Assembly: GCF_000012945.1 (NCBI RefSeq) | Contig: NC_007511.1 | Coordinates: 868,001 to 932,000 of the forward strand | DNA length: 64,000 nt | Origin: Burkholderia lata | GTDB lineage: Bacteria > Pseudomonadota > Gammaproteobacteria > Burkholderiales > Burkholderiaceae | Reading direction: 5' to 3' | Shown: positions 1-64,000 of the stretch, piece by piece | Layout of the letters: each line of letters begins with the position of its first letter | Position numbering within the stretch: the first letter of the stretch is position 1 | Made by a program: the position numbers and the translations under genes | The notes under the pieces: generated by a model | What the model was told of the DNA's origin: nothing | The model's input: only the letters and a program-made list of their open reading frames with translations | Database searches by the model: none

Positions 1-299
1 AGCGTCAGCACCTCGTGGAAGCGCCCGCCGTCGAACTGCTTGAGCACCGTCTCGATGCGGCTGAACGCGTCGCTCAGCACGGGCAGCAGCGCGCGCCCCT
101 CGTCGGTGAGCCCGAGGCCGCGCGGCAGCCGCGTGAACAGCGTGCAGCCGAGCCGCTCCTCGAGCGAGCGCACCTGCTGGCTGACCGCGGCCTGGGTCAC
201 GCTCAGCTCGAGGCCGGCGCGCGTGAAGTTCAGGTGACGCGCCGACGATTCGAACGCGCGCAGCGCATTGAGCGGAAGATGAGGACGGAGCTTAGTCAT
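1..299 (-). CDS. penR: PenR/AmpR-type LysR regulator (partial, cut by window edge)
   Basis: Only the first 99 codons are inside the window; the gene runs off the left edge. The translation starts MTKLRPHLPLNALRAFESSA and shows a LysR-type winged HTH at about residues 8-65, with the usual LNFTRAGLELSVTQAAVSQQ helix pair and a LFTRLPRGLGLTDEG wing. It is divergent from the class A beta-lactamase gene, the arrangement known for PenR (AmpR-like) in Burkholderia, where the protein controls penA in response to cell-wall fragments. ATG at 299 is the natural start; LTTR-like inverted repeats lie between it and penA. The effector domain is not visible, so function rests on the HTH and the neighbour. 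Confidence 0.9.
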   Translation of the reverse strand, partial: MTKLRPHLPLNALRAFESSARHLNFTRAGLELSVTQAAVSQQVRSLEERLGCTLFTRLPRGLGLTDEGRALLPVLSDAFSRIETVLKQFDGGRFHEVLT

Positions 300-346
300 A
301 AGAAATTCTTTTGTCAGCGCTCAATTATCGTTGCTTGTCAGGCAAC
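297..346. promoter_or_regulatory. Candidate PenR operator region
   Basis: Two inverted repeats lie in the penR-penA divergent spacer. At 331-345, TTGC and GCAA arms flank seven bases, which gives a T-N11-A LysR-type box. At 297-313, CATAAGAAATTCTTTTG is a 17-bp palindrome with one mismatched pair, overlapping the penR start codon. LysR regulators usually bind such boxes in the spacer and repress their own gene while controlling the divergent one. No binding data are available here. Confidence 0.5.
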
Positions 347-427
347 CGTAAAGTCCCGATAGTGCTGTCTCGCCGGCCGGGCGCGTTCAACACCATTTCG
401 CTCACATTCCACCACGAGACAACCGAC

Positions 428-1375
428 ATGACCTACTCATCGAAACGTCGAACCCTGTTGCTGGCCGCTGCGACGGCGCCGCTCGCGTTGACCGTCGCCG
501 CGTGCGCGTCGCGGCAGACTGCTGCACCGGACCCGTCGAGCGACGCCGCCGCCGCGGTGGCAGCGGCTACGGCGGCCTCGCGCGACGCGGAGACGTTCGA
601 TGCGCTCGCGGTGCTCGAACGCAGCGCGGGCGGCCGCCTCGGCGTGTGCGCGATCGACATCGCGAGCGGCCGGCGCGTGGAGCATCGCCAGAACGAGCGC
701 TTCCCGTTCTGCAGCACGTTCAAGGCGATGCTGAGCGCGGCGGTGCTGGCGCAGAGCGTCGATCGACCGGCGTTGCTGCAACAGCGCGTGACGTATACCA
801 AGGCCGACCTCGTCAACTATTCGCCGGTGTCGGGGAAGCATGTCGACGACGGCATGACGGTTGCCGCGCTGTGCGAGGCCGCGATCCAGTACAGCGACAA
901 CTCGGCCGCGAACCTGCTGATCAAGCTGCTCGGCGGCCCGTCGGCGGTGACGGCCTACGCGCGCTCGATCGGCGACGACACGTTCAGGCTCGATCGATGG
1001 GAGACCGAATTGAATGACGCGGTGCCGGGCGACCCGCGCGATACGACGACGCCGGCCGCGATGGCCGCGAGCCTGAACGCACTGATGCTCGGCGGTGCGC
1101 TGCCGGCCGCGCAGCGCGCGCAGCTCGTCGCGTGGATGCGCGGCAACAAGGTCGGCGACAAGCGGATTCGTGCCGGCGTGCCGGCCGGGTGGACGGTCGC
1201 CGACAAGACGGGCACCGGCGATTACGGGACGACCAACGACGCCGGTGTCGTGTGGTCGCCGTCGCGTGCGCCGATCGCGCTGATCGTGTACTACACGCAG
1301 GCGAGCGCCGATGCACGCGCGAAGGAAGACGTGATCGCGTCGGTCGCGCGCATCGTGGTCCAGGCATTGGGTTGA
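428..1375 (+). CDS. penA: Class A beta-lactamase, Tat/lipoprotein type (PenA/PenB family)
   Basis: This 315-residue serine beta-lactamase hydrolyses penicillins and some cephalosporins in the periplasm. The active-site motifs are all present: S96-T-F-K99 (Ser70 box), S156-D-N, E192-T-E-L-N (the Glu166/omega-loop box) and K260-T-G. The N-terminus MTYSSKRRTLLLAAATAPLA carries a twin-arginine-like pair, and VAAC26 forms a lipobox. Known Burkholderia PenA is a Tat-exported lipoprotein, so the mature enzyme is probably membrane-anchored. ATG 428 was chosen because it places this signal at the N-terminus; an in-frame start at 311 would overlap the operator region and bury the signal. Divergence from penR implies inducible expression. 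Confidence 0.95.
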   Translation: MTYSSKRRTLLLAAATAPLALTVAACASRQTAAPDPSSDAAAAVAAATAASRDAETFDALAVLERSAGGRLGVCAIDIASGRRVEHRQNERFPFCSTFKAMLSAAVLAQSVDRPALLQQRVTYTKADLVNYSPVSGKHVDDGMTVAALCEAAIQYSDNSAANLLIKLLGGPSAVTAYARSIGDDTFRLDRWETELNDAVPGDPRDTTTPAAMAASLNALMLGGALPAAQRAQLVAWMRGNKVGDKRIRAGVPAGWTVADKTGTGDYGTTNDAGVVWSPSRAPIALIVYYTQASADARAKEDVIASVARIVVQALG

Positions 1376-1855
1376 GGCGGGACGGCGCGGCGTGCGTGAG
1401 GCAACCCGCATGCAGGCCGTGCCGCAGCCGTGACCGGCGCGATCAAACGTTGTGCGATCAACGACTTAGGTCACGCATGCTCAGGATATCCACATGCTTG
1501 CCAACAAAAATTGTGGACAAGCTCGCGCGCGGCCGCATCCGGCGTGGTGCGGGCCGCCGTGCCGCGTTTGAGGCGGCGCGGACAAAGTCTTTCGGATCAA
1601 GCGCTTGGCCTCGGTATGCGCAGGCTATCCACATGCTTGCCAACACAATCTGTGGACAAGCCGGTTCGCACGCGCGGAACGCACCACGCCACATGCTGAA
1701 TGGGCGTGTGAGCGGCACTTTCCCGGCCGCGTGCCGCATTTGAAGCGGCGCGGACAAAGTCTTTCGGATCAAGCGCTTGGTCGCGGTATGCGCAGGCTAT
1801 CCACATGCTTGCCAACAAAATCTGTGGACAAGCCTGGCGGTCGCGGTAACGACGA
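1376..1855. other. Intergenic region holding three copies of a DnaA-box-like repeat
   Basis: No supportable gene lies in these 480 bases between two convergent genes. The space is mostly three copies of the repeat described at 1456-1832. Copies two and three also share their upstream 45 or so bases, so a 172-base segment appears to have been tandemly duplicated. Short open frames on both strands are translations of the repeat and look spurious. Confidence 0.7.
1456..1832. repeat. Dispersed repeat, copies 1-3 (DnaA-box-like inverted pair)
   Basis: Each copy has a GATCAA-N-CTTGG/CTTAG lead, then TATCCACA, then GCTTGCCAACA, then TGTGGACAA. The two octamers are in opposite orientation and resemble DnaA boxes (TTATCCACA). 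TATCCACA starts at 1487, 1626 and 1798; TGTGGACAA starts at 1512, 1651 and 1823. The arms TCCACA/TGTGGA can form a 6-bp stem with a 15-17 base loop. Copies 2 and 3 are 172 bases apart and share upstream sequence. The copies sit between the 3' ends of convergent genes. Confidence 0.85.
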
Positions 1856-2056
1856 TCAGGGCTGCCGATCGTCGACGGTCGGCCAGCGCGCGAACGCGAA
1901 CACCCACAACATGATGAAGTTCAGGACCGGGACGAACATCGTCAGGATCCACCAGCCCGAATGCCCGGTGCGCCGGACGATGCGGACGTACGGATAGATG
2001 ACGACGGCGACCAGCACGATTGAGACGACCAGCTGCCACGCAGTGAAGTGTTCCAT
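1856..2056 (-). CDS. Small two-helix membrane protein, hypothetical
   Basis: A 66-residue protein starting MEHFTAWQLVVSIVLVAVVI. Two hydrophobic helices (about 7-25 and 35-55) are separated by a short basic loop YVRIVRRTGHSGWW, suggesting an inner-membrane protein with both ends on the same side. GAGGA stands 7 bases before the ATG. The pattern of a basic loop followed by GWW and a second helix is common in small DUF membrane proteins of Proteobacteria; I cannot name the family with certainty. It is the only gene on its strand here and is bracketed by repeat copies. Confidence 0.7.
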   Translation of the reverse strand: MEHFTAWQLVVSIVLVAVVIYPYVRIVRRTGHSGWWILTMFVPVLNFIMLWVFAFARWPTVDDRQP

Positions 2057-2628
2057 GGTCTTCCTCGGAGTGAGGTGTCGTGGTGCGGCGCCGGCGGAAC
2101 GGCCGGGCCGTTGAGCCGTCACGCGAAGCCGGCGATGCGCGCCTGCGTGCGGCTCGCGTGATCTTGACGCGTGGCAGGCGCGAGCGTCAAGGCGGCGGTG
2201 ATGCGCTGCTGTTGCGCGGGATCGTCCGCCGGCGCGCACGCTCGGGCAGCACGTTGCCGCAACCGTGACGCCGCGCATGAACCGTAGCCCGATCAACGAG
2301 TTAGCGCAGGCTTGCGCAGGATATCCACAAGCTTGCCAACAAAATCTGTGGGTAAGTGGCGCTGCGCATGGCGGGCACGTTTGAACCGGCTGCGGCGCGC
2401 ATCGTCGTGGCGTCGTGATGCGAAGTGCGGCGATGCGGTGCAGGTGCTGGCCATCACCGGGGCCTCGTCTGCATCACGCGTGCCAAAGTCCATCGGATCA
2501 AGGGCTTAGCGTTGCGGTGCGCAGGATATCCACAAGCTTGCCAACATTTTCTGTGGAGAAGTCGGGGTGCGCGAGCGCAGCGCAACCCACCCGCGAATGC
2601 CACGCGTTGCCCCGATTCACGCACGCCC
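2057..2628. other. Intergenic region with two further repeat copies
   Basis: These 572 bases contain no convincing gene. Repeat copies 4 and 5 occupy about 2291-2355 and 2485-2560. Coding-like frames on both strands lack ribosome-binding sites and recognisable domains. The remaining sequence is GC-rich with no clear promoter or terminator. Confidence 0.6.
2291..2560. repeat. Dispersed repeat, copies 4 and 5
   Basis: Copy 4 (2291-2355) has TATCCACA at 2322-2329 and TGTGGGTAA at 2347-2355. Copy 5 (2485-2560) has TATCCACA at 2527-2534 and TGTGGAGAA at 2552-2560. Both keep the GCTTGCCAACA core and the GATCAA lead seen in copies 1-3. The second box varies more than the first. They lie in a tandem minus-strand spacer, downstream of the ABM gene. 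Confidence 0.85.
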
Positions 2629-2997
2629 TCACGCCGTGCAGATACCGGCCACGCCGACCTTCTGGAACAGGTGCGGGCTCGCGACGGCGGACGACGGATA
2701 GGCCGACAGCTTGGCGACGAACTCCGGATGCGTGAAGGCCGCGCGAAACGCGTCGGTCGATTCCCAGATCGCGTAGTTCAGGTAAGTCGGACTGTCGCCT
2801 AGCGCGCGATGCAACTGGGTCGAGATGAATCCCGGCTGCCGCTTCATGAATTCGGCGTCGTCCTTCCACACGGCGAGAAAGTCCGCTTCGTCGGCGGCGG
2901 CCAACGTGAACACGTTGACGAGGACGACCGGCTCCGCGTCGATGGCGATCTGTTGCTGGATCGGAAAGGCCGGATCCATCGGCTTGAAATGAGGCAT
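2629..2997 (-). CDS. Antibiotic biosynthesis monooxygenase (ABM) domain protein
   Basis: A 122-residue single-domain protein. The ferredoxin-like ABM fold is suggested by VVLVNVFTLAAADEADFLAVWKDDAEFMKRQPGFISTQLHRAL followed by YLNYAIWESTDAFRAAFTHPEF, the typical strand-helix-strand pattern with the conserved W-E-S. Such proteins include quinol monooxygenases and haem-degrading enzymes, but most are uncharacterised. The start MPHFKPMDP has AAGGAG 6 bases upstream. It lies 40 bases downstream of a MarR gene on the same strand and is probably co-transcribed, suggesting stress- or quinone-related control (inference). Confidence 0.8.
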   Translation of the reverse strand: MPHFKPMDPAFPIQQQIAIDAEPVVLVNVFTLAAADEADFLAVWKDDAEFMKRQPGFISTQLHRALGDSPTYLNYAIWESTDAFRAAFTHPEFVAKLSAYPSSAVASPHLFQKVGVAGICTA

Positions 2998-3037
2998 GGG
3001 AACTCCTTCGGGTAAGGGGGAGGGGGCGATTGCGCGC

Positions 3038-3484
3038 TCACGCCGGTGCATCGGCACCATGCGCGCGGGACATCGCCGACAGCACGCGGATCGCCGCATC
3101 CAGGTCAGTCGAACTGAAGTCGCCGGCGATGTCGCGGACATGCTGTTGCCACTGTTCGACCACGGCCTGGTAGGCCGCCTCGCCGCGAGGCGTCAGCGCG
3201 TACAGGGGCGAGCGCTTGTGCGCCGGGTTGGGCAGCGACTGCACCAGCCCTTCGTCGGTCAGCACGTTGACCTGTTTCAGCACGGCCTGCCGCGTGATGC
3301 CCATCGCGTCGGCGATCTGCGGAATGTTCGGGGCGTCCGGCGCCAGCGAGATGGCGCCCAGCACCTGCCAGCGCGCACTGGTCAGGCCGTGCGGCCCCGC
3401 AAAGGTGTTGCCCCATTCGATCAGCAGGCCGTTCAAGCGGAATACGGACAGCGCGACGGCGGTTAACTTCGCGGATTTCGTCAT
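3038..3484 (-). CDS. MarR-family transcriptional regulator
   Basis: A 148-residue winged-helix regulator. Residues about 38-110 hold the MarR HTH and wing (ARWQVLGAISLAPDAPNIPQIADAMGITRQAVLKQVNVLTDEGLV, then the RSPLYALTPRGEAAY wing). MarR proteins are dimers that usually repress their own promoter and release DNA on binding phenolic or quinone-like ligands. ATG 3484 is preferred over earlier in-frame ATGs (3523, 3541) because a good promoter at 3513-3541 would start transcription near 3506. The ABM gene follows 40 bases downstream and is the likely co-regulated target. Confidence 0.9.
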   Translation of the reverse strand: MTKSAKLTAVALSVFRLNGLLIEWGNTFAGPHGLTSARWQVLGAISLAPDAPNIPQIADAMGITRQAVLKQVNVLTDEGLVQSLPNPAHKRSPLYALTPRGEAAYQAVVEQWQQHVRDIAGDFSSTDLDAAIRVLSAMSRAHGADAPA

Positions 3485-3503
3485 GTTCGATATACGGAAT
3501 GAA

Positions 3504-3541
3504 TTGACAACTACTTTACGCATTGGACAACTGGTTGTCAA
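3504..3541 (-). promoter_or_regulatory. MarR promoter with overlapping palindromic operator
   Basis: On the minus strand, TTGACA (3541-3536), a 17-base spacer and TAAAGT (3518-3513) form a near-consensus sigma-70 promoter firing toward the MarR gene. TTGACAAC and GTTGTCAA are perfect inverted arms at 3504-3511 and 3534-3541, and a second ACAAC/GTTGT pair lies inside. The arms cover the -35 and the region just after the -10, an ideal position for autorepression by MarR. Binding itself is inferred. Confidence 0.7.
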
Positions 3542-3660
3542 TTAGACGAATGGACATCCCTGAACGAAAGCGGGCCGGTAAACTGGCGACGCGATCCGGC
3601 ACCGGTAACATTTGCCGCGCCGGATGGCGGGCCGACAATAAAGAACCGGGAGAGAAATTA

Positions 3661-4167
3661 GTGAGAACGATCTGGAAAGCGATCGCCGTACCGTTGATCG
3701 CGGCGGCGTGCGGCACGAGCGCGCATGCCTGTCAGCCTGCGTACCATCACACCGAGTATTTCGGCCGGAGCACCTACCTGAGCGACGAACTTCGCGACAA
3801 GGTGCTCGACGATATCCGTGCCCATCACTACACCGTCATCGAACCGCAAATCGGCTTGCTGTTCTACCCGATCGTCAGGAAGGGCAACGCGATCTACCTC
3901 GGGCACCAGCCGATTGCGACGGAGAAGGACTCGTTCTGGTATCTGGGGCACGGCTATTACCAGTTGAACGGCCAGCTCTATTACATGGGCGAACAAGTCG
4001 GTGCGTATCCGAGCGGCGGCACCGTCGTCGTTCATGTCGAGGATCGCACGCGCCCCAGGCCGGACGACTATCCGAAGGGGCGTCTGTATTGCCGCGTCGA
4101 GCAGCACGCCAGCATTCTCGAAACCTCGACCGGCCTGCGGATCGAGCGGATCGTCGACGACAACTGA
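3661..4167 (+). CDS. Secreted protein with aromatic DKNYY-like repeats, hypothetical
   Basis: A 168-residue protein that starts at GTG 3661 with GGGAGAG about 7 bases upstream. The first 24 residues (VRTIWKAIAVPLIAAACGTS then AHAC) look like a signal peptide. The mature part repeats phrases such as GLLFYPIVRKGNAIYLG and FWYLGHGYYQLNGQLYYMGEQV, in which a Tyr-rich beta unit precedes a short charged turn. This resembles DKNYY-type repeat proteins of unknown function. It is transcribed away from the MarR gene, with the operator region about 120 bases upstream, so it may share that control. Function unknown. Confidence 0.65.
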   Translation: MRTIWKAIAVPLIAAACGTSAHACQPAYHHTEYFGRSTYLSDELRDKVLDDIRAHHYTVIEPQIGLLFYPIVRKGNAIYLGHQPIATEKDSFWYLGHGYYQLNGQLYYMGEQVGAYPSGGTVVVHVEDRTRPRPDDYPKGRLYCRVEQHASILETSTGLRIERIVDDN

Positions 4168-4226
4168 ACCGCGTGCGTAGCCGATCCGGGCTGGCGCATT
4201 TGCCGCGCACGACTGGCAAACCCTTT

Positions 4227-4293
4227 CCGATCAATGGCTTGGTGCCGTTAACGGCAGGTTGTCCACAAGCTTGCCAACACAATCTGTGGAAAA
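4227..4293. repeat. Dispersed repeat, copy 6
   Basis: This copy, between the convergent secreted-protein and kinase genes, carries TTGTCCACA at 4259-4267, the GCTTGCCAACA core and TGTGGAAAA at 4285-4293. The lead is CCGATCAATGGCTTGG. It is the most isolated copy, about 1.7 kb from copy 5, which shows the element is dispersed and not just a local tandem array. Confidence 0.85.
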
Positions 4294-4316
4294 CCGCGCG
4301 TCGTGCGTCGCGCGCG

Positions 4317-5702
4317 TCAGGCCGGCAGCGGAAAGCGCACCGTGACGGTCAGCCCGCGTCCGCCGGGCGTGGTGCCGAGCGCGACCGTCGCGCGATGCTG
4401 TTCGGCGATCCGCTTGACGATCGACAGCCCGAGCCCGCTGCCCGACGACGTGACGGCCTGCGCGCCTTCGCCGCGATAGAAGCGTTCCCACACGTCGGTG
4501 CGCTCGGCTTCAGGGATCCCGGGGCCGTCGTCGGCGACTTCGAGCACGGGCGTCGTGCCGTCGATGCGTGCGGACACATCGACACGCGCGCCGTCGCCCG
4601 CATAGCGGATCGCGTTGTCGACGAGGTTGTTCAGCAGCACGCGCAACGTGTCCGCATTGCCCGACGTCATCACGGGCGTCGACACGATCGCGCCGAGATC
4701 GATCCGGTGCGCGTCGGCGACGCGCGTGCGATCCGACACCACCGACCGGCACAGCGCGGTGAGATCGACGGGCGCCGACGCGGACGCGGCCGCCTGCGCA
4801 TCGGGCTCGAGGCGCGCGAGCGTCAGCAACTGCTCGGCGAGGTGGCCGAGGCGCGTCGTGCCTGCATGGATCTGCGCGAGGATGTGCTCGCGTTCCTCGG
4901 CGGTCGACGCGCGCCGCAGCAACTGCGACTGGATCGACAGCCCCATGATCGGCGTGCGCAATTCGTGCGCGGCATCGGCGATGAAGTGCCGCTGCAGCGT
5001 GAACGAGCGGTCGAGGCGCGCGAGCAAGTCGTTGATCGCTTCGGCGAGCGGACGGACTTCGTTCGGCATCGAGCCGACGTCGACCGGTTCCAGATTGTTC
5101 GCATTCCTGCGCTTGAGGCCGGATGCAATCGAGCGCAGCGGCCGCAGCCCCGCGCCGATGCCGAACCACAGGCCGATTGCGAGCAGCGGCAGCATCGAAA
5201 ACACCGGCCACAGCAGGTGCACTGCGATGCCCGCGATCGCTTCCCATCGGGCATGGCGGGCCTGCGCGAGCCGGATCGTCGTGCCGCCGCGCTCGGTGAC
5301 ATAGGTGCGCCACGGCTGGCCGTCGACGTCGACGCTCGCGATGCCTTTCTGCTCGGGCGGCGGCAGATTCGAATCGCGGTCGGTCGAATACACGAGCGTG
5401 CCGTTGCGCCAGACTTGCAGCAGCACCGCGTCGGGGTCGCTCGCCTCGAAGCCGTGCTTGCCGTTGGCGTGGTTGCTGAACGACAGCTCGCCGTTCGGGC
5501 CGACGACGATCTGCTTCGACATGCTGCGCATCTGGTCGTCGAGCAGGTCGTCCAGCTCGCGCAGCGCGCCCCAGTAGGTGCCCGCACTCGCGACGAGGCC
5601 GATCACGCACGCGGCCGGCATCAGCCACGTCAGCAGGCGCCGCCGCAGCGACGCGTTGCGCCAGCGCGCGATCGCCTGTTGCATGCGTGTCATGCGCGTC
5701 AT
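4317..5702 (-). CDS. qseC: QseC-type sensor histidine kinase
   Basis: A 461-residue inner-membrane kinase. It has a first helix at about 24-45, a periplasmic sensor of about 110 residues, a second helix at about 157-182, a HAMP-like linker, the H-box FIADAAHELRTPIM with H246, the N-box LLNNLVDNAIRYAGDGA, and the glycine boxes VADDGPGIP and GSGLGLSIVKRI. It would phosphorylate the response regulator upstream. ATG 5702 overlaps the regulator stop by four bases (ATGA), showing translational coupling. QseC identity rests on the regulator type and on the neighbouring ygiW-like gene, a qseBC partner in Escherichia coli. A PmrB- or TctE-like function is the alternative. Confidence 0.8.
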   Translation of the reverse strand: MTRMTRMQQAIARWRNASLRRRLLTWLMPAACVIGLVASAGTYWGALRELDDLLDDQMRSMSKQIVVGPNGELSFSNHANGKHGFEASDPDAVLLQVWRNGTLVYSTDRDSNLPPPEQKGIASVDVDGQPWRTYVTERGGTTIRLAQARHARWEAIAGIAVHLLWPVFSMLPLLAIGLWFGIGAGLRPLRSIASGLKRRNANNLEPVDVGSMPNEVRPLAEAINDLLARLDRSFTLQRHFIADAAHELRTPIMGLSIQSQLLRRASTAEEREHILAQIHAGTTRLGHLAEQLLTLARLEPDAQAAASASAPVDLTALCRSVVSDRTRVADAHRIDLGAIVSTPVMTSGNADTLRVLLNNLVDNAIRYAGDGARVDVSARIDGTTPVLEVADDGPGIPEAERTDVWERFYRGEGAQAVTSSGSGLGLSIVKRIAEQHRATVALGTTPGGRGLTVTVRFPLPA

Positions 5703-6361
5703 GCGCCGTCACCGATCCGGTAGCCGACACCGCGCACCGTGCGGATCATGTCGTGGCCGAGTTTCTTGCGCAGATTGTGGATATGCACCTGCACGGCGTT
5801 GCTCTCGATTTCCTCGCCCCAGCTGTATAGCCGCTCCTCGAACTGCTCGCGCGAAATCACCGCGCCCGGATCGCGCATCAGCTCGTGCAGCAGCACGAAC
5901 TCCTTCGGCGACAGCGGCACTTCGTCGTCGTTGAGCCAGACGAGGTGCTTGACCGGGTCGAGCCGCAGCGGGCCGATCACGAGCGTCGTCTGCGCGCGGC
6001 CCGCATGGCGGCGGTTCACGGCGCGGATGCGGGCGAGCAGCTCGTCGAGCTCGAACGGCTTGACGAGATAGTCGTCCGCGCCGCTGTCGAGGCCCGCGAT
6101 GCGGTCGGGCACGCCGTCGCGCGCGGTGATGATGATCGCGGGGAGGTTCTCGTCGCGGCGGCGCAGCGCGGCGAGCACCGACAGGCCGTCGCGGTTCGGC
6201 AGCCCGAGATCGAGCAGCAGCAGGCCGTAGCCGGTCGCGCGCAGCGCGAGGGACGCGGCGTCGCCGTCCTTCACCCAGTCGACCGCGAAGCCTTCCTGTT
6301 TGAGGCCCTGTTCGAGCCCGCTGCCGATCAGCGGATCGTCCTCGACGAGCAATACGCGCAT
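5699..6361 (-). CDS. qseB: QseB-type OmpR-family response regulator
   Basis: A 220-residue regulator with a receiver domain (phospho-acceptor D51, acidic pair E7/D8/D9, K at the KPFELDEL strand) and an OmpR winged helix (LSPKEFVLLHELMRDPGAVISR, then ESNAVQVHIHNLRKKLG and IRTVRGVGYRIG). ATG 6361 is chosen; an in-frame TTG at 6379 is less likely. The wording of the C-terminal half matches the QseB/PmrA/TctD subgroup. It precedes the kinase gene in one operon and is divergent from the ygiW-like gene, a likely regulatory target. Confidence 0.85.
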   Translation of the reverse strand: MRVLLVEDDPLIGSGLEQGLKQEGFAVDWVKDGDAASLALRATGYGLLLLDLGLPNRDGLSVLAALRRRDENLPAIIITARDGVPDRIAGLDSGADDYLVKPFELDELLARIRAVNRRHAGRAQTTLVIGPLRLDPVKHLVWLNDDEVPLSPKEFVLLHELMRDPGAVISREQFEERLYSWGEEIESNAVQVHIHNLRKKLGHDMIRTVRGVGYRIGDGA

Positions 6362-6593
6362 GAATTGGTGTCTCTTCAACGGGGCGCCGTGGCACCCGGG
6401 GTTCCCATGATAAGCGCCCGTGTCTTAGGCGGACCTTAAATGCGGGCGGCGCGCGGCGGGCTTGCGCAGGCGTCCGATGCGGCACCGCGTCGCTCCCGAG
6501 CGGCCTTCAGGTTTGCTTAATCTTACGGTCCGTAATCTGGCGCCGTCGCGTCCAACGGGGCGCGGCGTCACATCGAAGAAGAGGACCACGATC

Positions 6594-6947
6594 ATGAAAC
6601 ACCTGGCCAGAATCCTGACGGTTGCACTCGCCACGCTGCCCGCCGCCGTCTACGCGCAATACACGGGGCCGTCCACGCTGACCACGACGACAGTGAAGGA
6701 ACTGCTCGCGAACGGCAAGGACGACCAGCATGTGCAGTTGCAGGGCCGCATCGTCAAGCATGTCGGCGGCGAGGATTACGAATTCGCCGATGCGACCGGC
6801 ACGATCCGCGTCGAGATCGACCACAAGCTGTGGACGGCCGGCCAGCCCGTCAGCGACAAGAGTGAAGTGAAAGTGACCGGCGAATTCGAGCGCAAATGGT
6901 CGGGCAGCGTGAAGGTCGACGCCGATCACGTGGAAGTGCTGCGCTGA
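6594..6947 (+). CDS. ygiW: YgiW/BOF-family periplasmic OB-fold protein
   Basis: A 117-residue protein with a cleavable signal peptide (MKHLARILTVALATLPAAVY, cut near AQYTG) and a bacterial OB-fold domain: TTTTVKELLANGKDDQHVQLQGRIV, then YEFADATGTIRVEID and VKVTGEFERKWSGSVKVDADHVEVL. The family (DUF388/BOF) includes Escherichia coli YgiW (VisP), which is encoded next to qseBC and linked to stress tolerance. Here it is divergent from the qseBC-like operon across 232 bases. GAAGAGG precedes the ATG. Confidence 0.85.
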   Translation: MKHLARILTVALATLPAAVYAQYTGPSTLTTTTVKELLANGKDDQHVQLQGRIVKHVGGEDYEFADATGTIRVEIDHKLWTAGQPVSDKSEVKVTGEFERKWSGSVKVDADHVEVLR

Positions 6948-7002
6948 CCGGTGCGCGCGGGGCCGGTGATACCATGGACGACCGGTTCCCGTTCCCACCA
7001 AG

Positions 7003-7863
7003 ATGGCCGCCAATTTCGACGAACTCGCGTCCCGGATCCGGGCGCAATTTTCCGAGCTGAGCCCGCAATTCCAGGCGGGCGCTGCCTTCCTCCTCGATCA
7101 TCCCGACGAAGTCGCCACCTCGTCGATGCGCAAGGTCGCCCAGCGCGCGCAGGTGCAGCCCGCGTCGCTCGTGCGGCTCGCGCAGCAATTCGGCTTCCCC
7201 GGCTGGAACGAGTTGCGCGACCTGTGCGTCGCGCGTGTGCGCACGCGCCCCGAGCCGCTTACGCAGCGGGCGCGCTCGCTCGTGCGGCCCGACGCGAAGG
7301 CGTCGCTCGCGCACGATCTGCTCGCCGCGCAACAACACAACCTGTCGGCCACTGCCGCGCAGAACGAGCACGCGCTCGCCGATGCCGCGAAACTGATCCG
7401 CAAGGCGTCGCACGTGCACGTCGCGGGGTTTCGCTCGTGCTATCCGGTCGCGTTCGGCTTCGTGTACGGCTACCGGCTGTTCCGTCCGACCGTGTCGCTG
7501 CTCAACGGCGTGGCCGGCTCGCTCGAAATGGAACTGCGGACGATCGCGAAGCAGAGCGTGACCGTCGTCGTCAGCTTCGCGCCGTATTCGGCGGAAGCGA
7601 CCCGCGTCGCGCAGGCCGCGAAGGCGCAGGGCAGCCGGATCGTCGCGATCACCGACAGCGCGGTGTCGCCGATTGCACTGCACGCGGATGCGCAACTGAT
7701 CTTCACGCACGACAGCCCGTCGTTTTTCCCGTCGCTGGTGGCCGCGCACGCGATGGCCGAAGCGCTGGTCGCGCAGTTGCTGGCGCTCGAAGGCAGCGAT
7801 GCGATCGCCGCGCTCGAGCGCACGGAAGCCGAACTGCACGCGAAGGGCGCTTACGTCGTTTGA
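7003..7863 (+). CDS. RpiR-family transcriptional regulator (HTH + SIS)
   Basis: A 286-residue protein with an N-terminal HTH_6 domain (MAANFDELASRIRAQFSELS to about residue 80, including the RKVAQRAQVQPASLVRLAQQ recognition helices) and a C-terminal sugar-isomerase (SIS) domain at about 125-260 that binds a phosphosugar effector in the family. It lies alone, 55 bases after the ygiW-like gene and 55 bases before an acetyltransferase gene. No sugar-metabolism gene adjoins it, so the regulon cannot be told. Confidence 0.85.
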   Translation: MAANFDELASRIRAQFSELSPQFQAGAAFLLDHPDEVATSSMRKVAQRAQVQPASLVRLAQQFGFPGWNELRDLCVARVRTRPEPLTQRARSLVRPDAKASLAHDLLAAQQHNLSATAAQNEHALADAAKLIRKASHVHVAGFRSCYPVAFGFVYGYRLFRPTVSLLNGVAGSLEMELRTIAKQSVTVVVSFAPYSAEATRVAQAAKAQGSRIVAITDSAVSPIALHADAQLIFTHDSPSFFPSLVAAHAMAEALVAQLLALEGSDAIAALERTEAELHAKGAYVV

Positions 7864-7918
7864 CGCCGATCGACCGGCTTCAACGCTTCCCTATTGTCGA
7901 TTCAAGCGGATTCAACCG

Positions 7919-8344
7919 ATGACGTTCACATACGAGGTGACGGACGCGGGCGACGCGGACGTTCGCAAGCAGATCGTCGCGCCGCTCATCCGGTTCAACG
8001 AAAGCCAGGCGGGCCCGAACGACGCCCGTCCGCTGGCCGTGGTCGTGACCGATGGCGACGGCGCGGTGGTCGGTGGCTTGTGGGGCAGCACGGCATACGG
8101 TTGGCTGCATGTCGACCTGCTCGTGGTGCCCGAGGCCGCGCGCGGCCAGGGCGCGGGCACGCGCATCATGGATCTGGCCGAGGCGGAAGCCGTCGCGCGC
8201 GGCTGCCACAGCGCGTGGCTCGACACGTTCGACTTCCAGGCGCGGCCGTTCTACGAGAAACGCGGCTATGTCCGCTTCGGCGAGTTGCCGGATTATCCGG
8301 TCGGGCATACGCGCATTTTCCTGACGAAGACGCTCGCGGGCTGA
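7919..8344 (+). CDS. GNAT-family N-acetyltransferase
   Basis: A 141-residue single GNAT domain. The acetyl-CoA loop appears as VVPEAARGQGAGTRIMDLAE (the R/Q-x-x-G-x-G/A motif), followed by CHSAWLDTFDFQARPFYEKRGYVRFGELPDYPVG, the standard C-terminal half with FYEKRGY. The substrate is unknown. ATG 7919 fits the domain start; frames upstream overlap the RpiR gene. It may be co-transcribed with the RpiR gene. Confidence 0.85.
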   Translation: MTFTYEVTDAGDADVRKQIVAPLIRFNESQAGPNDARPLAVVVTDGDGAVVGGLWGSTAYGWLHVDLLVVPEAARGQGAGTRIMDLAEAEAVARGCHSAWLDTFDFQARPFYEKRGYVRFGELPDYPVGHTRIFLTKTLAG

Positions 8345-8537
8345 GCATCGCGGCCGCATGGCGCGGCGCGGTTGACGACGTCGCCGGCCGTCGCCTAGGA
8401 TACCGGTCAGCGATGCAGGTCGCTTCCGGGTCCGCGGAAAGGGTTGAACCCACCTGTCGCAGCAAATTCAGCTTTCCCCCTGTCCTTTGTGCTGGCGGTA
8501 TTGCGGACCTTCGGCCATTCACTGCACGAGGATTCGC

Positions 8538-10205
8538 ATGAAAAAGTTGCCTCCCAAGGCCAATCCCGATCATCTGAAAAAGCAGGCCAAGGCATTGTTG
8601 CGCCTGTACCGGCAGGGCGACGCCGAGGCCGTCGCGCGCTTTGTCCGGTTTCTCCCCGCTGCCGCGAACCGCACGCACGACGAAGCGCTCGCGCTCGGGC
8701 TCCGGCTGCACGACGCGCAATCCTGCGTCGCGCGCGAGTACGGTTTTGCGTCATGGGCCGATCTCGGCGCGTTCGTCGAAACGCATGCGCTGGCGGGGCA
8801 ACAGCGGTCGGAGCTGACCCGGCGCTGGCTCGACCTGGCCTACGGCGGCGACGTGACCGGCGGCTACGACGCACCCCGGCCGCGCGTCGCCGCGCAATTG
8901 CTGCTCGACCATCCCGATCTCGTTGCGGGCGATCCGACCGTCGCCTGCGCGGCCGGCGATCTCGATGCCGTGAAGGCGGCGCTGGCCGCCGATTCCGGCT
9001 GGATCGCGCGCGCCGGCGGCGTGCTGAAGCTGCCGCCGCTGGTCGCCGTCACCCATTCGCGGCTCGGGCAGCTTCCGGAGTTTGCCGCCCGGCTGCGTGC
9101 TTGCGCGCGTCTTCTGCTCGATGCCGGCGCCGATCCGAACCAGCGGATCGGCAACCGCTTTCCGCCGGCTTCGCTCGCCGAGCCCGACGAAGCGGAGCCG
9201 CTGTCGGCCCTGTACGGCGCGGCAGGCGTCAATCGCGATCCGGTTCTCACCGCCATGCTGCTGGAAGCCGGTGCCAACCCGAACGACGGCGAATCGCTGT
9301 ATCACTCGGTGGAGAATCCGGCTTGTACGCGCGTGCTGCTCGAACACGGCGCGCGGGTGGGCGGGACGAATGCGTTGCGGCGCGCGTTCGACATGCGCGA
9401 CGCGGATGCGCTCGAACTGCTGCTCGCGCATGGCGGCGACCCGAACGAGCCGCCCGGCGAGGGGTTGGCGCAGACTTGGGGCGCGCCGCTGTTGCGGGCG
9501 ATCGGCGTGCGCTGCTCGGCGCGCCACGTCGCCGCGCTGCTGGCGGCCGGCGCCGATCCCGGCGCGCGGACCCCGACAGGCGTTAGTGCGTACCGGCTGG
9601 CGATGCAGGCCGGGCTGTCCGACGTCGCGGCATTGTTGCGCGCGGCCGGCGCGGAAGAGCCGCTCGACGCGGTGGACGCGTTCGTGGCGGCCTGCGCGCG
9701 CGCCGACGCCGACGACGCGCGGCGCATCCAGGCGCGCCATCCCGAACTGCCCGGCGCGCTGTCCGGCGAGCAGCTGCGGTTACTGCCGGACGCCGCCGCG
9801 TGGGGTTCGGGCGATGCGGTGAAGGTCATGGTCGAACTGGGGTGGCCGATCGCCGCGCGGGGCGGCGACTGGGATGCGAGCGCGCTGAATCACGCGGTGT
9901 TCCGTGGCGACGCGGACTTGCTGGCGTTCCTGCTCGCGCACGGTGCGAGCTGGCGCGACATGCACGGGTTCGGGAGCGATGCGCTCGGCACGTTGTCCTG
10001 GGCATCCGTCAACGAACCGGAGCATGTCGGCGCGTCCGACTGGGAGGCTTGCGCGCGGGTGCTGCTCGCGCACGGCGTGCCGCAAGCCGCGCGGGACCCG
10101 TCGAATCCGGACGGCGTGCTGATCGACGGTCGCGCGATGCGCTTCTCCGAGGCCGTCACCGACGTGTTGCTCGGCATCGACGGCGGGCCAACCGCATCGA
10201 TCTGA
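8538..10205 (+). CDS. Large ankyrin-repeat protein
   Basis: A 555-residue protein. After an N-terminal segment of about 75 residues (KKLPPKANPDHLKKQAKALL, then LRLHDAQSCVAREYGFASWADL, a pattern shared by several bacterial ankyrin proteins), ankyrin repeats follow at about 110-400. They are recognisable as ARLLLDAGADPNQR, AMLLEAGANPNDGESLYHSV, LLLAHGGDPNEPPGEG and ALLAAGADPGARTPTGVSAY, with further degenerate repeats to about residue 520 (LLAHGASWRDMHGFGSDALG). No signal peptide or membrane helix is seen, so it is probably a cytoplasmic protein-binding scaffold. GAGG stands 6 bases before the ATG. Partner unknown. Confidence 0.8.
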   Translation: MKKLPPKANPDHLKKQAKALLRLYRQGDAEAVARFVRFLPAAANRTHDEALALGLRLHDAQSCVAREYGFASWADLGAFVETHALAGQQRSELTRRWLDLAYGGDVTGGYDAPRPRVAAQLLLDHPDLVAGDPTVACAAGDLDAVKAALAADSGWIARAGGVLKLPPLVAVTHSRLGQLPEFAARLRACARLLLDAGADPNQRIGNRFPPASLAEPDEAEPLSALYGAAGVNRDPVLTAMLLEAGANPNDGESLYHSVENPACTRVLLEHGARVGGTNALRRAFDMRDADALELLLAHGGDPNEPPGEGLAQTWGAPLLRAIGVRCSARHVAALLAAGADPGARTPTGVSAYRLAMQAGLSDVAALLRAAGAEEPLDAVDAFVAACARADADDARRIQARHPELPGALSGEQLRLLPDAAAWGSGDAVKVMVELGWPIAARGGDWDASALNHAVFRGDADLLAFLLAHGASWRDMHGFGSDALGTLSWASVNEPEHVGASDWEACARVLLAHGVPQAARDPSNPDGVLIDGRAMRFSEAVTDVLLGIDGGPTASI

Positions 10206-10213
10206 ACGACCGT

Positions 10214-10246
10214 GGGCCGGCGCCGGGTAGGGGGCGGCGCCGGCCC
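10214..10246 (+). terminator. Perfect 11-bp hairpin after the ankyrin gene
   Basis: GGGCCGGCGCC (10214-10224) and GGCGCCGGCCC (10236-10246) form a perfect stem with an 11-base G-rich loop, starting nine bases after the stop codon. There is no T-run, so it is not a textbook intrinsic terminator; it may pause polymerase or protect the 3' end of the message. Confidence 0.5.
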
Positions 10247-10379
10247 GCGCGTTGCCGGCTGCTGGCGTACCGCCGGCGAGCCGGTTTTTCCCGTCGCACG
10301 ACGACATTTCGGCGAATGCTGAAACGTCGCGTGCACGACCGGCGTAAGCTCAGTCGTCACTTTCCTTCCGGAGTCCGCG

Positions 10380-11240
10380 ATGCCCCGTTCCGACCTGCAA
10401 GCCCGCCAAGCCGAAGCTTTCCGCGCCCTGCATGCGCGTCCCGGCGCCTTCATCATCCCGAACCCGTGGGACGCCGGCACCGCGCGTCTGCTCGCGATGG
10501 CCGGCTTCGAGGCGCTCGCGACCACGAGTGCCGGCTACGCGTTTTCGAAAGGGCAGCCCGACAATGCGATCGACCGCGACGCGATGCTCGATCACATTAG
10601 CGAGATCGTCGCCGCGGGCGGCCTGCCCGTCAGCGCCGATCTGGAGAACGGCTTCGGCGACGCACCCGACACGGTGGCCGAAACGATCCGGCTCGCGGCC
10701 GAGGCCGGCGCGGTCGGCGGCTCGATCGAGGACGCGACGGGCCGCGCCGACGCGCCGATCTACGCGCGCGAAGCGGCGATCGAGCGCATCGCGGCGGCCG
10801 TCGCTGCGGCACGCGCGCTGCCGTTCCCGTTCACGCTGACCGCGCGCTGCGAAAACTACCTGCATGGCCGCCACGACCTCGCCGACACGATCGCGCGGCT
10901 CGTCGCCTATCGCGACGCGGGTGCCGACGTGCTGTACGCGCCGGGCATCACCGATGCGGACGACATCGCGGCGGTGACGCAGGCAGTCGGCGCGCCCGTG
11001 AACGTCGTGATGGGGCTGCAGGGCGGATTGCTGAGCCTCGACGCGCTGGCGGCGCTCGGCGTGAAGCGCGTGAGCGTCGGCGGCGCGCTGGCGCGGGCCG
11101 CGCTCGGCGCCTTTCTGCGCGCGGCGAAGGAGATGGCGCAGGAGGGCACGTTTACATTTACGCAAGCTGCCGTGCCCGGGCGGGATATCAACCGCTGGTT
11201 TGCGTCGCCGGATAATTCGTCGGTTTTGTTCGGAGAATGA
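10380..11240 (+). CDS. Isocitrate lyase/PEP mutase family enzyme
   Basis: A 286-residue TIM-barrel enzyme of the isocitrate lyase/phosphoenolpyruvate mutase superfamily. The Mg-binding strand SADLENGFGDAPDTVAETIR and the following GGSIEDATGR and FTLTARCENYLHGRHDLADT segments are the typical active-site strands. The catalytic KKCGH-type loop of true isocitrate lyases is not obvious, so the reaction is probably a C-C or C-P lyase/mutase other than isocitrate cleavage. GGAG lies 6-9 bases before the ATG. It is monocistronic. Confidence 0.85.
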   Translation: MPRSDLQARQAEAFRALHARPGAFIIPNPWDAGTARLLAMAGFEALATTSAGYAFSKGQPDNAIDRDAMLDHISEIVAAGGLPVSADLENGFGDAPDTVAETIRLAAEAGAVGGSIEDATGRADAPIYAREAAIERIAAAVAAARALPFPFTLTARCENYLHGRHDLADTIARLVAYRDAGADVLYAPGITDADDIAAVTQAVGAPVNVVMGLQGGLLSLDALAALGVKRVSVGGALARAALGAFLRAAKEMAQEGTFTFTQAAVPGRDINRWFASPDNSSVLFGE

Positions 11241-11577
11241 GCATAAATAAATGGTGGGATCGTTCCCAGCCGAAATGTTGATTGACAATAATCAACCGAT
11301 TTCGTGTCCGAATTAAACGTCGGTGACGACGCAAAATACATCGTCTATTCTCCGCATTCCGCCCATTCGACCTTCGCCGGCGCGCAAAACGCGCCGGATT
11401 GGGCGATCGGGCGCTCGCCGTGCGCGTCGATGGCGCACATTGTTGCATTTCCCCGGTCAGTATGTTTTTGAACGCGGGAGTTGCCGGCCGGTTTTTTGAT
11501 TGATAATCTGCGGCACGTTCGAATGAACGGGTGGTAAACCACCGGGAATATCGATATATAAGAATGCTGAGAGAGCG
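11241..11577. other. Intergenic region with an AT-rich upstream element
   Basis: These 337 bases hold no gene. They are AT-rich for this genome. At 11277-11296 there is a perfect 7-bp inverted repeat, GTTGATT and AATCAAC around GACAAT, which could be an operator or a small hairpin. The last 60 bases lead to the DUF2158 gene with GAGAGCG just before its ATG. Confidence 0.5.
11277..11296. promoter_or_regulatory. Perfect inverted repeat, possible operator
   Basis: GTTGATT (11277-11283) and AATCAAC (11290-11296) are exact inverted arms around six bases. The site is about 280 bases upstream of the DUF2158 gene and about 40 bases downstream of the preceding gene, with no T-run after it. No regulator gene adjoins it, so the assignment is open. 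Confidence 0.35.
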
Positions 11578-11844
11578 ATGACGAACCGAGAAAATCAACG
11601 CGTCAGGTTTCGCGTCGGCGATGTCGTGACGCTGAAGACGGGCGGGCCGCGCATGACCGTCACTTATGCCGGGCCGGTCGTATTCGACGACGGCGACTGG
11701 CTGATCTGCCAATGGTTCGACGAAAACGGCGAATTCCGGCAGGAAATGTTCCCTCACGACACGGTGGTGCCCGAGCCGCGCGCGATTTCGGCCGGACGCG
11801 TACGCATGCGCATGCAGTCGCATCGTTACCGCTCGGCTGCCTGA
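11578..11844 (+). CDS. DUF2158/YodC-like small protein
   Basis: An 88-residue protein, MTNRENQRVRFRVGDVVTLK then TGGPRMTVTYAGPVVFDDGDWLICQWFDENGEFRQEMFPHDTV. The G-G-P-x-M-T-V motif and the CQWFD...F motif are those of the DUF2158 family, small SH3-like proteins of unknown function. The C-terminal 20 residues are Arg/Met-rich. ATG 11578 has a purine-rich stretch (GAGAGCG) directly before it. Confidence 0.8.
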   Translation: MTNRENQRVRFRVGDVVTLKTGGPRMTVTYAGPVVFDDGDWLICQWFDENGEFRQEMFPHDTVVPEPRAISAGRVRMRMQSHRYRSAA

Positions 11845-11945
11845 CAATCACCTGTCGTCGCGATGCAACCACGCGCAACGCACGCACCGCGACATTTCAC
11901 GTCAGCCCGAAACATGCGGCGGTGCGCTGCACCGATACTGTCTGC

Positions 11946-13121
11946 ATGAACCCGACCGATCCCATCGCAGCGGTCACGCACCGCGATCCCTATCCCTACT
12001 ATGCGGCGCTCGTCGACGGGCCGCCGCTCGCGTTCGACGCCACGCTCGGCCTGTGGGTCGCGAGCCGCGCGGCCGCCGTGACGGCCGTGCTCGGCCATCC
12101 GGCCTGCCGGGTTCGCCCGCTGGACGCACCCGTGCCGCCCGCGTTGCGCGGCACGACGGCCGGCGCGTTGTTCGGCGAGCTGGTGCGCATGAACGACGGC
12201 GCGCTGCGGCACGACGTGCCGAAGCAGGCGCTGCGCACGGCGTTCGCGCCGATCGACACGGTCGCGTTGCGTGACCGTGTCACGCAGCTTGCCGCGCGGC
12301 GCTTGCCGACGCCGGGCGATGCCGGCGCGCTGAACGCATGGTGCATGACGGTGCCCGTTTGCGCGGTTGCCGATCTGCTCGGCTTCGACGACACGCAGCT
12401 CGACGATATTGCGGGCCTGGTCGTCGATTTCGTCGCCGCGCTGTCGCCGCTGTCGGATGCCGTGGCGCTGGCCCGCGCGAGCGACGCCGCGCGGCAACTG
12501 CTCGACCGGATGACGGCGCGCGTCGCGCAGTCGCATGCGCACGACGGCACGCTCGTCGCCGCGGTGCAGCAGGCGGCCCGCGTGTCGGGCTGGCAGGCGA
12601 GCGGCGGGCTGGTCGCGAATCTCGTCGGGCTGTTGTCGCAGACCTGCGAGGCGACTGCCGCGTGGCTCGGCAATACGCTGGTGGCGTGGAGCGGGGACGC
12701 GAGCGCGAGCGCTGCGCGTGTGGTTCCGGACGATGCTGCGCTCGACGCATTCGTTGCCGAAGTCGGGCGCTTCGATTCGCCGGTGCAGAACACGCGCCGC
12801 TTCGTCGCATCGCGCACGACGATCGAAGGCGTGACCGTCGAAGCCGGCGACGCGATTCTCGTCGTGCTTGCCGCCGCGAACCGCGACCCGGCCGTGCATC
12901 GCGATCCGCACCGGTTCATGCCTGGCCGCGCGGCCGGGCCGAATTTCGGCTTCGGCACGGGGCCGCATGGTTGCCCGGGCGAGCGGATCGCGCGGGCGGT
13001 GACGGCGGGGGCATTCGGGGCGTGGCTGCGTGCGGGCGGTGTGGCACCGCACGACGGGCTGGCGTGGGACTACCGCGCGTCGACCAACGTCAGGATGCCG
13101 AAGTTCGACGCGGCACGGTGA
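11946..13121 (+). CDS. Cytochrome P450
   Basis: A 391-residue soluble P450. The haem-binding loop reads FGFGTGPHGCPGERIA with Cys343 as the iron ligand, and E272-V-G-R275 is the K-helix ExxR. The I-helix region, LLSQTCEATAAWLGN (about 229-243), keeps the E/T pair but replaces the usual A/G-G-x-D/E-T-T pattern, a departure that can accompany unusual chemistry. No ferredoxin or ferredoxin reductase gene adjoins, so it must use partners encoded elsewhere. The ATG at 11946 starts MNPTDPIAAVTHRDPYPYYA, the standard bacterial P450 N-terminus. Substrate unknown. Confidence 0.9.
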   Translation: MNPTDPIAAVTHRDPYPYYAALVDGPPLAFDATLGLWVASRAAAVTAVLGHPACRVRPLDAPVPPALRGTTAGALFGELVRMNDGALRHDVPKQALRTAFAPIDTVALRDRVTQLAARRLPTPGDAGALNAWCMTVPVCAVADLLGFDDTQLDDIAGLVVDFVAALSPLSDAVALARASDAARQLLDRMTARVAQSHAHDGTLVAAVQQAARVSGWQASGGLVANLVGLLSQTCEATAAWLGNTLVAWSGDASASAARVVPDDAALDAFVAEVGRFDSPVQNTRRFVASRTTIEGVTVEAGDAILVVLAAANRDPAVHRDPHRFMPGRAAGPNFGFGTGPHGCPGERIARAVTAGAFGAWLRAGGVAPHDGLAWDYRASTNVRMPKFDAAR

Positions 13122-13136
13122 AGGGGAAAGAGGGAC

Positions 13137-13463
13137 TTAACGGCAGCCTTGCTTCTCCGCCCACTGCTCCTGGGCGGCGACGCGGCGTTGCACGCGTTCG
13201 ACGAGACCGGTCGAGAAGGTCCGCATGCTGATACCGCGGCGCTTCGCGAGGATCGTCTGCGCGACATCGGTGCGCGGGTTCGGCTGGCAGGCCCAGTACA
13301 GCGTCATCAGCCAGCCGATGCCGGTCCACCCGAACAGCGCGTTGAACATCGCGACCGTCAGCTTGTCGTGCCGGCCACGCCGGTCGGCAATGACCGCCGG
13401 CAGAAAATAGATCGCGATCGCGGCCACCGAACCGGCCACTTGAATCAGGACTGCGTTCTGCAT
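13137..13463 (-). CDS. Superinfection-immunity-type small membrane protein
   Basis: A 108-residue protein with two membrane helices (about 5-25 and 40-60). The second contains FNALFGWTGIGWLMTLYWAC, the hallmark of the Imm_superinfect family (Pfam PF14373), named after the phage T4 Imm protein. Chromosomal members are common and mostly unstudied; phage defence is not shown for this gene. The C-terminal 45 residues are basic and cytoplasmic. GGAG lies 8 bases before the ATG. It converges on the P450 gene with 15 bases between. Confidence 0.8.
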   Translation of the reverse strand: MQNAVLIQVAGSVAAIAIYFLPAVIADRRGRHDKLTVAMFNALFGWTGIGWLMTLYWACQPNPRTDVAQTILAKRRGISMRTFSTGLVERVQRRVAAQEQWAEKQGCR

Positions 13464-13564
13464 GTTGCTGCTCCATCCGAACTGCAATGGGACTGATTGT
13501 CGCGCTTTTTTCGTTTGCGTGCAGGGCGTGGACAGGCAATTGATTGTTGCGTTTTTAATGACGA

Positions 13565-13984
13565 TCAGCCGGCTTCGGCATCCGCCGGCTGCACTTCGTT
13601 GCTCAACGTGAAGCCCTCGTCGAGCCAGCCCGTCACGCCGCCGATCATCAGCTTGACCGGCCGGCCGAGACGCGCGAGCTGGATCGCCGCGCGCGCGGCG
13701 CCGTTGCAGTGCGGCCCCGCGCAATAGACGACGAACAGCGTGCTCGCCGGATAGCCGGCGAGCTTGCTCTCGATGATCTTGCGGCGCGGCAGGTTGCGCG
13801 CGCCGGGTACGTGGCCGACGGCGAACGAGTCGGGGCCGCGCACGTCGAGCAGCACAAAATCGGGCGCCCCCGATGCGAGCGCGTCGTGCACGTCCCAGCA
13901 ATCGGTCTCGAATCGCAGCGACGCCTCGAAATGCGCAAGGGCGGCGGGGCTGTCGGCGGCGGGCACGTCGGTGACGTAGGACAT
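13565..13984 (-). CDS. Rhodanese-domain sulfurtransferase
   Basis: A 139-residue single rhodanese domain. FVLLDVRGPDSFAVGHVPGA is the CH2A motif, and VVYCAGPHCNGAARAAIQLA contains the active-site loop with the catalytic Cys in Y-C-A-G-P-H-C. GGVTGWLDEGF closes the domain. It would move sulfane sulfur from thiosulfate or a persulfide to an acceptor. AGGAGA precedes the ATG by about 9 bases. It is divergent from an FtrA-type regulator across 111 bases, an arrangement that suggests direct control. Confidence 0.88.
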   Translation of the reverse strand: MSYVTDVPAADSPAALAHFEASLRFETDCWDVHDALASGAPDFVLLDVRGPDSFAVGHVPGARNLPRRKIIESKLAGYPASTLFVVYCAGPHCNGAARAAIQLARLGRPVKLMIGGVTGWLDEGFTLSNEVQPADAEAG

Positions 13985-14095
13985 GGACAAGTTCTCCTGA
14001 AGGTTGTGCAGAACGCGGTGGAATGAGGGGCAGCATCGCGGTTCGGCGCGTTTCGCGGCAGTGGCGCGATCGACAAGTTCCGGTAACATCGCGCC

Positions 14096-15070
14096 ATGCA
14101 CAATCATCTCGTCGTCGCGCTCGCCTACGATCGCCTCTGCACGTTCGAATTCGGCTGCGTGGTCGAACTGTTCGCCCTCGAACGCCCCGAGCTCGGGGTC
14201 GACTGGTATCGCTTCGCCGTCTGCGCGAGCGAGCCGGGGCCCGTGCGTGCGGCGGGCGGCATCACGGTCGCCGCGCCGTATCGGCTCGCGACACTCGATC
14301 GCGCGGACACCATCGTGATTCCCGGCTGGCGCGATCCGGACGAACTGCCGCCGGAACCGTTGCTGAAGAAGCTGCGGGCCGCGCATCGCCGCGGCGCGCG
14401 GCTTTGCTCGATCTGCTCGGGCGTGTTCGTGCTGGCCGCGGCCGGCGTGCTCGACGGCCTCACGGTGACGACCCACTGGCGCTATGCGGAGAAACTGCAG
14501 GCGCGCTATCCGGCGCTGCGCGTGAATCCCGATGCGCTTTATGTCGACGAAGGGCAGGTGATCACATCGGCCGGGTCGGCGGCGGGGCTCGACATGCTGC
14601 TGCATCTCGTGCGTCGCGATCATGGCGGCGCGATCGCGAACCGCGTCGCGCAGCGCCTCGTGCTGCCGCCGCATCGCGACGGCGGGCAGGCGCAGTTCGT
14701 GCCGCGCCCGGTCGCGCCGGGCGGCACCGACCGGCTCGCGAAGCTGATCGACTGGATGCGTGCGCACGCGGCCGAGCCGCACACGCTCGCGTCGCTTGCC
14801 GCGCAGGCCGCGATGAGCACGCGTACGCTGCAGCGTCAGTTCGCGGACGCGACGGGAATGTCGCCGCTCGCGTGGTTGATCCGCGAACGCGTGAACGTCG
14901 CGAAGGACATGCTCGAAGCGCATCCCGCGCTGTCGCTTGCGCAGGTTGCGGCGCGCGCGGGGTTCGGTTCCGAGGAATCGCTGCGCCGGCATTTCCGGCG
15001 TGTCGCGGCGACGAGTCCGGCCGCGTACCGGCGCGGGATGAGTCGTGGCGAAAGCGCGCGGGACGCTTGA
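14096..15070 (+). CDS. ftrA: FtrA-type GlxA/AraC transcriptional regulator
   Basis: A 324-residue protein with an N-terminal DJ-1/PfpI-like domain (about 5-170; ARLCSICSGVFVLAAAGVLD is its nucleophile-elbow region) and a C-terminal AraC HTH (about 220-315; LASLAAQAAMSTRTLQRQFA, ATGMSPLAWLIRERVNVAKD and AGFGSEESLRRHFRRV). This matches FtrA, which is often encoded divergently from a rhodanese gene as here. Its ligand is unknown. Confidence 0.85.
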   Translation: MHNHLVVALAYDRLCTFEFGCVVELFALERPELGVDWYRFAVCASEPGPVRAAGGITVAAPYRLATLDRADTIVIPGWRDPDELPPEPLLKKLRAAHRRGARLCSICSGVFVLAAAGVLDGLTVTTHWRYAEKLQARYPALRVNPDALYVDEGQVITSAGSAAGLDMLLHLVRRDHGGAIANRVAQRLVLPPHRDGGQAQFVPRPVAPGGTDRLAKLIDWMRAHAAEPHTLASLAAQAAMSTRTLQRQFADATGMSPLAWLIRERVNVAKDMLEAHPALSLAQVAARAGFGSEESLRRHFRRVAATSPAAYRRGMSRGESARDA

Positions 15071-15148
15071 GCGCGGTACCGATTCCTGTCGACGTTTCCC
15101 TCGAGTGACACCGCAGCGGCGCAAGATCGCGCAGCACCGAGAGAGGCC

Positions 15149-15164
15149 GGCCGCCAGGGCGGCC
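15149..15164. terminator. Hairpin between convergent genes
   Basis: GGCCGC (15149-15154) and GCGGCC (15159-15164) form a 6-bp stem with a CAGG loop; a second CGCCGC/GCGGCG hairpin follows about 30 bases later. Both lie in the 160-base gap between the converging ftrA and decarboxylase genes and could act in either direction. No T-run. Confidence 0.35.
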
Positions 15165-15230
15165 GACGCCGGCTGCGAGTGGCGACGCCCGCCGCTGACT
15201 GGCGGCGCGGCATCGCGTTGCGTTGCGCAC

Positions 15231-17570
15231 TCAGCGCGTGTTGTTATCGCTTGCCTTCTGCTTGATGCACGCGATCCGGTACACGCCATCCTCGACTTCG
15301 ACACCGTGCGTGTCGTGCGTGAAGCCCGGGAAGCGCAGGTCGTACTGCTCGAGCGCCTTCAGGTAGCCGAGCAGCGGGCCGTCGGCCGACCCCGCGTTCT
15401 CGCCGGGCATCAGCAGCGGAATGCCGGGCGGATAGGGCACGACGCCTGTCGCGACAGTGCGGCCTTCCATCTCCGACAGCTCCAGCATCTCGATGTCGTT
15501 GTGCACCAGATGCTCGAACGCCTCGGCCGGGCTGTAGTCGGGCTTCGGCAGCGTCGAGAAGCCGCGCGACATCATCTCGGTCGTCTTCAGGTCGCTCATT
15601 GAGCTGAACATCAGGTCGCACAGGTCGCGCAGGCCGATCTTGCCGTAGCGTTCCGGATAGCGCGCGACGAGTTCGGGCAGCGCCTGTTCCAGCGGCGCGT
15701 TCGCATCGTAGTCGCGCTTGAAGTCGAGCAGCGTGTTGACGAGCGTGCCCCACTTGCCCTTCGTCACGCCGAGCGAGAACAGGAACAGGATCGTGAAGTC
15801 GGTCGTCTTCTCGACGACGATCCCGTGCCGGTCGAGATACGCGGTGACGACCGACGCCGGAATGCCGACCGGCATCAGCCCGCCATGCGAGGCGACACCC
15901 GGCGTGACGATCGACACCTTGATCGGGTCGAGCATGCAGTAGTCGTCCTCGATATCGCCGAAGCCGTGCCACGTGTCGCCCGGATGCAGCACCCAGCACG
16001 ACGGGTCGGTGGCGAGCAGCGTTTCGTCCGCTTCGTGGAAGCGCACGCGGCGGCCCGTCTTGCGATCGACGACGCTATCGGGCTGCCAGCCGTTGAAGAA
16101 CCAGTCGTTGTTCTCCGCACATTCCGTATGCAGGCGCGCCAGCATCTGGCGGAACGCGACGGCCTCGCGGATCGCGTCCGTCGTCAGCGCCTCGCCGCCG
16201 GGGCCGTCCATCATCGCGGCGCTCACGTCGTTCGACGCGATGATCGCGTAGTTCGGCGACGTCGACGCATGCATCATGTACGCCTCGTTGAAGCGCGCGT
16301 GCTCGATCGGGTTGCGGCCGTCGCGGACATGGATGAACGAGGCCTGCGACAGCGCGGCGAGCAGCTTGTGCGTCGACTGCGTCGCGAACACGGTCGGCTT
16401 GCTCGCGTCGTGTTGCGACGGATCGCCGTGCATCGCGTGACGGTCGCGGTAGATCGGGTTGAAGCGCGCGTAGCCGTACCACGCCTCGTCGAAATGCAAT
16501 CGATCGACGCTCTGGCCGAGCAGTTCCTCGACGCGCGCGACGTTGTAGCAGAGGCCGTCGTACGTCGAGTTCGTGATCAGCGCATGCACGGGTGTCGGGT
16601 CGATGCCGTCGCGACCGCGCACGAGCGGGTTCGCGTCGATTGCCAGGCGTACGGCGGCGGCCGTCAGCCGCTCGGGCATGATCGGGCCGATGATCCCGTA
16701 GTGGTTGCGCGACGGAATCAGGTAGGTCGGAATCGCGCCGGACATTGTCATCGCGTGCTCGGCCGACTTGTGGCAGTTGCGGTCGCACAGCGCGACCTGG
16801 TTGCGCGTGACGCTCGCCATCAGGATCACGCGGTTCGACATCGACGAGCCGTTCGTCACGTGATACGTGCGATGCGCGCCGAACACGCGCGCCGCATAGC
16901 GTTCGCTTTCGCCGATCGGGCCCGAGTGATCGAGCAGCGAGCCGAGTTCGCCGACCGAGATCGACAGGTCCGAACGGAACAGCGATTCGCCGAAGAATTC
17001 GAAGTACGCACGGCCGACCGGCGATTTCAGGAACGCGGTGCCGCCCGTGTGGCCGGGCGTGTGCCACGAGTATTCGTACACGCGCGAGAACTTCGCGAGC
17101 GCGCGGAACATCGGCGGCAGCACGGTTTCGCGGTAGCGTTCGATCGCGGCGACGATCCGGCCGCCGATGAACGCGGTGGTGTCCTCCAGCATCCAGATGA
17201 AGTCGTCGGCCTTGCGCATCGCGTCGACCGGAATCGCGGACGCGCTCGCGCGGCTCGCGAGCAGGAACACGGGCACGGTCGCATTGCGTGCGCGCATCGC
17301 GTCGAGCACGGCCTGCGCGGGTGCGTGGTCGGCATCGTTGCCGAGTTCCCAGTTGAGCAGCAGGCACTGGATCGCCGGATCGGCGGCGACCACCGCGCAG
17401 GCATCGTCGGCGGATGTCGCGATCACGACGTCGACGAGCCGCGTGCGCAGCTCCTCGGCAAGCGCTGTCGCGGCGCGCCCGGTGGCGGTACGTTCATCGA
17501 TGTCGTGCTGCACGAGCAGCGCCTTCATGCCGAGGCGGCGGAAGGCCGGTTGGGTCAAGGAAGCGGTCAT
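15231..17570 (-). CDS. Arg/Lys/Orn decarboxylase (PLP, acid-stress type)
   Basis: A 779-residue fold-type I PLP decarboxylase of the inducible arginine/lysine/ornithine class. Residues about 15-145 form the response-regulator-like wing domain. The PLP domain contains the glycine-rich TPGHTGGTAF, HVTNGSSMSN, LHFDEAWYGYARFNP (D361) and STHK402, the lysine that binds PLP. The C-terminal part closes with KTTDFTILFLFSLGVTKGKW and GIPLLMPGE. It turns a basic amino acid into the matching amine and consumes a proton. Arginine or lysine cannot be separated from sequence alone. It starts 3 bases after the antiporter stop, with GGGGAA as ribosome-binding site. Confidence 0.88.
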   Translation of the reverse strand: MTASLTQPAFRRLGMKALLVQHDIDERTATGRAATALAEELRTRLVDVVIATSADDACAVVAADPAIQCLLLNWELGNDADHAPAQAVLDAMRARNATVPVFLLASRASASAIPVDAMRKADDFIWMLEDTTAFIGGRIVAAIERYRETVLPPMFRALAKFSRVYEYSWHTPGHTGGTAFLKSPVGRAYFEFFGESLFRSDLSISVGELGSLLDHSGPIGESERYAARVFGAHRTYHVTNGSSMSNRVILMASVTRNQVALCDRNCHKSAEHAMTMSGAIPTYLIPSRNHYGIIGPIMPERLTAAAVRLAIDANPLVRGRDGIDPTPVHALITNSTYDGLCYNVARVEELLGQSVDRLHFDEAWYGYARFNPIYRDRHAMHGDPSQHDASKPTVFATQSTHKLLAALSQASFIHVRDGRNPIEHARFNEAYMMHASTSPNYAIIASNDVSAAMMDGPGGEALTTDAIREAVAFRQMLARLHTECAENNDWFFNGWQPDSVVDRKTGRRVRFHEADETLLATDPSCWVLHPGDTWHGFGDIEDDYCMLDPIKVSIVTPGVASHGGLMPVGIPASVVTAYLDRHGIVVEKTTDFTILFLFSLGVTKGKWGTLVNTLLDFKRDYDANAPLEQALPELVARYPERYGKIGLRDLCDLMFSSMSDLKTTEMMSRGFSTLPKPDYSPAEAFEHLVHNDIEMLELSEMEGRTVATGVVPYPPGIPLLMPGENAGSADGPLLGYLKALEQYDLRFPGFTHDTHGVEVEDGVYRIACIKQKASDNNTR

Positions 17571-17573
17571 GTG

Positions 17574-19106
17574 TTATTCCCCTGTTTGCTGGGTTGCCTG
17601 GACGCTCGCGGCAACGGCCGGCGAGCGCGCGTGAAGGGTGTCGGCCTGGTGACGGCCCACGGAGATCCAGAAAGTGGCGGCGAGCGCGGCGATGGTCACG
17701 CCGAGCGCGAGATAGCGCACCCAGCGCGGCGAGCGGCCGCCCGGATGGATATGGGTTTCCTCGATCTCGCGCTGGCGGTTGATCGACAGTTCGTAGAAGA
17801 CGATCGTCGCGACGACGAAGATCAGCGACCAGCGCGTTTGCTGGCCATCGGAGCCGACCATCGCCCACAGCGCGTAGACGGCGCCGACCAGGCCGACGAT
17901 CGTGTAGAACGTGAACTGGTGCGACGGCATCTTGCCGTAGCCGAGCACCTTGATCGCGATGCACGAGTAGATGTACGGCAGCAGCGTCATGATCACGGCG
18001 ATCGACGCGATCTTGCCGAACTGCTCGCTGGCGCTCGGCGACATCGTCGCGAGCACCTGCACCGACATGATCAGTGCGACGATCGCAAGGCCGGCCGACG
18101 GCACGTTCTTCGAGTTCACGCGGGCGAACACGCCGGCGAACAGCCCGTCGTCGGCGGCCGCCTTCGCGGTCTGGCCGACCAGCAGCGTCCAGCCCGCGAG
18201 CGAGCCGAGGCAGCCGAGCGCCGCGCAGATCGCGACCGCGTTCGCGGCAGTATTGCCGAGCGCGAGGCGCGCGGCGTCCGCGAACGGCGCGCTCGATGCG
18301 AGCAGCGCCTTGTTCGGGATCATCCCCATGATCACGGTCGAGCTGAGCACGTAGCAGACTGCCGCAAGCACGACGCCACCGACGGTCGCGATCGGCACGT
18401 TGCGCGACGGGTTCTCGACGACGCCGGCCGATACCGACGCACTCTCGACGCCGATGAACGCCCACAGCGTGAAGTTCAGCGTCGCGCCGATCGCGCTGAA
18501 GCTGCTCGCGCCCGACACGTTCCAGCCGGCGAAATACACGTCCTTGCTGAACCAGAACCAGCCGAACACGGCCATCCCGAGGATCGGCACGAGCGCGAAG
18601 ATCGTCGTGACCGACTGCACGCGACCGACGACGTTCGGCCCGAGGATGTTCGCGTACGTGAACAGCCAGATCACGAAGATCTGCGCGAGCGCGAACACGA
18701 GCGGGTCCTTCAGGACCGGGAAGAAATGCGTGAGGTAGCCGAGGCCGGCGACCGCGAGGCCGACGTTGCCGAGCACGTTCGCGAGCCAGTAGATCAGGTT
18801 GGTCTGGTAGCCCATGTACGGGCCGAACGACTTGCGCGCATACGCGTACGGGCCGCCGGCGGCCGGGTCGATTGCCGCGAGCTTCGCGAACACGAGCGCG
18901 AGCGACACGGCGCCGACGACGGTGATCAGCCAGCCGAAGATTGCGATGCCGCCGGTGGCGGCGAGGTTCGCGGGCAGCATGAAGACGCCGGAGCCCATCA
19001 TGTTGCCCGCGACCATCAGCGTGGCGGGGATGACGCCGATTTTCGGCGCGGAAGCCGCGGCCGATGGGGCGGCGGAGCGGGAGGAGGACGAGCTGGCATC
19101 GGACAT
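17574..19106 (-). CDS. Basic amino acid/polyamine antiporter (APA family)
   Basis: A 510-residue APC-superfamily carrier with about 12 membrane helices and the family N-terminal helix IGVIPATLMVAGNMMGSGVF followed by MLPANLAATGG. It resembles AdiC/CadB/PotE-type exchangers, which import the substrate of a decarboxylase and export the amine. It is the first gene of the operon with the decarboxylase, which supports that role. The Ser-rich N-terminal tail (SDASSSSSRSAAPSAAASAP) and a C-terminal soluble tail are extensions. AAGGAG precedes the ATG. Substrate not determinable. Confidence 0.85.
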   Translation of the reverse strand: MSDASSSSSRSAAPSAAASAPKIGVIPATLMVAGNMMGSGVFMLPANLAATGGIAIFGWLITVVGAVSLALVFAKLAAIDPAAGGPYAYARKSFGPYMGYQTNLIYWLANVLGNVGLAVAGLGYLTHFFPVLKDPLVFALAQIFVIWLFTYANILGPNVVGRVQSVTTIFALVPILGMAVFGWFWFSKDVYFAGWNVSGASSFSAIGATLNFTLWAFIGVESASVSAGVVENPSRNVPIATVGGVVLAAVCYVLSSTVIMGMIPNKALLASSAPFADAARLALGNTAANAVAICAALGCLGSLAGWTLLVGQTAKAAADDGLFAGVFARVNSKNVPSAGLAIVALIMSVQVLATMSPSASEQFGKIASIAVIMTLLPYIYSCIAIKVLGYGKMPSHQFTFYTIVGLVGAVYALWAMVGSDGQQTRWSLIFVVATIVFYELSINRQREIEETHIHPGGRSPRWVRYLALGVTIAALAATFWISVGRHQADTLHARSPAVAASVQATQQTGE

Positions 19107-19544
19107 GCGACGCTCCTTGACGAGACGTGTTGCGGTTGAGGTGGCGCGGCGTGGCGCCGGTTGACGATTCCGGCATGAATCGTCGTTTTATTTAACGTTT
19201 TCATGTTATCGCCTTGGTGGTTTTTAATAAGGGTAAACGCCGGTATTTAATAACTTTAATATTGATGAATGTCATTGAAACCGGTGAATCGGTGTTTGAA
19301 TTCGGGAGTGAATGGGCCGCGCAGTAAGGCTGAGGGAGCTTTTCGGGTCTCGGTCATGGGTGGTTAGGTCTTAGGTCGCGCCGCTGAAGCTTCCGGGGAT
19401 AATCTCTTTTCCCGAATCGGTTAAATCAATTCGTGATGTAAATCGCGCCGCAATCGGGGTTCGAGTTTGTCGGTTAATATCGAGCGCATTAAATGCGCGC
19501 CGCCGGCGCGCGCGACCACCGCTGCTTCCCCGAGGACGATTCCG
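19107..19544. other. Divergent intergenic region, AT-rich
   Basis: These 438 bases between the divergent antiporter and nitronate monooxygenase genes hold no gene. About 19180-19270 is strikingly AT-rich (ATTTAACG, TTTTTAATAAGGG, TTTAATATTG) and probably includes the promoter of the decarboxylase operon. A perfect palindrome lies at 19484-19498. Confidence 0.55.
19484..19498. promoter_or_regulatory. Perfect 15-bp palindrome, possible operator
   Basis: GCGCATTAAATGCGC is an exact palindrome around a central A. It ends 46 bases upstream of the nitronate monooxygenase ATG and is a plausible site for a dimeric repressor. No regulator gene adjoins. Confidence 0.4.
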
Positions 19545-20615
19545 ATGACGACGCTGCCTTCCCGATTGCCGCTGATCCAGGCCCCGATGGTCGGTTCGCT
19601 GAGCCCGCTCGCGATCGCGGTGTGCGAAGCCGGCGGGCTCGGCTCGCTCGCATGCGCGGCGCTCGGCCCGCAGCAATTGCGCGACGAGATCGCGGCGATC
19701 CGCGCGCGTACGCCCGCACCGTTCAACGTGAACTTCTTCTGCCATACGCCGCCGGCGCCCGACGCCGAGGTCGATGCACGCTGGCGCGCGGCACTCGCCG
19801 GCTACTACGCGGAAGCCGGGCTCGATCCGGCCGGCGTGAAGGGCGGCCCCGGCCGCGCGCCGTTCGACGATGCGATGTGCGCGGTCGTCGAGGAGCTGCG
19901 GCCGGCCGTCGTCAGCTTTCATTTCGGGCTGCCGGACGACAGGCTGCTCGACCGCGTGCGGCGCACGGGCGCGCGGGTGGTGTCGTCCGCGACGACCGTC
20001 GAGGAAGCGCGCTGGCTCGATGCGCGCGGCGTCGACGCGATCGTTGCGCAGGGCGCGGAGGCCGGCGGCCATCGCGGGATGTTCCTGACCGACGACATCC
20101 ATGCGCAACCGGGCCTGTTTGCATTACTGCCGCAGATCGTCGACGCGGTGCGCGCCCCGGTGATCGCGGCCGGCGCGATCGCCGACGGGCGCGGCATCGC
20201 GGCAGCGTTCGCGCTCGGCGCGCGCGCCGTGCAGATCGGCACGGGCTACCTGCTGACGCCGCAAGCCGGCCGCTCGGCGCAGCATCGCGCGGCGGTGCGC
20301 GCCGCGCGCGACGACGGCACGCGCATGACCAACCTGTACACGGGCCGCCCCGCGCGCGGGCTGCTGACGCGCTTCATGCGCGAGCAGGGGCCGATGAGCG
20401 CGCTCGCGCCGGCGTTCCCGCTCGCGACGGCCGCGGTCGATCCGCTGCGCGGCGCGTTCGAGCGGCAGGGCCGCGACGACTTCTCGCTGCTGTGGTCGGG
20501 CGAGGCGGCGGCGCTGGCGCGCGAAGAGGATGCGGGCGAACTGACGCAACGCCTGTGGCGCGACGCGCTGGCGTGCGCGGCGGGGCTGCGCGATGCGTTC
20601 CCGCAGGCGGTCTGA
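19545..20615 (+). CDS. Nitronate monooxygenase (2-nitropropane dioxygenase family)
   Basis: A 356-residue FMN TIM-barrel protein. IQAPMVGSLSPLAIAVCEAGGLGSLACA, NVNFFCHTPPAP, GVDAIVAQGAEAGGHRGMF and GARAVQIGTGYLLTP are the usual strands and phosphate-binding loops. It oxidises propionate 3-nitronate or alkyl nitronates to nitrite and carbonyls, a detoxifying reaction. GAGGA stands 7 bases before the ATG. It lies 80 bases upstream of an M20 peptidase gene with no clear functional link. Confidence 0.88.
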   Translation: MTTLPSRLPLIQAPMVGSLSPLAIAVCEAGGLGSLACAALGPQQLRDEIAAIRARTPAPFNVNFFCHTPPAPDAEVDARWRAALAGYYAEAGLDPAGVKGGPGRAPFDDAMCAVVEELRPAVVSFHFGLPDDRLLDRVRRTGARVVSSATTVEEARWLDARGVDAIVAQGAEAGGHRGMFLTDDIHAQPGLFALLPQIVDAVRAPVIAAGAIADGRGIAAAFALGARAVQIGTGYLLTPQAGRSAQHRAAVRAARDDGTRMTNLYTGRPARGLLTRFMREQGPMSALAPAFPLATAAVDPLRGAFERQGRDDFSLLWSGEAAALAREEDAGELTQRLWRDALACAAGLRDAFPQAV

Positions 20616-20695
20616 ACCACCGGGAAGGGGGCGCCGGCGCGGGAGCATCGGCGTATCATCTGGGTTTTCGTCAGCCCGATCCAGGCACCCCCACC

Positions 20696-22150
20696 ATGAC
20701 CTCCGTCGACACTACCCCCGTCCTCGACCATGACAAGCTCGTTACCTTCATCGAGCGCAAGTGGAACGATGAAATCCTCCACGCCCTGACCGACTACATC
20801 GCGATTCCCGCGAAGAGCCCCGCATTCGACCCCGACTGGGCGAAACGCGGCTATCTCGAGCGCGTCGTCACCGATGCCGCGCAGTGGGCCGAGCGCCAGC
20901 CCGTGAAGGGCCTGAAGCTCGAAATCGTGCGCCTGCCCGGCCGCACGCCGGTGATCTTCTTCGAATCGCCCGCCACGCGTTCGGGCAGCACCGACACGAT
21001 CCTGCTGTACGGCCACCTCGACAAGCAGCCCGAATTCGACGGCTGGCGCGCGGACCTCGGCCCGTGGACGCCGAAGTACGAGAATGGCAAGCTGTACGGC
21101 CGCGGCGGCGCGGACGACGGCTATGCGATCTACGCGAGCCTCGCGGCGCTCGGCGCGCTCGACGAGCAGGGTATCGAGCGGCCGCGCTGCGTCGGCCTGA
21201 TCGAAACCTGCGAGGAATCGGGCAGCTACGACCTGCTGCCGTACGTCGACGCGCTGCGCGACCGGCTCGGCCAGGTGTCGCTCGTCGTGTGTCTCGATTC
21301 GGGCGCCGGCAACTACGACCAGATGTGGCTCACCACGTCGCTGCGCGGGCTCGTGTCCGGCGACCTGCAGGTCGAGGTGCTCGAGGAAGGCGTGCACTCG
21401 GGCGTGTTCGGCGGCATCGCGCCGTCGAGCTTCCGCGTGATGCGCCAGCTGTTCGAGCGCCTCGAAGATGCGAAGAACGGCAACCTGCTGCCGGGCGTGT
21501 TCCATTGCGAGATTCCCGACAGCCGCGTGCGCGAAGCCGACGCGGCCGCGTCGATTCTCGGCGACGCCGTGTGGAAGGGGCTCCCGTGGGCCTGCGGCGC
21601 GGACGGCAAGCCGGTGCTGCCGACCACGGCCGATCCGCGCGAGGCACTGCTGAATTCGACGTGGCGTCCGTCGCTGTCGGTCACCGGCGCGGCCGGCCTG
21701 CCGGCGCTCGCCGATGCGGGCAACGTGCTGCGTCCGCGCACCGCGTTCAAGCTGTCGCTGCGCCTGCCGCCGCTTGTCGACGCCGCGCAGGCCGTGCAGC
21801 AGCTGAAGGCATTGCTCGAACTCGATCCGCCGTACAACGCGAAGGTCACGTTCAAGCCGGACGCGGGTGCCGCGACCGGCTGGAGCGCGCCGGATCTCGC
21901 GCCGTGGCTCGCGTCGTCGCTCGATGCCGCGTCGCGCCGCCACTTCGGCGCCGACTGCGCGTACATGGGCCTCGGCGGCACGATCCCGCTGATGAACGTG
22001 CTGCAGGAAGGCTTCCCGTCCGCGCAGTTCATGGTGTGCGGCGTGCTCGGGCCGAAGTCGAACGCGCACGGTCCGAACGAGTTCCTGCACGTGCCGTACG
22101 CGAAGAAGCTGACGGCGGCGGTCGCGGACGTGATCGCAACCGCGCGCTGA
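20696..22150 (+). CDS. M20-family zinc metallopeptidase
   Basis: A 484-residue cytoplasmic peptidase. Zinc-site motifs are in order: ILLYGHLDKQPEFDGW (His and Asp), GRGGADDGYAIYASLAAL (bridging Asp) and LIETCEESGSYDLLP (catalytic Glu). A lid dimerisation domain follows at about 210-385, and HGPNEFLHVPYAKKL carries the last His. Related enzymes are carboxypeptidases and dipeptidases (CNDP-like). The ATG MTSVDTTPVL starts just after the end of the nitronate gene; upstream in-frame extension overlaps that gene and is rejected. Confidence 0.88.
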   Translation: MTSVDTTPVLDHDKLVTFIERKWNDEILHALTDYIAIPAKSPAFDPDWAKRGYLERVVTDAAQWAERQPVKGLKLEIVRLPGRTPVIFFESPATRSGSTDTILLYGHLDKQPEFDGWRADLGPWTPKYENGKLYGRGGADDGYAIYASLAALGALDEQGIERPRCVGLIETCEESGSYDLLPYVDALRDRLGQVSLVVCLDSGAGNYDQMWLTTSLRGLVSGDLQVEVLEEGVHSGVFGGIAPSSFRVMRQLFERLEDAKNGNLLPGVFHCEIPDSRVREADAAASILGDAVWKGLPWACGADGKPVLPTTADPREALLNSTWRPSLSVTGAAGLPALADAGNVLRPRTAFKLSLRLPPLVDAAQAVQQLKALLELDPPYNAKVTFKPDAGAATGWSAPDLAPWLASSLDAASRRHFGADCAYMGLGGTIPLMNVLQEGFPSAQFMVCGVLGPKSNAHGPNEFLHVPYAKKLTAAVADVIATAR

Positions 22151-22212
22151 TCGCCTGGCGCTTGGCGCCTGGCGCTGACAACTGTCCGACCCGACCTGAC
22201 GGAACCTTGCCG

Positions 22213-23322
22213 ATGACCGCACTGCCGACGCCCGATACCGAACCGCTGCGCATGCGCGCCGAACCGCTGCATGCATTCGTCGCGGCACTCTGGGAACGGG
22301 CCGGCAGCAGCGAGCGCGAGGCAACGCTCGTCGCCGATCACCTGGTCGGCGCGAATCTCGCGGGCCACGATTCGCACGGGATCGGGATGATCCCGAACTA
22401 CGTCGCGTCGTGGCGGGAAGGGCAGTTGCAGTTGAACGGGCACGCGTCGATCGTCCGCGATGGCGGTGCGGTGCTGACGATCGACGGCGGGCGCGGCTTC
22501 GGCCAGGTGATCGCGTTCGAGGCGATGGTCGAAGGGATCGACCGAGCGCGGCGCATGGGCATCTGTGCGATCGGGCTGCGCGACGTGCATCATCTCGGCC
22601 GTATCGGGCACTGGGCCGAGCAATGCGCGCGCTCGGGGCTCGTGTCGTTCCATTTCGTCAACGTGCCGGGCGACCTGCTGGTCGCGCCGCTGCACGGCAC
22701 CGATCCGCGCTTCGGCACGAACCCGTTCTGCGCCGCGTATCCGCGTGCGGGCCAGCCGCCGCTGCTGCTCGATTTCGCGACGAGCGCAATCGCGTACGGC
22801 AAGACGCGCGTCGCGTACAACCAGGGCAAGCGCGTGCCGGCCGGGTCGCTGATCGACCATCGCGGCCAGCCGACCGACGATCCGGCCGTGATGCACGAGC
22901 AGCCGTTCGGTGCGCTGCTGCCGTTCGGGCTGCACAAGGGGTACGCGCTGGCGGCGATGTGCGAGATTTTCGGCGGCGCGCTCGTCGGCGGGCATACGAC
23001 CTACGGCGACACGCTGCAGAAGACGAGCGCGATCGTCAACGGGATGCTGTCGGTGCTGATCGATCCGAACGCATTCGAGGCGGCCGACGCGGAGCGCGAA
23101 GCCGATGCGTTCGTCGCATGGGCGAAGGCGTCGCCGCAGGCCGGCGACGCGCCGGTGCAGGTGCCGGGCGAGCCGGAAGAGGCGAGCCGCGTGGCGCGCG
23201 GTGCCGGCGGCATTCCGGTCGATCGCGCGACGTGGCGGCAGATTCGCGAGAGCGCGGCGGCGGTCGGCTTCGACGAAGCCGAGCTTGACGCGTGGACGCA
23301 GCGCTGCACGGCATCCGCATGA
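22213..23322 (+). CDS. Ldh2-family malate/L-lactate-type dehydrogenase
   Basis: A 369-residue NAD(P)-dependent oxidoreductase of the malate/L-lactate/ureidoglycolate dehydrogenase group. Family signs are LVGANLAGHDSHGIGMIPNY, IGLRDVHHLGRIGHWAEQ, PRFGTNPFCAAYP, LLDFATSAIAYGKTRVA and GLHKGYALAAMCEIFGGAL. It would oxidise a 2-hydroxyacid, or reduce an oxo-acid. It starts 62 bases after the M20 gene and its last codons overlap the next gene by four bases. Confidence 0.85.
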   Translation: MTALPTPDTEPLRMRAEPLHAFVAALWERAGSSEREATLVADHLVGANLAGHDSHGIGMIPNYVASWREGQLQLNGHASIVRDGGAVLTIDGGRGFGQVIAFEAMVEGIDRARRMGICAIGLRDVHHLGRIGHWAEQCARSGLVSFHFVNVPGDLLVAPLHGTDPRFGTNPFCAAYPRAGQPPLLLDFATSAIAYGKTRVAYNQGKRVPAGSLIDHRGQPTDDPAVMHEQPFGALLPFGLHKGYALAAMCEIFGGALVGGHTTYGDTLQKTSAIVNGMLSVLIDPNAFEAADAEREADAFVAWAKASPQAGDAPVQVPGEPEEASRVARGAGGIPVDRATWRQIRESAAAVGFDEAELDAWTQRCTASA

Positions 23323-24368
23323 GCTGGCAATCGGAAAAGGCGCACGGCGAGGAGATCGCGTATCAGCTCGCGCCGCTCGGCAACGTGACGGTCGTGCGGT
23401 TCTTCAGCGGTGCGGCGATGCGGCTCGACGGCGTGATGTTCGGCTTCATGTCGCGCGGGTCGCTGTTCCTGCGTGTGGATGACGTGAACCGTCCGGCGTT
23501 CGTCGCGGCGGGGATGGGGCCATTCTCGTACGAGCGGCCCACGCGCACGGTTTCGCTCGACGGCTATTACGAAGCGCCGGCCGACGTGCTCGAGGACGCA
23601 GGCGCGCTGTTCGACTGGTGCCGCAGCGCGTATCGCGCGGCGTTGCTGGCGGGGCCGCCGAAGCGGAAGGCGAGGGCGGTACGCAAAGCGAAGCCGGTAC
23701 CTGCGCAGGAACCCAAGCCGGTATCGAAGCGAGTCGCCAAGCCGGCGTCGACAGTGCCGCTGAAAGCGGCGCCGGTTCAATACGCCAGGCCGGCGTCGAA
23801 GCGAGCCACCAAACCGGCATCGAAAGCGTCGCCAAAGCCTGCGCCCGCGCAGGAAGCGAAGTCCACATCGAGGCGAACCGCCAAGCCGGCATCGACAGTG
23901 GCGCTGAAAGCGGCGCCGGTTCAAGACGGCAAGCCGGCGTCGAAGCGAGCCACCAAACCGGCATCGAAAGCGTCGCCAAAGCCTGCGCCCGCGCAGGAAG
24001 CCAAGCCGGCATCGAAGCGAATCGCCAAGCCGGCATCGACAGTGCCGCTGAAAGCGGCGCCGGTTCAAGACGCCAAGCCGGCGTCGAAGCGAGCCACCAA
24101 ACCGGCATCAAAAGCGTCGCCAAAGCCTGCGCCCGTGCAGGAAGCGAAGTCGACATCGAAGCGAACCGCCAAGCCGGTATCGGCAGTGCCGCTTAAAGCA
24201 GCGCCTGCGCAGGAACCCAAGCCGGCATCGAAGCGAGCCACCAAACCAGCATCGAAAGCGTCGCCAAAGCCCGCGCCTGCGCAGGAACCCAAGCCGGCAT
24301 CGAAGCGAACCACCAATCCGACGTCGAAACCGGCAGCGAAATCCCCGGCGAAGCGCAAGCAACCATAG
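23319..24368 (+). CDS. TfoX N-domain protein with long Lys/Ala/Pro repeat tail
   Basis: A 349-residue fusion. Residues 1 to about 105 (SWQSEKAHGEEIAYQLAPLG, FGFMSRGSLFLRVDDVNRP, FSYERPTRTVSLDGYYEAPA) are the TfoX N-terminal domain. The rest is a basic, low-complexity tail of repeated KPASKRATKPASKASPKPAP-type units, resembling histone-H1-like proteins of Burkholderia and Bordetella. The tail is coded by a 144-base repeat. The ATG overlaps the preceding stop by four bases (ATGA). Possible roles in DNA binding or competence-type regulation are inferred; the tail length is likely to vary by strain. Confidence 0.8.
   Translation: MSWQSEKAHGEEIAYQLAPLGNVTVVRFFSGAAMRLDGVMFGFMSRGSLFLRVDDVNRPAFVAAGMGPFSYERPTRTVSLDGYYEAPADVLEDAGALFDWCRSAYRAALLAGPPKRKARAVRKAKPVPAQEPKPVSKRVAKPASTVPLKAAPVQYARPASKRATKPASKASPKPAPAQEAKSTSRRTAKPASTVALKAAPVQDGKPASKRATKPASKASPKPAPAQEAKPASKRIAKPASTVPLKAAPVQDAKPASKRATKPASKASPKPAPVQEAKSTSKRTAKPVSAVPLKAAPAQEPKPASKRATKPASKASPKPAPAQEPKPASKRTTNPTSKPAAKSPAKRKQP
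23706..24330 (+). repeat. 144-bp tandem repeat inside the TfoX-domain gene
   Basis: The marker CAGGAA starts at 23706, 23850, 23994, 24138 and 24282, a constant step of 144 bases, giving four full units and a partial fifth. Each unit codes for 48 residues, with two half-units of related sequence. The units differ at a few codons, so they are old enough to have drifted but still prone to recombination. Confidence 0.88.
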
Positions 24369-24675
24369 TGCCGGTCGCGCGACGCGAAAGCCGCGCGATT
24401 TATCCGCTTGGGTCGGCCCGCCGTCGCCCGGCGATCCATTCGACGTGCGCCCGCTAGCGCAAGGGCGGCCGGGGCGCACAGTCACGAATCCGTCAAGCTC
24501 GTGCCGCACCGCACATCCCCCATGCTTCACAACAGCGGCCTCGGCGTTTATGATCGGCGCGGGTTGCATCCGTGCCTGGCGCGACCCGAGCCGGCCTCGC
24601 CGCCGGCCCCGCGAACGGCGCATCGTACGTCGCGCGGGATGCTTCCCCACTCATCATTCCAGACGGAGATAGCCG
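24369..24675. other. Intergenic region, no feature seen
   Basis: These 307 bases between the TfoX-domain gene and nnrU contain no gene, hairpin with a T-run, or clear promoter that I can support. Short frames overlap on both strands without ribosome-binding sites. Confidence 0.5.
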
Positions 24676-25254
24676 ATGCTCGTCCTGATTCTCGGTTTAG
24701 CGATCTTCCTCGGTGTGCACTCGATCCGGATCGTCGCGGACGGCTGGCGGTCAGCGATGATCGAGCGGATCGGCGAGAAAGGCTGGAAGGGCCCCTATGC
24801 GATCGCATCGATCATCGGCTTCGTGCTGATCATCTGGGGTTACGGCATCGCGCGCCAGGGCGCGACGCTGCTGTGGGTGTCGCCCGTCGGCGTACGCCAC
24901 CTCACCGGCATGCTGACCGCCATCGCATTCGTGCTGATCGCCGCGTCCTACGTGCCCGGCAACCGCATCAAGACGCTCGTCGGCCATCCGATGGTGGCCG
25001 GCGTGGCGGTATGGGCGATCGCGCACCTGCTCGCGAACGGCACGCTGCACGCAGTCGTGCTGTTCGGCGCGTTCTTCGTGTGGGCGCTCGTCGATTTCGT
25101 CGTGTGGCGTGCGCGCGACCGCCGCGATGGCGTGCGCTATCCGGCGGGCAGGCTGTCGGGCGACGTCGTGGCGATCGTGGCCGGGCTCGTCGTGTGGGCC
25201 GTCTTCGCGCTGTTCCTGCACGGCTGGCTGATCGGCGTGCGGCCGTTCGGCTGA
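24676..25254 (+). CDS. nnrU: NnrU-family membrane protein
   Basis: A 192-residue protein with about six membrane helices. LGLAIFLGVHSIRIVADGWR and WKGPYAIASIIGFVLIIWGY, then NRIKTLVGHPMVAGVAVWAIAHLLANGTL, are the family hallmarks; the conserved His and the H-P pair suggest a haem- or metal-linked role. In denitrifiers NnrU is needed for nitrite/NO reductase expression or assembly, but many non-denitrifiers keep it. No denitrification genes are nearby. Confidence 0.8.
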   Translation: MLVLILGLAIFLGVHSIRIVADGWRSAMIERIGEKGWKGPYAIASIIGFVLIIWGYGIARQGATLLWVSPVGVRHLTGMLTAIAFVLIAASYVPGNRIKTLVGHPMVAGVAVWAIAHLLANGTLHAVVLFGAFFVWALVDFVVWRARDRRDGVRYPAGRLSGDVVAIVAGLVVWAVFALFLHGWLIGVRPFG

Positions 25255-25264
25255 ACGGCAGAGA

Positions 25265-25344
25265 AGTTGAACGACCGAGCAGTTGAACGACCGAGCAGTT
25301 GAGCGACCGAGCAGTTGAGCGACTGAGCAGTTGAGCGACTGAGC
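25265..25344. repeat. Five tandem copies of a 16-bp unit
   Basis: The unit AGTTGAACGACCGAGC repeats from 25265, 25281, 25297, 25313 and 25329. The first two copies are identical, later ones carry AAC to AGC and CCG to CTG changes. It sits between the convergent nnrU and permease genes. It is short and regular enough to vary in copy number between strains, so it may serve as a typing marker. Confidence 0.9.
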
Positions 25345-25385
25345 GGCGGCCTGCCGGCGCGCCGCTCGCCCGCCCGGGGCAACGG

Positions 25386-26765
25386 TCAGCGCACCTTCGC
25401 GCCGGCCGTATCGCCGAGTTGCACCGGCTTGCGGCGCACGAAATATGCCGCGACGATCGCAAGCGCGGTCAATACCGTGAACCAGAACTGGAAGCGCGAA
25501 TCCGGGTTGAACGCCTGCGAGCCGAGCACGGCGACCAGCGCCAGCAGTGCGATCCAGTTCGACACCGGATAAAACCACGCGCGGAACGCCTGCGGATCGC
25601 GTGGTGCGTGCTTCTCCTGCCGGCGCATCGCGAAGTGCGCGACGATGATGAAGATCCACACGATCATCACGAACGCGCCGCTGCTCTTCGCGAGCATCAG
25701 GAACAGGTCGCCGCCGCTCACGAAGTGAATGCCGAGGATCGACACGCAGATCGCCAGGCACAGCACGAGCGCGTTCATCGGCACGCCTTTCGCGTTGGTC
25801 CGGCCGAACATCGCGGGCGCGTGGCCGCGCTGGCTGAGCGAGAACAGCATGCGCGAGTTCGAGAACAGGAACGAGTTCATCACCGACATGAACGACACGA
25901 ACAGCACGAGCTTCATCGCGACGGCCGCGCTCGTGAAGCCCGCCATGCTGAACAGCGACACGTACGGCGATTTCAGGTTGGCCTTGTCGGTCCACGGCAT
26001 GCACAGGATCAGGATCGACACCGAGCCGACGTAGAACACCATCACGCGCACGATCACGCTCTTGATCGCGCGGATTACGTTCTTGCTCGGGTTCTCGGAT
26101 TCGCCCGCCGCAACGGCCGCGATTTCGCTGCCGCCGAGCGAGAAGATCACGACCATCACGCCGGCGAGCACCGGCGAAATGCCGTTCGGCATGAAGCCGC
26201 CGTGATCCGTCAGGTTGATGAGCCCCGGTGCGGGAATGCGCGGCTGGAAGCCGAGCAGGATCGATGCGCCGAGCGCCATGAAGATGATGATCGTCGTCAC
26301 CTTCGCGAACGACAGCCAGTATTCGGCTTCACCGAACGAGCGCACCGAGTACGCGTTGCTCGCGATCAGCGTGACGAGCATGAACAGCGCGCCGCCCCAC
26401 ACGGGCAGCCACGGCAGGAAATCGTGGAGGATCGCGCCGAGCAGGATCGCCTCGACGGTGATCGTCATCATCGACTTGAACCAGTACAGCCAGCCGACCG
26501 CGAAGCCGGCCCATTCGCCGAGATAGCTGCTCGCGTAGGTGGAGAACGATCCGCTGTCGGGATTGCGGGAGGCCATTTCGCCGAGCATGAACATGACCAG
26601 CGTGACGATCACGCCGCCGATCAGGTACGACAGGATCGCAGCGGGGCCCGCGGTCGCGATGATGGCGCCGGAGCCGACGAACAGGCCCGCGCCGATCACG
26701 CCGCCAAGCGCGATCATCGTGATGTGCCGTTGCTTGAGGCTTTGCCTCAACGAGTTGTCCTGCAT
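25386..26765 (-). CDS. Amino acid permease (APC, GABA/basic amino acid type)
   Basis: A 459-residue carrier with 12 predicted helices and the AAT-family signature at its start (LKQRHITMIALGGVIGAGLF, then GSGAIIATAGPAAILSYLIG, and GEMASRNPDSGSFSTYASSY). The GSEIAAVAAGESENPSK loop matches GabP/ProY-type permeases of the Proteobacteria. Proton-coupled uptake of an amino acid is likely; the exact substrate (GABA, proline, histidine or others) is not clear. AGAGG lies about 6 bases before the ATG. Confidence 0.85.
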   Translation of the reverse strand: MQDNSLRQSLKQRHITMIALGGVIGAGLFVGSGAIIATAGPAAILSYLIGGVIVTLVMFMLGEMASRNPDSGSFSTYASSYLGEWAGFAVGWLYWFKSMMTITVEAILLGAILHDFLPWLPVWGGALFMLVTLIASNAYSVRSFGEAEYWLSFAKVTTIIIFMALGASILLGFQPRIPAPGLINLTDHGGFMPNGISPVLAGVMVVIFSLGGSEIAAVAAGESENPSKNVIRAIKSVIVRVMVFYVGSVSILILCMPWTDKANLKSPYVSLFSMAGFTSAAVAMKLVLFVSFMSVMNSFLFSNSRMLFSLSQRGHAPAMFGRTNAKGVPMNALVLCLAICVSILGIHFVSGGDLFLMLAKSSGAFVMIVWIFIIVAHFAMRRQEKHAPRDPQAFRAWFYPVSNWIALLALVAVLGSQAFNPDSRFQFWFTVLTALAIVAAYFVRRKPVQLGDTAGAKVR

Positions 26766-27185
26766 CTCCTACCTCTAGTTATTGTTGGCCCGTTGGCCGG
26801 GAACGCATCGGGCAGCGCGGCGGCAGGCGTTCTGCCGCCGCAAGGGGCGCCGATGTCGAGGGAGCGTGTGTGACGCGATGTGCCGGGCCGCCGGCGGTGA
26901 ATCGGAATGGCGGCTGCGAAGTGCCGGTCGGTGCCCGCGAGAGGGCGATGACGACGGCAACACCGGATTGTGGGCGGACACCGCCGTCACCGCAAACGAG
27001 ATATGCGAAAGATGTCTTGCGGTTTGCTCATCAATTGCCGGTTCGTCCATGCCCGCGTCGGCATGAACTACATGACGGCGCGGCGATGGGAGCGGCGCCG
27101 GTCTCCCGATATCGTTGTTTCCACGCGGCAACGTCTTCAAGTTCGACGATCGCCGCGTCGACGACAACGCTTCATGGAGACACGA
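26766..27185. other. Divergent intergenic region upstream of the Rieske operon
   Basis: These 420 bases separate the permease and Rieske genes, which are divergent. I see no gene, strong promoter or repeat. The Rieske gene has an in-frame ATG at 27174, but GGAG before ATG 27186 favours the later start. Confidence 0.5.
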
Positions 27186-28241
27186 ATGACGCATACCCAG
27201 GTCGTGCCGTTGACTCGGTCACGCGCGCCGGTTCCGCCCCGCCATTGCACGTTCGACGTGCGCGATTGGGAAATCCTGAGCCGCTACTGGCATCCGGTCG
27301 CGTTCGCGACCGAGGTGGGCGATCGTCCGCTTGCCGTGACGCTGCTCGACGAACGCATCGTGCTGTTCCGGTCCGGCGGCGCCATCGTCGCGGCACGGGA
27401 CGTATGTCCGCACCGCGGCGCGCCGCTGAGCCGCGGCTGGGTGGTCGAAGATCGGCTCGTGTGCCCGTATCACGGCCTCGAATACGCGGCGGACGGCAAG
27501 TGCGTGCGCATTCCGTCGCAGCCCGACGGCCCGATTCCGGAGCGCCTGTGCCTGACCACCTATGCGGCGCAGCAGGCCTACGGGCTCGTATGGGTGTCGC
27601 TGGGCGGCGGCGAGCTGCCGCTGCCGGATTTCCCCGCGTGGAATGCGGAAGGCTTCCAGCAGATCCTGCCGCCGTCGATCGACATTCGCGCGTCGGCCGG
27701 CCGGCAGACGGAAGGCTTCATCGACGTCGCGCACTTCGCATGGATTCATCACGAGAGCTTTGCCGACCGCCGCAATCCGGTCGTGCCGCAATACTCGGTG
27801 GAGCGGCGCGAGAACGGCCTGCATGCGGAATATGTGAGCACGGTCAGCAACTTCCCGAAGTCGATGCAGCATCGCGCACCCGAGGGCTTTCTGTGGCGGC
27901 GCGTGTTCGAAGTCGACGTGCCGTTCTTCGCGCGCCTCACCGTGCATTTTCCGGAAGGCGGCCGGCTCGCGATCCTGAACGCGGCCAGCCCGGTTTCCGC
28001 CCGCCTGACGCGCCTGTTCGTGCCGATCGCGCGCAACTTCGATCACGACCTGCCGCTCGACGACGTCTATGAATTCAATCGCCAGGTATTCGAGGAAGAT
28101 CGCGAGATCGTCGAGCAGCAGTGCCCGGAGGACTTGCCGATCGACCGTTCGCACGAAGCGCCGATCCTGGCCGATCGCTCGTCCGGTGCATACCGGCGCG
28201 CGCTCGGCGAGATCGGGCTCGGTCAGTCTTATGCGCGCTGA
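27186..28241 (+). CDS. Rieske-type non-haem iron oxygenase
   Basis: A 351-residue protein with an N-terminal Rieske [2Fe-2S] domain (C74-P-H76 and C93-P-Y-H96) and a C-terminal catalytic domain with the E-G-F-I-D180-V-A-H183-F-A-W-I-H188 iron triad. Length fits one-component-alpha oxygenases (hydroxylases, demethylases, N-oxygenases), not the larger ring dioxygenases. GGAG before ATG 27186 supports the start. The two downstream genes encode a rubredoxin and its reductase, so the electron supply seems to be NAD(P)H-flavoprotein-rubredoxin, an unusual partner set for a Rieske enzyme. Substrate unknown. Confidence 0.88.
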   Translation: MTHTQVVPLTRSRAPVPPRHCTFDVRDWEILSRYWHPVAFATEVGDRPLAVTLLDERIVLFRSGGAIVAARDVCPHRGAPLSRGWVVEDRLVCPYHGLEYAADGKCVRIPSQPDGPIPERLCLTTYAAQQAYGLVWVSLGGGELPLPDFPAWNAEGFQQILPPSIDIRASAGRQTEGFIDVAHFAWIHHESFADRRNPVVPQYSVERRENGLHAEYVSTVSNFPKSMQHRAPEGFLWRRVFEVDVPFFARLTVHFPEGGRLAILNAASPVSARLTRLFVPIARNFDHDLPLDDVYEFNRQVFEEDREIVEQQCPEDLPIDRSHEAPILADRSSGAYRRALGEIGLGQSYAR

Positions 28242-28260
28242 GCGGCGCACGGGAGCCATG

Positions 28261-28431
28261 ATGAAGATCTGGGAATGCGTGATCTGCGGGTTTCGATACG
28301 ACGAGGCCGAAGGCCTGCCGCAGCACGGGATCGCGGCCGGCACGCGCTGGGAAGACGTGCCGGACGACTGGATGTGTCCGGACTGCGCGACCGGCAAGCA
28401 CGATTTCGACATGCAGGTGGTGGTGGCATGA
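28261..28431 (+). CDS. Rubredoxin
   Basis: A 56-residue rubredoxin with its Fe(Cys)4 site at C6-x-x-C9 and C39-x-x-C42, and the conserved W-E-C-V-I-C-G-F-R-Y-D-E-A-E-G, PDDWMCPDC segments. It carries single electrons. It starts 19 bases after the Rieske gene, with GGGAG five bases before ATG 28261; the ATG at 28258 is too close to that site. Its stop overlaps the reductase start (ATGA). Confidence 0.93.
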   Translation: MKIWECVICGFRYDEAEGLPQHGIAAGTRWEDVPDDWMCPDCATGKHDFDMQVVVA

Positions 28432-29618
28432 GCACGAACGAAACGTCTGGCAGCCGCGGCGATCCGGTCGTCATCGTCGGCACGGGCCTCGCGGGTTATA
28501 CGGTTGCACGCGAATGGCGCAAGCTCGACGGCGACACGCCGCTCGTGATGATCAGCCGCGACGACGGCAGCTTCTATTCGAAGCCGGCGCTGTCGAACGC
28601 GCTCGCGCAACGCAAGACGCCCGAGCAGCTCGCGATGTCCGATGCGCGGACGATGGCGGAACAGCTGCGCGCAACCATCCGGACACACTGCGCGGTGCGG
28701 CGGATCTGCGCCGACGAACATGAGATCGTGCTCGACGACGGGAGTACGCAGCGTTATCGCGCGCTCGTCCTGGCGACCGGTGCCGACGCGCGGCGCGTGC
28801 CCTGCGAAGGCGACGGCGCGGCCGACGTGCTGTCGATCAACGACCTGGCCGACTATGCGCGGTTTCGCGGCGGGCTGCGCGACTGCCGCTCGGTCGCGCT
28901 GCTCGGCGCGGGGCTGATCGGTTGCGAGTTCGCGAACGACCTGGTCGCGGCGGGGCTGACCGTGACCGTGATCGACCCCGCCGACGCGCCGCTGTCGCGA
29001 CTGCTGCCGACGGAGGCCGGCCGCGTGTTCGGACATGCGCTGAGCGACGCGGGCGTGCATCTGCGGCTCGGCACGGGCGTGCGCTCGATCGCGCGTCTCG
29101 CACGCGGGTACCGGCTCGCGCTGACGGACGGCGGGCACCTCGAGGCCGACCTCGTGATATCGGCGATCGGGCTCGTGCCGAGAGTGGCACTGGCGCGGGA
29201 CGCGGGGCTCGACGTCGCGGACGGCATCGTGACCGACGCGTGGTGCCGCACGAGCGCACCGGACATCTTCGCGCTCGGCGACTGCGCGGCGATCGAAGGG
29301 CGGGTGCGGCCGTATGTGTTGCCGATCATGCACGCGGCACGCGCACTCGCGCAGTGCCTGCACGGCACGCCGACACGCGTGGCGTTTCCGGTGATGCCGA
29401 TCGTCGTCAAGACGCCGGCGATCCCCGCTGTGGTCGTCGCGGCGGACAGTGGAGGCCGCTGGACTACGGAGGTGGGCGTGGGTGACGCGCCGCGCGCGAC
29501 GCGTGCGCTCTGCGCCGATCCCGATTCCGGGCGCATCACGGGTTTCGCACTGCTCGATGCGGCAACGGCGGAAAAAGCCGCGCTGCTGAAGACGATGGCC
29601 GGTGACGCAGCGAAATAG
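28428..29618 (+). CDS. FAD-dependent reductase (rubredoxin reductase-like)
   Basis: A 396-residue pyridine-nucleotide-disulfide-type oxidoreductase. FAD is bound by VVIVGTGLAGYTVAREW near residue 14, NAD(P)H by VALLGAGLIGCEFANDLV near residue 155, and the second FAD motif TSAPDIFALGDCAAIEG lies near residue 275. It resembles the rubredoxin reductases of alkane systems. A four-base overlap with the rubredoxin gene shows translational coupling; a strong terminator follows about 125 bases downstream. Confidence 0.88.
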   Translation: MSTNETSGSRGDPVVIVGTGLAGYTVAREWRKLDGDTPLVMISRDDGSFYSKPALSNALAQRKTPEQLAMSDARTMAEQLRATIRTHCAVRRICADEHEIVLDDGSTQRYRALVLATGADARRVPCEGDGAADVLSINDLADYARFRGGLRDCRSVALLGAGLIGCEFANDLVAAGLTVTVIDPADAPLSRLLPTEAGRVFGHALSDAGVHLRLGTGVRSIARLARGYRLALTDGGHLEADLVISAIGLVPRVALARDAGLDVADGIVTDAWCRTSAPDIFALGDCAAIEGRVRPYVLPIMHAARALAQCLHGTPTRVAFPVMPIVVKTPAIPAVVVAADSGGRWTTEVGVGDAPRATRALCADPDSGRITGFALLDAATAEKAALLKTMAGDAAK

Positions 29619-29744
29619 CCTGCGGCCCGCGTCGATCCCGACATGGCGCCTTTCCAGATGCGCCATCGACAGGCAGCTTCCTTGCTGACCGACTCCTGTC
29701 GCGGACGCGACCCGCACGCTGCATGCGGGGCCGTCCGTTCATTG

Positions 29745-29771
29745 CCGCGAGCCTTGGCTCGCGGCTTTTTT
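29745..29771 (+). terminator. Intrinsic terminator of the Rieske operon
   Basis: CCGCGAGCC (29745-29753) and GGCTCGCGG (29756-29764) form a perfect stem with a two-base TT loop (loop effectively 4), followed by C and six T residues at 29766-29771. It follows the reductase gene by about 125 bases, and the LysR gene on the other strand ends just after it at 29777. Confidence 0.88.
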
Positions 29772-29776
29772 GCGTT

Positions 29777-30718
29777 TCAATGCGGGCGGCGCGCGATTTC
29801 CGGCACCAGTTTCTTCGCGACGCCGGACACGAGGCGCCGCAACCAGACGGCGGCCGCGCTGCGATGCGTGCGGTCGTGCCAGAGCTGGTAGTAGGTCAAC
29901 GCCTGCGGCTCGCACGGAATCGGTTCGATGCGCAACGGCAGCAGGCTGCAGAAGTGCGTCGCGAGCGTGCGCGTCGTCGTGAACAACAGGTTCGAGCGCA
30001 TCAGCACGTAAGGCGCCATGCCGAAATAGGGCATCGTCGTCGTGACGTTTCTCGACAGGCCGCCGCGCGCGAGTTCCCGGTCGATGGTGCCGAGCCCGGT
30101 CGCGTGATGGGTCGTCACGCCGAGATGGTCGGCTTCGCGGTAGACGTCCGCGGTGAGCTGGCCGCGCCGGATTCGATGGTCGTCCCGCATCACGCACACG
30201 AGATCGTCGCGACACAGCGGCTGCAGATGCAGTTGCTGCGGTGGCGTGCTCCAGTTGCCGACCGCCAGGTCGAGCGAGCCGCTTTCCAGCGCGTGTTCGT
30301 ATCCGCCGTCCACGGTCATCAGGTGCTGGAACTCGATACGCGCGCCCGGCGCCTCGTGCTTGAACGCGTCGACGATCGCGGGCAGGAAGAACACGTCGAG
30401 ATAGTCGGGGGAGCCGATCCGGAAGGTGCGGTGCGTCGTGGCGGGATCGAACGTGCTGGCCGGGTTCAGCACGGCGGCGATGCCGGCGAGCGCCTGGTCG
30501 AGCGGCTCGACGAGCGTCATCGCGTGACTGGTCGGCACCATCCGGCTGCCGCTTCGCACCAGCAGCGGATCGCCGGTGATCGCGCGCAGCCGGCGCAACG
30601 CGACGCTGATGGTTGGTTGCGATTGTCCGAGCAACTCGGCGGTTCGCGAGACGCTCGATTCGGTGATGAGCGTGTGAAGGATCTTCAGAAGATGCGCGTC
30701 GATGACGTATCGGGACAT
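29777..30718 (-). CDS. LysR-family transcriptional regulator
   Basis: A 313-residue LTTR with the HTH in the first 65 residues (MSRYVIDAHLLKILHTLITE, then SSVSRTAELLGQSQPTISVALRRLR) and a periplasmic-binding-like effector domain. ATG 30718 places the HTH at the N-terminus. Its wording resembles the NodD/LinR subgroup (LLVRSGSRMVPTSHAM). It converges on the Rieske operon, so it may control it although the geometry is not the usual divergent one. Ligand unknown. Confidence 0.88.
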   Translation of the reverse strand: MSRYVIDAHLLKILHTLITESSVSRTAELLGQSQPTISVALRRLRAITGDPLLVRSGSRMVPTSHAMTLVEPLDQALAGIAAVLNPASTFDPATTHRTFRIGSPDYLDVFFLPAIVDAFKHEAPGARIEFQHLMTVDGGYEHALESGSLDLAVGNWSTPPQQLHLQPLCRDDLVCVMRDDHRIRRGQLTADVYREADHLGVTTHHATGLGTIDRELARGGLSRNVTTTMPYFGMAPYVLMRSNLLFTTTRTLATHFCSLLPLRIEPIPCEPQALTYYQLWHDRTHRSAAAVWLRRLVSGVAKKLVPEIARRPH

Positions 30719-30945
30719 GCGGGCTGCCGGTGGGGATATCGTGACCCGATGTATACGTAGCGATATTTCGGTCGTCAATCGAGCGGATATCCGGAGCCGC
30801 GCGAGCGGCCTTGCGCGGCGGACTTCATAACCGATCGGATATCGCGTCTATGTCCGTGCCGTCATGGCCCCGGAATGGCTGCCGGTGCGGCGCGAGTGGC
30901 GTCAGTGGCACGAATGGCACGAATGGCACGCGCGACGCGTTCGCG

Positions 30946-31683
30946 TCAGATCGGCTTGACGAACAGCCCGACGGTCAGCACCGCGCCGATGCAGACGATC
31001 CCGATCCGCAGCACGCGTTCGTTCACGCGATGCAGCGCCCACGTGCCGAGCAGCCCGCCGACGATTGCGCCGCCGCCGAGCGCGAGCGCCTTGCCCCAGT
31101 GCAGGTGCGGCGATGTCAGGAACAGCACGACGGCCGATGCGTTCATCACGCCCGCGAGCGCGTTCTTCGTCGACATCGCGTGGCGCGGCGACAGGCCGGC
31201 CATCGTCAGCACGGCCATCATCAGGAAGCCGAGCCCGCCGCCGAAGTAGCCGCCGTAGATCGCGATCATGAACTGCGAGAGCGCGGCGGGGACGGTGCCG
31301 AGGTGGGCCGAGCCTTCGCTCGGCTTGCGGAAAAAACTGCCCCACGCGAACACGATCGTCGCGAACAGCACGAGCCACGGCACGAGGCGCGAGAAGATCG
31401 ACGAAGGCGTTTTCAGCAACAGCAGCCCGCCGAGCGCACCGCCGACCACGCTGATGAAGAACATCGCGCGAAACGACAGCTTGCCGACGCCGCGCACCAT
31501 GTTGCGGCTCGCCCAGCCGGTCGTGACCTGCGCGGGAAACAGCGCGACCGTCGACGTGATGTTCGCCGCGAGCGGCGACATGCCCGACACGATCAGCGCG
31601 GGCAGCGTGACGAACGAGCCGCCGCCGGCGAGGGTGTTCTGCAGTCCGGCCCAGAGGCCGGCGAGGATGACGAGAGCGAGCAT
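30946..31683 (-). CDS. TauE/SafE-family membrane permease
   Basis: A 245-residue membrane protein with about eight helices. LAGLWAGLQNTLAGGGSFVT and SPLAANITSTVALFPAQVTTGW are the first TauE repeat; GGYFGGGLGFLMMAVLTMAG with MSTKNALAGVMNASAV is the second. Members move organosulfonates, sulfite or similar anions, or are of unknown substrate. ATG 31683 fits the domain start but has no obvious ribosome-binding site; the preceding 600 bases contain no other gene. Confidence 0.85.
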   Translation of the reverse strand: MLALVILAGLWAGLQNTLAGGGSFVTLPALIVSGMSPLAANITSTVALFPAQVTTGWASRNMVRGVGKLSFRAMFFISVVGGALGGLLLLKTPSSIFSRLVPWLVLFATIVFAWGSFFRKPSEGSAHLGTVPAALSQFMIAIYGGYFGGGLGFLMMAVLTMAGLSPRHAMSTKNALAGVMNASAVVLFLTSPHLHWGKALALGGGAIVGGLLGTWALHRVNERVLRIGIVCIGAVLTVGLFVKPI

Positions 31684-32307
31684 CGGAGCGGGAGCGGAAG
31701 GTGACGGGGTTTGCCTGCCGGAGGCGGGCAGGCGCGGCGAACGCCCGATGGTAATGCAGGACGGCAGGCGGCGTGAACTGGTGCGATTGCGGTGTCGTGG
31801 CGGGCCTTCCCGGCCGGCGCAGGCGACGGTGCCGGACTGCCCGCGACCAAGGTCGATGACGGCCCGGGCAGCCGGACGGGCGGTCTTACGACGTCGCGCG
31901 GCCAATGTCGGATTGTCGAACGGTGCGCGCGAAATAGACTGGTTGATGAGCGGCGGGAAAGAACCGGCAGGGTTGGGGGTCAGCCGGCGTCCGGTGCGCT
32001 CGGGAACGCAGTTCCTGTTGACGGGTTCGATTCCGGCCACGCGGTGCCGGCGCGTCGGAATCGGGCCGCCTTTCCTCGGGGGACACGCATGGGCGCCGGC
32101 GGGCGAACAGGCGACCGGGTGTCGATCGCGGCCACGCGACGGCGCTTCGTTGCCGTTGCTCCGCCGTATCGGCGGAGCAAATGAATGTCGCAGTCGGGAT
32201 GGTACGGTGCGTGTGCCACGCGATCGTACGATCGCCGTTGCTCGAACGCCTTGCGAGCGTCAGCCGTTGGCTGGTCGTCGCGGGCGAACGGGCGTGAGAG
32301 AACAACC
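31684..32307. other. Divergent intergenic region, 624 bases, no gene seen
   Basis: The spacer between the divergent permease and beta-helix genes is long for this genome. Several frames overlap on both strands, all with atypical composition and no ribosome-binding sites. No terminator, repeat or RNA gene is evident. It might hold promoters for both genes or a small RNA that I cannot recognise. Confidence 0.5.
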
Positions 32308-33603
32308 ATGAAAAAATCGTTTCGAGGGGTCGGTCCGAGTACGGCCGTCTGCCTGATCTGCACCGCATGTTTTGCCGCATCGCCGGCGGCCGCCTACACG
32401 CCGGGCGGCACGCGTCATGCGCATCCGTCGCGCAGTGCGCAGGGTCTTCCGACCGTGACCGTCCAGCCGACGGCGAACGGCGGCGACCAGGCCGACGCGC
32501 TGCAGGCCGCGTTCGATGCATTGCAGCCGGGCCAGCACCTCGTGCTCGCGCCGGGACGCTACGTCGTCGGCCGGTCGCTGACGGTGTCCAGAACGAACGT
32601 CGTGATCTCGGGCTATGGCGCGACGCTGGTCGCGACCAACCCGACCGATCAGACCATCGTGATGAGCGGCAGCGGTTCGACGCTCGTCGGCGTCACGCTG
32701 GTCGGCACGGGTACGACGCGGCTGACGACGCCCGCATCGACGAAGGTCGAGGTGACGGGCACCGGCGTCCAGGTGCTCGGCGTGACGATCCAGGGGGGCG
32801 CCAGCGCAGGGATCTTCATATTCGGCGGCAGCAACGTGGCGATCGTGGGCAACACCGTGCAGGCGACGCTGGCCGACGGCATCCACACCACCTATGGCTC
32901 GACCAACGTGCTGGTGCGCGGCAACACGGTGAAGGACACCGGCGACGACATGATCGCCGTCGTCAGCTATCAGGGCGACGGCCGTCTCAACGCCAACGTG
33001 CTGATCGACGGGAATACGGTGTCGGGCAACTACTGGGGGCGCGGCATCTCCGTGGTCGGCGGGCGGACCGTGACGATTTCGAACAACACCGTCAGCGGCG
33101 TTCAGAAGGCGGCCGGCATCCTGATCGCGCAGGAGGATGGCTGGAACACCTACGGCGTGTCGGACGTGGTGATCGAGAACAACGTCGTCAGCGCGATTCA
33201 GGACGGCACGAATGCGAACAATGGCCTGCAGCCGACCCAGCAGGCCGCGATCGAGCTCGATACCTGGTCGGGGACGGTGTCGTATGTCGTCGTGAAGGGC
33301 AACCGCGTATCGGGCTCGGGCTATGCCGGCTTCCGGGCGTTGGGGAACGTCTGCCATTTCGCGGTGGCCGACACGACACTTGCGTCGATCGCCGGCACGC
33401 CGGTGTCGCTGCTGACGAACAACTGCCCGGCCGCCGACATCGTCGCCTACGGTAATTCGCTGGGCGGCGTCGCGCTGGCGCCGCCGGTCGGCGCGTCGCC
33501 GTCCGGGACGATTCCGGCCGGCGGCGCGGTGACGTCGGGGATGCCGGCGGTGCGCACGAGCCTGATGCAGGCGAATGGCGCGCTCGCGCCGGCACGGAAC
33601 TGA
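32308..33603 (+). CDS. Secreted right-handed beta-helix protein
   Basis: A 431-residue exported protein. The signal peptide MKKSFRGVGPSTAVCLICTA and the following CFAASPAAAYT end near residue 29. A parallel beta-helix follows, shown by repeated NVVISGYG, NVAIVGNTVQATLADGIHT, NVLVRGNTVKDTGDDMIAVV and TVTISNNTVSGVQKAAGILI rungs with G-N-T-V turns. Pectate-lyase/PbH1 proteins of this kind act on polysaccharides or bind surfaces. A Ser/Pro/Gly-rich C-terminus ends the protein. GAGAGAAC precedes the ATG. Catalytic residues cannot be assigned. Confidence 0.8.
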   Translation: MKKSFRGVGPSTAVCLICTACFAASPAAAYTPGGTRHAHPSRSAQGLPTVTVQPTANGGDQADALQAAFDALQPGQHLVLAPGRYVVGRSLTVSRTNVVISGYGATLVATNPTDQTIVMSGSGSTLVGVTLVGTGTTRLTTPASTKVEVTGTGVQVLGVTIQGGASAGIFIFGGSNVAIVGNTVQATLADGIHTTYGSTNVLVRGNTVKDTGDDMIAVVSYQGDGRLNANVLIDGNTVSGNYWGRGISVVGGRTVTISNNTVSGVQKAAGILIAQEDGWNTYGVSDVVIENNVVSAIQDGTNANNGLQPTQQAAIELDTWSGTVSYVVVKGNRVSGSGYAGFRALGNVCHFAVADTTLASIAGTPVSLLTNNCPAADIVAYGNSLGGVALAPPVGASPSGTIPAGGAVTSGMPAVRTSLMQANGALAPARN

Positions 33604-33651
33604 CGATGTTCGCGATGCGCTGCCGGCCGTGCGATCGAACGGGGCGCTGCG

Positions 33652-34248
33652 CTATGCGTTCGGGGGCGCGGTTGCCCCCGGCGCCGTGGCGTCGTCCCCG
33701 GCGTCCCCTTCGTCCCCGATGTCCGGATAGACAATCGTGCCGTCGGGCCGGATTACCGCGCCGGCCGTCAGGTGCGCGGGTTCCACGCGGTTGCGACCCA
33801 TGATGTGCAGCACCGTTTCGCCGCGCGCGATCAGGTAGTCGGACACGATGCGCCGGTGGCACCGCCACCACACCGCTTCCGAACACATGATCGCGCAGCG
33901 CTGCGCGTGCCCCTGTGCGATCAGCCGGTCGAGACCGTCGCGAAACTCGGGTGACAGCGCGTAATCGGCATAGCGGTGAAAGCTCTGGTTGGTCCAGAAG
34001 TCGTTGACGTCGTCGGGCACGCCGCGCGACTTGCCGCGCAGCCCGCCGAGTGCGGCGATGTGTTCGTACGCGATGTCGGCGGCGGCCAGCGCGTCCGGCA
34101 GCGTCGCTTCGTTGAACTGGGGATTGGTGCGCGAGCGCGTCATCTTGCGGATATCCGCGAGCAGCGCGATATCGACTGCGTCGAGCATCCCGACGAACTC
34201 GTCGAGCGTGCGGTTCGAGTGGCCGATCGTGTAGAACGGGAGCGTCAT
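33652..34248 (-). CDS. DUF488-family protein
   Basis: A 198-residue protein with MTLPFYTIGHSNRTLDEFVG, LLADIRKMTRSRTNPQFN, YEHIAALGGLRGKSRG, and the metal-like CIMCSEAVWWRCHRRIVSDYL cluster (written from the sequence in parts), the typical DUF488 features. Biochemical role unknown. The C-terminus carries an acidic Gly/Asp tail. The ATG overlaps the DUF2945 stop by four bases (34245-34248), so the two are translationally coupled. AGGA precedes it. Confidence 0.85.
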   Translation of the reverse strand: MTLPFYTIGHSNRTLDEFVGMLDAVDIALLADIRKMTRSRTNPQFNEATLPDALAAADIAYEHIAALGGLRGKSRGVPDDVNDFWTNQSFHRYADYALSPEFRDGLDRLIAQGHAQRCAIMCSEAVWWRCHRRIVSDYLIARGETVLHIMGRNRVEPAHLTAGAVIRPDGTIVYPDIGDEGDAGDDATAPGATAPPNA

Positions 34249-34472
34249 GCGTCGTCCTTGTTTGCGATGCGCTCGAGCACGCGGCCGCGATGCGCGGCGA
34301 TGTGGTCGGTGCGGTCGCTCTTGATCTCGTACTGCGGATCGTCGGGCGACGCGCGATGGCGGTGGCCCTTGTAGTCGAAGTCCGCGGTGTGGATCGCGAT
34401 GATCGTGCCGGTCACGTAACCGGCCTCGGAATTCCACCGGACGTGATCGCCCAGCTTGAATGGCGTCGTCAT
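34245..34472 (-). CDS. DUF2945 (hypervirulence-associated TUDOR-like) protein
   Basis: A 75-residue protein with MTTPFKLGDHVRWNSEAGYV, TGTIIAIHTADFDYKGHRHR and ASPDDPQYEIKSDRTDHIAA, the DUF2945/HVA1 pattern of short SH3/Tudor-like folds. AAGGAGG stands before the ATG inside a 13-base palindrome. It is the first gene of a pair with DUF488; both families are often together in stress-related loci. Function unknown. Confidence 0.85.
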   Translation of the reverse strand: MTTPFKLGDHVRWNSEAGYVTGTIIAIHTADFDYKGHRHRASPDDPQYEIKSDRTDHIAAHRGRVLERIANKDDA

Positions 34473-34758
34473 GCAGGAGGCCCTCCTTGCGCGGGTGCGG
34501 TGTGCGTCGATCCTCGCGGCGCGTGTGTCGTCATGCCGGGAGGTATGGCGTGTCCATTATCGGCCGCGGCCGCTCGCGGAAAAAGACACAGATGGCGGCG
34601 CGGCGCTGTGATGCCTGCGCAACGAGTCTGACGAACTCGAGCTGCGCGAATCGGGGAAATGCCCGATCGGTGAAGTCGCACACCGGGATCGACGGAATCG
34701 ACGACGCAGCCCGCTGCCGTGCCGGGCTGGGTCGTCGACGGGTGACGCGGTGGCTGGA

Positions 34759-35931
34759 TCAAGCGCCGTTCAGGACGACATTGCTGCGCGGGATGCCCAT
34801 GATGCGGTCGCCGATGTTCATTCCCCATTCGGTCATGCCGATGCCTTGGTGCAATTGTCCGGCCTGCCACCGCGACAGCGCCTCATCGATGCCTGAATCC
34901 GTGGAATGCAGCGCCTGGGCCAACGCCAATGCGTTGGCGGCTGCCTTGGCGGTGCTGCCCGCTGTATGAGGGCGCGGCACAAAGGCGGCGTCGCCCAGCA
35001 GGATCGCGCGGCCGTACACCATCTGCTTCACCTGCAGATCCAGGATGGCCTGCACGAACGGTTCCCGGGTGGCTTCGACCAACGTCTGGAAAGTCGGCGC
35101 GAGAAGGTCCTTCGACGCCTGCGTCATGCGAGCGAGGTCTTCGTCCTTCGGTGCGCCCGGCGGCAGCGAGAACGAATGGCGAATCCCCAAGCGGTCGGTC
35201 AACAGCGACGTGAGCGCTTCGCCGTGGGCAACCTTCCGGTACCACACCCAGTTCCAGCGCCGCTGACCTTTCCGGGTCGACAGGTCTTCGCCCGGGACGA
35301 GATATTCGAGCATCAGGTGGCCGGGGCCTTGCTGGAAGGCAAAGGTTCCGTCGAGAACCGCCGCGGCGCTTGCCGGGAGTGCCGTTTCAGGAACGAGGCC
35401 ACGCCACGCGACATATCCGGCGTAGGTGGGTGACAGGCCGGCAGCGACCTGCTCCCGGACTGCAGAGCGCGCGCCGTCAGCGCCGACGAGCAGATCGCCG
35501 GTTTCAACGCGGCCGCTGGCGAACCAGGCGGTAATCCGGTCGCCGTTCTGTTCGAAGCGGACGAAGTGCTCGCCCGGATGAAAGACCCGCGCGGGCAGGT
35601 GCGCCTTCATCGTGCCGTAGAGCATGTTCCAGGACGTTTGGGTCTGCGGCATGAAACTGCGCTGAATGACACGATCGGCGCGGTCCAGGTAGATGCGGTC
35701 GCCCGACGGCACGCCGAGCGCGGCGCCGGTCTGAATCCCGGCGAAATGAAACGCCGACAGGACGTCGGCCTGCAACACGATTCCGCCACCGCGGCTGTCC
35801 AGTTCATTCGGGGAGCGCTCGAAGATGTCGACGTCCCAACCCGCGGCTTGCAGCGTCGTTGCAGTAAAGAGCCCGCCGAGCGAGCCGCCGATGATCAGTG
35901 CGCGAGGCCTGTTTTTTGCGGGGGTGACCAT
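34759..35931 (-). CDS. FAD-dependent hydroxylase (2,6-dihydroxypyridine hydroxylase-like)
   Basis: A 390-residue class A flavin monooxygenase. ALIIGGSLGGLFTATTLQAAGWDVDIFERS (split in two motifs: Rossmann Gly loop then acidic strand end), LVGADGARSAVREQVA and LLGDAAFVPRPHTAGSTAKA mark the FAD-binding parts. The last motif resembles 2,6-dihydroxypyridine 3-hydroxylase of nicotine/pyridine catabolism. NADPH would be the donor, and the substrate is probably a phenol or pyridine, but not certain. It is followed on the same operon by the upstream FrnE-like gene with 45 bases between. Confidence 0.82.
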   Translation of the reverse strand: MVTPAKNRPRALIIGGSLGGLFTATTLQAAGWDVDIFERSPNELDSRGGGIVLQADVLSAFHFAGIQTGAALGVPSGDRIYLDRADRVIQRSFMPQTQTSWNMLYGTMKAHLPARVFHPGEHFVRFEQNGDRITAWFASGRVETGDLLVGADGARSAVREQVAAGLSPTYAGYVAWRGLVPETALPASAAAVLDGTFAFQQGPGHLMLEYLVPGEDLSTRKGQRRWNWVWYRKVAHGEALTSLLTDRLGIRHSFSLPPGAPKDEDLARMTQASKDLLAPTFQTLVEATREPFVQAILDLQVKQMVYGRAILLGDAAFVPRPHTAGSTAKAAANALALAQALHSTDSGIDEALSRWQAGQLHQGIGMTEWGMNIGDRIMGIPRSNVVLNGA

Positions 35932-35976
35932 GAATCTCTCCAGACCAGTAGCTTGCGTTCACCTGCAGGTGTCGAT

Positions 35977-36642
35977 TCAGACTGCGTCTTTGGCCGTGTT
36001 GTCGCCGGTGGCAGTGCGAAGCATCTGGGCGAGTACCGAAACCGGTTGTGCACCGCTCACCGGAACGCCGCCGACATGAATGGTCGGCACCGACCGGATG
36101 CCGCTGGCCCCGGCCCGCAGTTCGTCGGCAACGACTTCGCGCTCGCCGTCGCTCGTCGCCAGGAAACTGCGCACTTCATCAGCGTCGAAACCCGTACCTT
36201 CCGCGAGGCTGACCAAAACCTCGGCCATGCCGATGTTCTGCCCGTCGGAAAAATAGGCAGAGAAAACCGCTTCCAGGAGTGCTTCGGTCCTGGCTGCATT
36301 TCCCTTGGACTGAGCAAAGAACATCAGGCGATGGGCAAGCCGTGTGTTGGGCGTCACCGCCACGCGGTCGTAGTTGAATTCGACACCCGCGCGTTTGCCC
36401 GCCAGCGTGACGTCGGCATCCATCGCCTGCGAACGTGCCCAACTGCCGAATTTGGCGCTGCGATAGGCCTTTCGATCGATTCCGTCCTTGGGCATGGTCG
36501 GATTGAGTTCATACGGAAGGTATTTGACGGTCGGTGCGACGGCCAGGTCGGCCGCCCGGAGCGCTGCTTTGAGATGTTCATGGCCGATCCAGCACCACGG
36601 GCAGATGAAGTCGTACGTGACCTGGATGTCGAGTGGTTTCAT
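35977..36642 (-). CDS. DsbA-family FrnE-like oxidoreductase
   Basis: A 221-residue thioredoxin-fold protein with C14-P-W-C17 after YDFICPWCWIGHEHLKAALR, the FrnE/DsbA signature, and a helical insertion of about 100 residues before a SVPTIHVGGVPVSGAQPV C-terminal motif. No signal peptide is present, so it is cytoplasmic and may act on disulfides or as a glutathione-linked isomerase. GGAG is 8 bases before the ATG. It is the first gene of an operon with the flavin hydroxylase, divergent from a LysR gene. Confidence 0.85.
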   Translation of the reverse strand: MKPLDIQVTYDFICPWCWIGHEHLKAALRAADLAVAPTVKYLPYELNPTMPKDGIDRKAYRSAKFGSWARSQAMDADVTLAGKRAGVEFNYDRVAVTPNTRLAHRLMFFAQSKGNAARTEALLEAVFSAYFSDGQNIGMAEVLVSLAEGTGFDADEVRSFLATSDGEREVVADELRAGASGIRSVPTIHVGGVPVSGAQPVSVLAQMLRTATGDNTAKDAV

Positions 36643-36724
36643 TTGGAGGCTCCTTGCGTTGACGGTACAAGTACTTTAGGCTTTGCGTCAGAGTAAGTTA
36701 ATATGAAGCAATCGCAATCCGGTG

Positions 36725-36739
36725 TTGCGTTGGGCGCAA
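36725..36739. promoter_or_regulatory. LysR-box between FrnE and LysR genes
   Basis: TTGCG (36725-36729) and CGCAA (36735-36739) are perfect inverted arms around five bases, giving T-N11-A. It lies 16 bases upstream of the LysR GTG and about 85 bases from the divergent frnE-like start, well placed for autorepression. Confidence 0.5.
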
Positions 36740-36755
36740 AGGTAAAGGGCGTAGC

Positions 36756-37682
36756 GTGGACAAGATTCTTGCGTTGCGGGCATTCATCGACGTCGCAGAA
36801 ACGGGGGGCTTTTCAAAGGCGGCTCGCCGCCTGGGGGTTGCCACTTCGTCGGTGACGCGTCTGATGGACGCGCTGGAGAAGTCTCTTGGCAGCGCGTTGC
36901 TGACGCGCACGACGCGTCACGTGACGTTGACGGATGCCGGTTCCGCGTATCTGGAGCAGATCACGCGGGTGCTGTCGGACCTCGACGAAGCCGATGGGAG
37001 CGTGTCCGACACGGGCATTGACGCAGTTGGACCGCTGCGTGTTTCGATGCCGGTGACTTTCGGGCGCCTGTGCCTCGGGCCGCACATCGCAAGCTTCCTG
37101 CAGCAGCATCCCCGCATATCCCTGGATCTGGTGCTTTCGGATTCGACCCTCGATCTGGCTGCCGAGCGAATTGACGTTGCGGTACGCATCGGCACACCTG
37201 CCAACCAGCCAAACCTGATCGTCAATCGCCTGGCGGAACATCATCGCTATGTCGTCGCGAGTCGTGACTATCTGGAAAGCAACGGGATTCCCACTTCACC
37301 GGAAGATCTGCGAAACCATCAATGCCTGCGTTTTGCGTACCAGGCAGCGTTGCAGCGCTGGTCGTTCACTCGCGCAGGCAGCACCGAGCATGTCGAGATC
37401 CACGGCAGACTTTCGGTGAACAACTCGGACGTGCTGCGCGAGGTCGTGATCAGCGGGTTGGGTATTGCACTGCTTCCACAATGGCTCGTCGAAGAGGATG
37501 TGATGGCGGGGCGGCTCACGCGTCTTTTCGAAGACTACTCGGTCAACCCGCTCGACCAGACCGTCTGCGTTTATGCCGCCTATCTTCCGAATCGCCGCCA
37601 CTCACGCAAAGTGCATGCGTTGCTGGATTTTCTTCGACATCGCATCACGAACTCCGGTGCGTTCTCGGATGCTTCGAGCTAG
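36756..37682 (+). CDS. LysR-family regulator of the FrnE/hydroxylase operon
   Basis: A 308-residue LTTR starting at GTG 36756 (VDKILALRAFIDVAETGGFS). The HTH covers residues 1-60 (KAARRLGVATSSVTRLMDALEKSLGSALL); the effector domain ends with the LAVPYLPNRR-type C-terminus (VYAAYLPNRRHSRKVHALLDFL). It is of the AaeR/DsdC-like subgroup with the LTRTTRHVTLTDAG wing. Divergent position and the adjacent LysR-box make it the likely regulator of the FrnE-hydroxylase operon. AAAGGG precedes the GTG. Confidence 0.88.
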   Translation: MDKILALRAFIDVAETGGFSKAARRLGVATSSVTRLMDALEKSLGSALLTRTTRHVTLTDAGSAYLEQITRVLSDLDEADGSVSDTGIDAVGPLRVSMPVTFGRLCLGPHIASFLQQHPRISLDLVLSDSTLDLAAERIDVAVRIGTPANQPNLIVNRLAEHHRYVVASRDYLESNGIPTSPEDLRNHQCLRFAYQAALQRWSFTRAGSTEHVEIHGRLSVNNSDVLREVVISGLGIALLPQWLVEEDVMAGRLTRLFEDYSVNPLDQTVCVYAAYLPNRRHSRKVHALLDFLRHRITNSGAFSDASS

Positions 37683-37801
37683 GTAGCGTACTGCGCGCTC
37701 CGGCCAGGGCACTGCCCGATTTAACCCTTCATTACGATGGGCTTTCCGGAAAGGTGCTAGATTTGCGCATCGAAATCTCGCAAGGCGGAGAGGGTAGACA
37801 C

Positions 37802-38230
37802 ATGCTGAAGAAATGGGCAGGGATGGCCGTGGTGGTCGGTGCGGCGGCGGTGGTGTCGCTGCCGGCCGTGGCAGGCGACACGAAAAACGCACTGGGCGGC
37901 GCGCTGGGTGGCGTTGCGGGCGCGGCGGTCGGCAACGCGGTTGGCGGCAGCACGGGCGCCGTGATCGGCGGGGCAGTGGGTGGTGGTGCGGGCGGTGCGG
38001 TGACGTCGAACAAACGTGAACGCACGGGCGCGATTGTCGGCGGCGCACTGGGCGGCGGCGCAGGCACTGCTGCGGGCAACGCGATGGGCGGCACGGCCGG
38101 CGGGCTCGTCGGCGCTGCCGTGGGCGGCGGCGCGGGCGCGGCGCTGGGCGGCCACGTGTCGCGCAACAACTCGCGTTCCAACGATCATCACCACGGCAAC
38201 AAGCACAAGAAGCGCTACAAGCACGACTGA
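37802..38230 (+). CDS. Glycine-zipper membrane protein
   Basis: A 142-residue exported protein. A signal peptide (MLKKWAGMAVVVGAAAVVSL then PAVAG) precedes two glycine-zipper blocks, KNALGGALGGVAGAAVGNAV and TGAIVGGALGGGAGTAAGNAMGG (in parts), separated by a basic turn VTSNKRERTG. The C-terminus SRSNDHHHGNKHKKRYKHD is His/Lys-rich. Glycine zippers form membrane-spanning or outer-membrane associated oligomers. GAGAGGG is about 9 bases before the ATG. Function unknown. Confidence 0.82.
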   Translation: MLKKWAGMAVVVGAAAVVSLPAVAGDTKNALGGALGGVAGAAVGNAVGGSTGAVIGGAVGGGAGGAVTSNKRERTGAIVGGALGGGAGTAAGNAMGGTAGGLVGAAVGGGAGAALGGHVSRNNSRSNDHHHGNKHKKRYKHD

Positions 38231-38239
38231 CCGGCGGTT

Positions 38240-38266
38240 CCCCGGCGAGTGTTGACGGCGCCGGGG
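38240..38266. terminator. Hairpin between convergent genes
   Basis: CCCCGGCG (38240-38247) and CGCCGGGG (38259-38266) are exact inverted arms around an 11-base loop, flanked by TT/GG which can extend the stem by wobble pairs. It begins 9 bases after the glycine-zipper stop and could serve either strand, since the TetR gene ends at 38302. No T-run. Confidence 0.6.
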
Positions 38267-38301
38267 GGCGTGCATGAATGGCGACGGAGGCGGTCAAGCA
38301 G

Positions 38302-38979
38302 TCAATCCGTCTTTCCGTCGCCGATGATCAGCGCGTTGAGCACCAGGTCCGAGATCGTGCGGTAAGCCGCGTCGAAATCATCGTTTCCCAGCGCACGCTT
38401 GCCGAGCACCAGCAGCATCTGGGGAGCGAAATCCGCATACGCCTGCGTGGCTGCCCAGATCAGGAAGAACAGGTGCTCGGCATTGACCTGTCTGACCTTG
38501 CCTTCCTCGATCCAGCGTTCGAGCACCCGGATGTCGTCGCGCAACACCGGAATCAGTTGCTTGCGGATTTCCTTTCCGTAGGTCTTGGCCCCGCCGATGA
38601 TCTCCAGCGCAAACACCCGTGATCCATGCGGGCGATTTCGGGAGAATTCGAGTTTGGCCCGGATATAGGCCGACATGGCTTCCGCGGGCTCGTGATCGGG
38701 CGCCGCAAACTCCCGCATCCTGCCGAGCCAGTCCCGCAGTACGTCGTCCAGCACGCGCTGGTAGAGCGCCAGCTTCGTGGGGAAGTAGTACATCAGGTTC
38801 TGCTTCGACAGCCCGGCGGCCGCTGCGATAGTCGCAACGGAACTGCCCGCGAATCCGTCAATGGCAAACGATTCTTCGGCAGCGGCGAGAATGGTTGCCT
38901 CGAGATTGTCGCGCAGCGCTTCGCGCCGGCCGTGAGGGCGGCCGGGCGTTCCTGCAGTCGGCTCGGACGGGTTCCTCAC
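38302..38979 (-). CDS. RutR-like TetR regulator of cytosine operon
   Basis: A 225-residue TetR protein starting at GTG 38979, with GGAGG 7 bases upstream. The HTH (about 22-70) contains EESFAIDGFAGSSVATIAAA, then AGLSKQNLMYYFPTKLALYQ. The C-terminal domain (ALEIIGGAKTYGKEIRKQLI, LIWAATQAYADFAPQMLLVL) matches RutR (YcdC), a pyrimidine-responsive regulator. It lies 40 bases after codA, in the same operon as codB-codA, which supports pyrimidine sensing. It may bind the inverted repeat upstream of codB. Confidence 0.82.
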   Translation of the reverse strand: MRNPSEPTAGTPGRPHGRREALRDNLEATILAAAEESFAIDGFAGSSVATIAAAAGLSKQNLMYYFPTKLALYQRVLDDVLRDWLGRMREFAAPDHEPAEAMSAYIRAKLEFSRNRPHGSRVFALEIIGGAKTYGKEIRKQLIPVLRDDIRVLERWIEEGKVRQVNAEHLFFLIWAATQAYADFAPQMLLVLGKRALGNDDFDAAYRTISDLVLNALIIGDGKTD

Positions 38980-39019
38980 GATGCTTCCTCCCGCATGTCG
39001 GACCCGCGGCGTTGCCCGC

Positions 39020-40273
39020 TCAACGCGTGCCTGCTTCAGGATAGGTGATGCGTTCAGGCGCGCGCTGCATGATGACCCTCCCGGCACGGATCGACAATCG
39101 CACCTTGGCCTGCGTGCGAACCACTTCATAGTCGGAATCCGCGTCGAGGATCAGCAGATTGGCCGGCCGCCCGACAGCGATGCCATAGCGGTCCCCCAGG
39201 GACATCGCATGGGCGCTGTGCTCCGTCACGAAGTCGAGGCATCGCTGCAGGTCTTCGTAGCCGAGCATGTGGCACACGTGCAAGCCGACGTCGAGGATGC
39301 GCAGGATGTTGCCGTTGCCGATGGGATACCACGGATCCTTGATCGAATCCTGTCCGAAGCACACGTTGATGCCGGCGCGATCGAGTTCCGCGACACGCGT
39401 AATGCCGCGTCGTTTCGGGAAGGTGTCGAAACGCCCCTGCAAGTGGATGCTTTCGGTCGGACACGAAACAAAATGGATTTCCGACCGCTTCAGCAACCGG
39501 AACAGCTTCGAGCAGTAGGCGTTGTCGTAGGAGCCCATCGCAGTTGTGTGGCTGGCGGTGACGCGCGTGCCCATCCCCCGAACCCGTGCTTCCTCGGCAA
39601 GCACTTCCAGGAAGCGCGAGTGCGGATCGTCGGTTTCGTCGCAATGCACGTCGACCAGGCAGTCCTTGCGCTCCGCGAGTTCCATCAGGAACTTGATGGA
39701 GCTCACGCCCTGGTCGCGCGTGTTCTCGAAATGCGGAATGCCGCCCACGACGTCGGCCCCCATGTCGATCGCGCGCTCCATCAGTGCACGCCCGTTCTCG
39801 AACGACTCGATGCCTTCCTGAGGGAAGGCGACGATCTGCAGATCGATGAGATCGCGTGCTTCGTCCCTGACCTCGAGCATCGCCTTCAACGCGGCAAGCG
39901 TGTGATCGGTGACGTCCACGTGCGTGCGCACGTGCTGGATGCCGTTGTCGCGCAACATCCCGATCGTGGTGTGGGCGCGGGCTTTCGTATCCTCATGGGT
40001 AATGGTGGCCTTGCGCTGGCCCCACCGCTCGATCCCTTCGAACAGCGTGCCGCTCATGTTCCACTCGGGTTCGCCCGCGGTCAGCGTCGCATCCAGGTGG
40101 ATATGCGGCTCGACCAGCGGCGGGATGACGAGATGGCTGCCCGCATCGATGACGTCGTCCCCTTGAGACGTCAGCGGCGACGGCTGGAGGCTGATGTCGC
40201 GAATCGTGCCCGCATCGATGTCGATCGTGAAGAGGCCGCTACGGCCGCGCAATCTGGCGTTGATGATTTTCAT
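39020..40273 (-). CDS. codA: Cytosine deaminase
   Basis: A 417-residue amidohydrolase. EPHIHLD gives the metal-binding H57-x-H59, and further ligands and acids are in VHCDETDDPHS, TASHTTAMGSYD and NVCFGQDSIKDPWYPIGNGN, as in CodA. It turns cytosine into uracil and ammonia in the cytoplasm. AGGA precedes the ATG at 40273. It is the second gene of codB-codA-tetR. Isoguanine or creatinine-type substrates of the same family cannot be excluded. Confidence 0.88.
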   Translation of the reverse strand: MKIINARLRGRSGLFTIDIDAGTIRDISLQPSPLTSQGDDVIDAGSHLVIPPLVEPHIHLDATLTAGEPEWNMSGTLFEGIERWGQRKATITHEDTKARAHTTIGMLRDNGIQHVRTHVDVTDHTLAALKAMLEVRDEARDLIDLQIVAFPQEGIESFENGRALMERAIDMGADVVGGIPHFENTRDQGVSSIKFLMELAERKDCLVDVHCDETDDPHSRFLEVLAEEARVRGMGTRVTASHTTAMGSYDNAYCSKLFRLLKRSEIHFVSCPTESIHLQGRFDTFPKRRGITRVAELDRAGINVCFGQDSIKDPWYPIGNGNILRILDVGLHVCHMLGYEDLQRCLDFVTEHSAHAMSLGDRYGIAVGRPANLLILDADSDYEVVRTQAKVRLSIRAGRVIMQRAPERITYPEAGTR

Positions 40274-40316
40274 GAGGATTCCTGTAGTTTTGTGGGAGGG
40301 AGGGCGCGCAGCGGAA

Positions 40317-41612
40317 TCATTCACCCTGAACGGACGGCTCGCGCGTGAACGCGCGGGCAATCTGCAGCAGCACGATGTAGGCGGCGGCGGATGCCGCGAT
40401 GCCGACGATCGGCGCGATCCACGGCGATGTATAGGCGAGTCCGGCGCCGATTGCATACGCGGCCAGGCCGACCAGGTTGAAGCGCGGAAGGCGGGCGGCG
40501 GCAAGCGACGGGTATTGCCCGCGATGGCGGTACCAGTAATCCGCCATGATCACGCCGCCGACCGGCGGAATGATCGAGCCGAGCAGCACCAGGAACGGTA
40601 TCAGCAACTCGTACATCCCGCCGACCGCGAGCACGATGCCGATCGCCGCGCCCACGAGTACGAGCGTGCGGCGCCGTTCGGTGCGCAGCAGATGGCATCC
40701 GGCGGCCGCCACGTTGTACATCGTCGGCCCCTGGATGGTCCACAGATTGAGGCACAGCATCACGACCGCCGCGATCGACAGGCCCTGCAGCATCATCACC
40801 TCGACGATGTCGGCTTGCTGATAGACGATCGCGCAGTATGCGCCCGCGATGATCATCAGGCCGTTGCCCGCGAAGAAGCCGATCAGGCTGGCCGAGACGG
40901 CGCTGCGCGCGCTGCGTGCGAGGCGGGTCCAGTTGGTTGCCTGGGTCGCGCCGCTGGCAAAGGTGCCGATGACCATGGTCACCGCGGCCGAGAACTGCAT
41001 CGGATGAGACGGCGCGATATGCGTGAGGCCGGCCCACCCGCCGATGTCGCGGGTCGCGATCCACATCGACGTCATCAGAAGCACGAACATCAGCGGCACG
41101 GAGACGCGCGACAGCACATCCATGCCGCGATAGCCGATGATGGCCGTGATGGAAAATCCGAAGCCGAAGAGGATCATCAGCGGCGTGGTAACGGAGTGCG
41201 GCCAACCCAGCAGCTTGACCAACACGATCGCCACCGTCGCGGTTCCCCATGCGTACCAGCCGAGTTCGGCGAAGCCGAGCAGGAAATCGGACAGCTTGCT
41301 GCCCACTTCCCCGAAGCAGAATCGCCCCATCAGTACCGCATTCAGGCCGCTGCGGGCGGCAATCAGCGCAAGCGACGCCGCGTAGGCGGCGAGCAACAGG
41401 TTTCCGATGACGGCGATCTGGATCATGGTGACGACGTCGAAGGCGACACCGATCTTGCCGCCGGCAAACATCGTTCCCGTGAAGAACGTGAAACTCAACA
41501 ACACCATCGTGATGGACAGGAATCCGGTGCGTTTCTCGAGCGGGACTTCGCTCAGCGAGAATTCTCCGTGATCCGATTCGTCCATCGGGCTTGCATCCCG
41601 GTTCGTGGGCAT
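40317..41612 (-). CDS. codB: Cytosine permease (NCS1)
   Basis: A 431-residue, 12-helix NCS1 transporter. FSLSEVPLEKRTGFLSITMV, LMGRFCFGEVGSKLSDFLLG, GTFASGATQATNWTRLARSA and PPVGGVIMADYWYRHRGQYP are close to Escherichia coli CodB. It imports cytosine with Na+ or H+. It is the first gene of the operon with codA and the TetR gene. GGGAGACAAG precedes the ATG. The nearest inverted repeat upstream is at 41712-41735. Confidence 0.88.
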   Translation of the reverse strand: MPTNRDASPMDESDHGEFSLSEVPLEKRTGFLSITMVLLSFTFFTGTMFAGGKIGVAFDVVTMIQIAVIGNLLLAAYAASLALIAARSGLNAVLMGRFCFGEVGSKLSDFLLGFAELGWYAWGTATVAIVLVKLLGWPHSVTTPLMILFGFGFSITAIIGYRGMDVLSRVSVPLMFVLLMTSMWIATRDIGGWAGLTHIAPSHPMQFSAAVTMVIGTFASGATQATNWTRLARSARSAVSASLIGFFAGNGLMIIAGAYCAIVYQQADIVEVMMLQGLSIAAVVMLCLNLWTIQGPTMYNVAAAGCHLLRTERRRTLVLVGAAIGIVLAVGGMYELLIPFLVLLGSIIPPVGGVIMADYWYRHRGQYPSLAAARLPRFNLVGLAAYAIGAGLAYTSPWIAPIVGIAASAAAYIVLLQIARAFTREPSVQGE

Positions 41613-41711
41613 CTTGTCTCCCGTCAGCGATTGGGTTGGGTCTGAAAGGGGTTACGGGGGCCGTGCTTGGATGGGTGACGCGCTGTTTCAGCGCGTCATT
41701 CTCGCAGTCCA

Positions 41712-41735
41712 AAATTTTTACAAGGGTAAAAATTT
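41712..41735. promoter_or_regulatory. Perfect 10-bp inverted repeat between codB and puuB
   Basis: Left arm AAATTTTTAC (41712-41721) and right arm GTAAAAATTT (41726-41735) are exact inverted copies around AAGG. It lies 100 bases upstream of codB and 160 bases upstream of the divergent puuB-like gene. AT-rich and symmetrical, it looks like a repressor operator, with the RutR-like TetR protein or the XRE-cupin regulator as candidates. It does not match the RutR consensus of E. coli. Confidence 0.6.
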
Positions 41736-41894
41736 CGTCCGAATGGATGGCGGGAACATTCACCGGGCCTGTCCGGTTCACGCGCAACGCGTTCGTGTAT
41801 CGGCTGATGAGCCGTTTTTTGCCCGCTTGCCTCCGTGAAATTGCCGTGCTAATTTTTCATGAAATTTCTCGGTGCAATTTTCACGGGAGTCCGC

Positions 41895-43184
41895 ATGTTC
41901 GTGCAGTCCGACCGTCACGTCGCAAGCTACTACGCCGGCACCTACCCGGCGCCGATCCCGCATCGTCCGGAACTGGACGAACGCATCGACGCCGACGTGC
42001 TCGTCGTCGGCGCGGGTTTCAGCGGGCTGCATACGGCGTTGCGCCTGGCGCTCGCCGGCAAGCGCGTCGTCGTGCTCGAAGCGAGCCGCGTCGCGTGGGC
42101 TGCATCGGGCCGCAACGGCGGGCAGGCGCTGCTCGGCTGGTCGTGCGACATGCAGCCGCTCGAGGATTCGCTCGGCCGTGACGGCGCGCGCCTGCTGTGG
42201 GACAGCATGCGCTGGGCCGCGGCCGAGGTGCGCGAACTGCCGGCCACGCACGGTTTCGACATCGACTACCGGCCCGGCAGCCTGTGGGCGGCCGTGCGGC
42301 CGCGGCGCGTCGCGCTGCTCGAGCAGGCTCGCGACGAGGCGGCCGAGCGCTGGGGCTACGATCGGCTGCGCGTGATCGGCCGTGACGAGATGCCCGAATG
42401 GATCGGCGGCACGCGTTACCTTGCTGCGCTGCACGATCCCGAGGCCGGCCACCTGAATCCGCTGAAGCTCGCGCTCGGCCTTGCGCAGACGATCGAGCGC
42501 ACGGGCGGCCGCATCTTCGAGCAGAGCCGCGTGCTCGACTGCCGCGAGACGGCTGGCGGCCACATTGCCCGCACGGCGCGCGGCGAAGTGCGCGCGGACG
42601 TGCTCGTGCTGGCCTGCAACGCGTATGTCGACCGGCTCGATCGCGATCTCGCGCGCCGGCTGCTGCCGGTCGGTACGTACCAGGTCGCGACCGCGCCGCT
42701 CGCGCCTGACGTCGCCCGTTCGCTGCTGCCGCAGAACAGTTGCGTGATCGACAACCAGTTCGTGCCCGACTATTTCCGCCTGAGCCCCGACAACCGGCTG
42801 CTGTTCGGCGGCGGCTGCACGTATCTCGGCGGCATTCCGGCCGATATCGCGGCGGCGACGCGCCCGCACCTCGAACGCGTGTTCCCGCAACTGGCCGGCG
42901 TGCCGCTCGATTACGCGTGGGGCGGCCACATCGACATCAGCATGCGCCGCACGCCCGACATCGGCCGCCACGGGCAGCGCTTCTGGCTGCAGGGGTTCTC
43001 GGGGCACGGCGTGCTGCCGACGCTCGCCGGTGCGCGCGCGGTGGCCGACGCGGTGCTCGGCGACGAACGCCTGCTCGCGCAGTACCAGCGCATCCGCAAT
43101 CCGCGCTTCCCCGGCGGCGACCGGCTCGCCGCGCCGCTGGAAGCGATCGGCAAGGCCTGGTACCGTCTGCGCGATACCGTCTGA
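41895..43184 (+). CDS. puuB: PuuB-type gamma-glutamylputrescine oxidase
   Basis: A 429-residue FAD amine oxidase of the DAO family. VLVVGAGFSGLHTALRLALA and VVVLEASRVAWAASGRNGGQALLG are the FAD Rossmann and the covalent-loop regions, and FWLQGFSGHGVLPTLAGARA the C-terminal one. This matches PuuB, which oxidises gamma-glutamylputrescine to the aldehyde. ATG 41895 is chosen with GGGAG upstream; a 12-residue longer start (41859) is less likely. It begins a puu-type operon with a regulator and puuA. Confidence 0.82.
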   Translation: MFVQSDRHVASYYAGTYPAPIPHRPELDERIDADVLVVGAGFSGLHTALRLALAGKRVVVLEASRVAWAASGRNGGQALLGWSCDMQPLEDSLGRDGARLLWDSMRWAAAEVRELPATHGFDIDYRPGSLWAAVRPRRVALLEQARDEAAERWGYDRLRVIGRDEMPEWIGGTRYLAALHDPEAGHLNPLKLALGLAQTIERTGGRIFEQSRVLDCRETAGGHIARTARGEVRADVLVLACNAYVDRLDRDLARRLLPVGTYQVATAPLAPDVARSLLPQNSCVIDNQFVPDYFRLSPDNRLLFGGGCTYLGGIPADIAAATRPHLERVFPQLAGVPLDYAWGGHIDISMRRTPDIGRHGQRFWLQGFSGHGVLPTLAGARAVADAVLGDERLLAQYQRIRNPRFPGGDRLAAPLEAIGKAWYRLRDTV

Positions 43185-43201
43185 CTGCACCGGAACTCAC
43201 C

Positions 43202-43759
43202 ATGAATGAACAGGAAGAGATAGAAAGCCTGGCGATCCTGATCCGCGACCTGCGCAAGCATCGCAAGGTCACGCTCAACGATCTCGCGGAACGGATCGGC
43301 CGCTCGGTCGGCTTTCTGTCGCAGGTCGAACGCGGGCTGTCGCGCCCGACGGTGGCGGATCTCACCGCGATCGGCGAGGTGCTCGGCGTGCCGACCACCT
43401 ATTTCTACAGCCTGAGCAAGCCGCGCAGCGTGCCGTGGGTGACGCGGCCCGACGAGCGGCGCACCGTGTATTACGCGGCCGGCATTACCGACATCCTCGT
43501 GTCGCCGAACATGCGCTCGCGCTTCTCGATCCTCGAAAGCCATCTCGCGCCGGGCGCGAGCAGCGGCGAGCGGCCCGTCGACGACAGCGACGAGCAGGGC
43601 GGTTTCGTGCTCGAAGGCGAGCTGACGGTGTGGATCGACGGCGACGATACGCCCGTCACGCTCGGCCCGAACGACGCATTCCAGCTTCCCGCGCACAAGC
43701 GCTTTCGCTATGCCAACCTGACTGACGCGCCGACGCGCGTGATCTGGGTATTCACCTGA
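43202..43759 (+). CDS. XRE-cupin regulator (PuuR-like)
   Basis: A 185-residue regulator with an N-terminal XRE HTH (IRDLRKHRKVTLNDLAERIG then RSVGFLSQVERGLSRPTVAD) and a C-terminal cupin (GGFVLEGELTVWIDGDDTPV, LGPNDAFQLPAHKRFRYAN). PuuR of Escherichia coli has the same make-up and represses puu genes in response to putrescine. It starts 18 bases after puuB, so it is co-transcribed. Its target may be the AT-rich palindromes upstream of puuB. Confidence 0.85.
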   Translation: MNEQEEIESLAILIRDLRKHRKVTLNDLAERIGRSVGFLSQVERGLSRPTVADLTAIGEVLGVPTTYFYSLSKPRSVPWVTRPDERRTVYYAAGITDILVSPNMRSRFSILESHLAPGASSGERPVDDSDEQGGFVLEGELTVWIDGDDTPVTLGPNDAFQLPAHKRFRYANLTDAPTRVIWVFT

Positions 43760-43911
43760 GTTGTCGGCGGGGCGGGCGGTGCCGCAGGCCGCCGCGCCAC
43801 GCAGCCTGTTTGCAGTACTGATTGAAATGCGGCGCTCGTGGTCCGGCGTGCCGCGTGAATCCGGTTCGCCGCGCTGCGGCACCGCCATACAAGACATGGA
43901 AAGGATGAGAC

Positions 43912-45258
43912 ATGGCTGACGTCGTTCCCGCGCTGGTCGATGAAGTCCGCGCATTCCGGCAGGCGCACCCCGAGATCCGTTATGTCGACCTGATCTGCCT
44001 CGACCTGCCCGGACATTTCTACGGCAAGCGCTACCCGATCGATGCGCTCGAAAAGGTGGCGGCCGGCTCGCTGCTGAAGCTGCCGCAGAACTGCATCCTG
44101 CTCGGCACGCAGGGCGGGCTCTACAAGATCGGCGACTACTGTTTCAACGACGGCGACCCGGACGCCGTGCGCCGGCTGATCCCCGGCACGCTGAAGCCGG
44201 TGACCTGGGAGAAGCAGCCGCTCGGCCAGATGCTGATCACGACGGACGGCACCGACGCGCCGGTCGAGTTCGAGCCGCGCGAGGTGCTCGCGCGCGTGCT
44301 GAAGCGGCTCGCGCGGCGCGGCATCCGGCCGGTCGTCGCGTTCGAGCTCGAGTTCTACCTGTTCGCCGCGCAGCTCGAAGACGGGATGCCGAAGTATCCG
44401 CGCGACCGCCTGTCCGATGATCGCGACGATCAGCCGAACATGCATATCGAGCGGCTGTCGCGCTTCTCCGACGTGCTGCACGAAATGGTCGACGTCGCGT
44501 GCGTGCAGGGAATCGACGCGACCGTGATCACCGCCGAGCTCGGGCCGGGGCAGTTCGAAATCAACTTCGGCCATTGCGACGACGGACTGCGCGCGGCCGA
44601 CTGGTCGGCGATGTTCTGCCGCAGCACGCGCGGCGTCGCGTTGCAGCACGGCTATCGCGCGAGCTTCATGGGCAAGCCGTACCTGCATGCGCCGGGCAGC
44701 GGGATGCACGTGCACGTGAGCCTCTACGACGATGCGGGGCGCAACCTGCTCGCGGCGGACGGGCAGCGGCCGCTGCGGCACGCGGTGGCCGGATGCCTCG
44801 CCCTGCTGCCGCATTGCATGCCGGTGTTCGCGCCGAATCACAACGCGTTCCGGCGTTACGGTTCGATGGTGAACGCGGCGAGCCGTGCGAGCTGGGGCTT
44901 CGAGGATCGCGATGCGTGCATCCGGATTCCTGAATCGGATGCACGCAACCTGCGGATCGAGCACCGGCTCGCGAGTGCGGACGCGAACCCGTATCTCGTG
45001 CTCGCGGCGATTCTCAGCGGGATGGAGCACGGGCTCGACGCGAAGCTCGAGCCGATCGCACCGCTCAACGAGGATCGCGGCAGCGGGATCGATTTCCCGA
45101 AGGAGATGCTGTCGGCGGTCGCCGAGATGCAGGATCATGCGGCCGTGCGCGAAGGGCTCGGCAGCGAGTTCGTGATGGTGTATTGCGAGAACAAGCGGCA
45201 GGAAGAGCTGGATTTCCGCAATGAAATCGGGGCGCGGGAGTATCGGTGGTTCTTGTGA
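43912..45258 (+). CDS. puuA: Glutamine synthetase-like gamma-glutamylputrescine synthetase
   Basis: A 448-residue type I glutamine synthetase fold. VVAFELEFYLFAA and ITAELGPGQFEINFGHCDDG contribute metal and glutamate ligands, HAPGSGMHVHVSLYDDAGRN and FAPNHNAFRRYGSMVNAA the ATP and ammonia/amine sites, and ESDARNLRIEHRLASADANP the C-terminal site. It lacks the adenylylation tyrosine loop. PuuA ligates glutamate to putrescine. AAGGA is 9 bases before the ATG. Other amine substrates are possible; puuB and the regulator upstream favour this role. Confidence 0.82.
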   Translation: MADVVPALVDEVRAFRQAHPEIRYVDLICLDLPGHFYGKRYPIDALEKVAAGSLLKLPQNCILLGTQGGLYKIGDYCFNDGDPDAVRRLIPGTLKPVTWEKQPLGQMLITTDGTDAPVEFEPREVLARVLKRLARRGIRPVVAFELEFYLFAAQLEDGMPKYPRDRLSDDRDDQPNMHIERLSRFSDVLHEMVDVACVQGIDATVITAELGPGQFEINFGHCDDGLRAADWSAMFCRSTRGVALQHGYRASFMGKPYLHAPGSGMHVHVSLYDDAGRNLLAADGQRPLRHAVAGCLALLPHCMPVFAPNHNAFRRYGSMVNAASRASWGFEDRDACIRIPESDARNLRIEHRLASADANPYLVLAAILSGMEHGLDAKLEPIAPLNEDRGSGIDFPKEMLSAVAEMQDHAAVREGLGSEFVMVYCENKRQEELDFRNEIGAREYRWFL

Positions 45259-45758
45259 TCGACTGATCGACCGGGCACTCGCCCGCTGCGCAAGCCGCCG
45301 GACGACGAGCCGGCGCGACAACTGGCATCACGCCGGCCGCATGCACGACCGCATGCACGGCCGGCGCGCAGCGCGCACGCGCATCGCACGCCGCTCGGCG
45401 CTCGGCGCGTGCGCTCGCGCTTCGTTCGACCCTGCGTCGGTCAGCCGACCGCCGCGGCCCGCATCGTCCATGCACGCCCCTTCAGCGGCGCATTCACTTT
45501 CGGACGAATAGGCAACATTCTCACAATTTCGAGTCTTACCGGCGCGGTACGTGCCGACTATAGTTTTCCGGTTTCCCCGTCCTTTACCGCGCGCGTTCGG
45601 CGATGCGAGCTTTCGCATCGATGCATCGCGCGCGCGAGCGTCGCGGGTTCGTCCAGTGCGTTCGTGCCGCGAGGCATGCCTGCGACCAGCCGGATGTGTC
45701 GTCCGGCCTGCTGCAGCCGGCTGTCGAACCCGGTTCCCCACAGAATAGGTCAGACAGA
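45259..45758. other. Intergenic region, 500 bases, no gene seen
   Basis: Between puuA and the 2Fe-2S subunit gene no gene can be supported. A CGGGC/GCCCG hairpin with a four-base loop at 45272-45285 follows the puuA stop closely and could help end transcription. An AT-rich stretch at about 45505-45570 ends with TATAGT (45559-45564), a possible -10 for the downstream operon without a good -35. Confidence 0.5.
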
Positions 45759-46220
45759 ATGACAGATATCACCATCAACGGTCAGCGGCATCAGTTCGCT
45801 GGCGATCCCGACATGCCGCTGCTCTGGTACCTGCGCGACGAGCTCGGGCTGACGGGAACGAAATTCGGCTGCGGCATGGCGCTGTGCGGCGCATGCACGG
45901 TTCATGTCGAAGGTCAGCCGATGCGCGCGTGCGTGACGCCGATCGGTACGCTCGCTGGCCGCAACGTCACGACGATCGAGGCCGCACACGAGAAGAAGGT
46001 CGGCCAGGCCGTGCAGAAAGCGTGGATCGACGAACAGGTGCCGCAGTGCGGCTATTGCCAGTCCGGGCAGGTGATGTCGGCGGTCGCGCTGCTGACCGTG
46101 AAACCCGATCCGACGGATGGCGACATCGATGCCGCGATGAGCGGGAACATCTGTCGCTGTGCGACCTATCAGCGGATCCGCGTCGCGATCCACAAAGCCG
46201 CGGAGAACCTCAAGGCATGA
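45759..46220 (+). CDS. 2Fe-2S small subunit of molybdenum hydroxylase
   Basis: A 153-residue protein with a plant-type ferredoxin domain (C38, C43, C46, C58) and a helical [2Fe-2S] domain (C97, C100, C132, C134). It is the IorA/CoxS-type subunit of the xanthine-oxidase family and passes electrons from the molybdenum site. It overlaps the next gene by four bases (ATGA). Its own ribosome-binding site is weak. Confidence 0.92.
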
Positions 46221-48469
46221 GCCAGTCCACACGCTCCCGGCAATCGGCCGGCACGCCGGAATCCGCTGACGGCATCGCATCGGCTTCGCGCCGCAAGTTT
46301 CTCGGCAACATGGCCGCGCTCACGCTCGCGGTCGGTTTCAGCGGCGAGATCGCGCTCGCCAAATCGGTCACGCCGGCCACCGCAGGCGTGTCGTTCGAGC
46401 CGAACGCCTTCATTCGCATCGGCGCCGACGGCATCGTCAGCGTCGTGTCCGAGTACCTCGAAATGGGGCAGGGCACGTTCACCGGCATCGCGACGCTCGC
46501 GGCGGATGAACTTGACATCGGTCTCGACAAGGTGCGGGTCGTGGCGGCCCAGGCCGATGCGACGCGTTACGTGAACCCGATGTTCGCGAAGATGGGCTGG
46601 AAGATCCAGGCGACGGGCGGCAGTACCGCGATGGCCGGCTCGTGGACGGTGATGCGCGAAGCGGCCGCCACCGCGCGCGCGATGCTGCTGTCGGCCGCCG
46701 CACGGAAGTGGAAGGTCGATCCGGCGTCGCTGCGCATCGAGGACGGCGTGATCGTCCACGCCGCATCGGGCCGCCGCGCAGGCTTCGGCACGTTCGCTGC
46801 CGATGCGGCGCGCGAGCCGGTGCCGTCGAAGGTCGCCGTCAAGCAGCGGACCGACTTCAAGCTGATCGGCAAACGCGACACACGGCGCGTCGATATTCCC
46901 GCGAAGGTCAACGGTTCGGCGATCTATACGCAGGACGTGAAGCTGCCCGGCATGCTGGTCGCGGTGATCGCCCATCCGCCGCGCATGTGGGGCAAGGTCC
47001 GTCACGTCGACGCGAGCAAGGCGAAGGCGATCCCCGGCGTGGTCGCGGTCGTCCAGGTGCCGGGCGACGACAACGTGCAGGGCGGCGTCGCGGTGCTGGC
47101 GCGTAATACCTGGGTGGCGCGCCAGGGGCGCGACGCACTGAAGATCACGTGGGACGATACGCACGCGCTGGCGCTCGGTTCCGCCGACATCTCGAAGCAG
47201 TACCGGGCCGCGCTCGGCAAGCCGGGCGTGGTCGCTGTCACGCGCGGCAACGTGGTGAGCGAAGCGCCGTCAGGCGGCAAATTCATCGACGCGACCTACG
47301 AGCAGCCGTATCTGTCGCACGCGCCGATGGAGCCGCTGAATTGCGTCGTGTGGTTGCACGCGGATCGCTGCGAGATCTGGAACGGCGAGCAGTGGCATAC
47401 CGGCGACCAGGTCATCGTCGCGAAGGAAGTCGGCCTCAAGCCGGAGCAGGTGACGATCAACCAGCTGTACGCGGGCGGCAGCTTTGGCCGCCGCGCGAAC
47501 CCGGTCGGCGACTACGTGTGCGAGGCGGCGCGGATCGCCCGCGCTGCGCGTGCGCAAGGGATCGATGCGCCGGTCAAGCTAGTGTGGATGCGCGAGGACG
47601 ACATGCGCGCCGGCTTCTACCGGCCGGCGACCCTGCACCGGGTCCGGCTCGCCGTGGACAAGGGCGGGAACCTCGTGTCGTGGAACCAGGACGTGGTGGG
47701 GCAGAGCTTCTTCGCGCCGCTGCCGTCCGGCGTCGATCCGACGCTCGTCGAAGGGTCCGCCGATATTCCGTACGAGATCCCGAACTTCAAGGTGACGCAG
47801 CACATCCAGACGCTCGCGGTGAAGACGCAATGGATGCGCTCGGTCGGCCATACGCATGCGGCGTTCGTCGGCGAGACGCTGATGGACGAGGCCGCGCATG
47901 CGGCAGGCAAGGACCCGTACGCGTTCCGCCGTGCGTTGCTCACGAAGATGCCGCGCCATCGCGGCGTACTCGACCTGGTCGCGCAGAAGGCCGGCTGGTC
48001 GGCCCCGCTGCGTGCCGGTGCGCCCGGCACGAAGCGCGGGCGAGGCATCGCGCTGCAATTCGCGTTCGGCACGTATGTCGCGCAGGTCGCGGAAGTCACG
48101 GTGCTGCAGGACGGCAGGTTCACGATCGACCGCATCGTCTGTGCGGTCGATTGCGGCACCGTCGTGAATCCCGACGTGGTCGCGTCGCAGGTGGAAGGCG
48201 GGATCGGCTTCGGCCTCACGTTCCTGCGCGCGGCGATCACGCTGGAGAACGGGCGTGTGCAGCAAGGCAACTTCAACGACTACCCGGTCCTGCGCATGAA
48301 CGGCATGCCGCACGTCGAAGTGCACGTCGTGCCGTCGCAGGAGCCGCCGAGCGGTATCGGCGAACCGGGCGTGCCGCCGGCCGCGCCGGCCGTCGCGAAC
48401 GCGCTGACGGCCGCAACCGGCACCACGTTCCGGTCGCTGCCGATGCGAGACACGCTGCGTCCGGCCTGA
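46217..48469 (+). CDS. Exported molybdopterin large subunit (IorB/aldehyde oxidase type)
   Basis: A 750-residue catalytic subunit. A twin-arginine signal ([18 protein letters not shown]25-R26) leads it to the periplasm. The aldehyde oxidase/xanthine dehydrogenase Mo-domain follows, seen in [27 protein letters not shown] and [11 protein letters not shown]. It resembles isoquinoline 1-oxidoreductase beta and membrane aldehyde dehydrogenases. The substrate may be an aldehyde or N-heterocycle. Together with the small subunit and tri-haem cytochrome, it forms a three-gene operon. Confidence 0.9.
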
Positions 48470-48508
48470 CCGTTCGCGTTCCTATCGAATTCAAGAGAAG
48501 CATCCATC

Positions 48509-49822
48509 GTGAAATTTCGTCGAGTCATCGGCTATGCCGTTGCGGCCGTCGTCGTGGTCGCGGCCGGTGTGGCCGGCCGCGCGTGGCTGACCCCCGCCGG
48601 CACCGAACCCCAACCGCCGGTCGCCGGCACGCCGGCCGACCTGCCTGCGACCCTCGCGCGCGGCGAGTATCTGGCGAAGGCTGCCGACTGCGTCGCGTGC
48701 CATACGGCCGTGGGCGGCACGCCTTACGCCGGCGGCAGGCCGTTCAAGCTGCCGTTCGGGCAGCTGTATTCCACCAACATCACGCCGGACAAGGCAACCG
48801 GCATCGGCAACTGGTCGGACGACGCGTTCGTTCGCGCGGTGCGCGAAGGCGTGGGTTCGCACGGCAACCTGTATCCGGCGATGCCGTACACGTCGTATGC
48901 CGAAATGAGTCGCGACGACGTGCTGGCGATCCGGCAGTACCTGATGACGCTCGAACCGGTGCATCAGGCCCCGCCCGACAACGCACTGTCGTTCCCGTTC
49001 AACCAGCGCTGGGGCCTGGCCGCGTGGAACGCCGTGTTCTTCCGCGGGCAGCGTTTCGCGCCGGATCCGAAGCAGAGCGTGGAGTGGAATCGCGGCGCCT
49101 ATCTGGCCGGCGCGCTCGGCCATTGCGGCGAATGCCATACGCCGCGCAACGTCGGTTTCGCGATGAAGTCGCGCGACTATCTGTCGGGTGCCGACATCGA
49201 AGGCTGGAAGGCTTACAACACGACGTCCGACCAGGCATACGGCCTCGGCTCGTGGACCGACGAACAGATTGCGCAGTACCTGTCGCGCGGCCATGCACCG
49301 GGGCGCAGCTCGGCGGCCGGCCCGATGGCGGACGTGGTCGAGCATAGCCTGCAGTACCTGACGCAGAGCGACATCGCGTCGATGGTCGTGTATCTGCGCA
49401 GCGTGAGTCCGGTCACGGGCGGGCAGACGGGCAAGATCGAACTCGATCCGTCGGCCGCGCGTGCGTCGAACGCGGTACTGCCGGGCGCGGCGTCGCTGCC
49501 GCAGGCGCTCGAACGCGGACAGCGGCTCTTTGCCGGCGACTGCGCGGGTTGTCACCAGTGGAACGGTGCCGGTCGCCAGAGCGAATATGCGTCGCTCGTC
49601 GGCGCGCATGCGGTCAACGACCCGTCCGGCGCGGCGCTCGTCCAGGTGCTGCTGCACGGCACCAGCCTGACCGTCGGCGGCCGCACGCAGCAGATGCCGG
49701 GTTTCGGCGCCGCGTACAGCGATGCGGATATCGCGGCGGTCGCGAACTTCGTGCTGAGTCACTTCGGCTCGAAGCAAGGCGTGGTCACCGTCGAGCAAGT
49801 CGGCAAGGCGCGTGTGCAATGA
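48509..49822 (+). CDS. Tri-haem membrane-bound cytochrome c subunit
   Basis: A 437-residue protein with one N-terminal anchor (about 8-24) and three CxxCH haem sites at C61-x-x-C-H65, C206-x-x-C-H210 and C345-x-x-C-H349. It would take electrons from the molybdenum hydroxylase to quinone or a terminal oxidase. It starts with GTG 48509, 39 bases after the large subunit, with AGAGAAG upstream. The same layout is known from acetic-acid-bacterial aldehyde dehydrogenase complexes. Confidence 0.9.
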   Translation: MKFRRVIGYAVAAVVVVAAGVAGRAWLTPAGTEPQPPVAGTPADLPATLARGEYLAKAADCVACHTAVGGTPYAGGRPFKLPFGQLYSTNITPDKATGIGNWSDDAFVRAVREGVGSHGNLYPAMPYTSYAEMSRDDVLAIRQYLMTLEPVHQAPPDNALSFPFNQRWGLAAWNAVFFRGQRFAPDPKQSVEWNRGAYLAGALGHCGECHTPRNVGFAMKSRDYLSGADIEGWKAYNTTSDQAYGLGSWTDEQIAQYLSRGHAPGRSSAAGPMADVVEHSLQYLTQSDIASMVVYLRSVSPVTGGQTGKIELDPSAARASNAVLPGAASLPQALERGQRLFAGDCAGCHQWNGAGRQSEYASLVGAHAVNDPSGAALVQVLLHGTSLTVGGRTQQMPGFGAAYSDADIAAVANFVLSHFGSKQGVVTVEQVGKARVQ

Positions 49823-49885
49823 CGGTCGGGTACACGCGAAAGGCGGCCCGGTTTTACCAGGCCTGAACGGTTGACTCAGGACGAT

Positions 49886-49928
49886 CCGGGAAGTCGTGTG
49901 CGGTTCATCGACCGACGCGACTTCCCGG
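49886..49928. terminator. Long hairpin between convergent genes
   Basis: CCGGGAAGTCG (49886-49896) and CGACTTCCCGG (49918-49928) pair over 11 bp; TGT/ACG (one wobble) and CGGT/ACCG extend the stem to 18 bp with one bulged G and a six-base loop. It lies between the cytochrome c and flavin monooxygenase genes, which converge, and is symmetric enough for both. No T-run. Confidence 0.65.
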
Positions 49929-49950
49929 CGTACCGCGTCATCATCAAGGC

Positions 49951-51141
49951 CTATCGATCCCGAAGGAACGGCATCGGCAGGCCCGCCCCCCAAGCCTTCG
50001 CGAGTGCTTCGATTTCGGCTGTCGGATCGACCTGCCGGGCGGCTTCGTGCGTGTCGTTGCGGAATAGCCGCTGAGCGAACTCACGTGCGCGCAGCGTGAT
50101 CGCCTCGGTTTTCCGGGTGCGCCGCTGCGTGAACGACGCGAGCGCAGCGTCGAGGTCGCTACCGTTGCCCTTCCCATGCTCGTCGAGGCAACGGGCGAGA
50201 TGCCACGCGTCCTCGAGCGCCTGGCACGCGCCTTGTCCGGAGGTGGGGAGTGGTGCGTGCGCGGCATCGCCGATCAGCAGCACATTGCCGCGATGCCATA
50301 CATCGACGGGATCGAGATCGTGCACGTGGATCTTCGCGATCGTGCCCGGTGGCGTTGCGCGCATCACGTCTGCGATGGGGGCGGGCCACCCGTCGAAGAG
50401 CCGTTCCAGCAGCGGACCGTGATCACCCGGCGCCGCATCGTCGTTGTCGTGATGGTCGATTTCAGCCTCGGCCCGGGCCGCCGCCCAGTACATGCGATGC
50501 CGGTCCAGTGCGACGATGCCGAATCGCTCGCGCTGGCCCCAGTAGTCGAATATCGACACATCGTCGACCAGCGGGGCATCGCTCTGCGCCACGCCGATCC
50601 AGTTGACGAATCCCTGATAGACGGGGGTGGCGTCGCCGACCACATGGCGTCGCGCGACGGAGTTCATGCGGCCGTCCGCGCCGATCACGAGATCGGGGAC
50701 GATCGTTGCGCCGTTGTCGAAATGAACCACGGCGCGGCCGTCGATGCCGGTGTCGATCGCCGTCGCGCAGTGGCCGAAGCAGACTTCGATGTCGTGCGCG
50801 GCAACGTGTCGAGCCAGCACGGCCTGCAGGTCGCGCCGCAGTATCGAGCGCGTTGGGAACCCCATATGGCGATCCAGTTCGCCGATGTCGACGCGCTTGA
50901 TCGGGGCGCCGTCCCGATCCATGCACCGCATTGTGCGCAGGTGGCCGCTGACTTCGGCGATGTCCGGCAGGAGGCCGAGTTGCTCGAGCACGAAGCCGGC
51001 ATTCGGCCATAACACGACGCCGGCGCCCATCGTCGTCTCGGACGGCCTGCGTTCGTAGAGCCGGATCCGGTGCCCTTGCCCGGCAAGCGCGAGCGCGGTA
51101 CTCATGCCGGCTACGCCGGCGCCGAGAATGGCGATATCCAT
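49951..51141 (-). CDS. FAD-dependent aromatic monooxygenase
   Basis: A 396-residue class A flavin monooxygenase. MDIAILGAGVAGMSTALALA is the FAD loop, LVIGADGRMNSVARRHVV the DG motif, and NVLLIGDAAHAPLPTSGQGACQALEDAWHL (in parts GDAAHAPLP and GQGACQALEDA) the second FAD region. It resembles salicylate/6-hydroxynicotinate-type hydroxylases. GGGAG lies 8 bases upstream of ATG 51141. It is divergent from a LysR gene across 150 bases, with a palindrome in between. Confidence 0.88.
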   Translation of the reverse strand: MDIAILGAGVAGMSTALALAGQGHRIRLYERRPSETTMGAGVVLWPNAGFVLEQLGLLPDIAEVSGHLRTMRCMDRDGAPIKRVDIGELDRHMGFPTRSILRRDLQAVLARHVAAHDIEVCFGHCATAIDTGIDGRAVVHFDNGATIVPDLVIGADGRMNSVARRHVVGDATPVYQGFVNWIGVAQSDAPLVDDVSIFDYWGQRERFGIVALDRHRMYWAAARAEAEIDHHDNDDAAPGDHGPLLERLFDGWPAPIADVMRATPPGTIAKIHVHDLDPVDVWHRGNVLLIGDAAHAPLPTSGQGACQALEDAWHLARCLDEHGKGNGSDLDAALASFTQRRTRKTEAITLRAREFAQRLFRNDTHEAARQVDPTAEIEALAKAWGAGLPMPFLRDR

Positions 51142-51224
51142 GTTGATGCTCCCGTAGGTGTTGGCGCGTGCTCGCGTCGTCGCAGGTGCGTGCGTTGGCG
51201 GCCACGCCTTGACTGGATCCGCAT

Positions 51225-51235
51225 CGTAAATTACG
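51225..51235. promoter_or_regulatory. Palindrome in the flavin monooxygenase/LysR spacer
   Basis: CGTAAATTACG is a perfect 11-bp palindrome about 56 bases upstream of the LysR gene and 83 bases from the divergent monooxygenase. Its position is fit for binding by the LysR protein. It also lies in the only AT-rich part of the spacer. Confidence 0.4.
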
Positions 51236-51291
51236 GTCACGAATGGGATAAGCCGTGAAAATCGGCGAGCTTTGATACCTGAAACGGGATA

Positions 51292-52215
51292 ATGATGCGC
51301 AGCAAGCTGGATCTGAACGCGGTTCGCGTGTTCGTGTCGGTCGTCGACGAAGGCAGCTTTGCCGGCGCCGCGCGCGTGCTGTCGATACCCGGTTCCAATG
51401 TGAGCCGCCATGTGGCGCAACTGGAATCGAGGCTGGGTGTGCGCTTGCTGGAGCGCAGCACGCGGCACCTTCGCATGACGGAGGCCGGGCGTCTGTTACA
51501 TGAGCGCGCGAAGCCGATGCTCGACGCGCTGACGCTCGCCGAATTCGAACTGACCTCGCAGCAAACCGAGTTGCGTGGCGTGCTGAAGCTCTGCGTGCCC
51601 GGCGAAATCGGGCCGCGCATGCTCGGGCCGATCATCGCGGAATTCGCGAGCCGCCATCCGCGTGTCGAAATCGATTGCGATACCAGTCTCGCGGGCGTCT
51701 CGACGTTGCGCGACGATATCGACCTGTCGATCATCGTCAATCGCGGCAAGCTGGACGACAGTGCGTTCGTCGTCAGGCCGCTCGTGAGCCTGACGAGCGT
51801 CGTCGTGGCCGCGCCGTCGCTGATCGAACGCACGGGCATGCCGACCCGGACGGAGCAGCTCAGGCAATTGCCGTGCATCACGACGTTGAGCACGCTGAAA
51901 GGGCAGCCGTGGCAATTCGCCGACGACGACGGGCGGATTCACAAGATTCCGGTCGCGAGCCGGTATCGCGTCAATAGCGGCGAGATGGCGGGCTTGGCCG
52001 CGGTGAGCGGGATCGGCTTCGCGATTCTCGTCGAACGCGGGTGTGCGGCCGAGCTGGCCGCCGGGCGGTTGGTGCGCGTGCCGCTCGAGATGACGCCGGC
52101 GCCGCTCGAACTGCTGGGCGCCTATTCGAGCCGCAATTCGGTCAACGCGAAAATTCGCGAGTTGCTGCAGTTGATGCAGGCGCGTCTTGCGGCGGACGGC
52201 GCGATGCCGTCATGA
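51292..52215 (+). CDS. LysR-family regulator of the monooxygenase
   Basis: A 307-residue LTTR with HTH in residues 1-62 (LDLNAVRVFVSVVDEGSFAG, then AARVLSIPGSNVSRHVAQLE) and an effector domain with a VERGCAAELAAGRLVRVPLE C-terminal pattern. Adjacent ATGs at 51292 and 51295 are both possible. It is divergent from the monooxygenase and its likely regulator. Its 3' end overlaps the convergent GNAT gene by six bases. Confidence 0.88.
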   Translation: MMRSKLDLNAVRVFVSVVDEGSFAGAARVLSIPGSNVSRHVAQLESRLGVRLLERSTRHLRMTEAGRLLHERAKPMLDALTLAEFELTSQQTELRGVLKLCVPGEIGPRMLGPIIAEFASRHPRVEIDCDTSLAGVSTLRDDIDLSIIVNRGKLDDSAFVVRPLVSLTSVVVAAPSLIERTGMPTRTEQLRQLPCITTLSTLKGQPWQFADDDGRIHKIPVASRYRVNSGEMAGLAAVSGIGFAILVERGCAAELAAGRLVRVPLEMTPAPLELLGAYSSRNSVNAKIRELLQLMQARLAADGAMPS

Positions 52216-52749
52216 CGATCGTTTCGGCAAGGCGCGCCAGTAACGTACTTCTTCGATTGGCGTGCCTTCGATCTCGAACGTCTTGATGTCGTCTTCGGCG
52301 ACGAAGCCCTCGCGTTCATAGAACGCCCGCGCACGATGGTTCTTGAACAGCACCCAGAGCGACACCCATGCGTGGCCCATGTCATGCAGCGCACCGCATG
52401 CATGGTCCACCAACGCCGCGCCGACGCCTTGCCCGCAATTCGTCGGATGCAGGTAGATCGCTTCGATTTCGCCCCAGGTGCGATCCTTGTCGGTGTCGCG
52501 GGTCGGACCGTAGGCGATCCAGCCTGTCGGTTCGCCTTCGGTGAACGCGAGCGCGACACGCGGCCGTCCGGCGTCGAGCGCATGGCGCCACGAAGCGGTG
52601 CGCTTTTCGACCGACAGGCCGGCGAGGAACGCGGCCGGCATGATGCCCGGGTAGGTGGCCTGCCAGGATGCGACGTGGATGGCGGCGATGGCCGGGGCAT
52701 CGGCGGGCGTGGCAGGGCGGATGTCGATGTTGATCGTGTTCGGTGTCAT
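52210..52749 (-). CDS. GNAT-family N-acetyltransferase
   Basis: A 179-residue GNAT protein. IRPATPADAPAIAAIHVASW starts the domain, IEAIYLHPTNCGQGVGAALV is the acetyl-CoA loop, and VLFKNHRARAFYEREGFVAE the C-terminal arm. These proteins acetylate small amines or antibiotics; substrate unknown. GGAGGAC stands before the ATG at 52749. Its 3' end overlaps the LysR gene on the other strand. Confidence 0.87.
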   Translation of the reverse strand: MTPNTINIDIRPATPADAPAIAAIHVASWQATYPGIMPAAFLAGLSVEKRTASWRHALDAGRPRVALAFTEGEPTGWIAYGPTRDTDKDRTWGEIEAIYLHPTNCGQGVGAALVDHACGALHDMGHAWVSLWVLFKNHRARAFYEREGFVAEDDIKTFEIEGTPIEEVRYWRALPKRSS

Positions 52750-52799
52750 GTGTCCTCCGCCTTTTCGGTTGCCGTGTGCCGCGCCGTCGCGCGCGGGAT

Positions 52800-53378
52800 T
52801 CAATTCGCCGGATCCGGACTGCCTTCTATCGCGAAGCAGTAGTTGATATCCACCTGAGATGCATCGCCCGGCACGTCGGTTTTCTTCAGCACGAATTCGA
52901 ACGCAGGCTCGAACCAGCCGTTGCGCGGCACTTCGCCACCGAGGATCACTACGTCGTACCAGCCGTTGTCGATCTCGATCACGGGCCTGCCCGGCTCACG
53001 GTAACGCGCGAGCAGTGCGTTGACCGTTGCGTCGTTAAAGCGTTCGAGAATCCGCCACGTGTAGAGCATGACCGAACGATGTTCGACGCGCAGCACGTAC
53101 CCGCCGCGCCGGTGCTGCAGGCGGCTTCCTGTTTTCAGCAGTTCAGGTGTTGCGTCGTCCAGCGTGAAGATGACCGTGTACGGATGGTTCTCGATGCCGG
53201 CCAGCGGAATGACGACGCCTTCCAGCACAGCGCGGTCGCCGCTGTCGCTCGTCGTGAACGCTGTCGCGACGTCGTCCGGCAACTCGTGCTGTTCCTTGAA
53301 GCGCTTCAGCAGCTGGAGATCGCCGACGAGAAAATAGTCGACCAGATCGTTGAGGACTTCAGAGAATTCATGCCGCAT
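52800..53378 (-). CDS. Conserved hypothetical protein
   Basis: A 192-residue cytoplasmic protein, MRHEFSEVLNDLVDYFLVGD, with many charged residues and phrases such as YVLRVEHRSVMLYTWRILER and FEPAFEFVLKKTDVPGDASQ. No known domain is clear to me. AAGGA stands six bases before ATG 53378; longer in-frame starts at 53384 and 53423 lack a good site. It precedes the GNAT gene by 50 bases on the same strand. Confidence 0.55.
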   Translation of the reverse strand: MRHEFSEVLNDLVDYFLVGDLQLLKRFKEQHELPDDVATAFTTSDSGDRAVLEGVVIPLAGIENHPYTVIFTLDDATPELLKTGSRLQHRRGGYVLRVEHRSVMLYTWRILERFNDATVNALLARYREPGRPVIEIDNGWYDVVILGGEVPRNGWFEPAFEFVLKKTDVPGDASQVDINYCFAIEGSPDPAN

Positions 53379-53471
53379 CGCCATTCCTTGCACAGTGCCG
53401 AAGCGGAAAGTTCGCAAAGGCATGAAGCGCTGCGCCGCGAAACGCTTCGCGGCGCAGCACGCGCGACGCCC

Positions 53472-53861
53472 TTAGTCGCCGAGCTTCGACGTCACGCAAC
53501 CCGTGCTCGTGCACTCGCGTTCACGCTCGCGCAGGAACGACAGGCGCGACTGCGTCATGTCGGTCGCGCACTGGAGATCCACGAGGTAGCCGTTGTTGCG
53601 CGTCTCGCTGCACTGCGCATCGCGTTGCTTCAGCCACGCGAGCTGGCCGGTCTTCAGCGTCGCCTGCTGGTCGCTGCTCAGTTGCTTGCGCAGGCGGCCG
53701 TACTCGTCGTTGAGGTCACGGTCGGTCTGCGAGAACTGGGTGCTGCTGCAATACACCTGGTCGAACGCGCTGTGCGGCTTCGCGCAGCCGGCTGCGTGCG
53801 CGGTGAACGGAGCGGCAAGCGCGAGCAGCGCGCAGGATGCGAGCAGATTCTTCATTTTCAT
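53472..53861 (-). CDS. LprI-type secreted protein (lysozyme-inhibitor-like)
   Basis: A 129-residue exported protein. Signal MKMKNLLASCALLALAAPFT is followed by AHAAGC, then a LprI N-terminal domain: C-AKPHSAFDQVYCSSTQ, LNDEYGRLRKQLSSDQQATL, WLKQRDAQC. Six cysteines may form disulfides. Mycobacterial LprI inhibits lysozyme; for Gram-negative members it is untested. GGAG is about 9 bases before the ATG. A second protein with this domain lies at 62133-62921. Confidence 0.8.
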   Translation of the reverse strand: MKMKNLLASCALLALAAPFTAHAAGCAKPHSAFDQVYCSSTQFSQTDRDLNDEYGRLRKQLSSDQQATLKTGQLAWLKQRDAQCSETRNNGYLVDLQCATDMTQSRLSFLRERERECTSTGCVTSKLGD

Positions 53862-53915
53862 GGTGATGCTCCTGACTGGGTGAAAACCGTTGGGCCCGAC
53901 GGGCCTTGTCGTTGC

Positions 53916-54662
53916 TTATTGCGGTGCCGTGCACGCGTCGATCCCGCCCGCGATCGCGGTGGACAGCTTCTGGATCGTCTCGCGTCGCGCAAGCCGGGCT
54001 TCCTCATCCGGATTGACGATCACGCCGGCTTCGACGAGCACGGCCGGAATCGGTGCGGTGCGCAGCACGACGAGATCGTCGAAGCGGTGGATGCCGAGCT
54101 GCGGGTCGATCAGCGGGCGATTCTCGCCGCGGATCGGCTGTGCGTGATACAGCGACGGCCGCTCGCCGGACGCGACCAGCCGCTCGGCGATCGCCTTCGC
54201 GCAACGCAGGCTTTCCGCGTAGTGCGGATTGCGTTCCGACACGAACACCGAGAAGCCGCGGAATTCGCGCTGCCGGCCCGCGTCGATGAACTGCTGCTGC
54301 ATCGAGTCGTGATGGATCGACACGAACAGGTTCGCGTCGGGCGCCTGCGTCGAGCGCTGGTCGAGCGCGATCTCGCGGCCATCGGCGGACGTACGCAGCA
54401 CGCGGTCGCCATGCGCGCTGAGCTTTTCGGCGACGGCCGCGGACAGGTCGAGGTTGTACAGGTACTCGACGCGGCCGCTCGCCCCGGTGGAGCCCGGGTG
54501 AGCCGGCGTATGGCCGGTGTCGACGACGATGTAGCGCCCGGAGGCGGGTGCGGTGTCGGCCGCATGCAGCGCCAGCGGCGCGCCGAGCAGCGGGGCGCAG
54601 GCGAGCACGCGCGCGGCGGCGCGCACGAACGGGCGAAGGCGTCGGATGGTTCGGTTCGTCAT
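53916..54662 (-). CDS. N-acetylmuramoyl-L-alanine amidase (Amidase_3)
   Basis: A 248-residue exported zinc amidase that would cut the bond between MurNAc and the peptide stem. Zinc ligands fit H51 in DTGHT, E66 in GRVEYLYNLDL and H117 in VSIHHDS; E211 in LVEAGVIVNPDEE is the catalytic acid. DTGHT replaces the more usual DPGHGG. The Arg-rich MTNRTIRRLRPFVRAAARVL start and ALHAAD make a signal peptide. The start (54662) is uncertain, since no clear ribosome-binding site is seen for it or for 54683. It follows the amine oxidase gene by 124 bases on the same strand. Confidence 0.82.
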   Translation of the reverse strand: MTNRTIRRLRPFVRAAARVLACAPLLGAPLALHAADTAPASGRYIVVDTGHTPAHPGSTGASGRVEYLYNLDLSAAVAEKLSAHGDRVLRTSADGREIALDQRSTQAPDANLFVSIHHDSMQQQFIDAGRQREFRGFSVFVSERNPHYAESLRCAKAIAERLVASGERPSLYHAQPIRGENRPLIDPQLGIHRFDDLVVLRTAPIPAVLVEAGVIVNPDEEARLARRETIQKLSTAIAGGIDACTAPQ

Positions 54663-54786
54663 TGTTGTTGTCGAGGAGGGCATACGGCGCGTCGGACGGC
54701 GCGGCACCGTCGGCCTGCTCAATGCAGTCGGAATGTCGGGCGATTATAGCGGGTGGCGGTGGCGCCGCAATGACGGATGACGACCG

Positions 54787-56406
54787 TCAGGCCAGCACGC
54801 GCCGGGCGGCGAGCACGCCCCAGTACGACGCTTCCTCGAACAGCGACAACCCGGACAGGTCCGCGTGCGCGAACACAACCGGGCCGTCGGCATCGCGCAG
54901 TGCGAGCAGCCCCGGCCGGCTCAGGAAACCGACATCGGGCGTCGCCATTGCGTGGCCGCGCACGGTGATCTCGAGCGCCGTCGCGTGTTTCCACAGATTG
55001 CGCCCGTACACGGCCTGCAAGTCGATCGCCGCCTGCTCGCGCAACGCGTCGGGTTGGGCCTGCGCGAGCCAGCGGCGCGTGTCGTCCGGTGCTTGCGTGC
55101 TCAACGCCTGGTACGCGGAGAACACCGAGCGCGTCGGTGGCGACATGCGGATCAGCTGGTGCGTCGATACGACATAGCCGAGCCCCGCGCCGTCGTAGAC
55201 GACGTTGTCCCACGCGAGCGGCACGCCGGCTTCTTCGGCTGGCATGCCGTCGAGCAGGAAGTTGGACACGAGCCACGGCGCGCGCGGCGGCAGGTCGCGC
55301 GCGGGATCGAAGCCGTACGCGGCAAGCTGCGGAAACACGCGCGCCGCGACGAACAGCGGCATCGCGCACACGACGCGCCGCGCCTTCAGCATGAACGTCG
55401 ACAGCGCACCGTCGTTGCCGATGCGCGCACACAGCACGTCGACACCGCCCGCGCGTTCGGTCGCACGCACCGCGAAGCCGTCGCGCGACCATGCGTTCGA
55501 GCCGGTGCGCGTGGTGATCGAATCGGTGAGCTTCGTCACCATCGTGTGCAGCCCGTCGGGCCAGGTCAGCACCGCGCCGTCGCTCGCATCGCCCGCGTGG
55601 CCGCCGCGCGACGAGAAATAGTGCAGGCCGGCCCACGCGGACACGCGCTCGTACCCGGCGCCGTAGTCGTCGCGGCAGCAGTAATTCAGGTACCAGTGCA
55701 GCGCCTTCGCGGTGTAGCCCTCGTCGAGCAGCCATTGGCGGAACGAGCGCCGGTCCAGCGCGCGCCAGCGCGGGTCGCGTGACGATTCCGCGATCGGGAT
55801 GCAGAACACCTTGCGGCCATCGGCGCCGCGTGCGGTGCGCAGCCCGTCCGTGTACGCGAAGAAGCGTGCCTGTTGTGCGAGTTCGTCGGCGCCGAGGCCG
55901 GCCGTCGGCACGATGCCGTCCTGCCACTGTCCCGCGATGAAGAGCCGTTCGTCGGGTGCATGGACGAGCACGCGCTCGTCGTACACGGGGCGCGCGGAGA
56001 ACGGCGCCGATTCGATCACGCCGAGATCGGCGAGCATGTCGCGCAGATGCGTGGATTCGAGCGACGGCAGCGGCAGGTAGTGCGCGCCTTTCGGATAGCC
56101 GAGATCGCCGAAGCGGCCGCCGGCCGCATTGCCGCCGAATTCGGGGCCGGCGAGCACCGTGAAGCGCTTGTGTCCCGCGCGCGCCAGCTGCCATGCGCAC
56201 GACAGCCCGGCCGCGCCCGCGCCGAGGATCGCGATGTCGGTCTCGATCGTGCCGGACGGCGGCGGCAGCGTCGCATGGTCGCGCAGCGCATGGCCTTCGC
56301 GCATGCCCGGGTAACCGACATGCGGCGTCGTCTCGATCCAGCCGGTGCGCCCGCAGGCGGCGAGCGACGCGGCCGCCGACGCGACGAGGAACGTGCGGCG
56401 GTCCAT
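54787..56406 (-). CDS. Exported FAD-dependent amine oxidase-like lipoprotein
   Basis: A 539-residue flavoprotein. R3-R4 and AAC18 in MDRRTFLVASAAASLAACGR make a twin-arginine-type lipoprotein signal, so it is probably a membrane-anchored periplasmic protein. FAD binding is shown by IAILGAGAAGLSCAWQLA at about 58-75 and the distal C-terminal LSGLSLFEEASYWGVLAARR. It shares a one-base overlap (TGATG) with the aminopropyltransferase gene upstream and would be translated with it. Polyamine oxidation is a plausible guess from the neighbour, but unproven. Confidence 0.78.
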   Translation of the reverse strand: MDRRTFLVASAAASLAACGRTGWIETTPHVGYPGMREGHALRDHATLPPPSGTIETDIAILGAGAAGLSCAWQLARAGHKRFTVLAGPEFGGNAAGGRFGDLGYPKGAHYLPLPSLESTHLRDMLADLGVIESAPFSARPVYDERVLVHAPDERLFIAGQWQDGIVPTAGLGADELAQQARFFAYTDGLRTARGADGRKVFCIPIAESSRDPRWRALDRRSFRQWLLDEGYTAKALHWYLNYCCRDDYGAGYERVSAWAGLHYFSSRGGHAGDASDGAVLTWPDGLHTMVTKLTDSITTRTGSNAWSRDGFAVRATERAGGVDVLCARIGNDGALSTFMLKARRVVCAMPLFVAARVFPQLAAYGFDPARDLPPRAPWLVSNFLLDGMPAEEAGVPLAWDNVVYDGAGLGYVVSTHQLIRMSPPTRSVFSAYQALSTQAPDDTRRWLAQAQPDALREQAAIDLQAVYGRNLWKHATALEITVRGHAMATPDVGFLSRPGLLALRDADGPVVFAHADLSGLSLFEEASYWGVLAARRVLA

Positions 56407-57920
56407 CAGCGCAACACGTGTTTCCAGTCGTCGTCGAAGCGGCGCACGAGCGGCTGGTCGTTGAGTTCGTTCGGCGACATCGGCAGCGCCGGCATGTCGG
56501 CCGGGAAGTGGAACATCTCGGCGGCCGTTTGCGCATCGAGCCAGCGCGTGGGCACCGAGTAGTGCGTCGGCACCGTGAAGTCGCGGCGCTTGCCGGCGAT
56601 CACGAAGCCCCAGTCGCCGAACGACGGTACGTAGCAGTGGTACGGCCAGGTGTTGAGCCCGGCTTCGTGCAGCGTCGCGATGATGGTCCAGTACGCGTGC
56701 GGCGCGAAATACGGCGACGTCGACTGGATCACCGCGTAGCCGTTCTCCGACAGGTGGCGCGCAAGCAGCCGGAACACGGGCACCGAATACAGCCGGCCGA
56801 GCCCGAAGTTGGTCGGGTCGGGGAAGTCGACGACGATTGCGTCGTACACGTCGGCATTCGATTCGAGCCAGCGCACCGCGTCGTCGTTGATCACGTGCAC
56901 GCGCGGGTCTTTCAGCGAGCCCTGGTTCAGCTTGACGAGCGGCGCGGAGGTCGAGAACAGCTTCGTCATCGCGGGATCGAGATCGACGAGCGTGATCTGT
57001 TCGAGGTTGCGGTGCTTCAGCAGTTCGCGCACCGCGAGGCCGTCGCCGCCGCCGAGCACGAGCACGCGCTTCGCCCACGGCAGCGCGTCGATCGTCGGGT
57101 GGATCAGCGCCTCGTGATAGCGATGCTCGTCGCGCGACGAGAACTGCAGGTTGCCGTTCAGGTACAGGCGCATGTCGTCGTGCCACTGCGTGAGCACGAT
57201 CCGCTGGTACGGCGTCGTTTCCGAATAGATCGTCTCGTCGCCGTACACGCCGTGTTCGGCCCAGTGCGTGATGCGGTCCGACAGCGCGAAGCCGGCGACG
57301 AGCAGCCCGATCACGAGCGACGCGCGCATCAGCTTGCCGCGCACGTTGCGGATCTCGTCGCGGAACAGGTGTGTCGTCCAGAGCGCGACGAACGCGTTCA
57401 GGAGCCCGAACAGGAAGCTGGTGCGCAGCAGGCCGAGACGCGGTGCGAGCACGAGCGGGAAGATCAGCGACACGGCGAGCGAGCCGAGATAGTCGAAGGT
57501 CAGCACTTCGCTGACGGTATGGCGGAACGCCTGGCGCCGTTGCTGGAACGCGCGCATCACGAGCGGGATCTCCATCCCGATCAGCATGCCGAGCGCCAGC
57601 ACGAGCGCATAGAGCGCCGCGCGGAACGGCGCGGCGAGCCACGCGAACACCGCGAACAGCAGCGCGGCCGACACGCCGCCGAGCAGGCCGACGAGCAACT
57701 CGATGTCGACGAAGCGGTCGAGCACGTCGTCGTCCTCGACGAACTTCGCGAGCCACGAGCCGATCCCCATCGCAAACAGGTAGCAGCCGATCACCGACGA
57801 GAACTGCAGGATCGAATCGCCGAGCAGGTAGCTGGACAGCGCGCTGCTGATCAGTTCGTAGCCGAGCCCGCACGACGCGAGCACGAGAATCGACAGGACG
57901 AGCGCGCGCCTATGCAGCAT
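56406..57920 (-). CDS. Membrane-fused spermidine synthase-like aminopropyltransferase
   Basis: A 504-residue protein. Residues 1 to about 220 form about seven membrane helices; the rest is a spermidine/spermine synthase domain. Signs are LYLNGNLQFSSRDEHRYHEA (252-271), the AdoMet loop VLVLGGGDGLAVRELLKH (286-303), LVDLDP (311-316) and VVDFPDPTNFGLGRLYS (363-379) with catalytic D365. It should move aminopropyl groups from decarboxylated AdoMet to an amine at the inner membrane. A dedicated AdoMet decarboxylase is coded on the opposite strand in the same locus (61178-61561). Confidence 0.85.
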   Translation of the reverse strand: MLHRRALVLSILVLASCGLGYELISSALSSYLLGDSILQFSSVIGCYLFAMGIGSWLAKFVEDDDVLDRFVDIELLVGLLGGVSAALLFAVFAWLAAPFRAALYALVLALGMLIGMEIPLVMRAFQQRRQAFRHTVSEVLTFDYLGSLAVSLIFPLVLAPRLGLLRTSFLFGLLNAFVALWTTHLFRDEIRNVRGKLMRASLVIGLLVAGFALSDRITHWAEHGVYGDETIYSETTPYQRIVLTQWHDDMRLYLNGNLQFSSRDEHRYHEALIHPTIDALPWAKRVLVLGGGDGLAVRELLKHRNLEQITLVDLDPAMTKLFSTSAPLVKLNQGSLKDPRVHVINDDAVRWLESNADVYDAIVVDFPDPTNFGLGRLYSVPVFRLLARHLSENGYAVIQSTSPYFAPHAYWTIIATLHEAGLNTWPYHCYVPSFGDWGFVIAGKRRDFTVPTHYSVPTRWLDAQTAAEMFHFPADMPALPMSPNELNDQPLVRRFDDDWKHVLR

Positions 57921-57930
57921 GGTGCGTCCG

Positions 57931-57960
57931 TTGTGCAGCGGTCGGCAATGTGGATATACT
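57931..57960 (+). promoter_or_regulatory. Possible promoter of the DUF350-SpeD operon
   Basis: TATACT (57955-57960) is a good -10, with TTGTGC (57931-57936) 18 bases upstream as a weak -35. It points to the DUF350 gene 82 bases away, in the 121-base divergent spacer of the cluster. No operator symmetry is obvious nearby. Confidence 0.5.
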
Positions 57961-58041
57961 GGCGCGGAATTTTGTCTGCGGGCCCTGCGCGGGCCGGCCG
58001 GCGACGGGGCGGCGAACCGAGCACAAAATCCGAGGGAAAGA

Positions 58042-58428
58042 ATGAATAGTGCCTATCTCTATGCGGTTCATTTACTGTCGGCGTTCGTGCTGCTTCTTGT
58101 GTTCGCGGCAGTGTACCTGAAGGTCACCCCGTTCGACGAACTGGCACTGATCCGCGACGGCAACGCGGCCGCGACGCTGTCGTTCGGCGGCGCGCTGATC
58201 GGCTTCTGCCTGACGCTCGCGTCCAGCATCGCGCACAATTCCACGCTCGGCGAAGTCGTGATCTGGGCCGTCGGCGCGATGGCCGTGCAACTGATCACCT
58301 ATGCGGCGCTCACACGCCTGATGCCCGGCATGAATCATGCGATCGAGGATCGCAACGTCGCGATGGGCGGCCTGATGGGCACCGCGTCGCTCGTCGTCGG
58401 CATCATCAATGCCGCCTGCCTGACCTGA
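58042..58428 (+). CDS. DUF350 (YjfL-like) membrane protein
   Basis: A 128-residue protein of four membrane helices, with the DUF350 phrases ALIRDGNAAATLSFGGALIG, FCLTLASSIAHNSTLGEVVI and HAIEDRNVAMGGLMGTASLV. This family includes Escherichia coli YjfL, of unknown function. It is the first gene of the plus-strand operon, with GAGGGAAAGA before the ATG, and is followed by the SPFH gene 27 bases later. Confidence 0.88.
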   Translation: MNSAYLYAVHLLSAFVLLLVFAAVYLKVTPFDELALIRDGNAAATLSFGGALIGFCLTLASSIAHNSTLGEVVIWAVGAMAVQLITYAALTRLMPGMNHAIEDRNVAMGGLMGTASLVVGIINAACLT

Positions 58429-58455
58429 CGCGCCACGCGTTTCGAGGAGACCGAC

Positions 58456-59508
58456 ATGAGTCTGGGATCGTTTATCCGCAAGCAGTTCGTCGACGTCCTG
58501 CAATGGACCGAAGACACCGATGGCGTGCTGGCCTGGCGCTATCCGATGGAAGACATGGAAATCCGCTACGGCGGCAAGCTGACCGTGCGCGAGACGCAGG
58601 TCGCGATCTTCGTCAACGAAGGCAAGATCGCCGACATCTTCCAGGCAGGGTTGTACACGCTGGAGACGAACACGCTGCCGGTGCTCACGTACCTGAAGAA
58701 CTGGGACAAACTCTTTCAGTCGCCTTTCAAGTCGGACGTCTATTTCTTCAGCACGCGGCTGCAGCTCGGCCGGCGCTGGGGCACCGCGCAGCCGGTGACG
58801 ATCCGCGACCGCGAATTCGGCTTCGTGCAGGTGCGCGCGTTCGGCATCTACTCGTACCGGATCGTCGACGCGGGCGCGTTCTATCGCGAGGTCAGCGGCA
58901 CGCGCGCGCAGTACACGGTCGACGATCTCGAGCAGCAACTGCGCAACCTGGTCGTCACTGCGATGAGCACCACGTTCGGCTCGGCCGACGTGCCGTTCGT
59001 CGACATGGCCGCGAACCAGTCGTTGCTGTCGCAGCGCATCGCCGACGCGCTGGCGCCGGTGTTCACGCGCTACGGCCTGGCGCTCGACGCGTTCGCGGTG
59101 GAAAGCGTGTCGCTGCCGGCGGAGTTGCAGAAGGCGCTCGACCTGCGAATCGGCGCAGGGATGGCCGGCGACCTTGCACGCGCCACGCAATACCAGACTG
59201 CGCAGGCGATTCCGCTCGCCGCGCAGAACCCGGGCGGCATCGCCGGGATCGGCGCGGGGCTCGCCGCGGGGGCGGCGATCGGGCAGGCGATGGCTGGCCA
59301 GATGGCGGGCGCCGCGCAACCGGCGCCGGCTGCACCGCCCGCGCCCGCTGCGGCACCGGTGGCCGCCGCGCAGCCCGCCGCGCCGGCGGAAGGCACCGAT
59401 TACGTGCAACGGCTCGAACAGTTGAAGGCGCTGTTCGACAAGGGCCTCGTGACCGAAGACGAATATTCGCGCGCGAAGGCCGAGATCCTCGCGAAGCTCA
59501 CCCGGTAA
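58456..59508 (+). CDS. SPFH-domain protein with C-terminal SHOCT
   Basis: A 350-residue cytoplasmic or membrane-peripheral protein. Residues about 20-230 form an SPFH (band-7-like) fold of the YdjI/virion-core-type (MSLGSFIRKQFVDVLQWTED, ETQVAIFVNEGKIADIFQAG, GLALDAFAVESVSLPAELQK). A Gly/Ala/Pro linker (about 240-312) leads to a SHOCT motif (LEQLKALFDKGLVTEDEYSR, AKAEIL). SPFH proteins organise membrane microdomains. It starts 27 bases after DUF350 and 9 bases before the DUF4178 gene. Confidence 0.88.
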   Translation: MSLGSFIRKQFVDVLQWTEDTDGVLAWRYPMEDMEIRYGGKLTVRETQVAIFVNEGKIADIFQAGLYTLETNTLPVLTYLKNWDKLFQSPFKSDVYFFSTRLQLGRRWGTAQPVTIRDREFGFVQVRAFGIYSYRIVDAGAFYREVSGTRAQYTVDDLEQQLRNLVVTAMSTTFGSADVPFVDMAANQSLLSQRIADALAPVFTRYGLALDAFAVESVSLPAELQKALDLRIGAGMAGDLARATQYQTAQAIPLAAQNPGGIAGIGAGLAAGAAIGQAMAGQMAGAAQPAPAAPPAPAAAPVAAAQPAAPAEGTDYVQRLEQLKALFDKGLVTEDEYSRAKAEILAKLTR

Positions 59509-59517
59509 GCGTCACGC

Positions 59518-61035
59518 ATGTTCAGTACCTCGTGCCCCCAGTGCGGCGCGCCGGTCGAGTTTCGCTCGGCGGCGGCGGTGATGGCCGTCTGCGCGTTCTG
59601 CCGCAGCACGCTGCTCAAGCGTGGCACCGACGTCGAACGGATCGGCGAACTGGCCACGGTGCTCGACGATGCGTCGCCGATCCAGATTGGCACGGCCGGA
59701 CGCTACGACAAGCGTGCGTTCACGGTGCTCGGGCGCATCCAGATGACCTACGACGCCGGCGCTTGGAGCGAGTGGTATGTCGTGTTCGACGACGGCACGT
59801 TCGGCTGGCTGTCGGATGCGTCGGGCCAGTATGCAATCACCGTGCGCGAGCCCGACGATGCGTCCGGCGGCGCGTGGCCCGCGTTCGGCACGCTCGAACC
59901 GGGCATGCGGATCGACCACGGCGGCCGCGCGTTTCTCGTGTCGGACGTGCGCACCGCGCGCTGCACGGGCGGCGACGGCGAACTGCCGTTCCGCGTCGAT
60001 GCCGGCTGGGAGGCGCGCGTCGTCGACCTGCGCACCGGCAATGCGTTCGCGACCTACGACTATTCCGACGCCGATTCGAACGGCGGGAGCCCGGCCGTCT
60101 ATACGGGCGAAGCGCTCGAGTTCGATGCGCTCGCGTTCACCGGGCTGCGCGATACCGAAAACGATACGCGCGAGAAGCGCGGTGCGGAGATGGTGCCGTT
60201 CGCGTGCCCGAGCTGCGGCGCGCCGCTGTCGTATCTGCCGAACGTGGCCGACTACGTCGTGTGCGGCAGTTGCCATGCGGGCGTGCAGTGCACGGCCGAG
60301 CAGCAGACCGTGTTCGCGGCGCAGCGCAAGCTCGAGGCGGTGAAGGGGGCGCTGGAGCTCGGCGCGGTCGGCACGTTCGACGGTGTGAAGTACACGGTGA
60401 TCGGGATGATGCGTTGCCGCGTACCGGACGACGAGGAGACGTGGGACGAATACCTGCTGCTGAACCCGAAGCGCGGTTTCCTGTGGCTCGTGCAGAGCGA
60501 AGGGCGCTGGGAGCGCGTACAGGTGCTCGACCAATGGCCGACGATCGGCAGCGATGCCAACGTGACCGACGGCGACAAGACTTACCGCCTGCGCGAGGAA
60601 TACGACTCGGAGGTCGTCTACGTGGTCGGCGCGTTCAACTGGCGCGTGCAGGTCGGCGATCGCACGTCGATCATCGACTACGGCTGGCAGAAGGACAAGC
60701 TGACGCGCGAGCGCAGCGACGCGGAGATCGTCTGGTCGCGCGCGCGGCCGCTGTCGGGCAGCACGCTTGCCGAACGCTTCGGCACGCCGGCGCTCGCGAC
60801 GGCCGCGGCTGCGGCGGCAACGGGCGCCACTGCGTCGACGGGCCTGTTCGGCCGGAAAGGCCCGCACAGTTTCGCGCCGCTGCCGCTCGTGTTCAGCGCA
60901 TTGCTCGTGATCCTGAACATGGGCTCGCTGTTCTCGTTCAGCGGCCGCTCCGTCTACGTGCTGGTCGGCCTGCTGGTGCTGTGGCTGCCTGAATGGCTGT
61001 GGAAGAGCTTTGCGTCGGACGGGGGTAACGCGTGA
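59518..61035 (+). CDS. Double zinc-ribbon, double DUF4178 membrane protein
   Basis: A 505-residue protein built as two similar halves. Zinc ribbons are at C6-x-x-C9/C25-x-x-C28 and C230-x-x-C233/C249-x-x-C252, each followed by a DUF4178 beta-domain (about 45-210 and 280-415; YVVFDDGTFGWLSDASGQYA and YLLLNPKRGFLWLVQSEGRW correspond). Two membrane helices (about 455-472 and 477-495) close the protein, so the ribbons face the cytoplasm. Its stop overlaps the next start (GTGA). Confidence 0.87.
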   Translation: MFSTSCPQCGAPVEFRSAAAVMAVCAFCRSTLLKRGTDVERIGELATVLDDASPIQIGTAGRYDKRAFTVLGRIQMTYDAGAWSEWYVVFDDGTFGWLSDASGQYAITVREPDDASGGAWPAFGTLEPGMRIDHGGRAFLVSDVRTARCTGGDGELPFRVDAGWEARVVDLRTGNAFATYDYSDADSNGGSPAVYTGEALEFDALAFTGLRDTENDTREKRGAEMVPFACPSCGAPLSYLPNVADYVVCGSCHAGVQCTAEQQTVFAAQRKLEAVKGALELGAVGTFDGVKYTVIGMMRCRVPDDEETWDEYLLLNPKRGFLWLVQSEGRWERVQVLDQWPTIGSDANVTDGDKTYRLREEYDSEVVYVVGAFNWRVQVGDRTSIIDYGWQKDKLTRERSDAEIVWSRARPLSGSTLAERFGTPALATAAAAAATGATASTGLFGRKGPHSFAPLPLVFSALLVILNMGSLFSFSGRSVYVLVGLLVLWLPEWLWKSFASDGGNA

Positions 61036-61181
61036 TCCGGTACATCCTCTACGGCATCTACGGCCTGATCGTCGTCACGCTGTTCAGCTGCGCATCGATC
61101 GGCGGCGGCGGTTCAGGCGGCAGCGGCTGGGGCAGTTCATCGGCCCGCAGCGGCTACTCGTCGTACGGGTCGCACAAATGA
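61032..61181 (+). CDS. 49-residue Gly/Ser-rich membrane peptide
   Basis: This short gene starts with GTG overlapping the DUF4178 stop (GTGA) and ends with TGA overlapping the SpeD start (ATGA). It codes for VIRYILYGIYGLIVVTLFSC, a hydrophobic helix, then a Gly/Ser tail ASIGGGGSGGSGWGSSSARS and GYSSYGSHK. The Cys20 could be a lipobox-like site, but Phe at -2 is unusual. The double overlap shows strong translational coupling and argues that it is real. Function unknown. Confidence 0.75.
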   Translation: MIRYILYGIYGLIVVTLFSCASIGGGGSGGSGWGSSSARSGYSSYGSHK

Positions 61182-61561
61182 CCGCGCGCGACGAGATCGC
61201 ACCGCCGCGCGCGATGCTCGGTTCGCACGTGCTGGCGGACCTGGCCGGTATCGACGCGGCGTTGCTGCGCGATGCCGCTCGGCTCGAGTCGATCCTTACC
61301 GAAGCGGCGCAGCAGGCGGGCGCACGCGTGATCGGCGCGCATTTCCATCATTTCGGCGGCGAGCATGGCGTGACGGGTGTCGTGCTGCTCGCCGAATCGC
61401 ACATCACGATTCACACGTGGCCGGAGCATCGCTTTGCGGCCGTCGACGCCTTCATGTGCGGCGCGGCTCGTGCGGCCGATGCGGTCGATGCGATCGCCAT
61501 TGCGCTCGGCACGCAGGCGCAAGTCCGGCAGCAGGTTGCGCGCGGCGGCGCGCCGACGTGA
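61178..61561 (+). CDS. speD: S-adenosylmethionine decarboxylase proenzyme (pyruvoyl type)
   Basis: A 127-residue AdoMet decarboxylase of the small bacterial/archaeal class. It self-cleaves before Ser74 in LLAESHITIHTWPEHRFAAV to make the pyruvoyl cofactor; H79 and C94 (FMCGAA) match His68 and Cys83 of the Thermotoga enzyme at constant spacing. It makes the aminopropyl donor for the synthase coded at 56406-57920. ATGA overlap with the small upstream gene couples them. An AHFHHFGGEHGVTGVVLLAE stretch precedes the active site. Confidence 0.93.
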   Translation: MTARDEIAPPRAMLGSHVLADLAGIDAALLRDAARLESILTEAAQQAGARVIGAHFHHFGGEHGVTGVVLLAESHITIHTWPEHRFAAVDAFMCGAARAADAVDAIAIALGTQAQVRQQVARGGAPT

Positions 61562-61587
61562 GCGGGCGATCCACTTCCTTTACCGAT

Positions 61588-61974
61588 ATGCGTAACAGAA
61601 TCCGGTTCGCCGCGTTGCTCGGCTGGGTGCTGCTCGTCGGCAACGCTGCCGCCGATGTGCCGCCGAAGCCGCCCGGGCCGGTCGTGATGGTTCACTTCGA
61701 CTACGACGAGAAGGACCAGGCACGCCTTCACGCGCTGGAGCAAAGGCTGGATCGTGCGGTTAAGCAGGCAGGGGCCGGCGAGCTGGGTGAAACCGAACTG
61801 CATCGCGACGGCAACGACGGTTATCTGTACCTGTATGGCGCCAGCGCCGACCGGTTATATGCGGTGGCGCGCCCGATCCTGAAATCGTCAGGATGGCTGA
61901 CCGGTATGGCGGTTACGTTGCGCCGCGATGCGGGTGCGGAGACGTTCCCGTTGCGCGGGGACGGTGCGCGTTAG
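61588..61974 (+). CDS. Secreted hypothetical protein at the end of the SpeD operon
   Basis: A 128-residue protein with signal peptide MRNRIRFAALLGWVLLVGNA then AADVPP, and a small alpha/beta domain (VVMVHFDYDEKDQARLHALE, QRLDRAVKQAGAGELGETEL, YLYGASADRLYAVARPILKS). It starts 26 bases after speD and is probably the last gene of the operon. No family known to me, and no clear ribosome-binding site. Function unknown; a periplasmic role fits the cluster. Confidence 0.65.
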   Translation: MRNRIRFAALLGWVLLVGNAAADVPPKPPGPVVMVHFDYDEKDQARLHALEQRLDRAVKQAGAGELGETELHRDGNDGYLYLYGASADRLYAVARPILKSSGWLTGMAVTLRRDAGAETFPLRGDGAR

Positions 61975-62073
61975 TGCGGATTCGGTTCGAACGGTGCGGT
62001 TGATGAAGTGACCGATTGCGGATCGGGCCAGGCAGTGTGCGTTTACCCTTGCGGATCTCTGCCGGGGCTTCGT

Positions 62074-62090
62074 TGCGATGACGCATCGCA
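62074..62090. terminator. Hairpin between convergent genes
   Basis: TGCGATG (62074-62080) and CATCGCA (62084-62090) are exact inverted arms around ACG. The site is about 100 bases after the last gene of the SpeD operon and 43 bases before the end of the convergent LprI-domain gene. No T-run, so weak support. Confidence 0.4.
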
Positions 62091-62132
62091 CGTCGATTCA
62101 TGCCCGGGGGGGCGCAAGTCGTGCCGCTCCCG

Positions 62133-62921
62133 CTAACGGTCGAACCGGAACGTCGAAACGCTGTGCATCGTCGCGTCGTCGGTGCCGACGATGCCCTGCG
62201 TATTCGCGACGGCCGCCCGCTTCCCGTTGCCCAGCACGGCCCAATAGCATTCGCCGGCCGACGAGTGGAAGCCGGTTTCCGGATCGCTGATGCCACATAT
62301 GACCGTCGCTTGCATGCCGCGCCAGCCAGCACCGGAAAAACGTTCAACTTCCTGTGCGATGCCGGGGCCAAACGTGGTTGTCCACTTGCCGTCGTCCTGC
62401 TGCTCGAATCCCGCTTTCTGTTTCGCGATTGTCTCCAGCGCGCCGTCGACGATCTCGAACGCGATGAAGTAGTTGCTGTAGGTCATGTTGCGGCCGACGA
62501 TCGCGATGCAGCGGTCGCCGCCGATTTCGGGGCAGGGCTTCTTCACCTGCCGGTTCGCGAGGTACTCGAACGAGATGCCGAGCACCGGGTCGCGATAGGT
62601 TTTCCAGCCGGCGTGCTTGACCTGCTTCAGCGCCGCAGTCCTGTCGCGATAGGCCGTTGCGACGCACGCCGCGTCGCCGCACGCATCGCGCTGCTTGAGC
62701 CATGTGCGTTGCGACTGGATGACCGCTTGCTGGTCGGCGGCGATGCCGACTGCATCGTAGTACGCGCTCGACAATGCGCTGTCCGCTGACACGAGGGCCT
62801 TGTCGCTGCATATCAGGCGGTCGGTGCGTGTCTTTGCACGCGAGCAGTCGATGCTGTCGGCGTGGGCCGACAGCGAGAGGCCGATGGCGGCCAGCGTGAG
62901 ACCAAGGCGAATACCGAACAC
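62133..62921 (-). CDS. Secreted LprI-domain protein with unknown C-terminal domain
   Basis: A 262-residue protein that starts at GTG 62921 with GAGGAG upstream. A signal peptide (VFGIRLGLTLAAIGLSLSAH) precedes the LprI N-terminal domain (DCSRAKTRTDRLICSDKALV, LSSAYYDAVGIAADQQAVIQ, TWLKQRDACGDAACVATAYR). The C-terminal 150 residues are of unknown fold, with GISFEYLANRQVKKPCPEIG and WYAVLGNG-like strands. It may bind lysozyme or cell-wall ligands (inference). Related in its first domain to the protein at 53472. Confidence 0.75.
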   Translation of the reverse strand: MFGIRLGLTLAAIGLSLSAHADSIDCSRAKTRTDRLICSDKALVSADSALSSAYYDAVGIAADQQAVIQSQRTWLKQRDACGDAACVATAYRDRTAALKQVKHAGWKTYRDPVLGISFEYLANRQVKKPCPEIGGDRCIAIVGRNMTYSNYFIAFEIVDGALETIAKQKAGFEQQDDGKWTTTFGPGIAQEVERFSGAGWRGMQATVICGISDPETGFHSSAGECYWAVLGNGKRAAVANTQGIVGTDDATMHSVSTFRFDR

Positions 62922-63042
62922 GGTCGGCTCCTCATCGGGTTCGAACGGCGGCTGTCGCGCCGCCGTCAGATGGCGCAGCGGCGCACGCCGTTCGCGAAGC
63001 TTTGAACCCGTGCGCCGTTCAGCAAGATGCGACGGGGTGAAA

Positions 63043-63930
63043 TCAGCGATTGATCTGGTCCGCCGAAATCAGCTCGGCCACCAGCACCGGAGCCGGCCCC
63101 TGCAGGTAGTACTCGTGCTCGAGCGGTTCGCGCAGCTTCATGAACGTTTCCGCGCCGATCTGCATCGTTTCGCCAGCGTGCATGCGCGCGCCGCTTTCCA
63201 GCAGGTAATGCATCACGTTGTTGAAGATGCCCGAGTAGCGTTCGCCTTCATGATGACCTTCCGCGAGCGCGGCGAAATCGGGCAGGCCGAACACGTCGGC
63301 GCCATAGGTGCGCATCCACACACCGTTGACGCCTTCGACTTCGTATTTCACGAAGCCGCAGAAGAACAGGTTCAGCGGGATATCCCGCAGCACTTCGAGG
63401 CTTTCCTCGCCGAGCTCCTTCGCATTGAAGACGCCGGCCGGCAGCGACGTGTGCGCGTGCTCGTTCAGCACCGCGAGTCCGTTCTGTTCGGCCAACGCGC
63501 CGGCGACGGCCACCAGCGCGACATACTGGTCGAGCGGATTCGCTTCGTGTCCGGCGTAGTAGAGGATCACGTGGCTGCTGCTCGCGCGCACCTGCTGCTT
63601 CAGGTCCTGCCCGTAGTGGGCCGGTGCGACACACGTTTCCAGTGCCTCGGACGGATAGGGCGCATCGAAGCCGACGAGCCGGACGACGTGGTTGCCCCAG
63701 CCGGCGAGCCCGAATACCTGCTCCAGCGTCGGCTCGGTTTCGACGCGCGCCTGCTTCATGCTCGGGTGGTACGCGCGCAGCGCGGCCGTCAGTGCGGCGA
63801 TGTCGACCTGCAGCGGGCCGTCGAAGACGACCGTCACGCTCAGCGGATTCTCGACGTCGGGTGCCGCGACCAGCGCGACGGGGTTTTCGGGTTCGTCTTT
63901 GCGGCCAAAGAATCGGGATATCAGGCTCAT
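63043..63930 (-). CDS. DUF4261-domain protein
   Basis: A 295-residue cytoplasmic protein. The start MSLISRFFGRKDEPENPVAL is followed by two alpha/beta halves; the C-terminal one (SGIFNNVMHYLLESGARMHA, GETMQIGAETFMKLREP) matches DUF4261, whose members appear near contact-dependent or stress loci but are uncharacterised. It lies 121 bases upstream of the LprI-domain gene on the same strand. No signal peptide or membrane helix. Confidence 0.7.
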   Translation of the reverse strand: MSLISRFFGRKDEPENPVALVAAPDVENPLSVTVVFDGPLQVDIAALTAALRAYHPSMKQARVETEPTLEQVFGLAGWGNHVVRLVGFDAPYPSEALETCVAPAHYGQDLKQQVRASSSHVILYYAGHEANPLDQYVALVAVAGALAEQNGLAVLNEHAHTSLPAGVFNAKELGEESLEVLRDIPLNLFFCGFVKYEVEGVNGVWMRTYGADVFGLPDFAALAEGHHEGERYSGIFNNVMHYLLESGARMHAGETMQIGAETFMKLREPLEHEYYLQGPAPVLVAELISADQINR

Positions 63931-64000
63931 CGGATTGTGTTCGTGTCGTAGCCGTTTCAGGGAGGAGTGCCCCGTTCTCTCGGTCGGGGCTCGCCGTCAG

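Follow-up and report, generated by a model that had tools for sequence, protein, structure and literature searches.

MFS-SpdSyn fusions were reportedly found by Li and coworkers in 2019 to be linked to AdoMet decarboxylase and not to be spermidine synthases; a non-putrescine acceptor is said to have been suggested, and none was reportedly named. Bacterial relatives of the same enzyme family, to which the fusion described here belongs, are given as uninvolved in spermidine or spermine synthesis in the available part of another paper (PMC12803844, citing Li 2019). A variant described by Ravi et al. (2024; PMC11237479, available part) has a band-7-SHOCT protein in place of the PspA dyad, with an AdoMet decarboxylase and a polyamine oxidase added. 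The YgiB-YgiC and YjfM-YjfC pairs of E. coli (DUF1190 protein plus ATP-grasp peptide--spermidine ligase; Pederick et al. 2023) likewise have a Gly/Ser/Arg-rich tail beside a polyamine enzyme. The E. coli yjf operon also has DUF350 (yjfL), as does the present locus, although the E. coli pairs combine a GG tail with an amide ligase and the present locus a lysine-ended tail (K-tail) with an aminopropyltransferase. Two known uses of lysine also bear comparison. In deoxyhypusine and hypusine, an NAD enzyme places the aminobutyl group of spermidine onto an internal lysine in the cytoplasm, and the exported Braun's lipoprotein, Lpp, is attached to the wall by way of the lysine at its C-terminus.

The locus was analyzed within a window of 64,000 nucleotides from Burkholderia lata, the whole stretch of DNA under study. 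All of the gene types named in the first-pass annotation are found at 54787..61974 with small corrections (Table 1), including the one-base overlap of the oxidase and fusion genes, which have position 56406 in common. As in the published TM-SpdSyn/DUF350 operons, a 7TM-SpdSyn fusion (TM-SpeE) occurs together with DUF350, band-7-SHOCT, DUF4178, AdoMet decarboxylase and polyamine oxidase. The suspected kinship with PspA/YjfJ contexts is borne out by the available part of Ravi et al. (2024; PMC11237479), in whose operons the gene families are the same. The locus is not a canonical PspA-type operon, as no cluster protein run against Pfam matches a PspA family; nor is it of the YgiC/YjfC type, given that its own genome has no PF03738 match and the tail ends in HK. 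The gene set is already published, and the new result is the lysine-tail rule: the available part of Ravi et al. (2024; PMC11237479) makes no mention of lysine-ended tails, an extracytoplasmic catalytic domain or the micro-gene, and the word lysine does not occur in the main text as available.

Table 1. Features of the locus, in window positions.
Feature	Position	Strand	Basis or remark
FAD amine oxidase, 539 aa	54787-56406	minus	PF01593/PF13450 (Pfam); Tat-type RR signal
7TM-spermidine synthase fusion (TM-SpeE)	56406-57920	minus	PF01564; NCBIfam NF002956, 705.9 bits
TM-SpeE C-terminal aminopropyltransferase (SpeE) domain, residues 216-504	56409..57275	minus	predicted extracytoplasmic
TM-SpeE N-terminal 7-TM domain, residues 1-215	57276..57920	minus	embedded acidic residues E22, E117, D143
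DUF350 (YjfL-type) membrane protein, 128 aa	58042..58428	plus	PF03994, E 5.7e-33
SPFH (Band_7_1) protein with C-terminal SHOCT	58456..59508	plus	PF13421, 251.7 bits; PF09851, 33 bits
Protein of 505 aa: zinc ribbon, DUF4178 domain twice, 2-TM hairpin at the C-terminus	59518..61035	plus	PF13785, 2 stretches; hydropathy of orthologs
49-aa K-tail mini-protein	61032..61181	plus	N-terminal TM segment, Gly/Ser tail
Codons CAC AAA (C-terminal His-Lys); proposed aminopropyl-acceptor lysine	61173..61178	plus	
Class 1b S-adenosylmethionine decarboxylase (SpeD), 127 aa	61178..61561	plus	TIGR03330, 122.8 bits (above cut-off)
Secreted protein, outside the set	61588-61974	plus	

The likely start of DUF350 is the one tabulated, as a start at 57919 (ATG) would bring an overlap with the divergent gene; DUF350 identity is 44-100% among the named loci. 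Between band-7 and SHOCT, where the published variant has a C-terminal 2TM, the SPFH protein has a Gly/Ala-rich linker without a TM score. Co-occurrence of the families holds across genomes: by tblastn, the oxidase, TM-SpeE, DUF350, SPFH and DUF4178 genes are found together in 75 of 80 named relatives, and with speD in 68 (an HMM version gives 76 and 69, with one wrong-frame match inside). Four of the five relatives lacking the full core (L041, L063, L066, L076 and L077) are on short contig pieces. Within 150 Burkholderiales genomes, TM-SpeE is present in 24, and DUF4178 in precisely those 24. Core gene linkage is thus far above chance, and the functional unit extends well beyond Burkholderia, to Lysobacter, Zoogloea and further, for all genes other than that of the secreted protein. 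The latter had been counted as a member of the set, but tblastn matches it at no more than 11 of the 80 named loci, every one of them Burkholderia; it is rejected as a part of the system and is a lineage-specific neighbour. A cell-wall amidase gene (53916-54722) follows the oxidase gene in Burkholderia; present at 22 of 81 searched loci, it is likewise rejected as a core part.

The micro-gene is translationally coupled to both neighbours, overlapping the DUF4178 gene by GTGA and speD by ATGA. Its product ends in SYGSHK, with the final residue as its sole lysine, and is conserved in position and C-terminus across loci. Lysine ends 76 of 84 distinct ORFs in the mini-protein slot, encoded by AAA in 40 and AAG in 36, and the penultimate codon is CAC in 55 and CAT in 16; the use of both codons for each residue indicates that selection acts on the protein. 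More widely, 78 of the 85 TM-SpeE loci left after dereplication have a lysine-ended, flexible Gly/Ser/Arg-rich tail, carried by a mini-protein, a lipoprotein or a DUF4178 fusion. Once their last 40 residues are removed, the 23 K-tailed proteins of at least 150 aa fall into three groups (19, 3 and 1), and a crude pattern finds a lipobox-like motif in 16 of them. The tails are thus carried by unrelated proteins: these three longer groups, several small TM types and DUF4178 fusions. Nine of ten DUF4178 fusions read as having an odd count of TM peaks ahead of the HK tail, the tenth being ambiguous. The system probably hinges on the micro-gene, which would then be no accessory.

The rule was also examined with a blind search, in which ORFs called by a simple script were selected for an N-terminal hydrophobic segment and a Gly/Ser/Arg-rich tail, with the final two residues ignored. 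Within 6.5 kb of TM-SpeE, 61 of 93 such ORFs end in lysine, versus 1 of 12 farther away. A stricter blind rule, applied with a simple gene caller, gives 38 tails, 34 of them ending in lysine; of only 5 exported tails far from TM-SpeE in that run, 2 do so as well. The 78 positive loci include 18 beyond the automatic blind list: 12 found by reading for lysine ends, which add no blind evidence; L183, which passes the stricter rule; and 5 DUF4178 fusions, drawn from a blind class of 43 with lysine at the end of just 5. K-tails were not found at 7 of the 85 loci, two of which (L126 and L190) are unexplained by contig ends or gene isolation. Outside the dereplicated set, a search at L139 found none, although the cluster is present and DUF4178 ends in GGGGD; L077 and L166 were left unscored. 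In genome G476, TM-SpeE is isolated (L146) and a K-tail is predicted about 19 kb off at the DUF4178 locus, where an ORF of undefined start, ending in RTYHK, stops 146 bases past the DUF4178 stop.

The contrast loci behave differently. At loci with an ATP-grasp gene, the E. coli members of which are annotated as peptide--spermidine ligase, none of 25 tails selected by the blind rule ends in lysine and 20 end in GG; most of these loci are pieces of about 4 kb, counted without dereplication. An exception to the GG rule, at L228, ends in GWGS. PF03738 was used as well in assembling this set, since DUF1190 occurs in only 3 of 185 genomes. At 20 soluble-SpeE loci, hand-picked from a longer list, none of 9 tails ends in lysine. 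The C-terminus of the tail therefore matches the chemistry of its partner, GG beside an ATP-grasp ligase and lysine beside an aminopropyltransferase.

The catalytic domain of TM-SpeE has the SpeE fold with its catalytic carboxylates, and the catalytic residues are invariant in 86 of 86 TM-SpeE sequences; the nearest solved fold is the polyamine aminopropyltransferase of T. thermophilus (1uir). A structure model has seven TM helices, and hydropathy was computed over the 86 sequences. Lysine plus arginine averages 8.85 in loops 2, 4 and 6 versus 2.07 in loops 1, 3 and 5, with the same direction in all 86, such that positive-inside counts predict the SpeE domain to lie outside the inner membrane in every sequence. 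It is predicted to share that side with the tails and the Tat-type oxidase. In the 7-TM half, E117 and D143 are invariant (86/86) and E22 nearly so (83/86). A structural match for this half was sought with Foldseek and VIA, but the matches listed are to SpeE or methyltransferases, which does not argue for a new fold.

Given that the exported tail nearly always ends in lysine, this lysine is suggested as the missing target of TM-SpeE. We cautiously favor, at slightly better than even confidence, a reading of TM-SpeE as a protein aminopropyltransferase that would work outside the cytoplasm and convert a C-terminal lysine, as a mimic of putrescine, into a spermidine-like cap. Cytoplasmic SpeD, to judge by its family and motifs, would make decarboxylated AdoMet (dcAdoMet). 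The simplest way for dcAdoMet to the outside of the inner membrane would be the 7-TM half of TM-SpeE, in which buried acidic residues are invariant, with DUF350 as the other candidate. The SpeE domain would then place an aminopropyl group on the side-chain amine of the tail's C-terminal lysine, a step to which the K-tail rule and the intact active site point; the (CH2)4-NH2 arm would stand in for putrescine, and the product would be N-epsilon-(3-aminopropyl)lysine. In clusters with an oxidase, the Tat-type enzyme may oxidize or remove the cap. By analogy with PspA contexts, the SPFH and zinc-ribbon/DUF4178 proteins may form a scaffold on the cytoplasmic side. The computed support consists of gene linkage, the C-terminal lysine rule with its controls, predicted topology and intact active sites. 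Aminopropyl transfer outside the membrane would need export of dcAdoMet, for which we know of no precedent.

Such a modification would resemble hypusine in having a polyamine-derived alkyl group on a lysine side chain, but would draw an aminopropyl group from dcAdoMet and act on a C-terminal lysine outside the membrane. Although fusions with a name go under spermidine synthase or polyamine aminopropyltransferase, they reportedly produce neither spermidine nor spermine, and the rule addresses the question of their target by singling out a particular residue of a small protein encoded alongside; for MFS-SpdSyn fusions, a specific acceptor residue is proposed here. If correct, this reading would add a new kind of protein modification, place aminopropyl chemistry outside the cytoplasm and, through polyamine-capped envelope tails, provide a common logic for DUF350, SPFH, PspA and YjfC/YgiC contexts. 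More tentatively, and at somewhat less than even confidence, there may be two convergent machines for capping tails with polyamines: a GG tail with an ATP-grasp ligase that puts spermidine on the carboxylate, and a K-tail with an out-facing 7TM-aminopropyltransferase. In the latter, dcAdoMet would be exported through the membrane domain, the first such export known to us, and the caps would be envelope-anchored and oxidizable or erasable by the Tat-type oxidase.

TM-SpeE could instead make a local polyamine or an aminopropylated lipid, with the K-tailed protein only binding or sensing the product. The conserved SpeE fold and active site, close to 1uir, and the resemblance of the oxidase to putrescine oxidase and spermidine dehydrogenase would suit this, but neither the convergence of unrelated tails on a final lysine nor the switch between GG and lysine is accounted for, and relatives are reported as uninvolved in spermidine or spermine synthesis (PMC12803844, available part); we consider it unlikely. 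The first-pass proposal of local polyamine production at the inner membrane is less well supported than its tie to membrane proteins, which is confirmed: the evidence favors aminopropylation of a co-encoded tail, by a catalytic domain predicted to lie outside the inner membrane and not on the cytoplasmic side.

In Lpp, also an exported lipoprotein, the C-terminal lysine has a function, although the gene for Lpp has no link to an aminopropyltransferase gene. L,D-transpeptidases might similarly join the tail's lysine to peptidoglycan while TM-SpeE makes something else, and the many lipoprotein-like K-tailed proteins and the neighbouring amidase gene of Burkholderia fit such an anchor. The lysine, however, tracks the aminopropyltransferase, being absent from all 25 tails at ligase loci and all 9 at soluble-SpeE loci, the tail switches to GG beside a ligase, and the amidase is a minority neighbour; an anchoring role, though among the main rivals of the favored reading, is thus rather improbable.

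The expectation that the set supplies its own AdoMet decarboxylase proved right, SpeD being the sole PF02675 match of the genome. Aligned to 2iii and 1tlu, it keeps the ESHITIHTWPE...C motif, with the processing serine and the catalytic histidine and cysteine. Among neofunctionalized SpeDC/SpeDA decarboxylases, the diagnostic residues of the ODC group are Gln, Thr, Phe and Tyr in the available part of the source (PMC10407285); the SpeD sequence reads like 1tlu and 2iii. The same genome has a second SpeE, soluble and of the PRK00811 type, so that ordinary spermidine synthesis may draw on SpeD too. As SpeD is the sole such decarboxylase found, it and TM-SpeE might be thought to make bulk spermidine beside incidental neighbours, but this is very improbable in view of the separate soluble SpeE, the identical distribution of TM-SpeE and DUF4178, the predicted outside location of the SpeE domain and the relatives reported not to make spermidine (PMC12803844, available part).

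The oxidase N-terminus (MDRRTFLVASAAASLAACG) is Tat-like with a possible lipobox (lipobox-like LAAC), and its RR is invariant in 30 aligned sequences, partly by construction, since starts were chosen near RR. Pfam, an AlphaFold model (pLDDT 90.3) and structure matches agree on a MAO/polyamine-oxidase fold with an N-terminal FAD site; the nearest structures are putrescine oxidase (2yg3/2yg7), with SpdH spermidine dehydrogenase (7d9x) also matched, and a PDB sequence search gave two weak matches only. The oxidase is found at 79 of 80 named loci by tblastn, and near TM-SpeE at 37 of 85 dereplicated loci by a family HMM that possibly misses divergent oxidases. By that HMM, 41 of 78 K-tail loci are without an oxidase, so the lysine is independent of it and the oxidase is rejected as the driver of the rule. 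That this exported amine-oxidase-fold enzyme, for all its presence at named loci, acts like lysyl oxidase to turn the lysine into a cross-linking aldehyde, with an independent job for TM-SpeE, is scarcely credible given those 41 loci and its HMM detection near TM-SpeE at so few.

The TM-SpeE family is widespread. Of 398 genomes sampled from the phylum, 44 have a match (E up to 1e-45), and a protein search gave at least 8000 matches, not necessarily all fusions, of which 120 were looked at; among the matches listed, those with a name are annotated as spermidine synthase or as polyamine aminopropyltransferase. Beyond the phylum, the single locus examined lies on a Gemmatimonadota plasmid (L154), and its tail ends in RHGK.

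The cluster itself is already known from the literature: Ravi et al. 2024 (PMC11237479) describe 7TM-SpdSyn/DUF350/DUF4178 operons and a variant that includes a band-7-SHOCT protein together with AdoMet decarboxylase and a polyamine oxidase. Every gene named in the first-pass annotation was located in the window (contig C3:868001-932000; the genome is 8.68 Mb in three contigs). Relatives were sampled as the best 80 named loci from a scan with the protein of TM-SpeE, an aminopropyltransferase fused to seven transmembrane segments, and the closest are from Burkholderia spp., such as B. aenigmatica, B. cepacia and B. lata. The neighbourhood extends outside this genus, with the same gene order in Achromobacter, Cupriavidus, Zoogloea, Herbaspirillum and Lysobacter, although in Lysobacter speD is not nearby. 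By tblastn, the oxidase, TM-SpeE, DUF350, SPFH and DUF4178 genes occur together in 75 of these best 80 named loci, and together with speD in 68. TM-SpeE was found in 24 of 150 Burkholderiales genomes, with DUF4178 in the identical 24, and in 44 of 398 genomes of the phylum (E up to 1e-45). The small secreted protein, previously counted as a cluster member, is not conserved with the set. Thousands of class 1b AdoMet decarboxylase genes reportedly adjoin MFS-SpdSyn fusions and DUF350, and the MFS-SpdSyn fusion is said not to take the place of spermidine synthase; both points are attributed to Li and coworkers, from 2019.

Features in and beside the cluster
Feature	Coordinates	Strand	Remarks
N-acetylmuramoyl-L-alanine amidase (Amidase_3)	53916-54722	-	directly downstream of the oxidase gene, same strand; present in 22/81 loci, all Burkholderia
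TM-SpeE	56406-57920	-	
Micro-gene, 49 aa	61032-61181		between the DUF4178 gene and speD
Small secreted protein, no known family	61588-61974	+	11/80 named loci, only Burkholderia
LprI (lysozyme inhibitor) domain protein	62133-62921	-	adjoining the cluster
DUF4261 protein of unknown function	63043-63930	-	

At its 5' end the micro-gene begins inside the DUF4178 stop codon (GTGA), and at its 3' end it shares an ATGA overlap with the speD start, suggesting that the three genes are translationally coupled. Homologues were detected by protein search at only 25 of the 80 named loci and are lost beyond Paraburkholderia, and an ORF of like build occupies the slot at most of the 80: an N-terminal hydrophobic segment, then a tail rich in Gly, Ser, Trp and Tyr, and a C-terminal His-Lys. 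Under a slot rule that disregards the last two residues, which gave no candidate ORF in 14 loci, 76 of 84 distinct slot ORFs end in lysine. Seven of the other eight come from loci with a DUF4178-fused tail; at L171 the rule chose the wrong ORF, and the true lysine-ended tail was located there by the census rule described below. Both lysine codons close these ORFs (AAA in 40, AAG in 36), and both histidine codons occur just before them (CAC in 55, CAT in 16); this mixed usage indicates that the protein end is what is conserved.

Such tails, flexible and rich in Gly, Ser and Arg with a final lysine (K-tails), recur on unrelated proteins. When the last 40 residues were stripped from 23 K-tailed proteins of at least 150 residues, the remainders sorted into three groups unrelated to one another, with 19, 3 and 1 members; several small transmembrane types are K-tailed as well, and in relatives such as L114, L163, L164 and L179 DUF4178 itself carries the HK tail as a fusion. 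At four loci (L156, L169, L173 and L176), genes for K-tailed small transmembrane proteins abut or slightly overlap TM-SpeE, and these proteins have a common aromatic and Gly-rich build (GYGY or GWGY, FYW or WYW).

For a census, 165 TM-SpeE loci were gathered and dereplicated at 80% protein identity to 85, after the short loci L083-L111 had been excluded, along with L001, L112 and L130, all E. coli loci, and the fragment match L159. The rule took no account of the last two residues (a blind rule) and required an N-terminal hydrophobic segment and at least 8 of 15 residues Gly, Ser or Arg. Within 6.5 kb of TM-SpeE, 61 of 93 tail ORFs end in lysine, spread over 60 of the 85 loci; beyond 6.5 kb, 1 of 12 does. 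The 32 other tails appear, from their composition, to be mostly wrong-frame ORFs of GC-rich DNA. A stricter rule with a simple gene caller gave a final lysine in 34 of 38 tails near TM-SpeE and 2 of 5 far from it; taking every distant ORF together, 42 of 566 end in lysine. The automatic rule found a K-tail in 126 of all 165 loci. With added cases the total is 78 of the 85, where 12 of the additions (all but L183 and five DUF4178 fusions) came from searching for lysine and are not blind. The additions are single tails at L183, L134, L147, L154, L180, L184 and L146 (the last at a DUF4178 locus about 19 kb from TM-SpeE), six further tails, and the five fusions, from a blind class of non-exported tails in which only 5 of 43 end in lysine. 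No K-tail was found at L128, L131 and L170, which lie at contig ends, at L127 and L188, where TM-SpeE stands without the cluster, or at L126 and L190, where neither circumstance accounts for the absence. L139, outside the 85, has the cluster, and the search there found no K-tail; its DUF4178 protein (12289-13848) has a Gly/Asp-rich acidic C-terminal tail.

The same blind rule was applied to 33 loci from searches with an ATP-grasp ligase (30) and DUF1190 (3), plus two E. coli loci, in which RefSeq annotates YjfC and YgiC as peptide--spermidine ligases. Of 25 tails, 20 end in Gly-Gly and none in lysine. At rule-negative loci inspected by eye, the adjoining gene ends in Gly-Gly at L202, L208, L214, L221, L225, L226 and E. 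coli ygiB, L228 is an exception ending in GS, and no tail was seen at L220, L230 and L232. E. coli YjfM ends in ARGHWGG. Twenty soluble-SpeE loci gave nine tails, none with a final lysine. The last residue therefore tracks the chemistry of the partner enzyme. The Gly-Gly end is likely the carboxylate acceptor for the ligase, and the tail ends, read from sequence, appear to match their enzymes, a carboxylate for the ligase and an amine for the aminopropyltransferase. Tails beside ATP-grasp spermidine-ligase genes, most of them ending in Gly-Gly, are those of L153:7388-8026, L161 and the loci L202-L234.

Averaged over the family, TM-SpeE shows seven hydrophobic segments, and its AlphaFold model places seven helices ahead of the SpeE fold (mean pLDDT 88.4). 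Lys plus Arg averages 8.85 in loops 2, 4 and 6 versus 2.07 in loops 1, 3 and 5, with the same direction in 86 of 86 sequences, which predicts an inside N-terminus and an outside catalytic domain. The tails are also predicted to lie outside, by signs independent of this charge count, because a lipobox-like motif (crude pattern) occurs in 16 of 23 longer K-tailed proteins and an odd number of C-terminal-region hydrophobic peaks, read by eye, separates DUF4178 from the HK tail in 9 of 10 fusions; the count is ambiguous in the tenth, L185. The oxidase bears a Tat-type signal.

Computation yields the lysine rule, the controls for it and the topology prediction. The simplest reading that joins them, and one we hold to be somewhat more probable than its negation, is that the C-terminal lysine is aminopropylated outside the cytoplasm. 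TM-SpeE would add the aminopropyl group outside the inner membrane, decarboxylated AdoMet would pass across the membrane to the outward SpeE domain, and the four-carbon amine arm of lysine would imitate putrescine, so that the product would bear a spermidine-like arm. In the ligase systems, spermidine ligated to a Gly-Gly tail would give a similar tip. That the product of TM-SpeE is instead a local small polyamine or a lipid seems unlikely when set beside the lysine rule. That the terminal lysine is a peptidoglycan anchor, as in Braun's lipoprotein (Lpp), is a little less likely still. Among the papers listed by the literature searches, none was recognised as naming a C-terminal lysine as the target.

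An Alteromonas plasmid, pAMCP48-600 (L158), carries a set made up of TM-SpeE, speD, DUF4178, a K-tailed lipoprotein and DUF350. In the B. lata genome, the cluster's AdoMet decarboxylase is the sole one found, and a soluble polyamine aminopropyltransferase of the PRK00811 type (319.8 bits) is encoded on contig C2 (L130:5130-6089).
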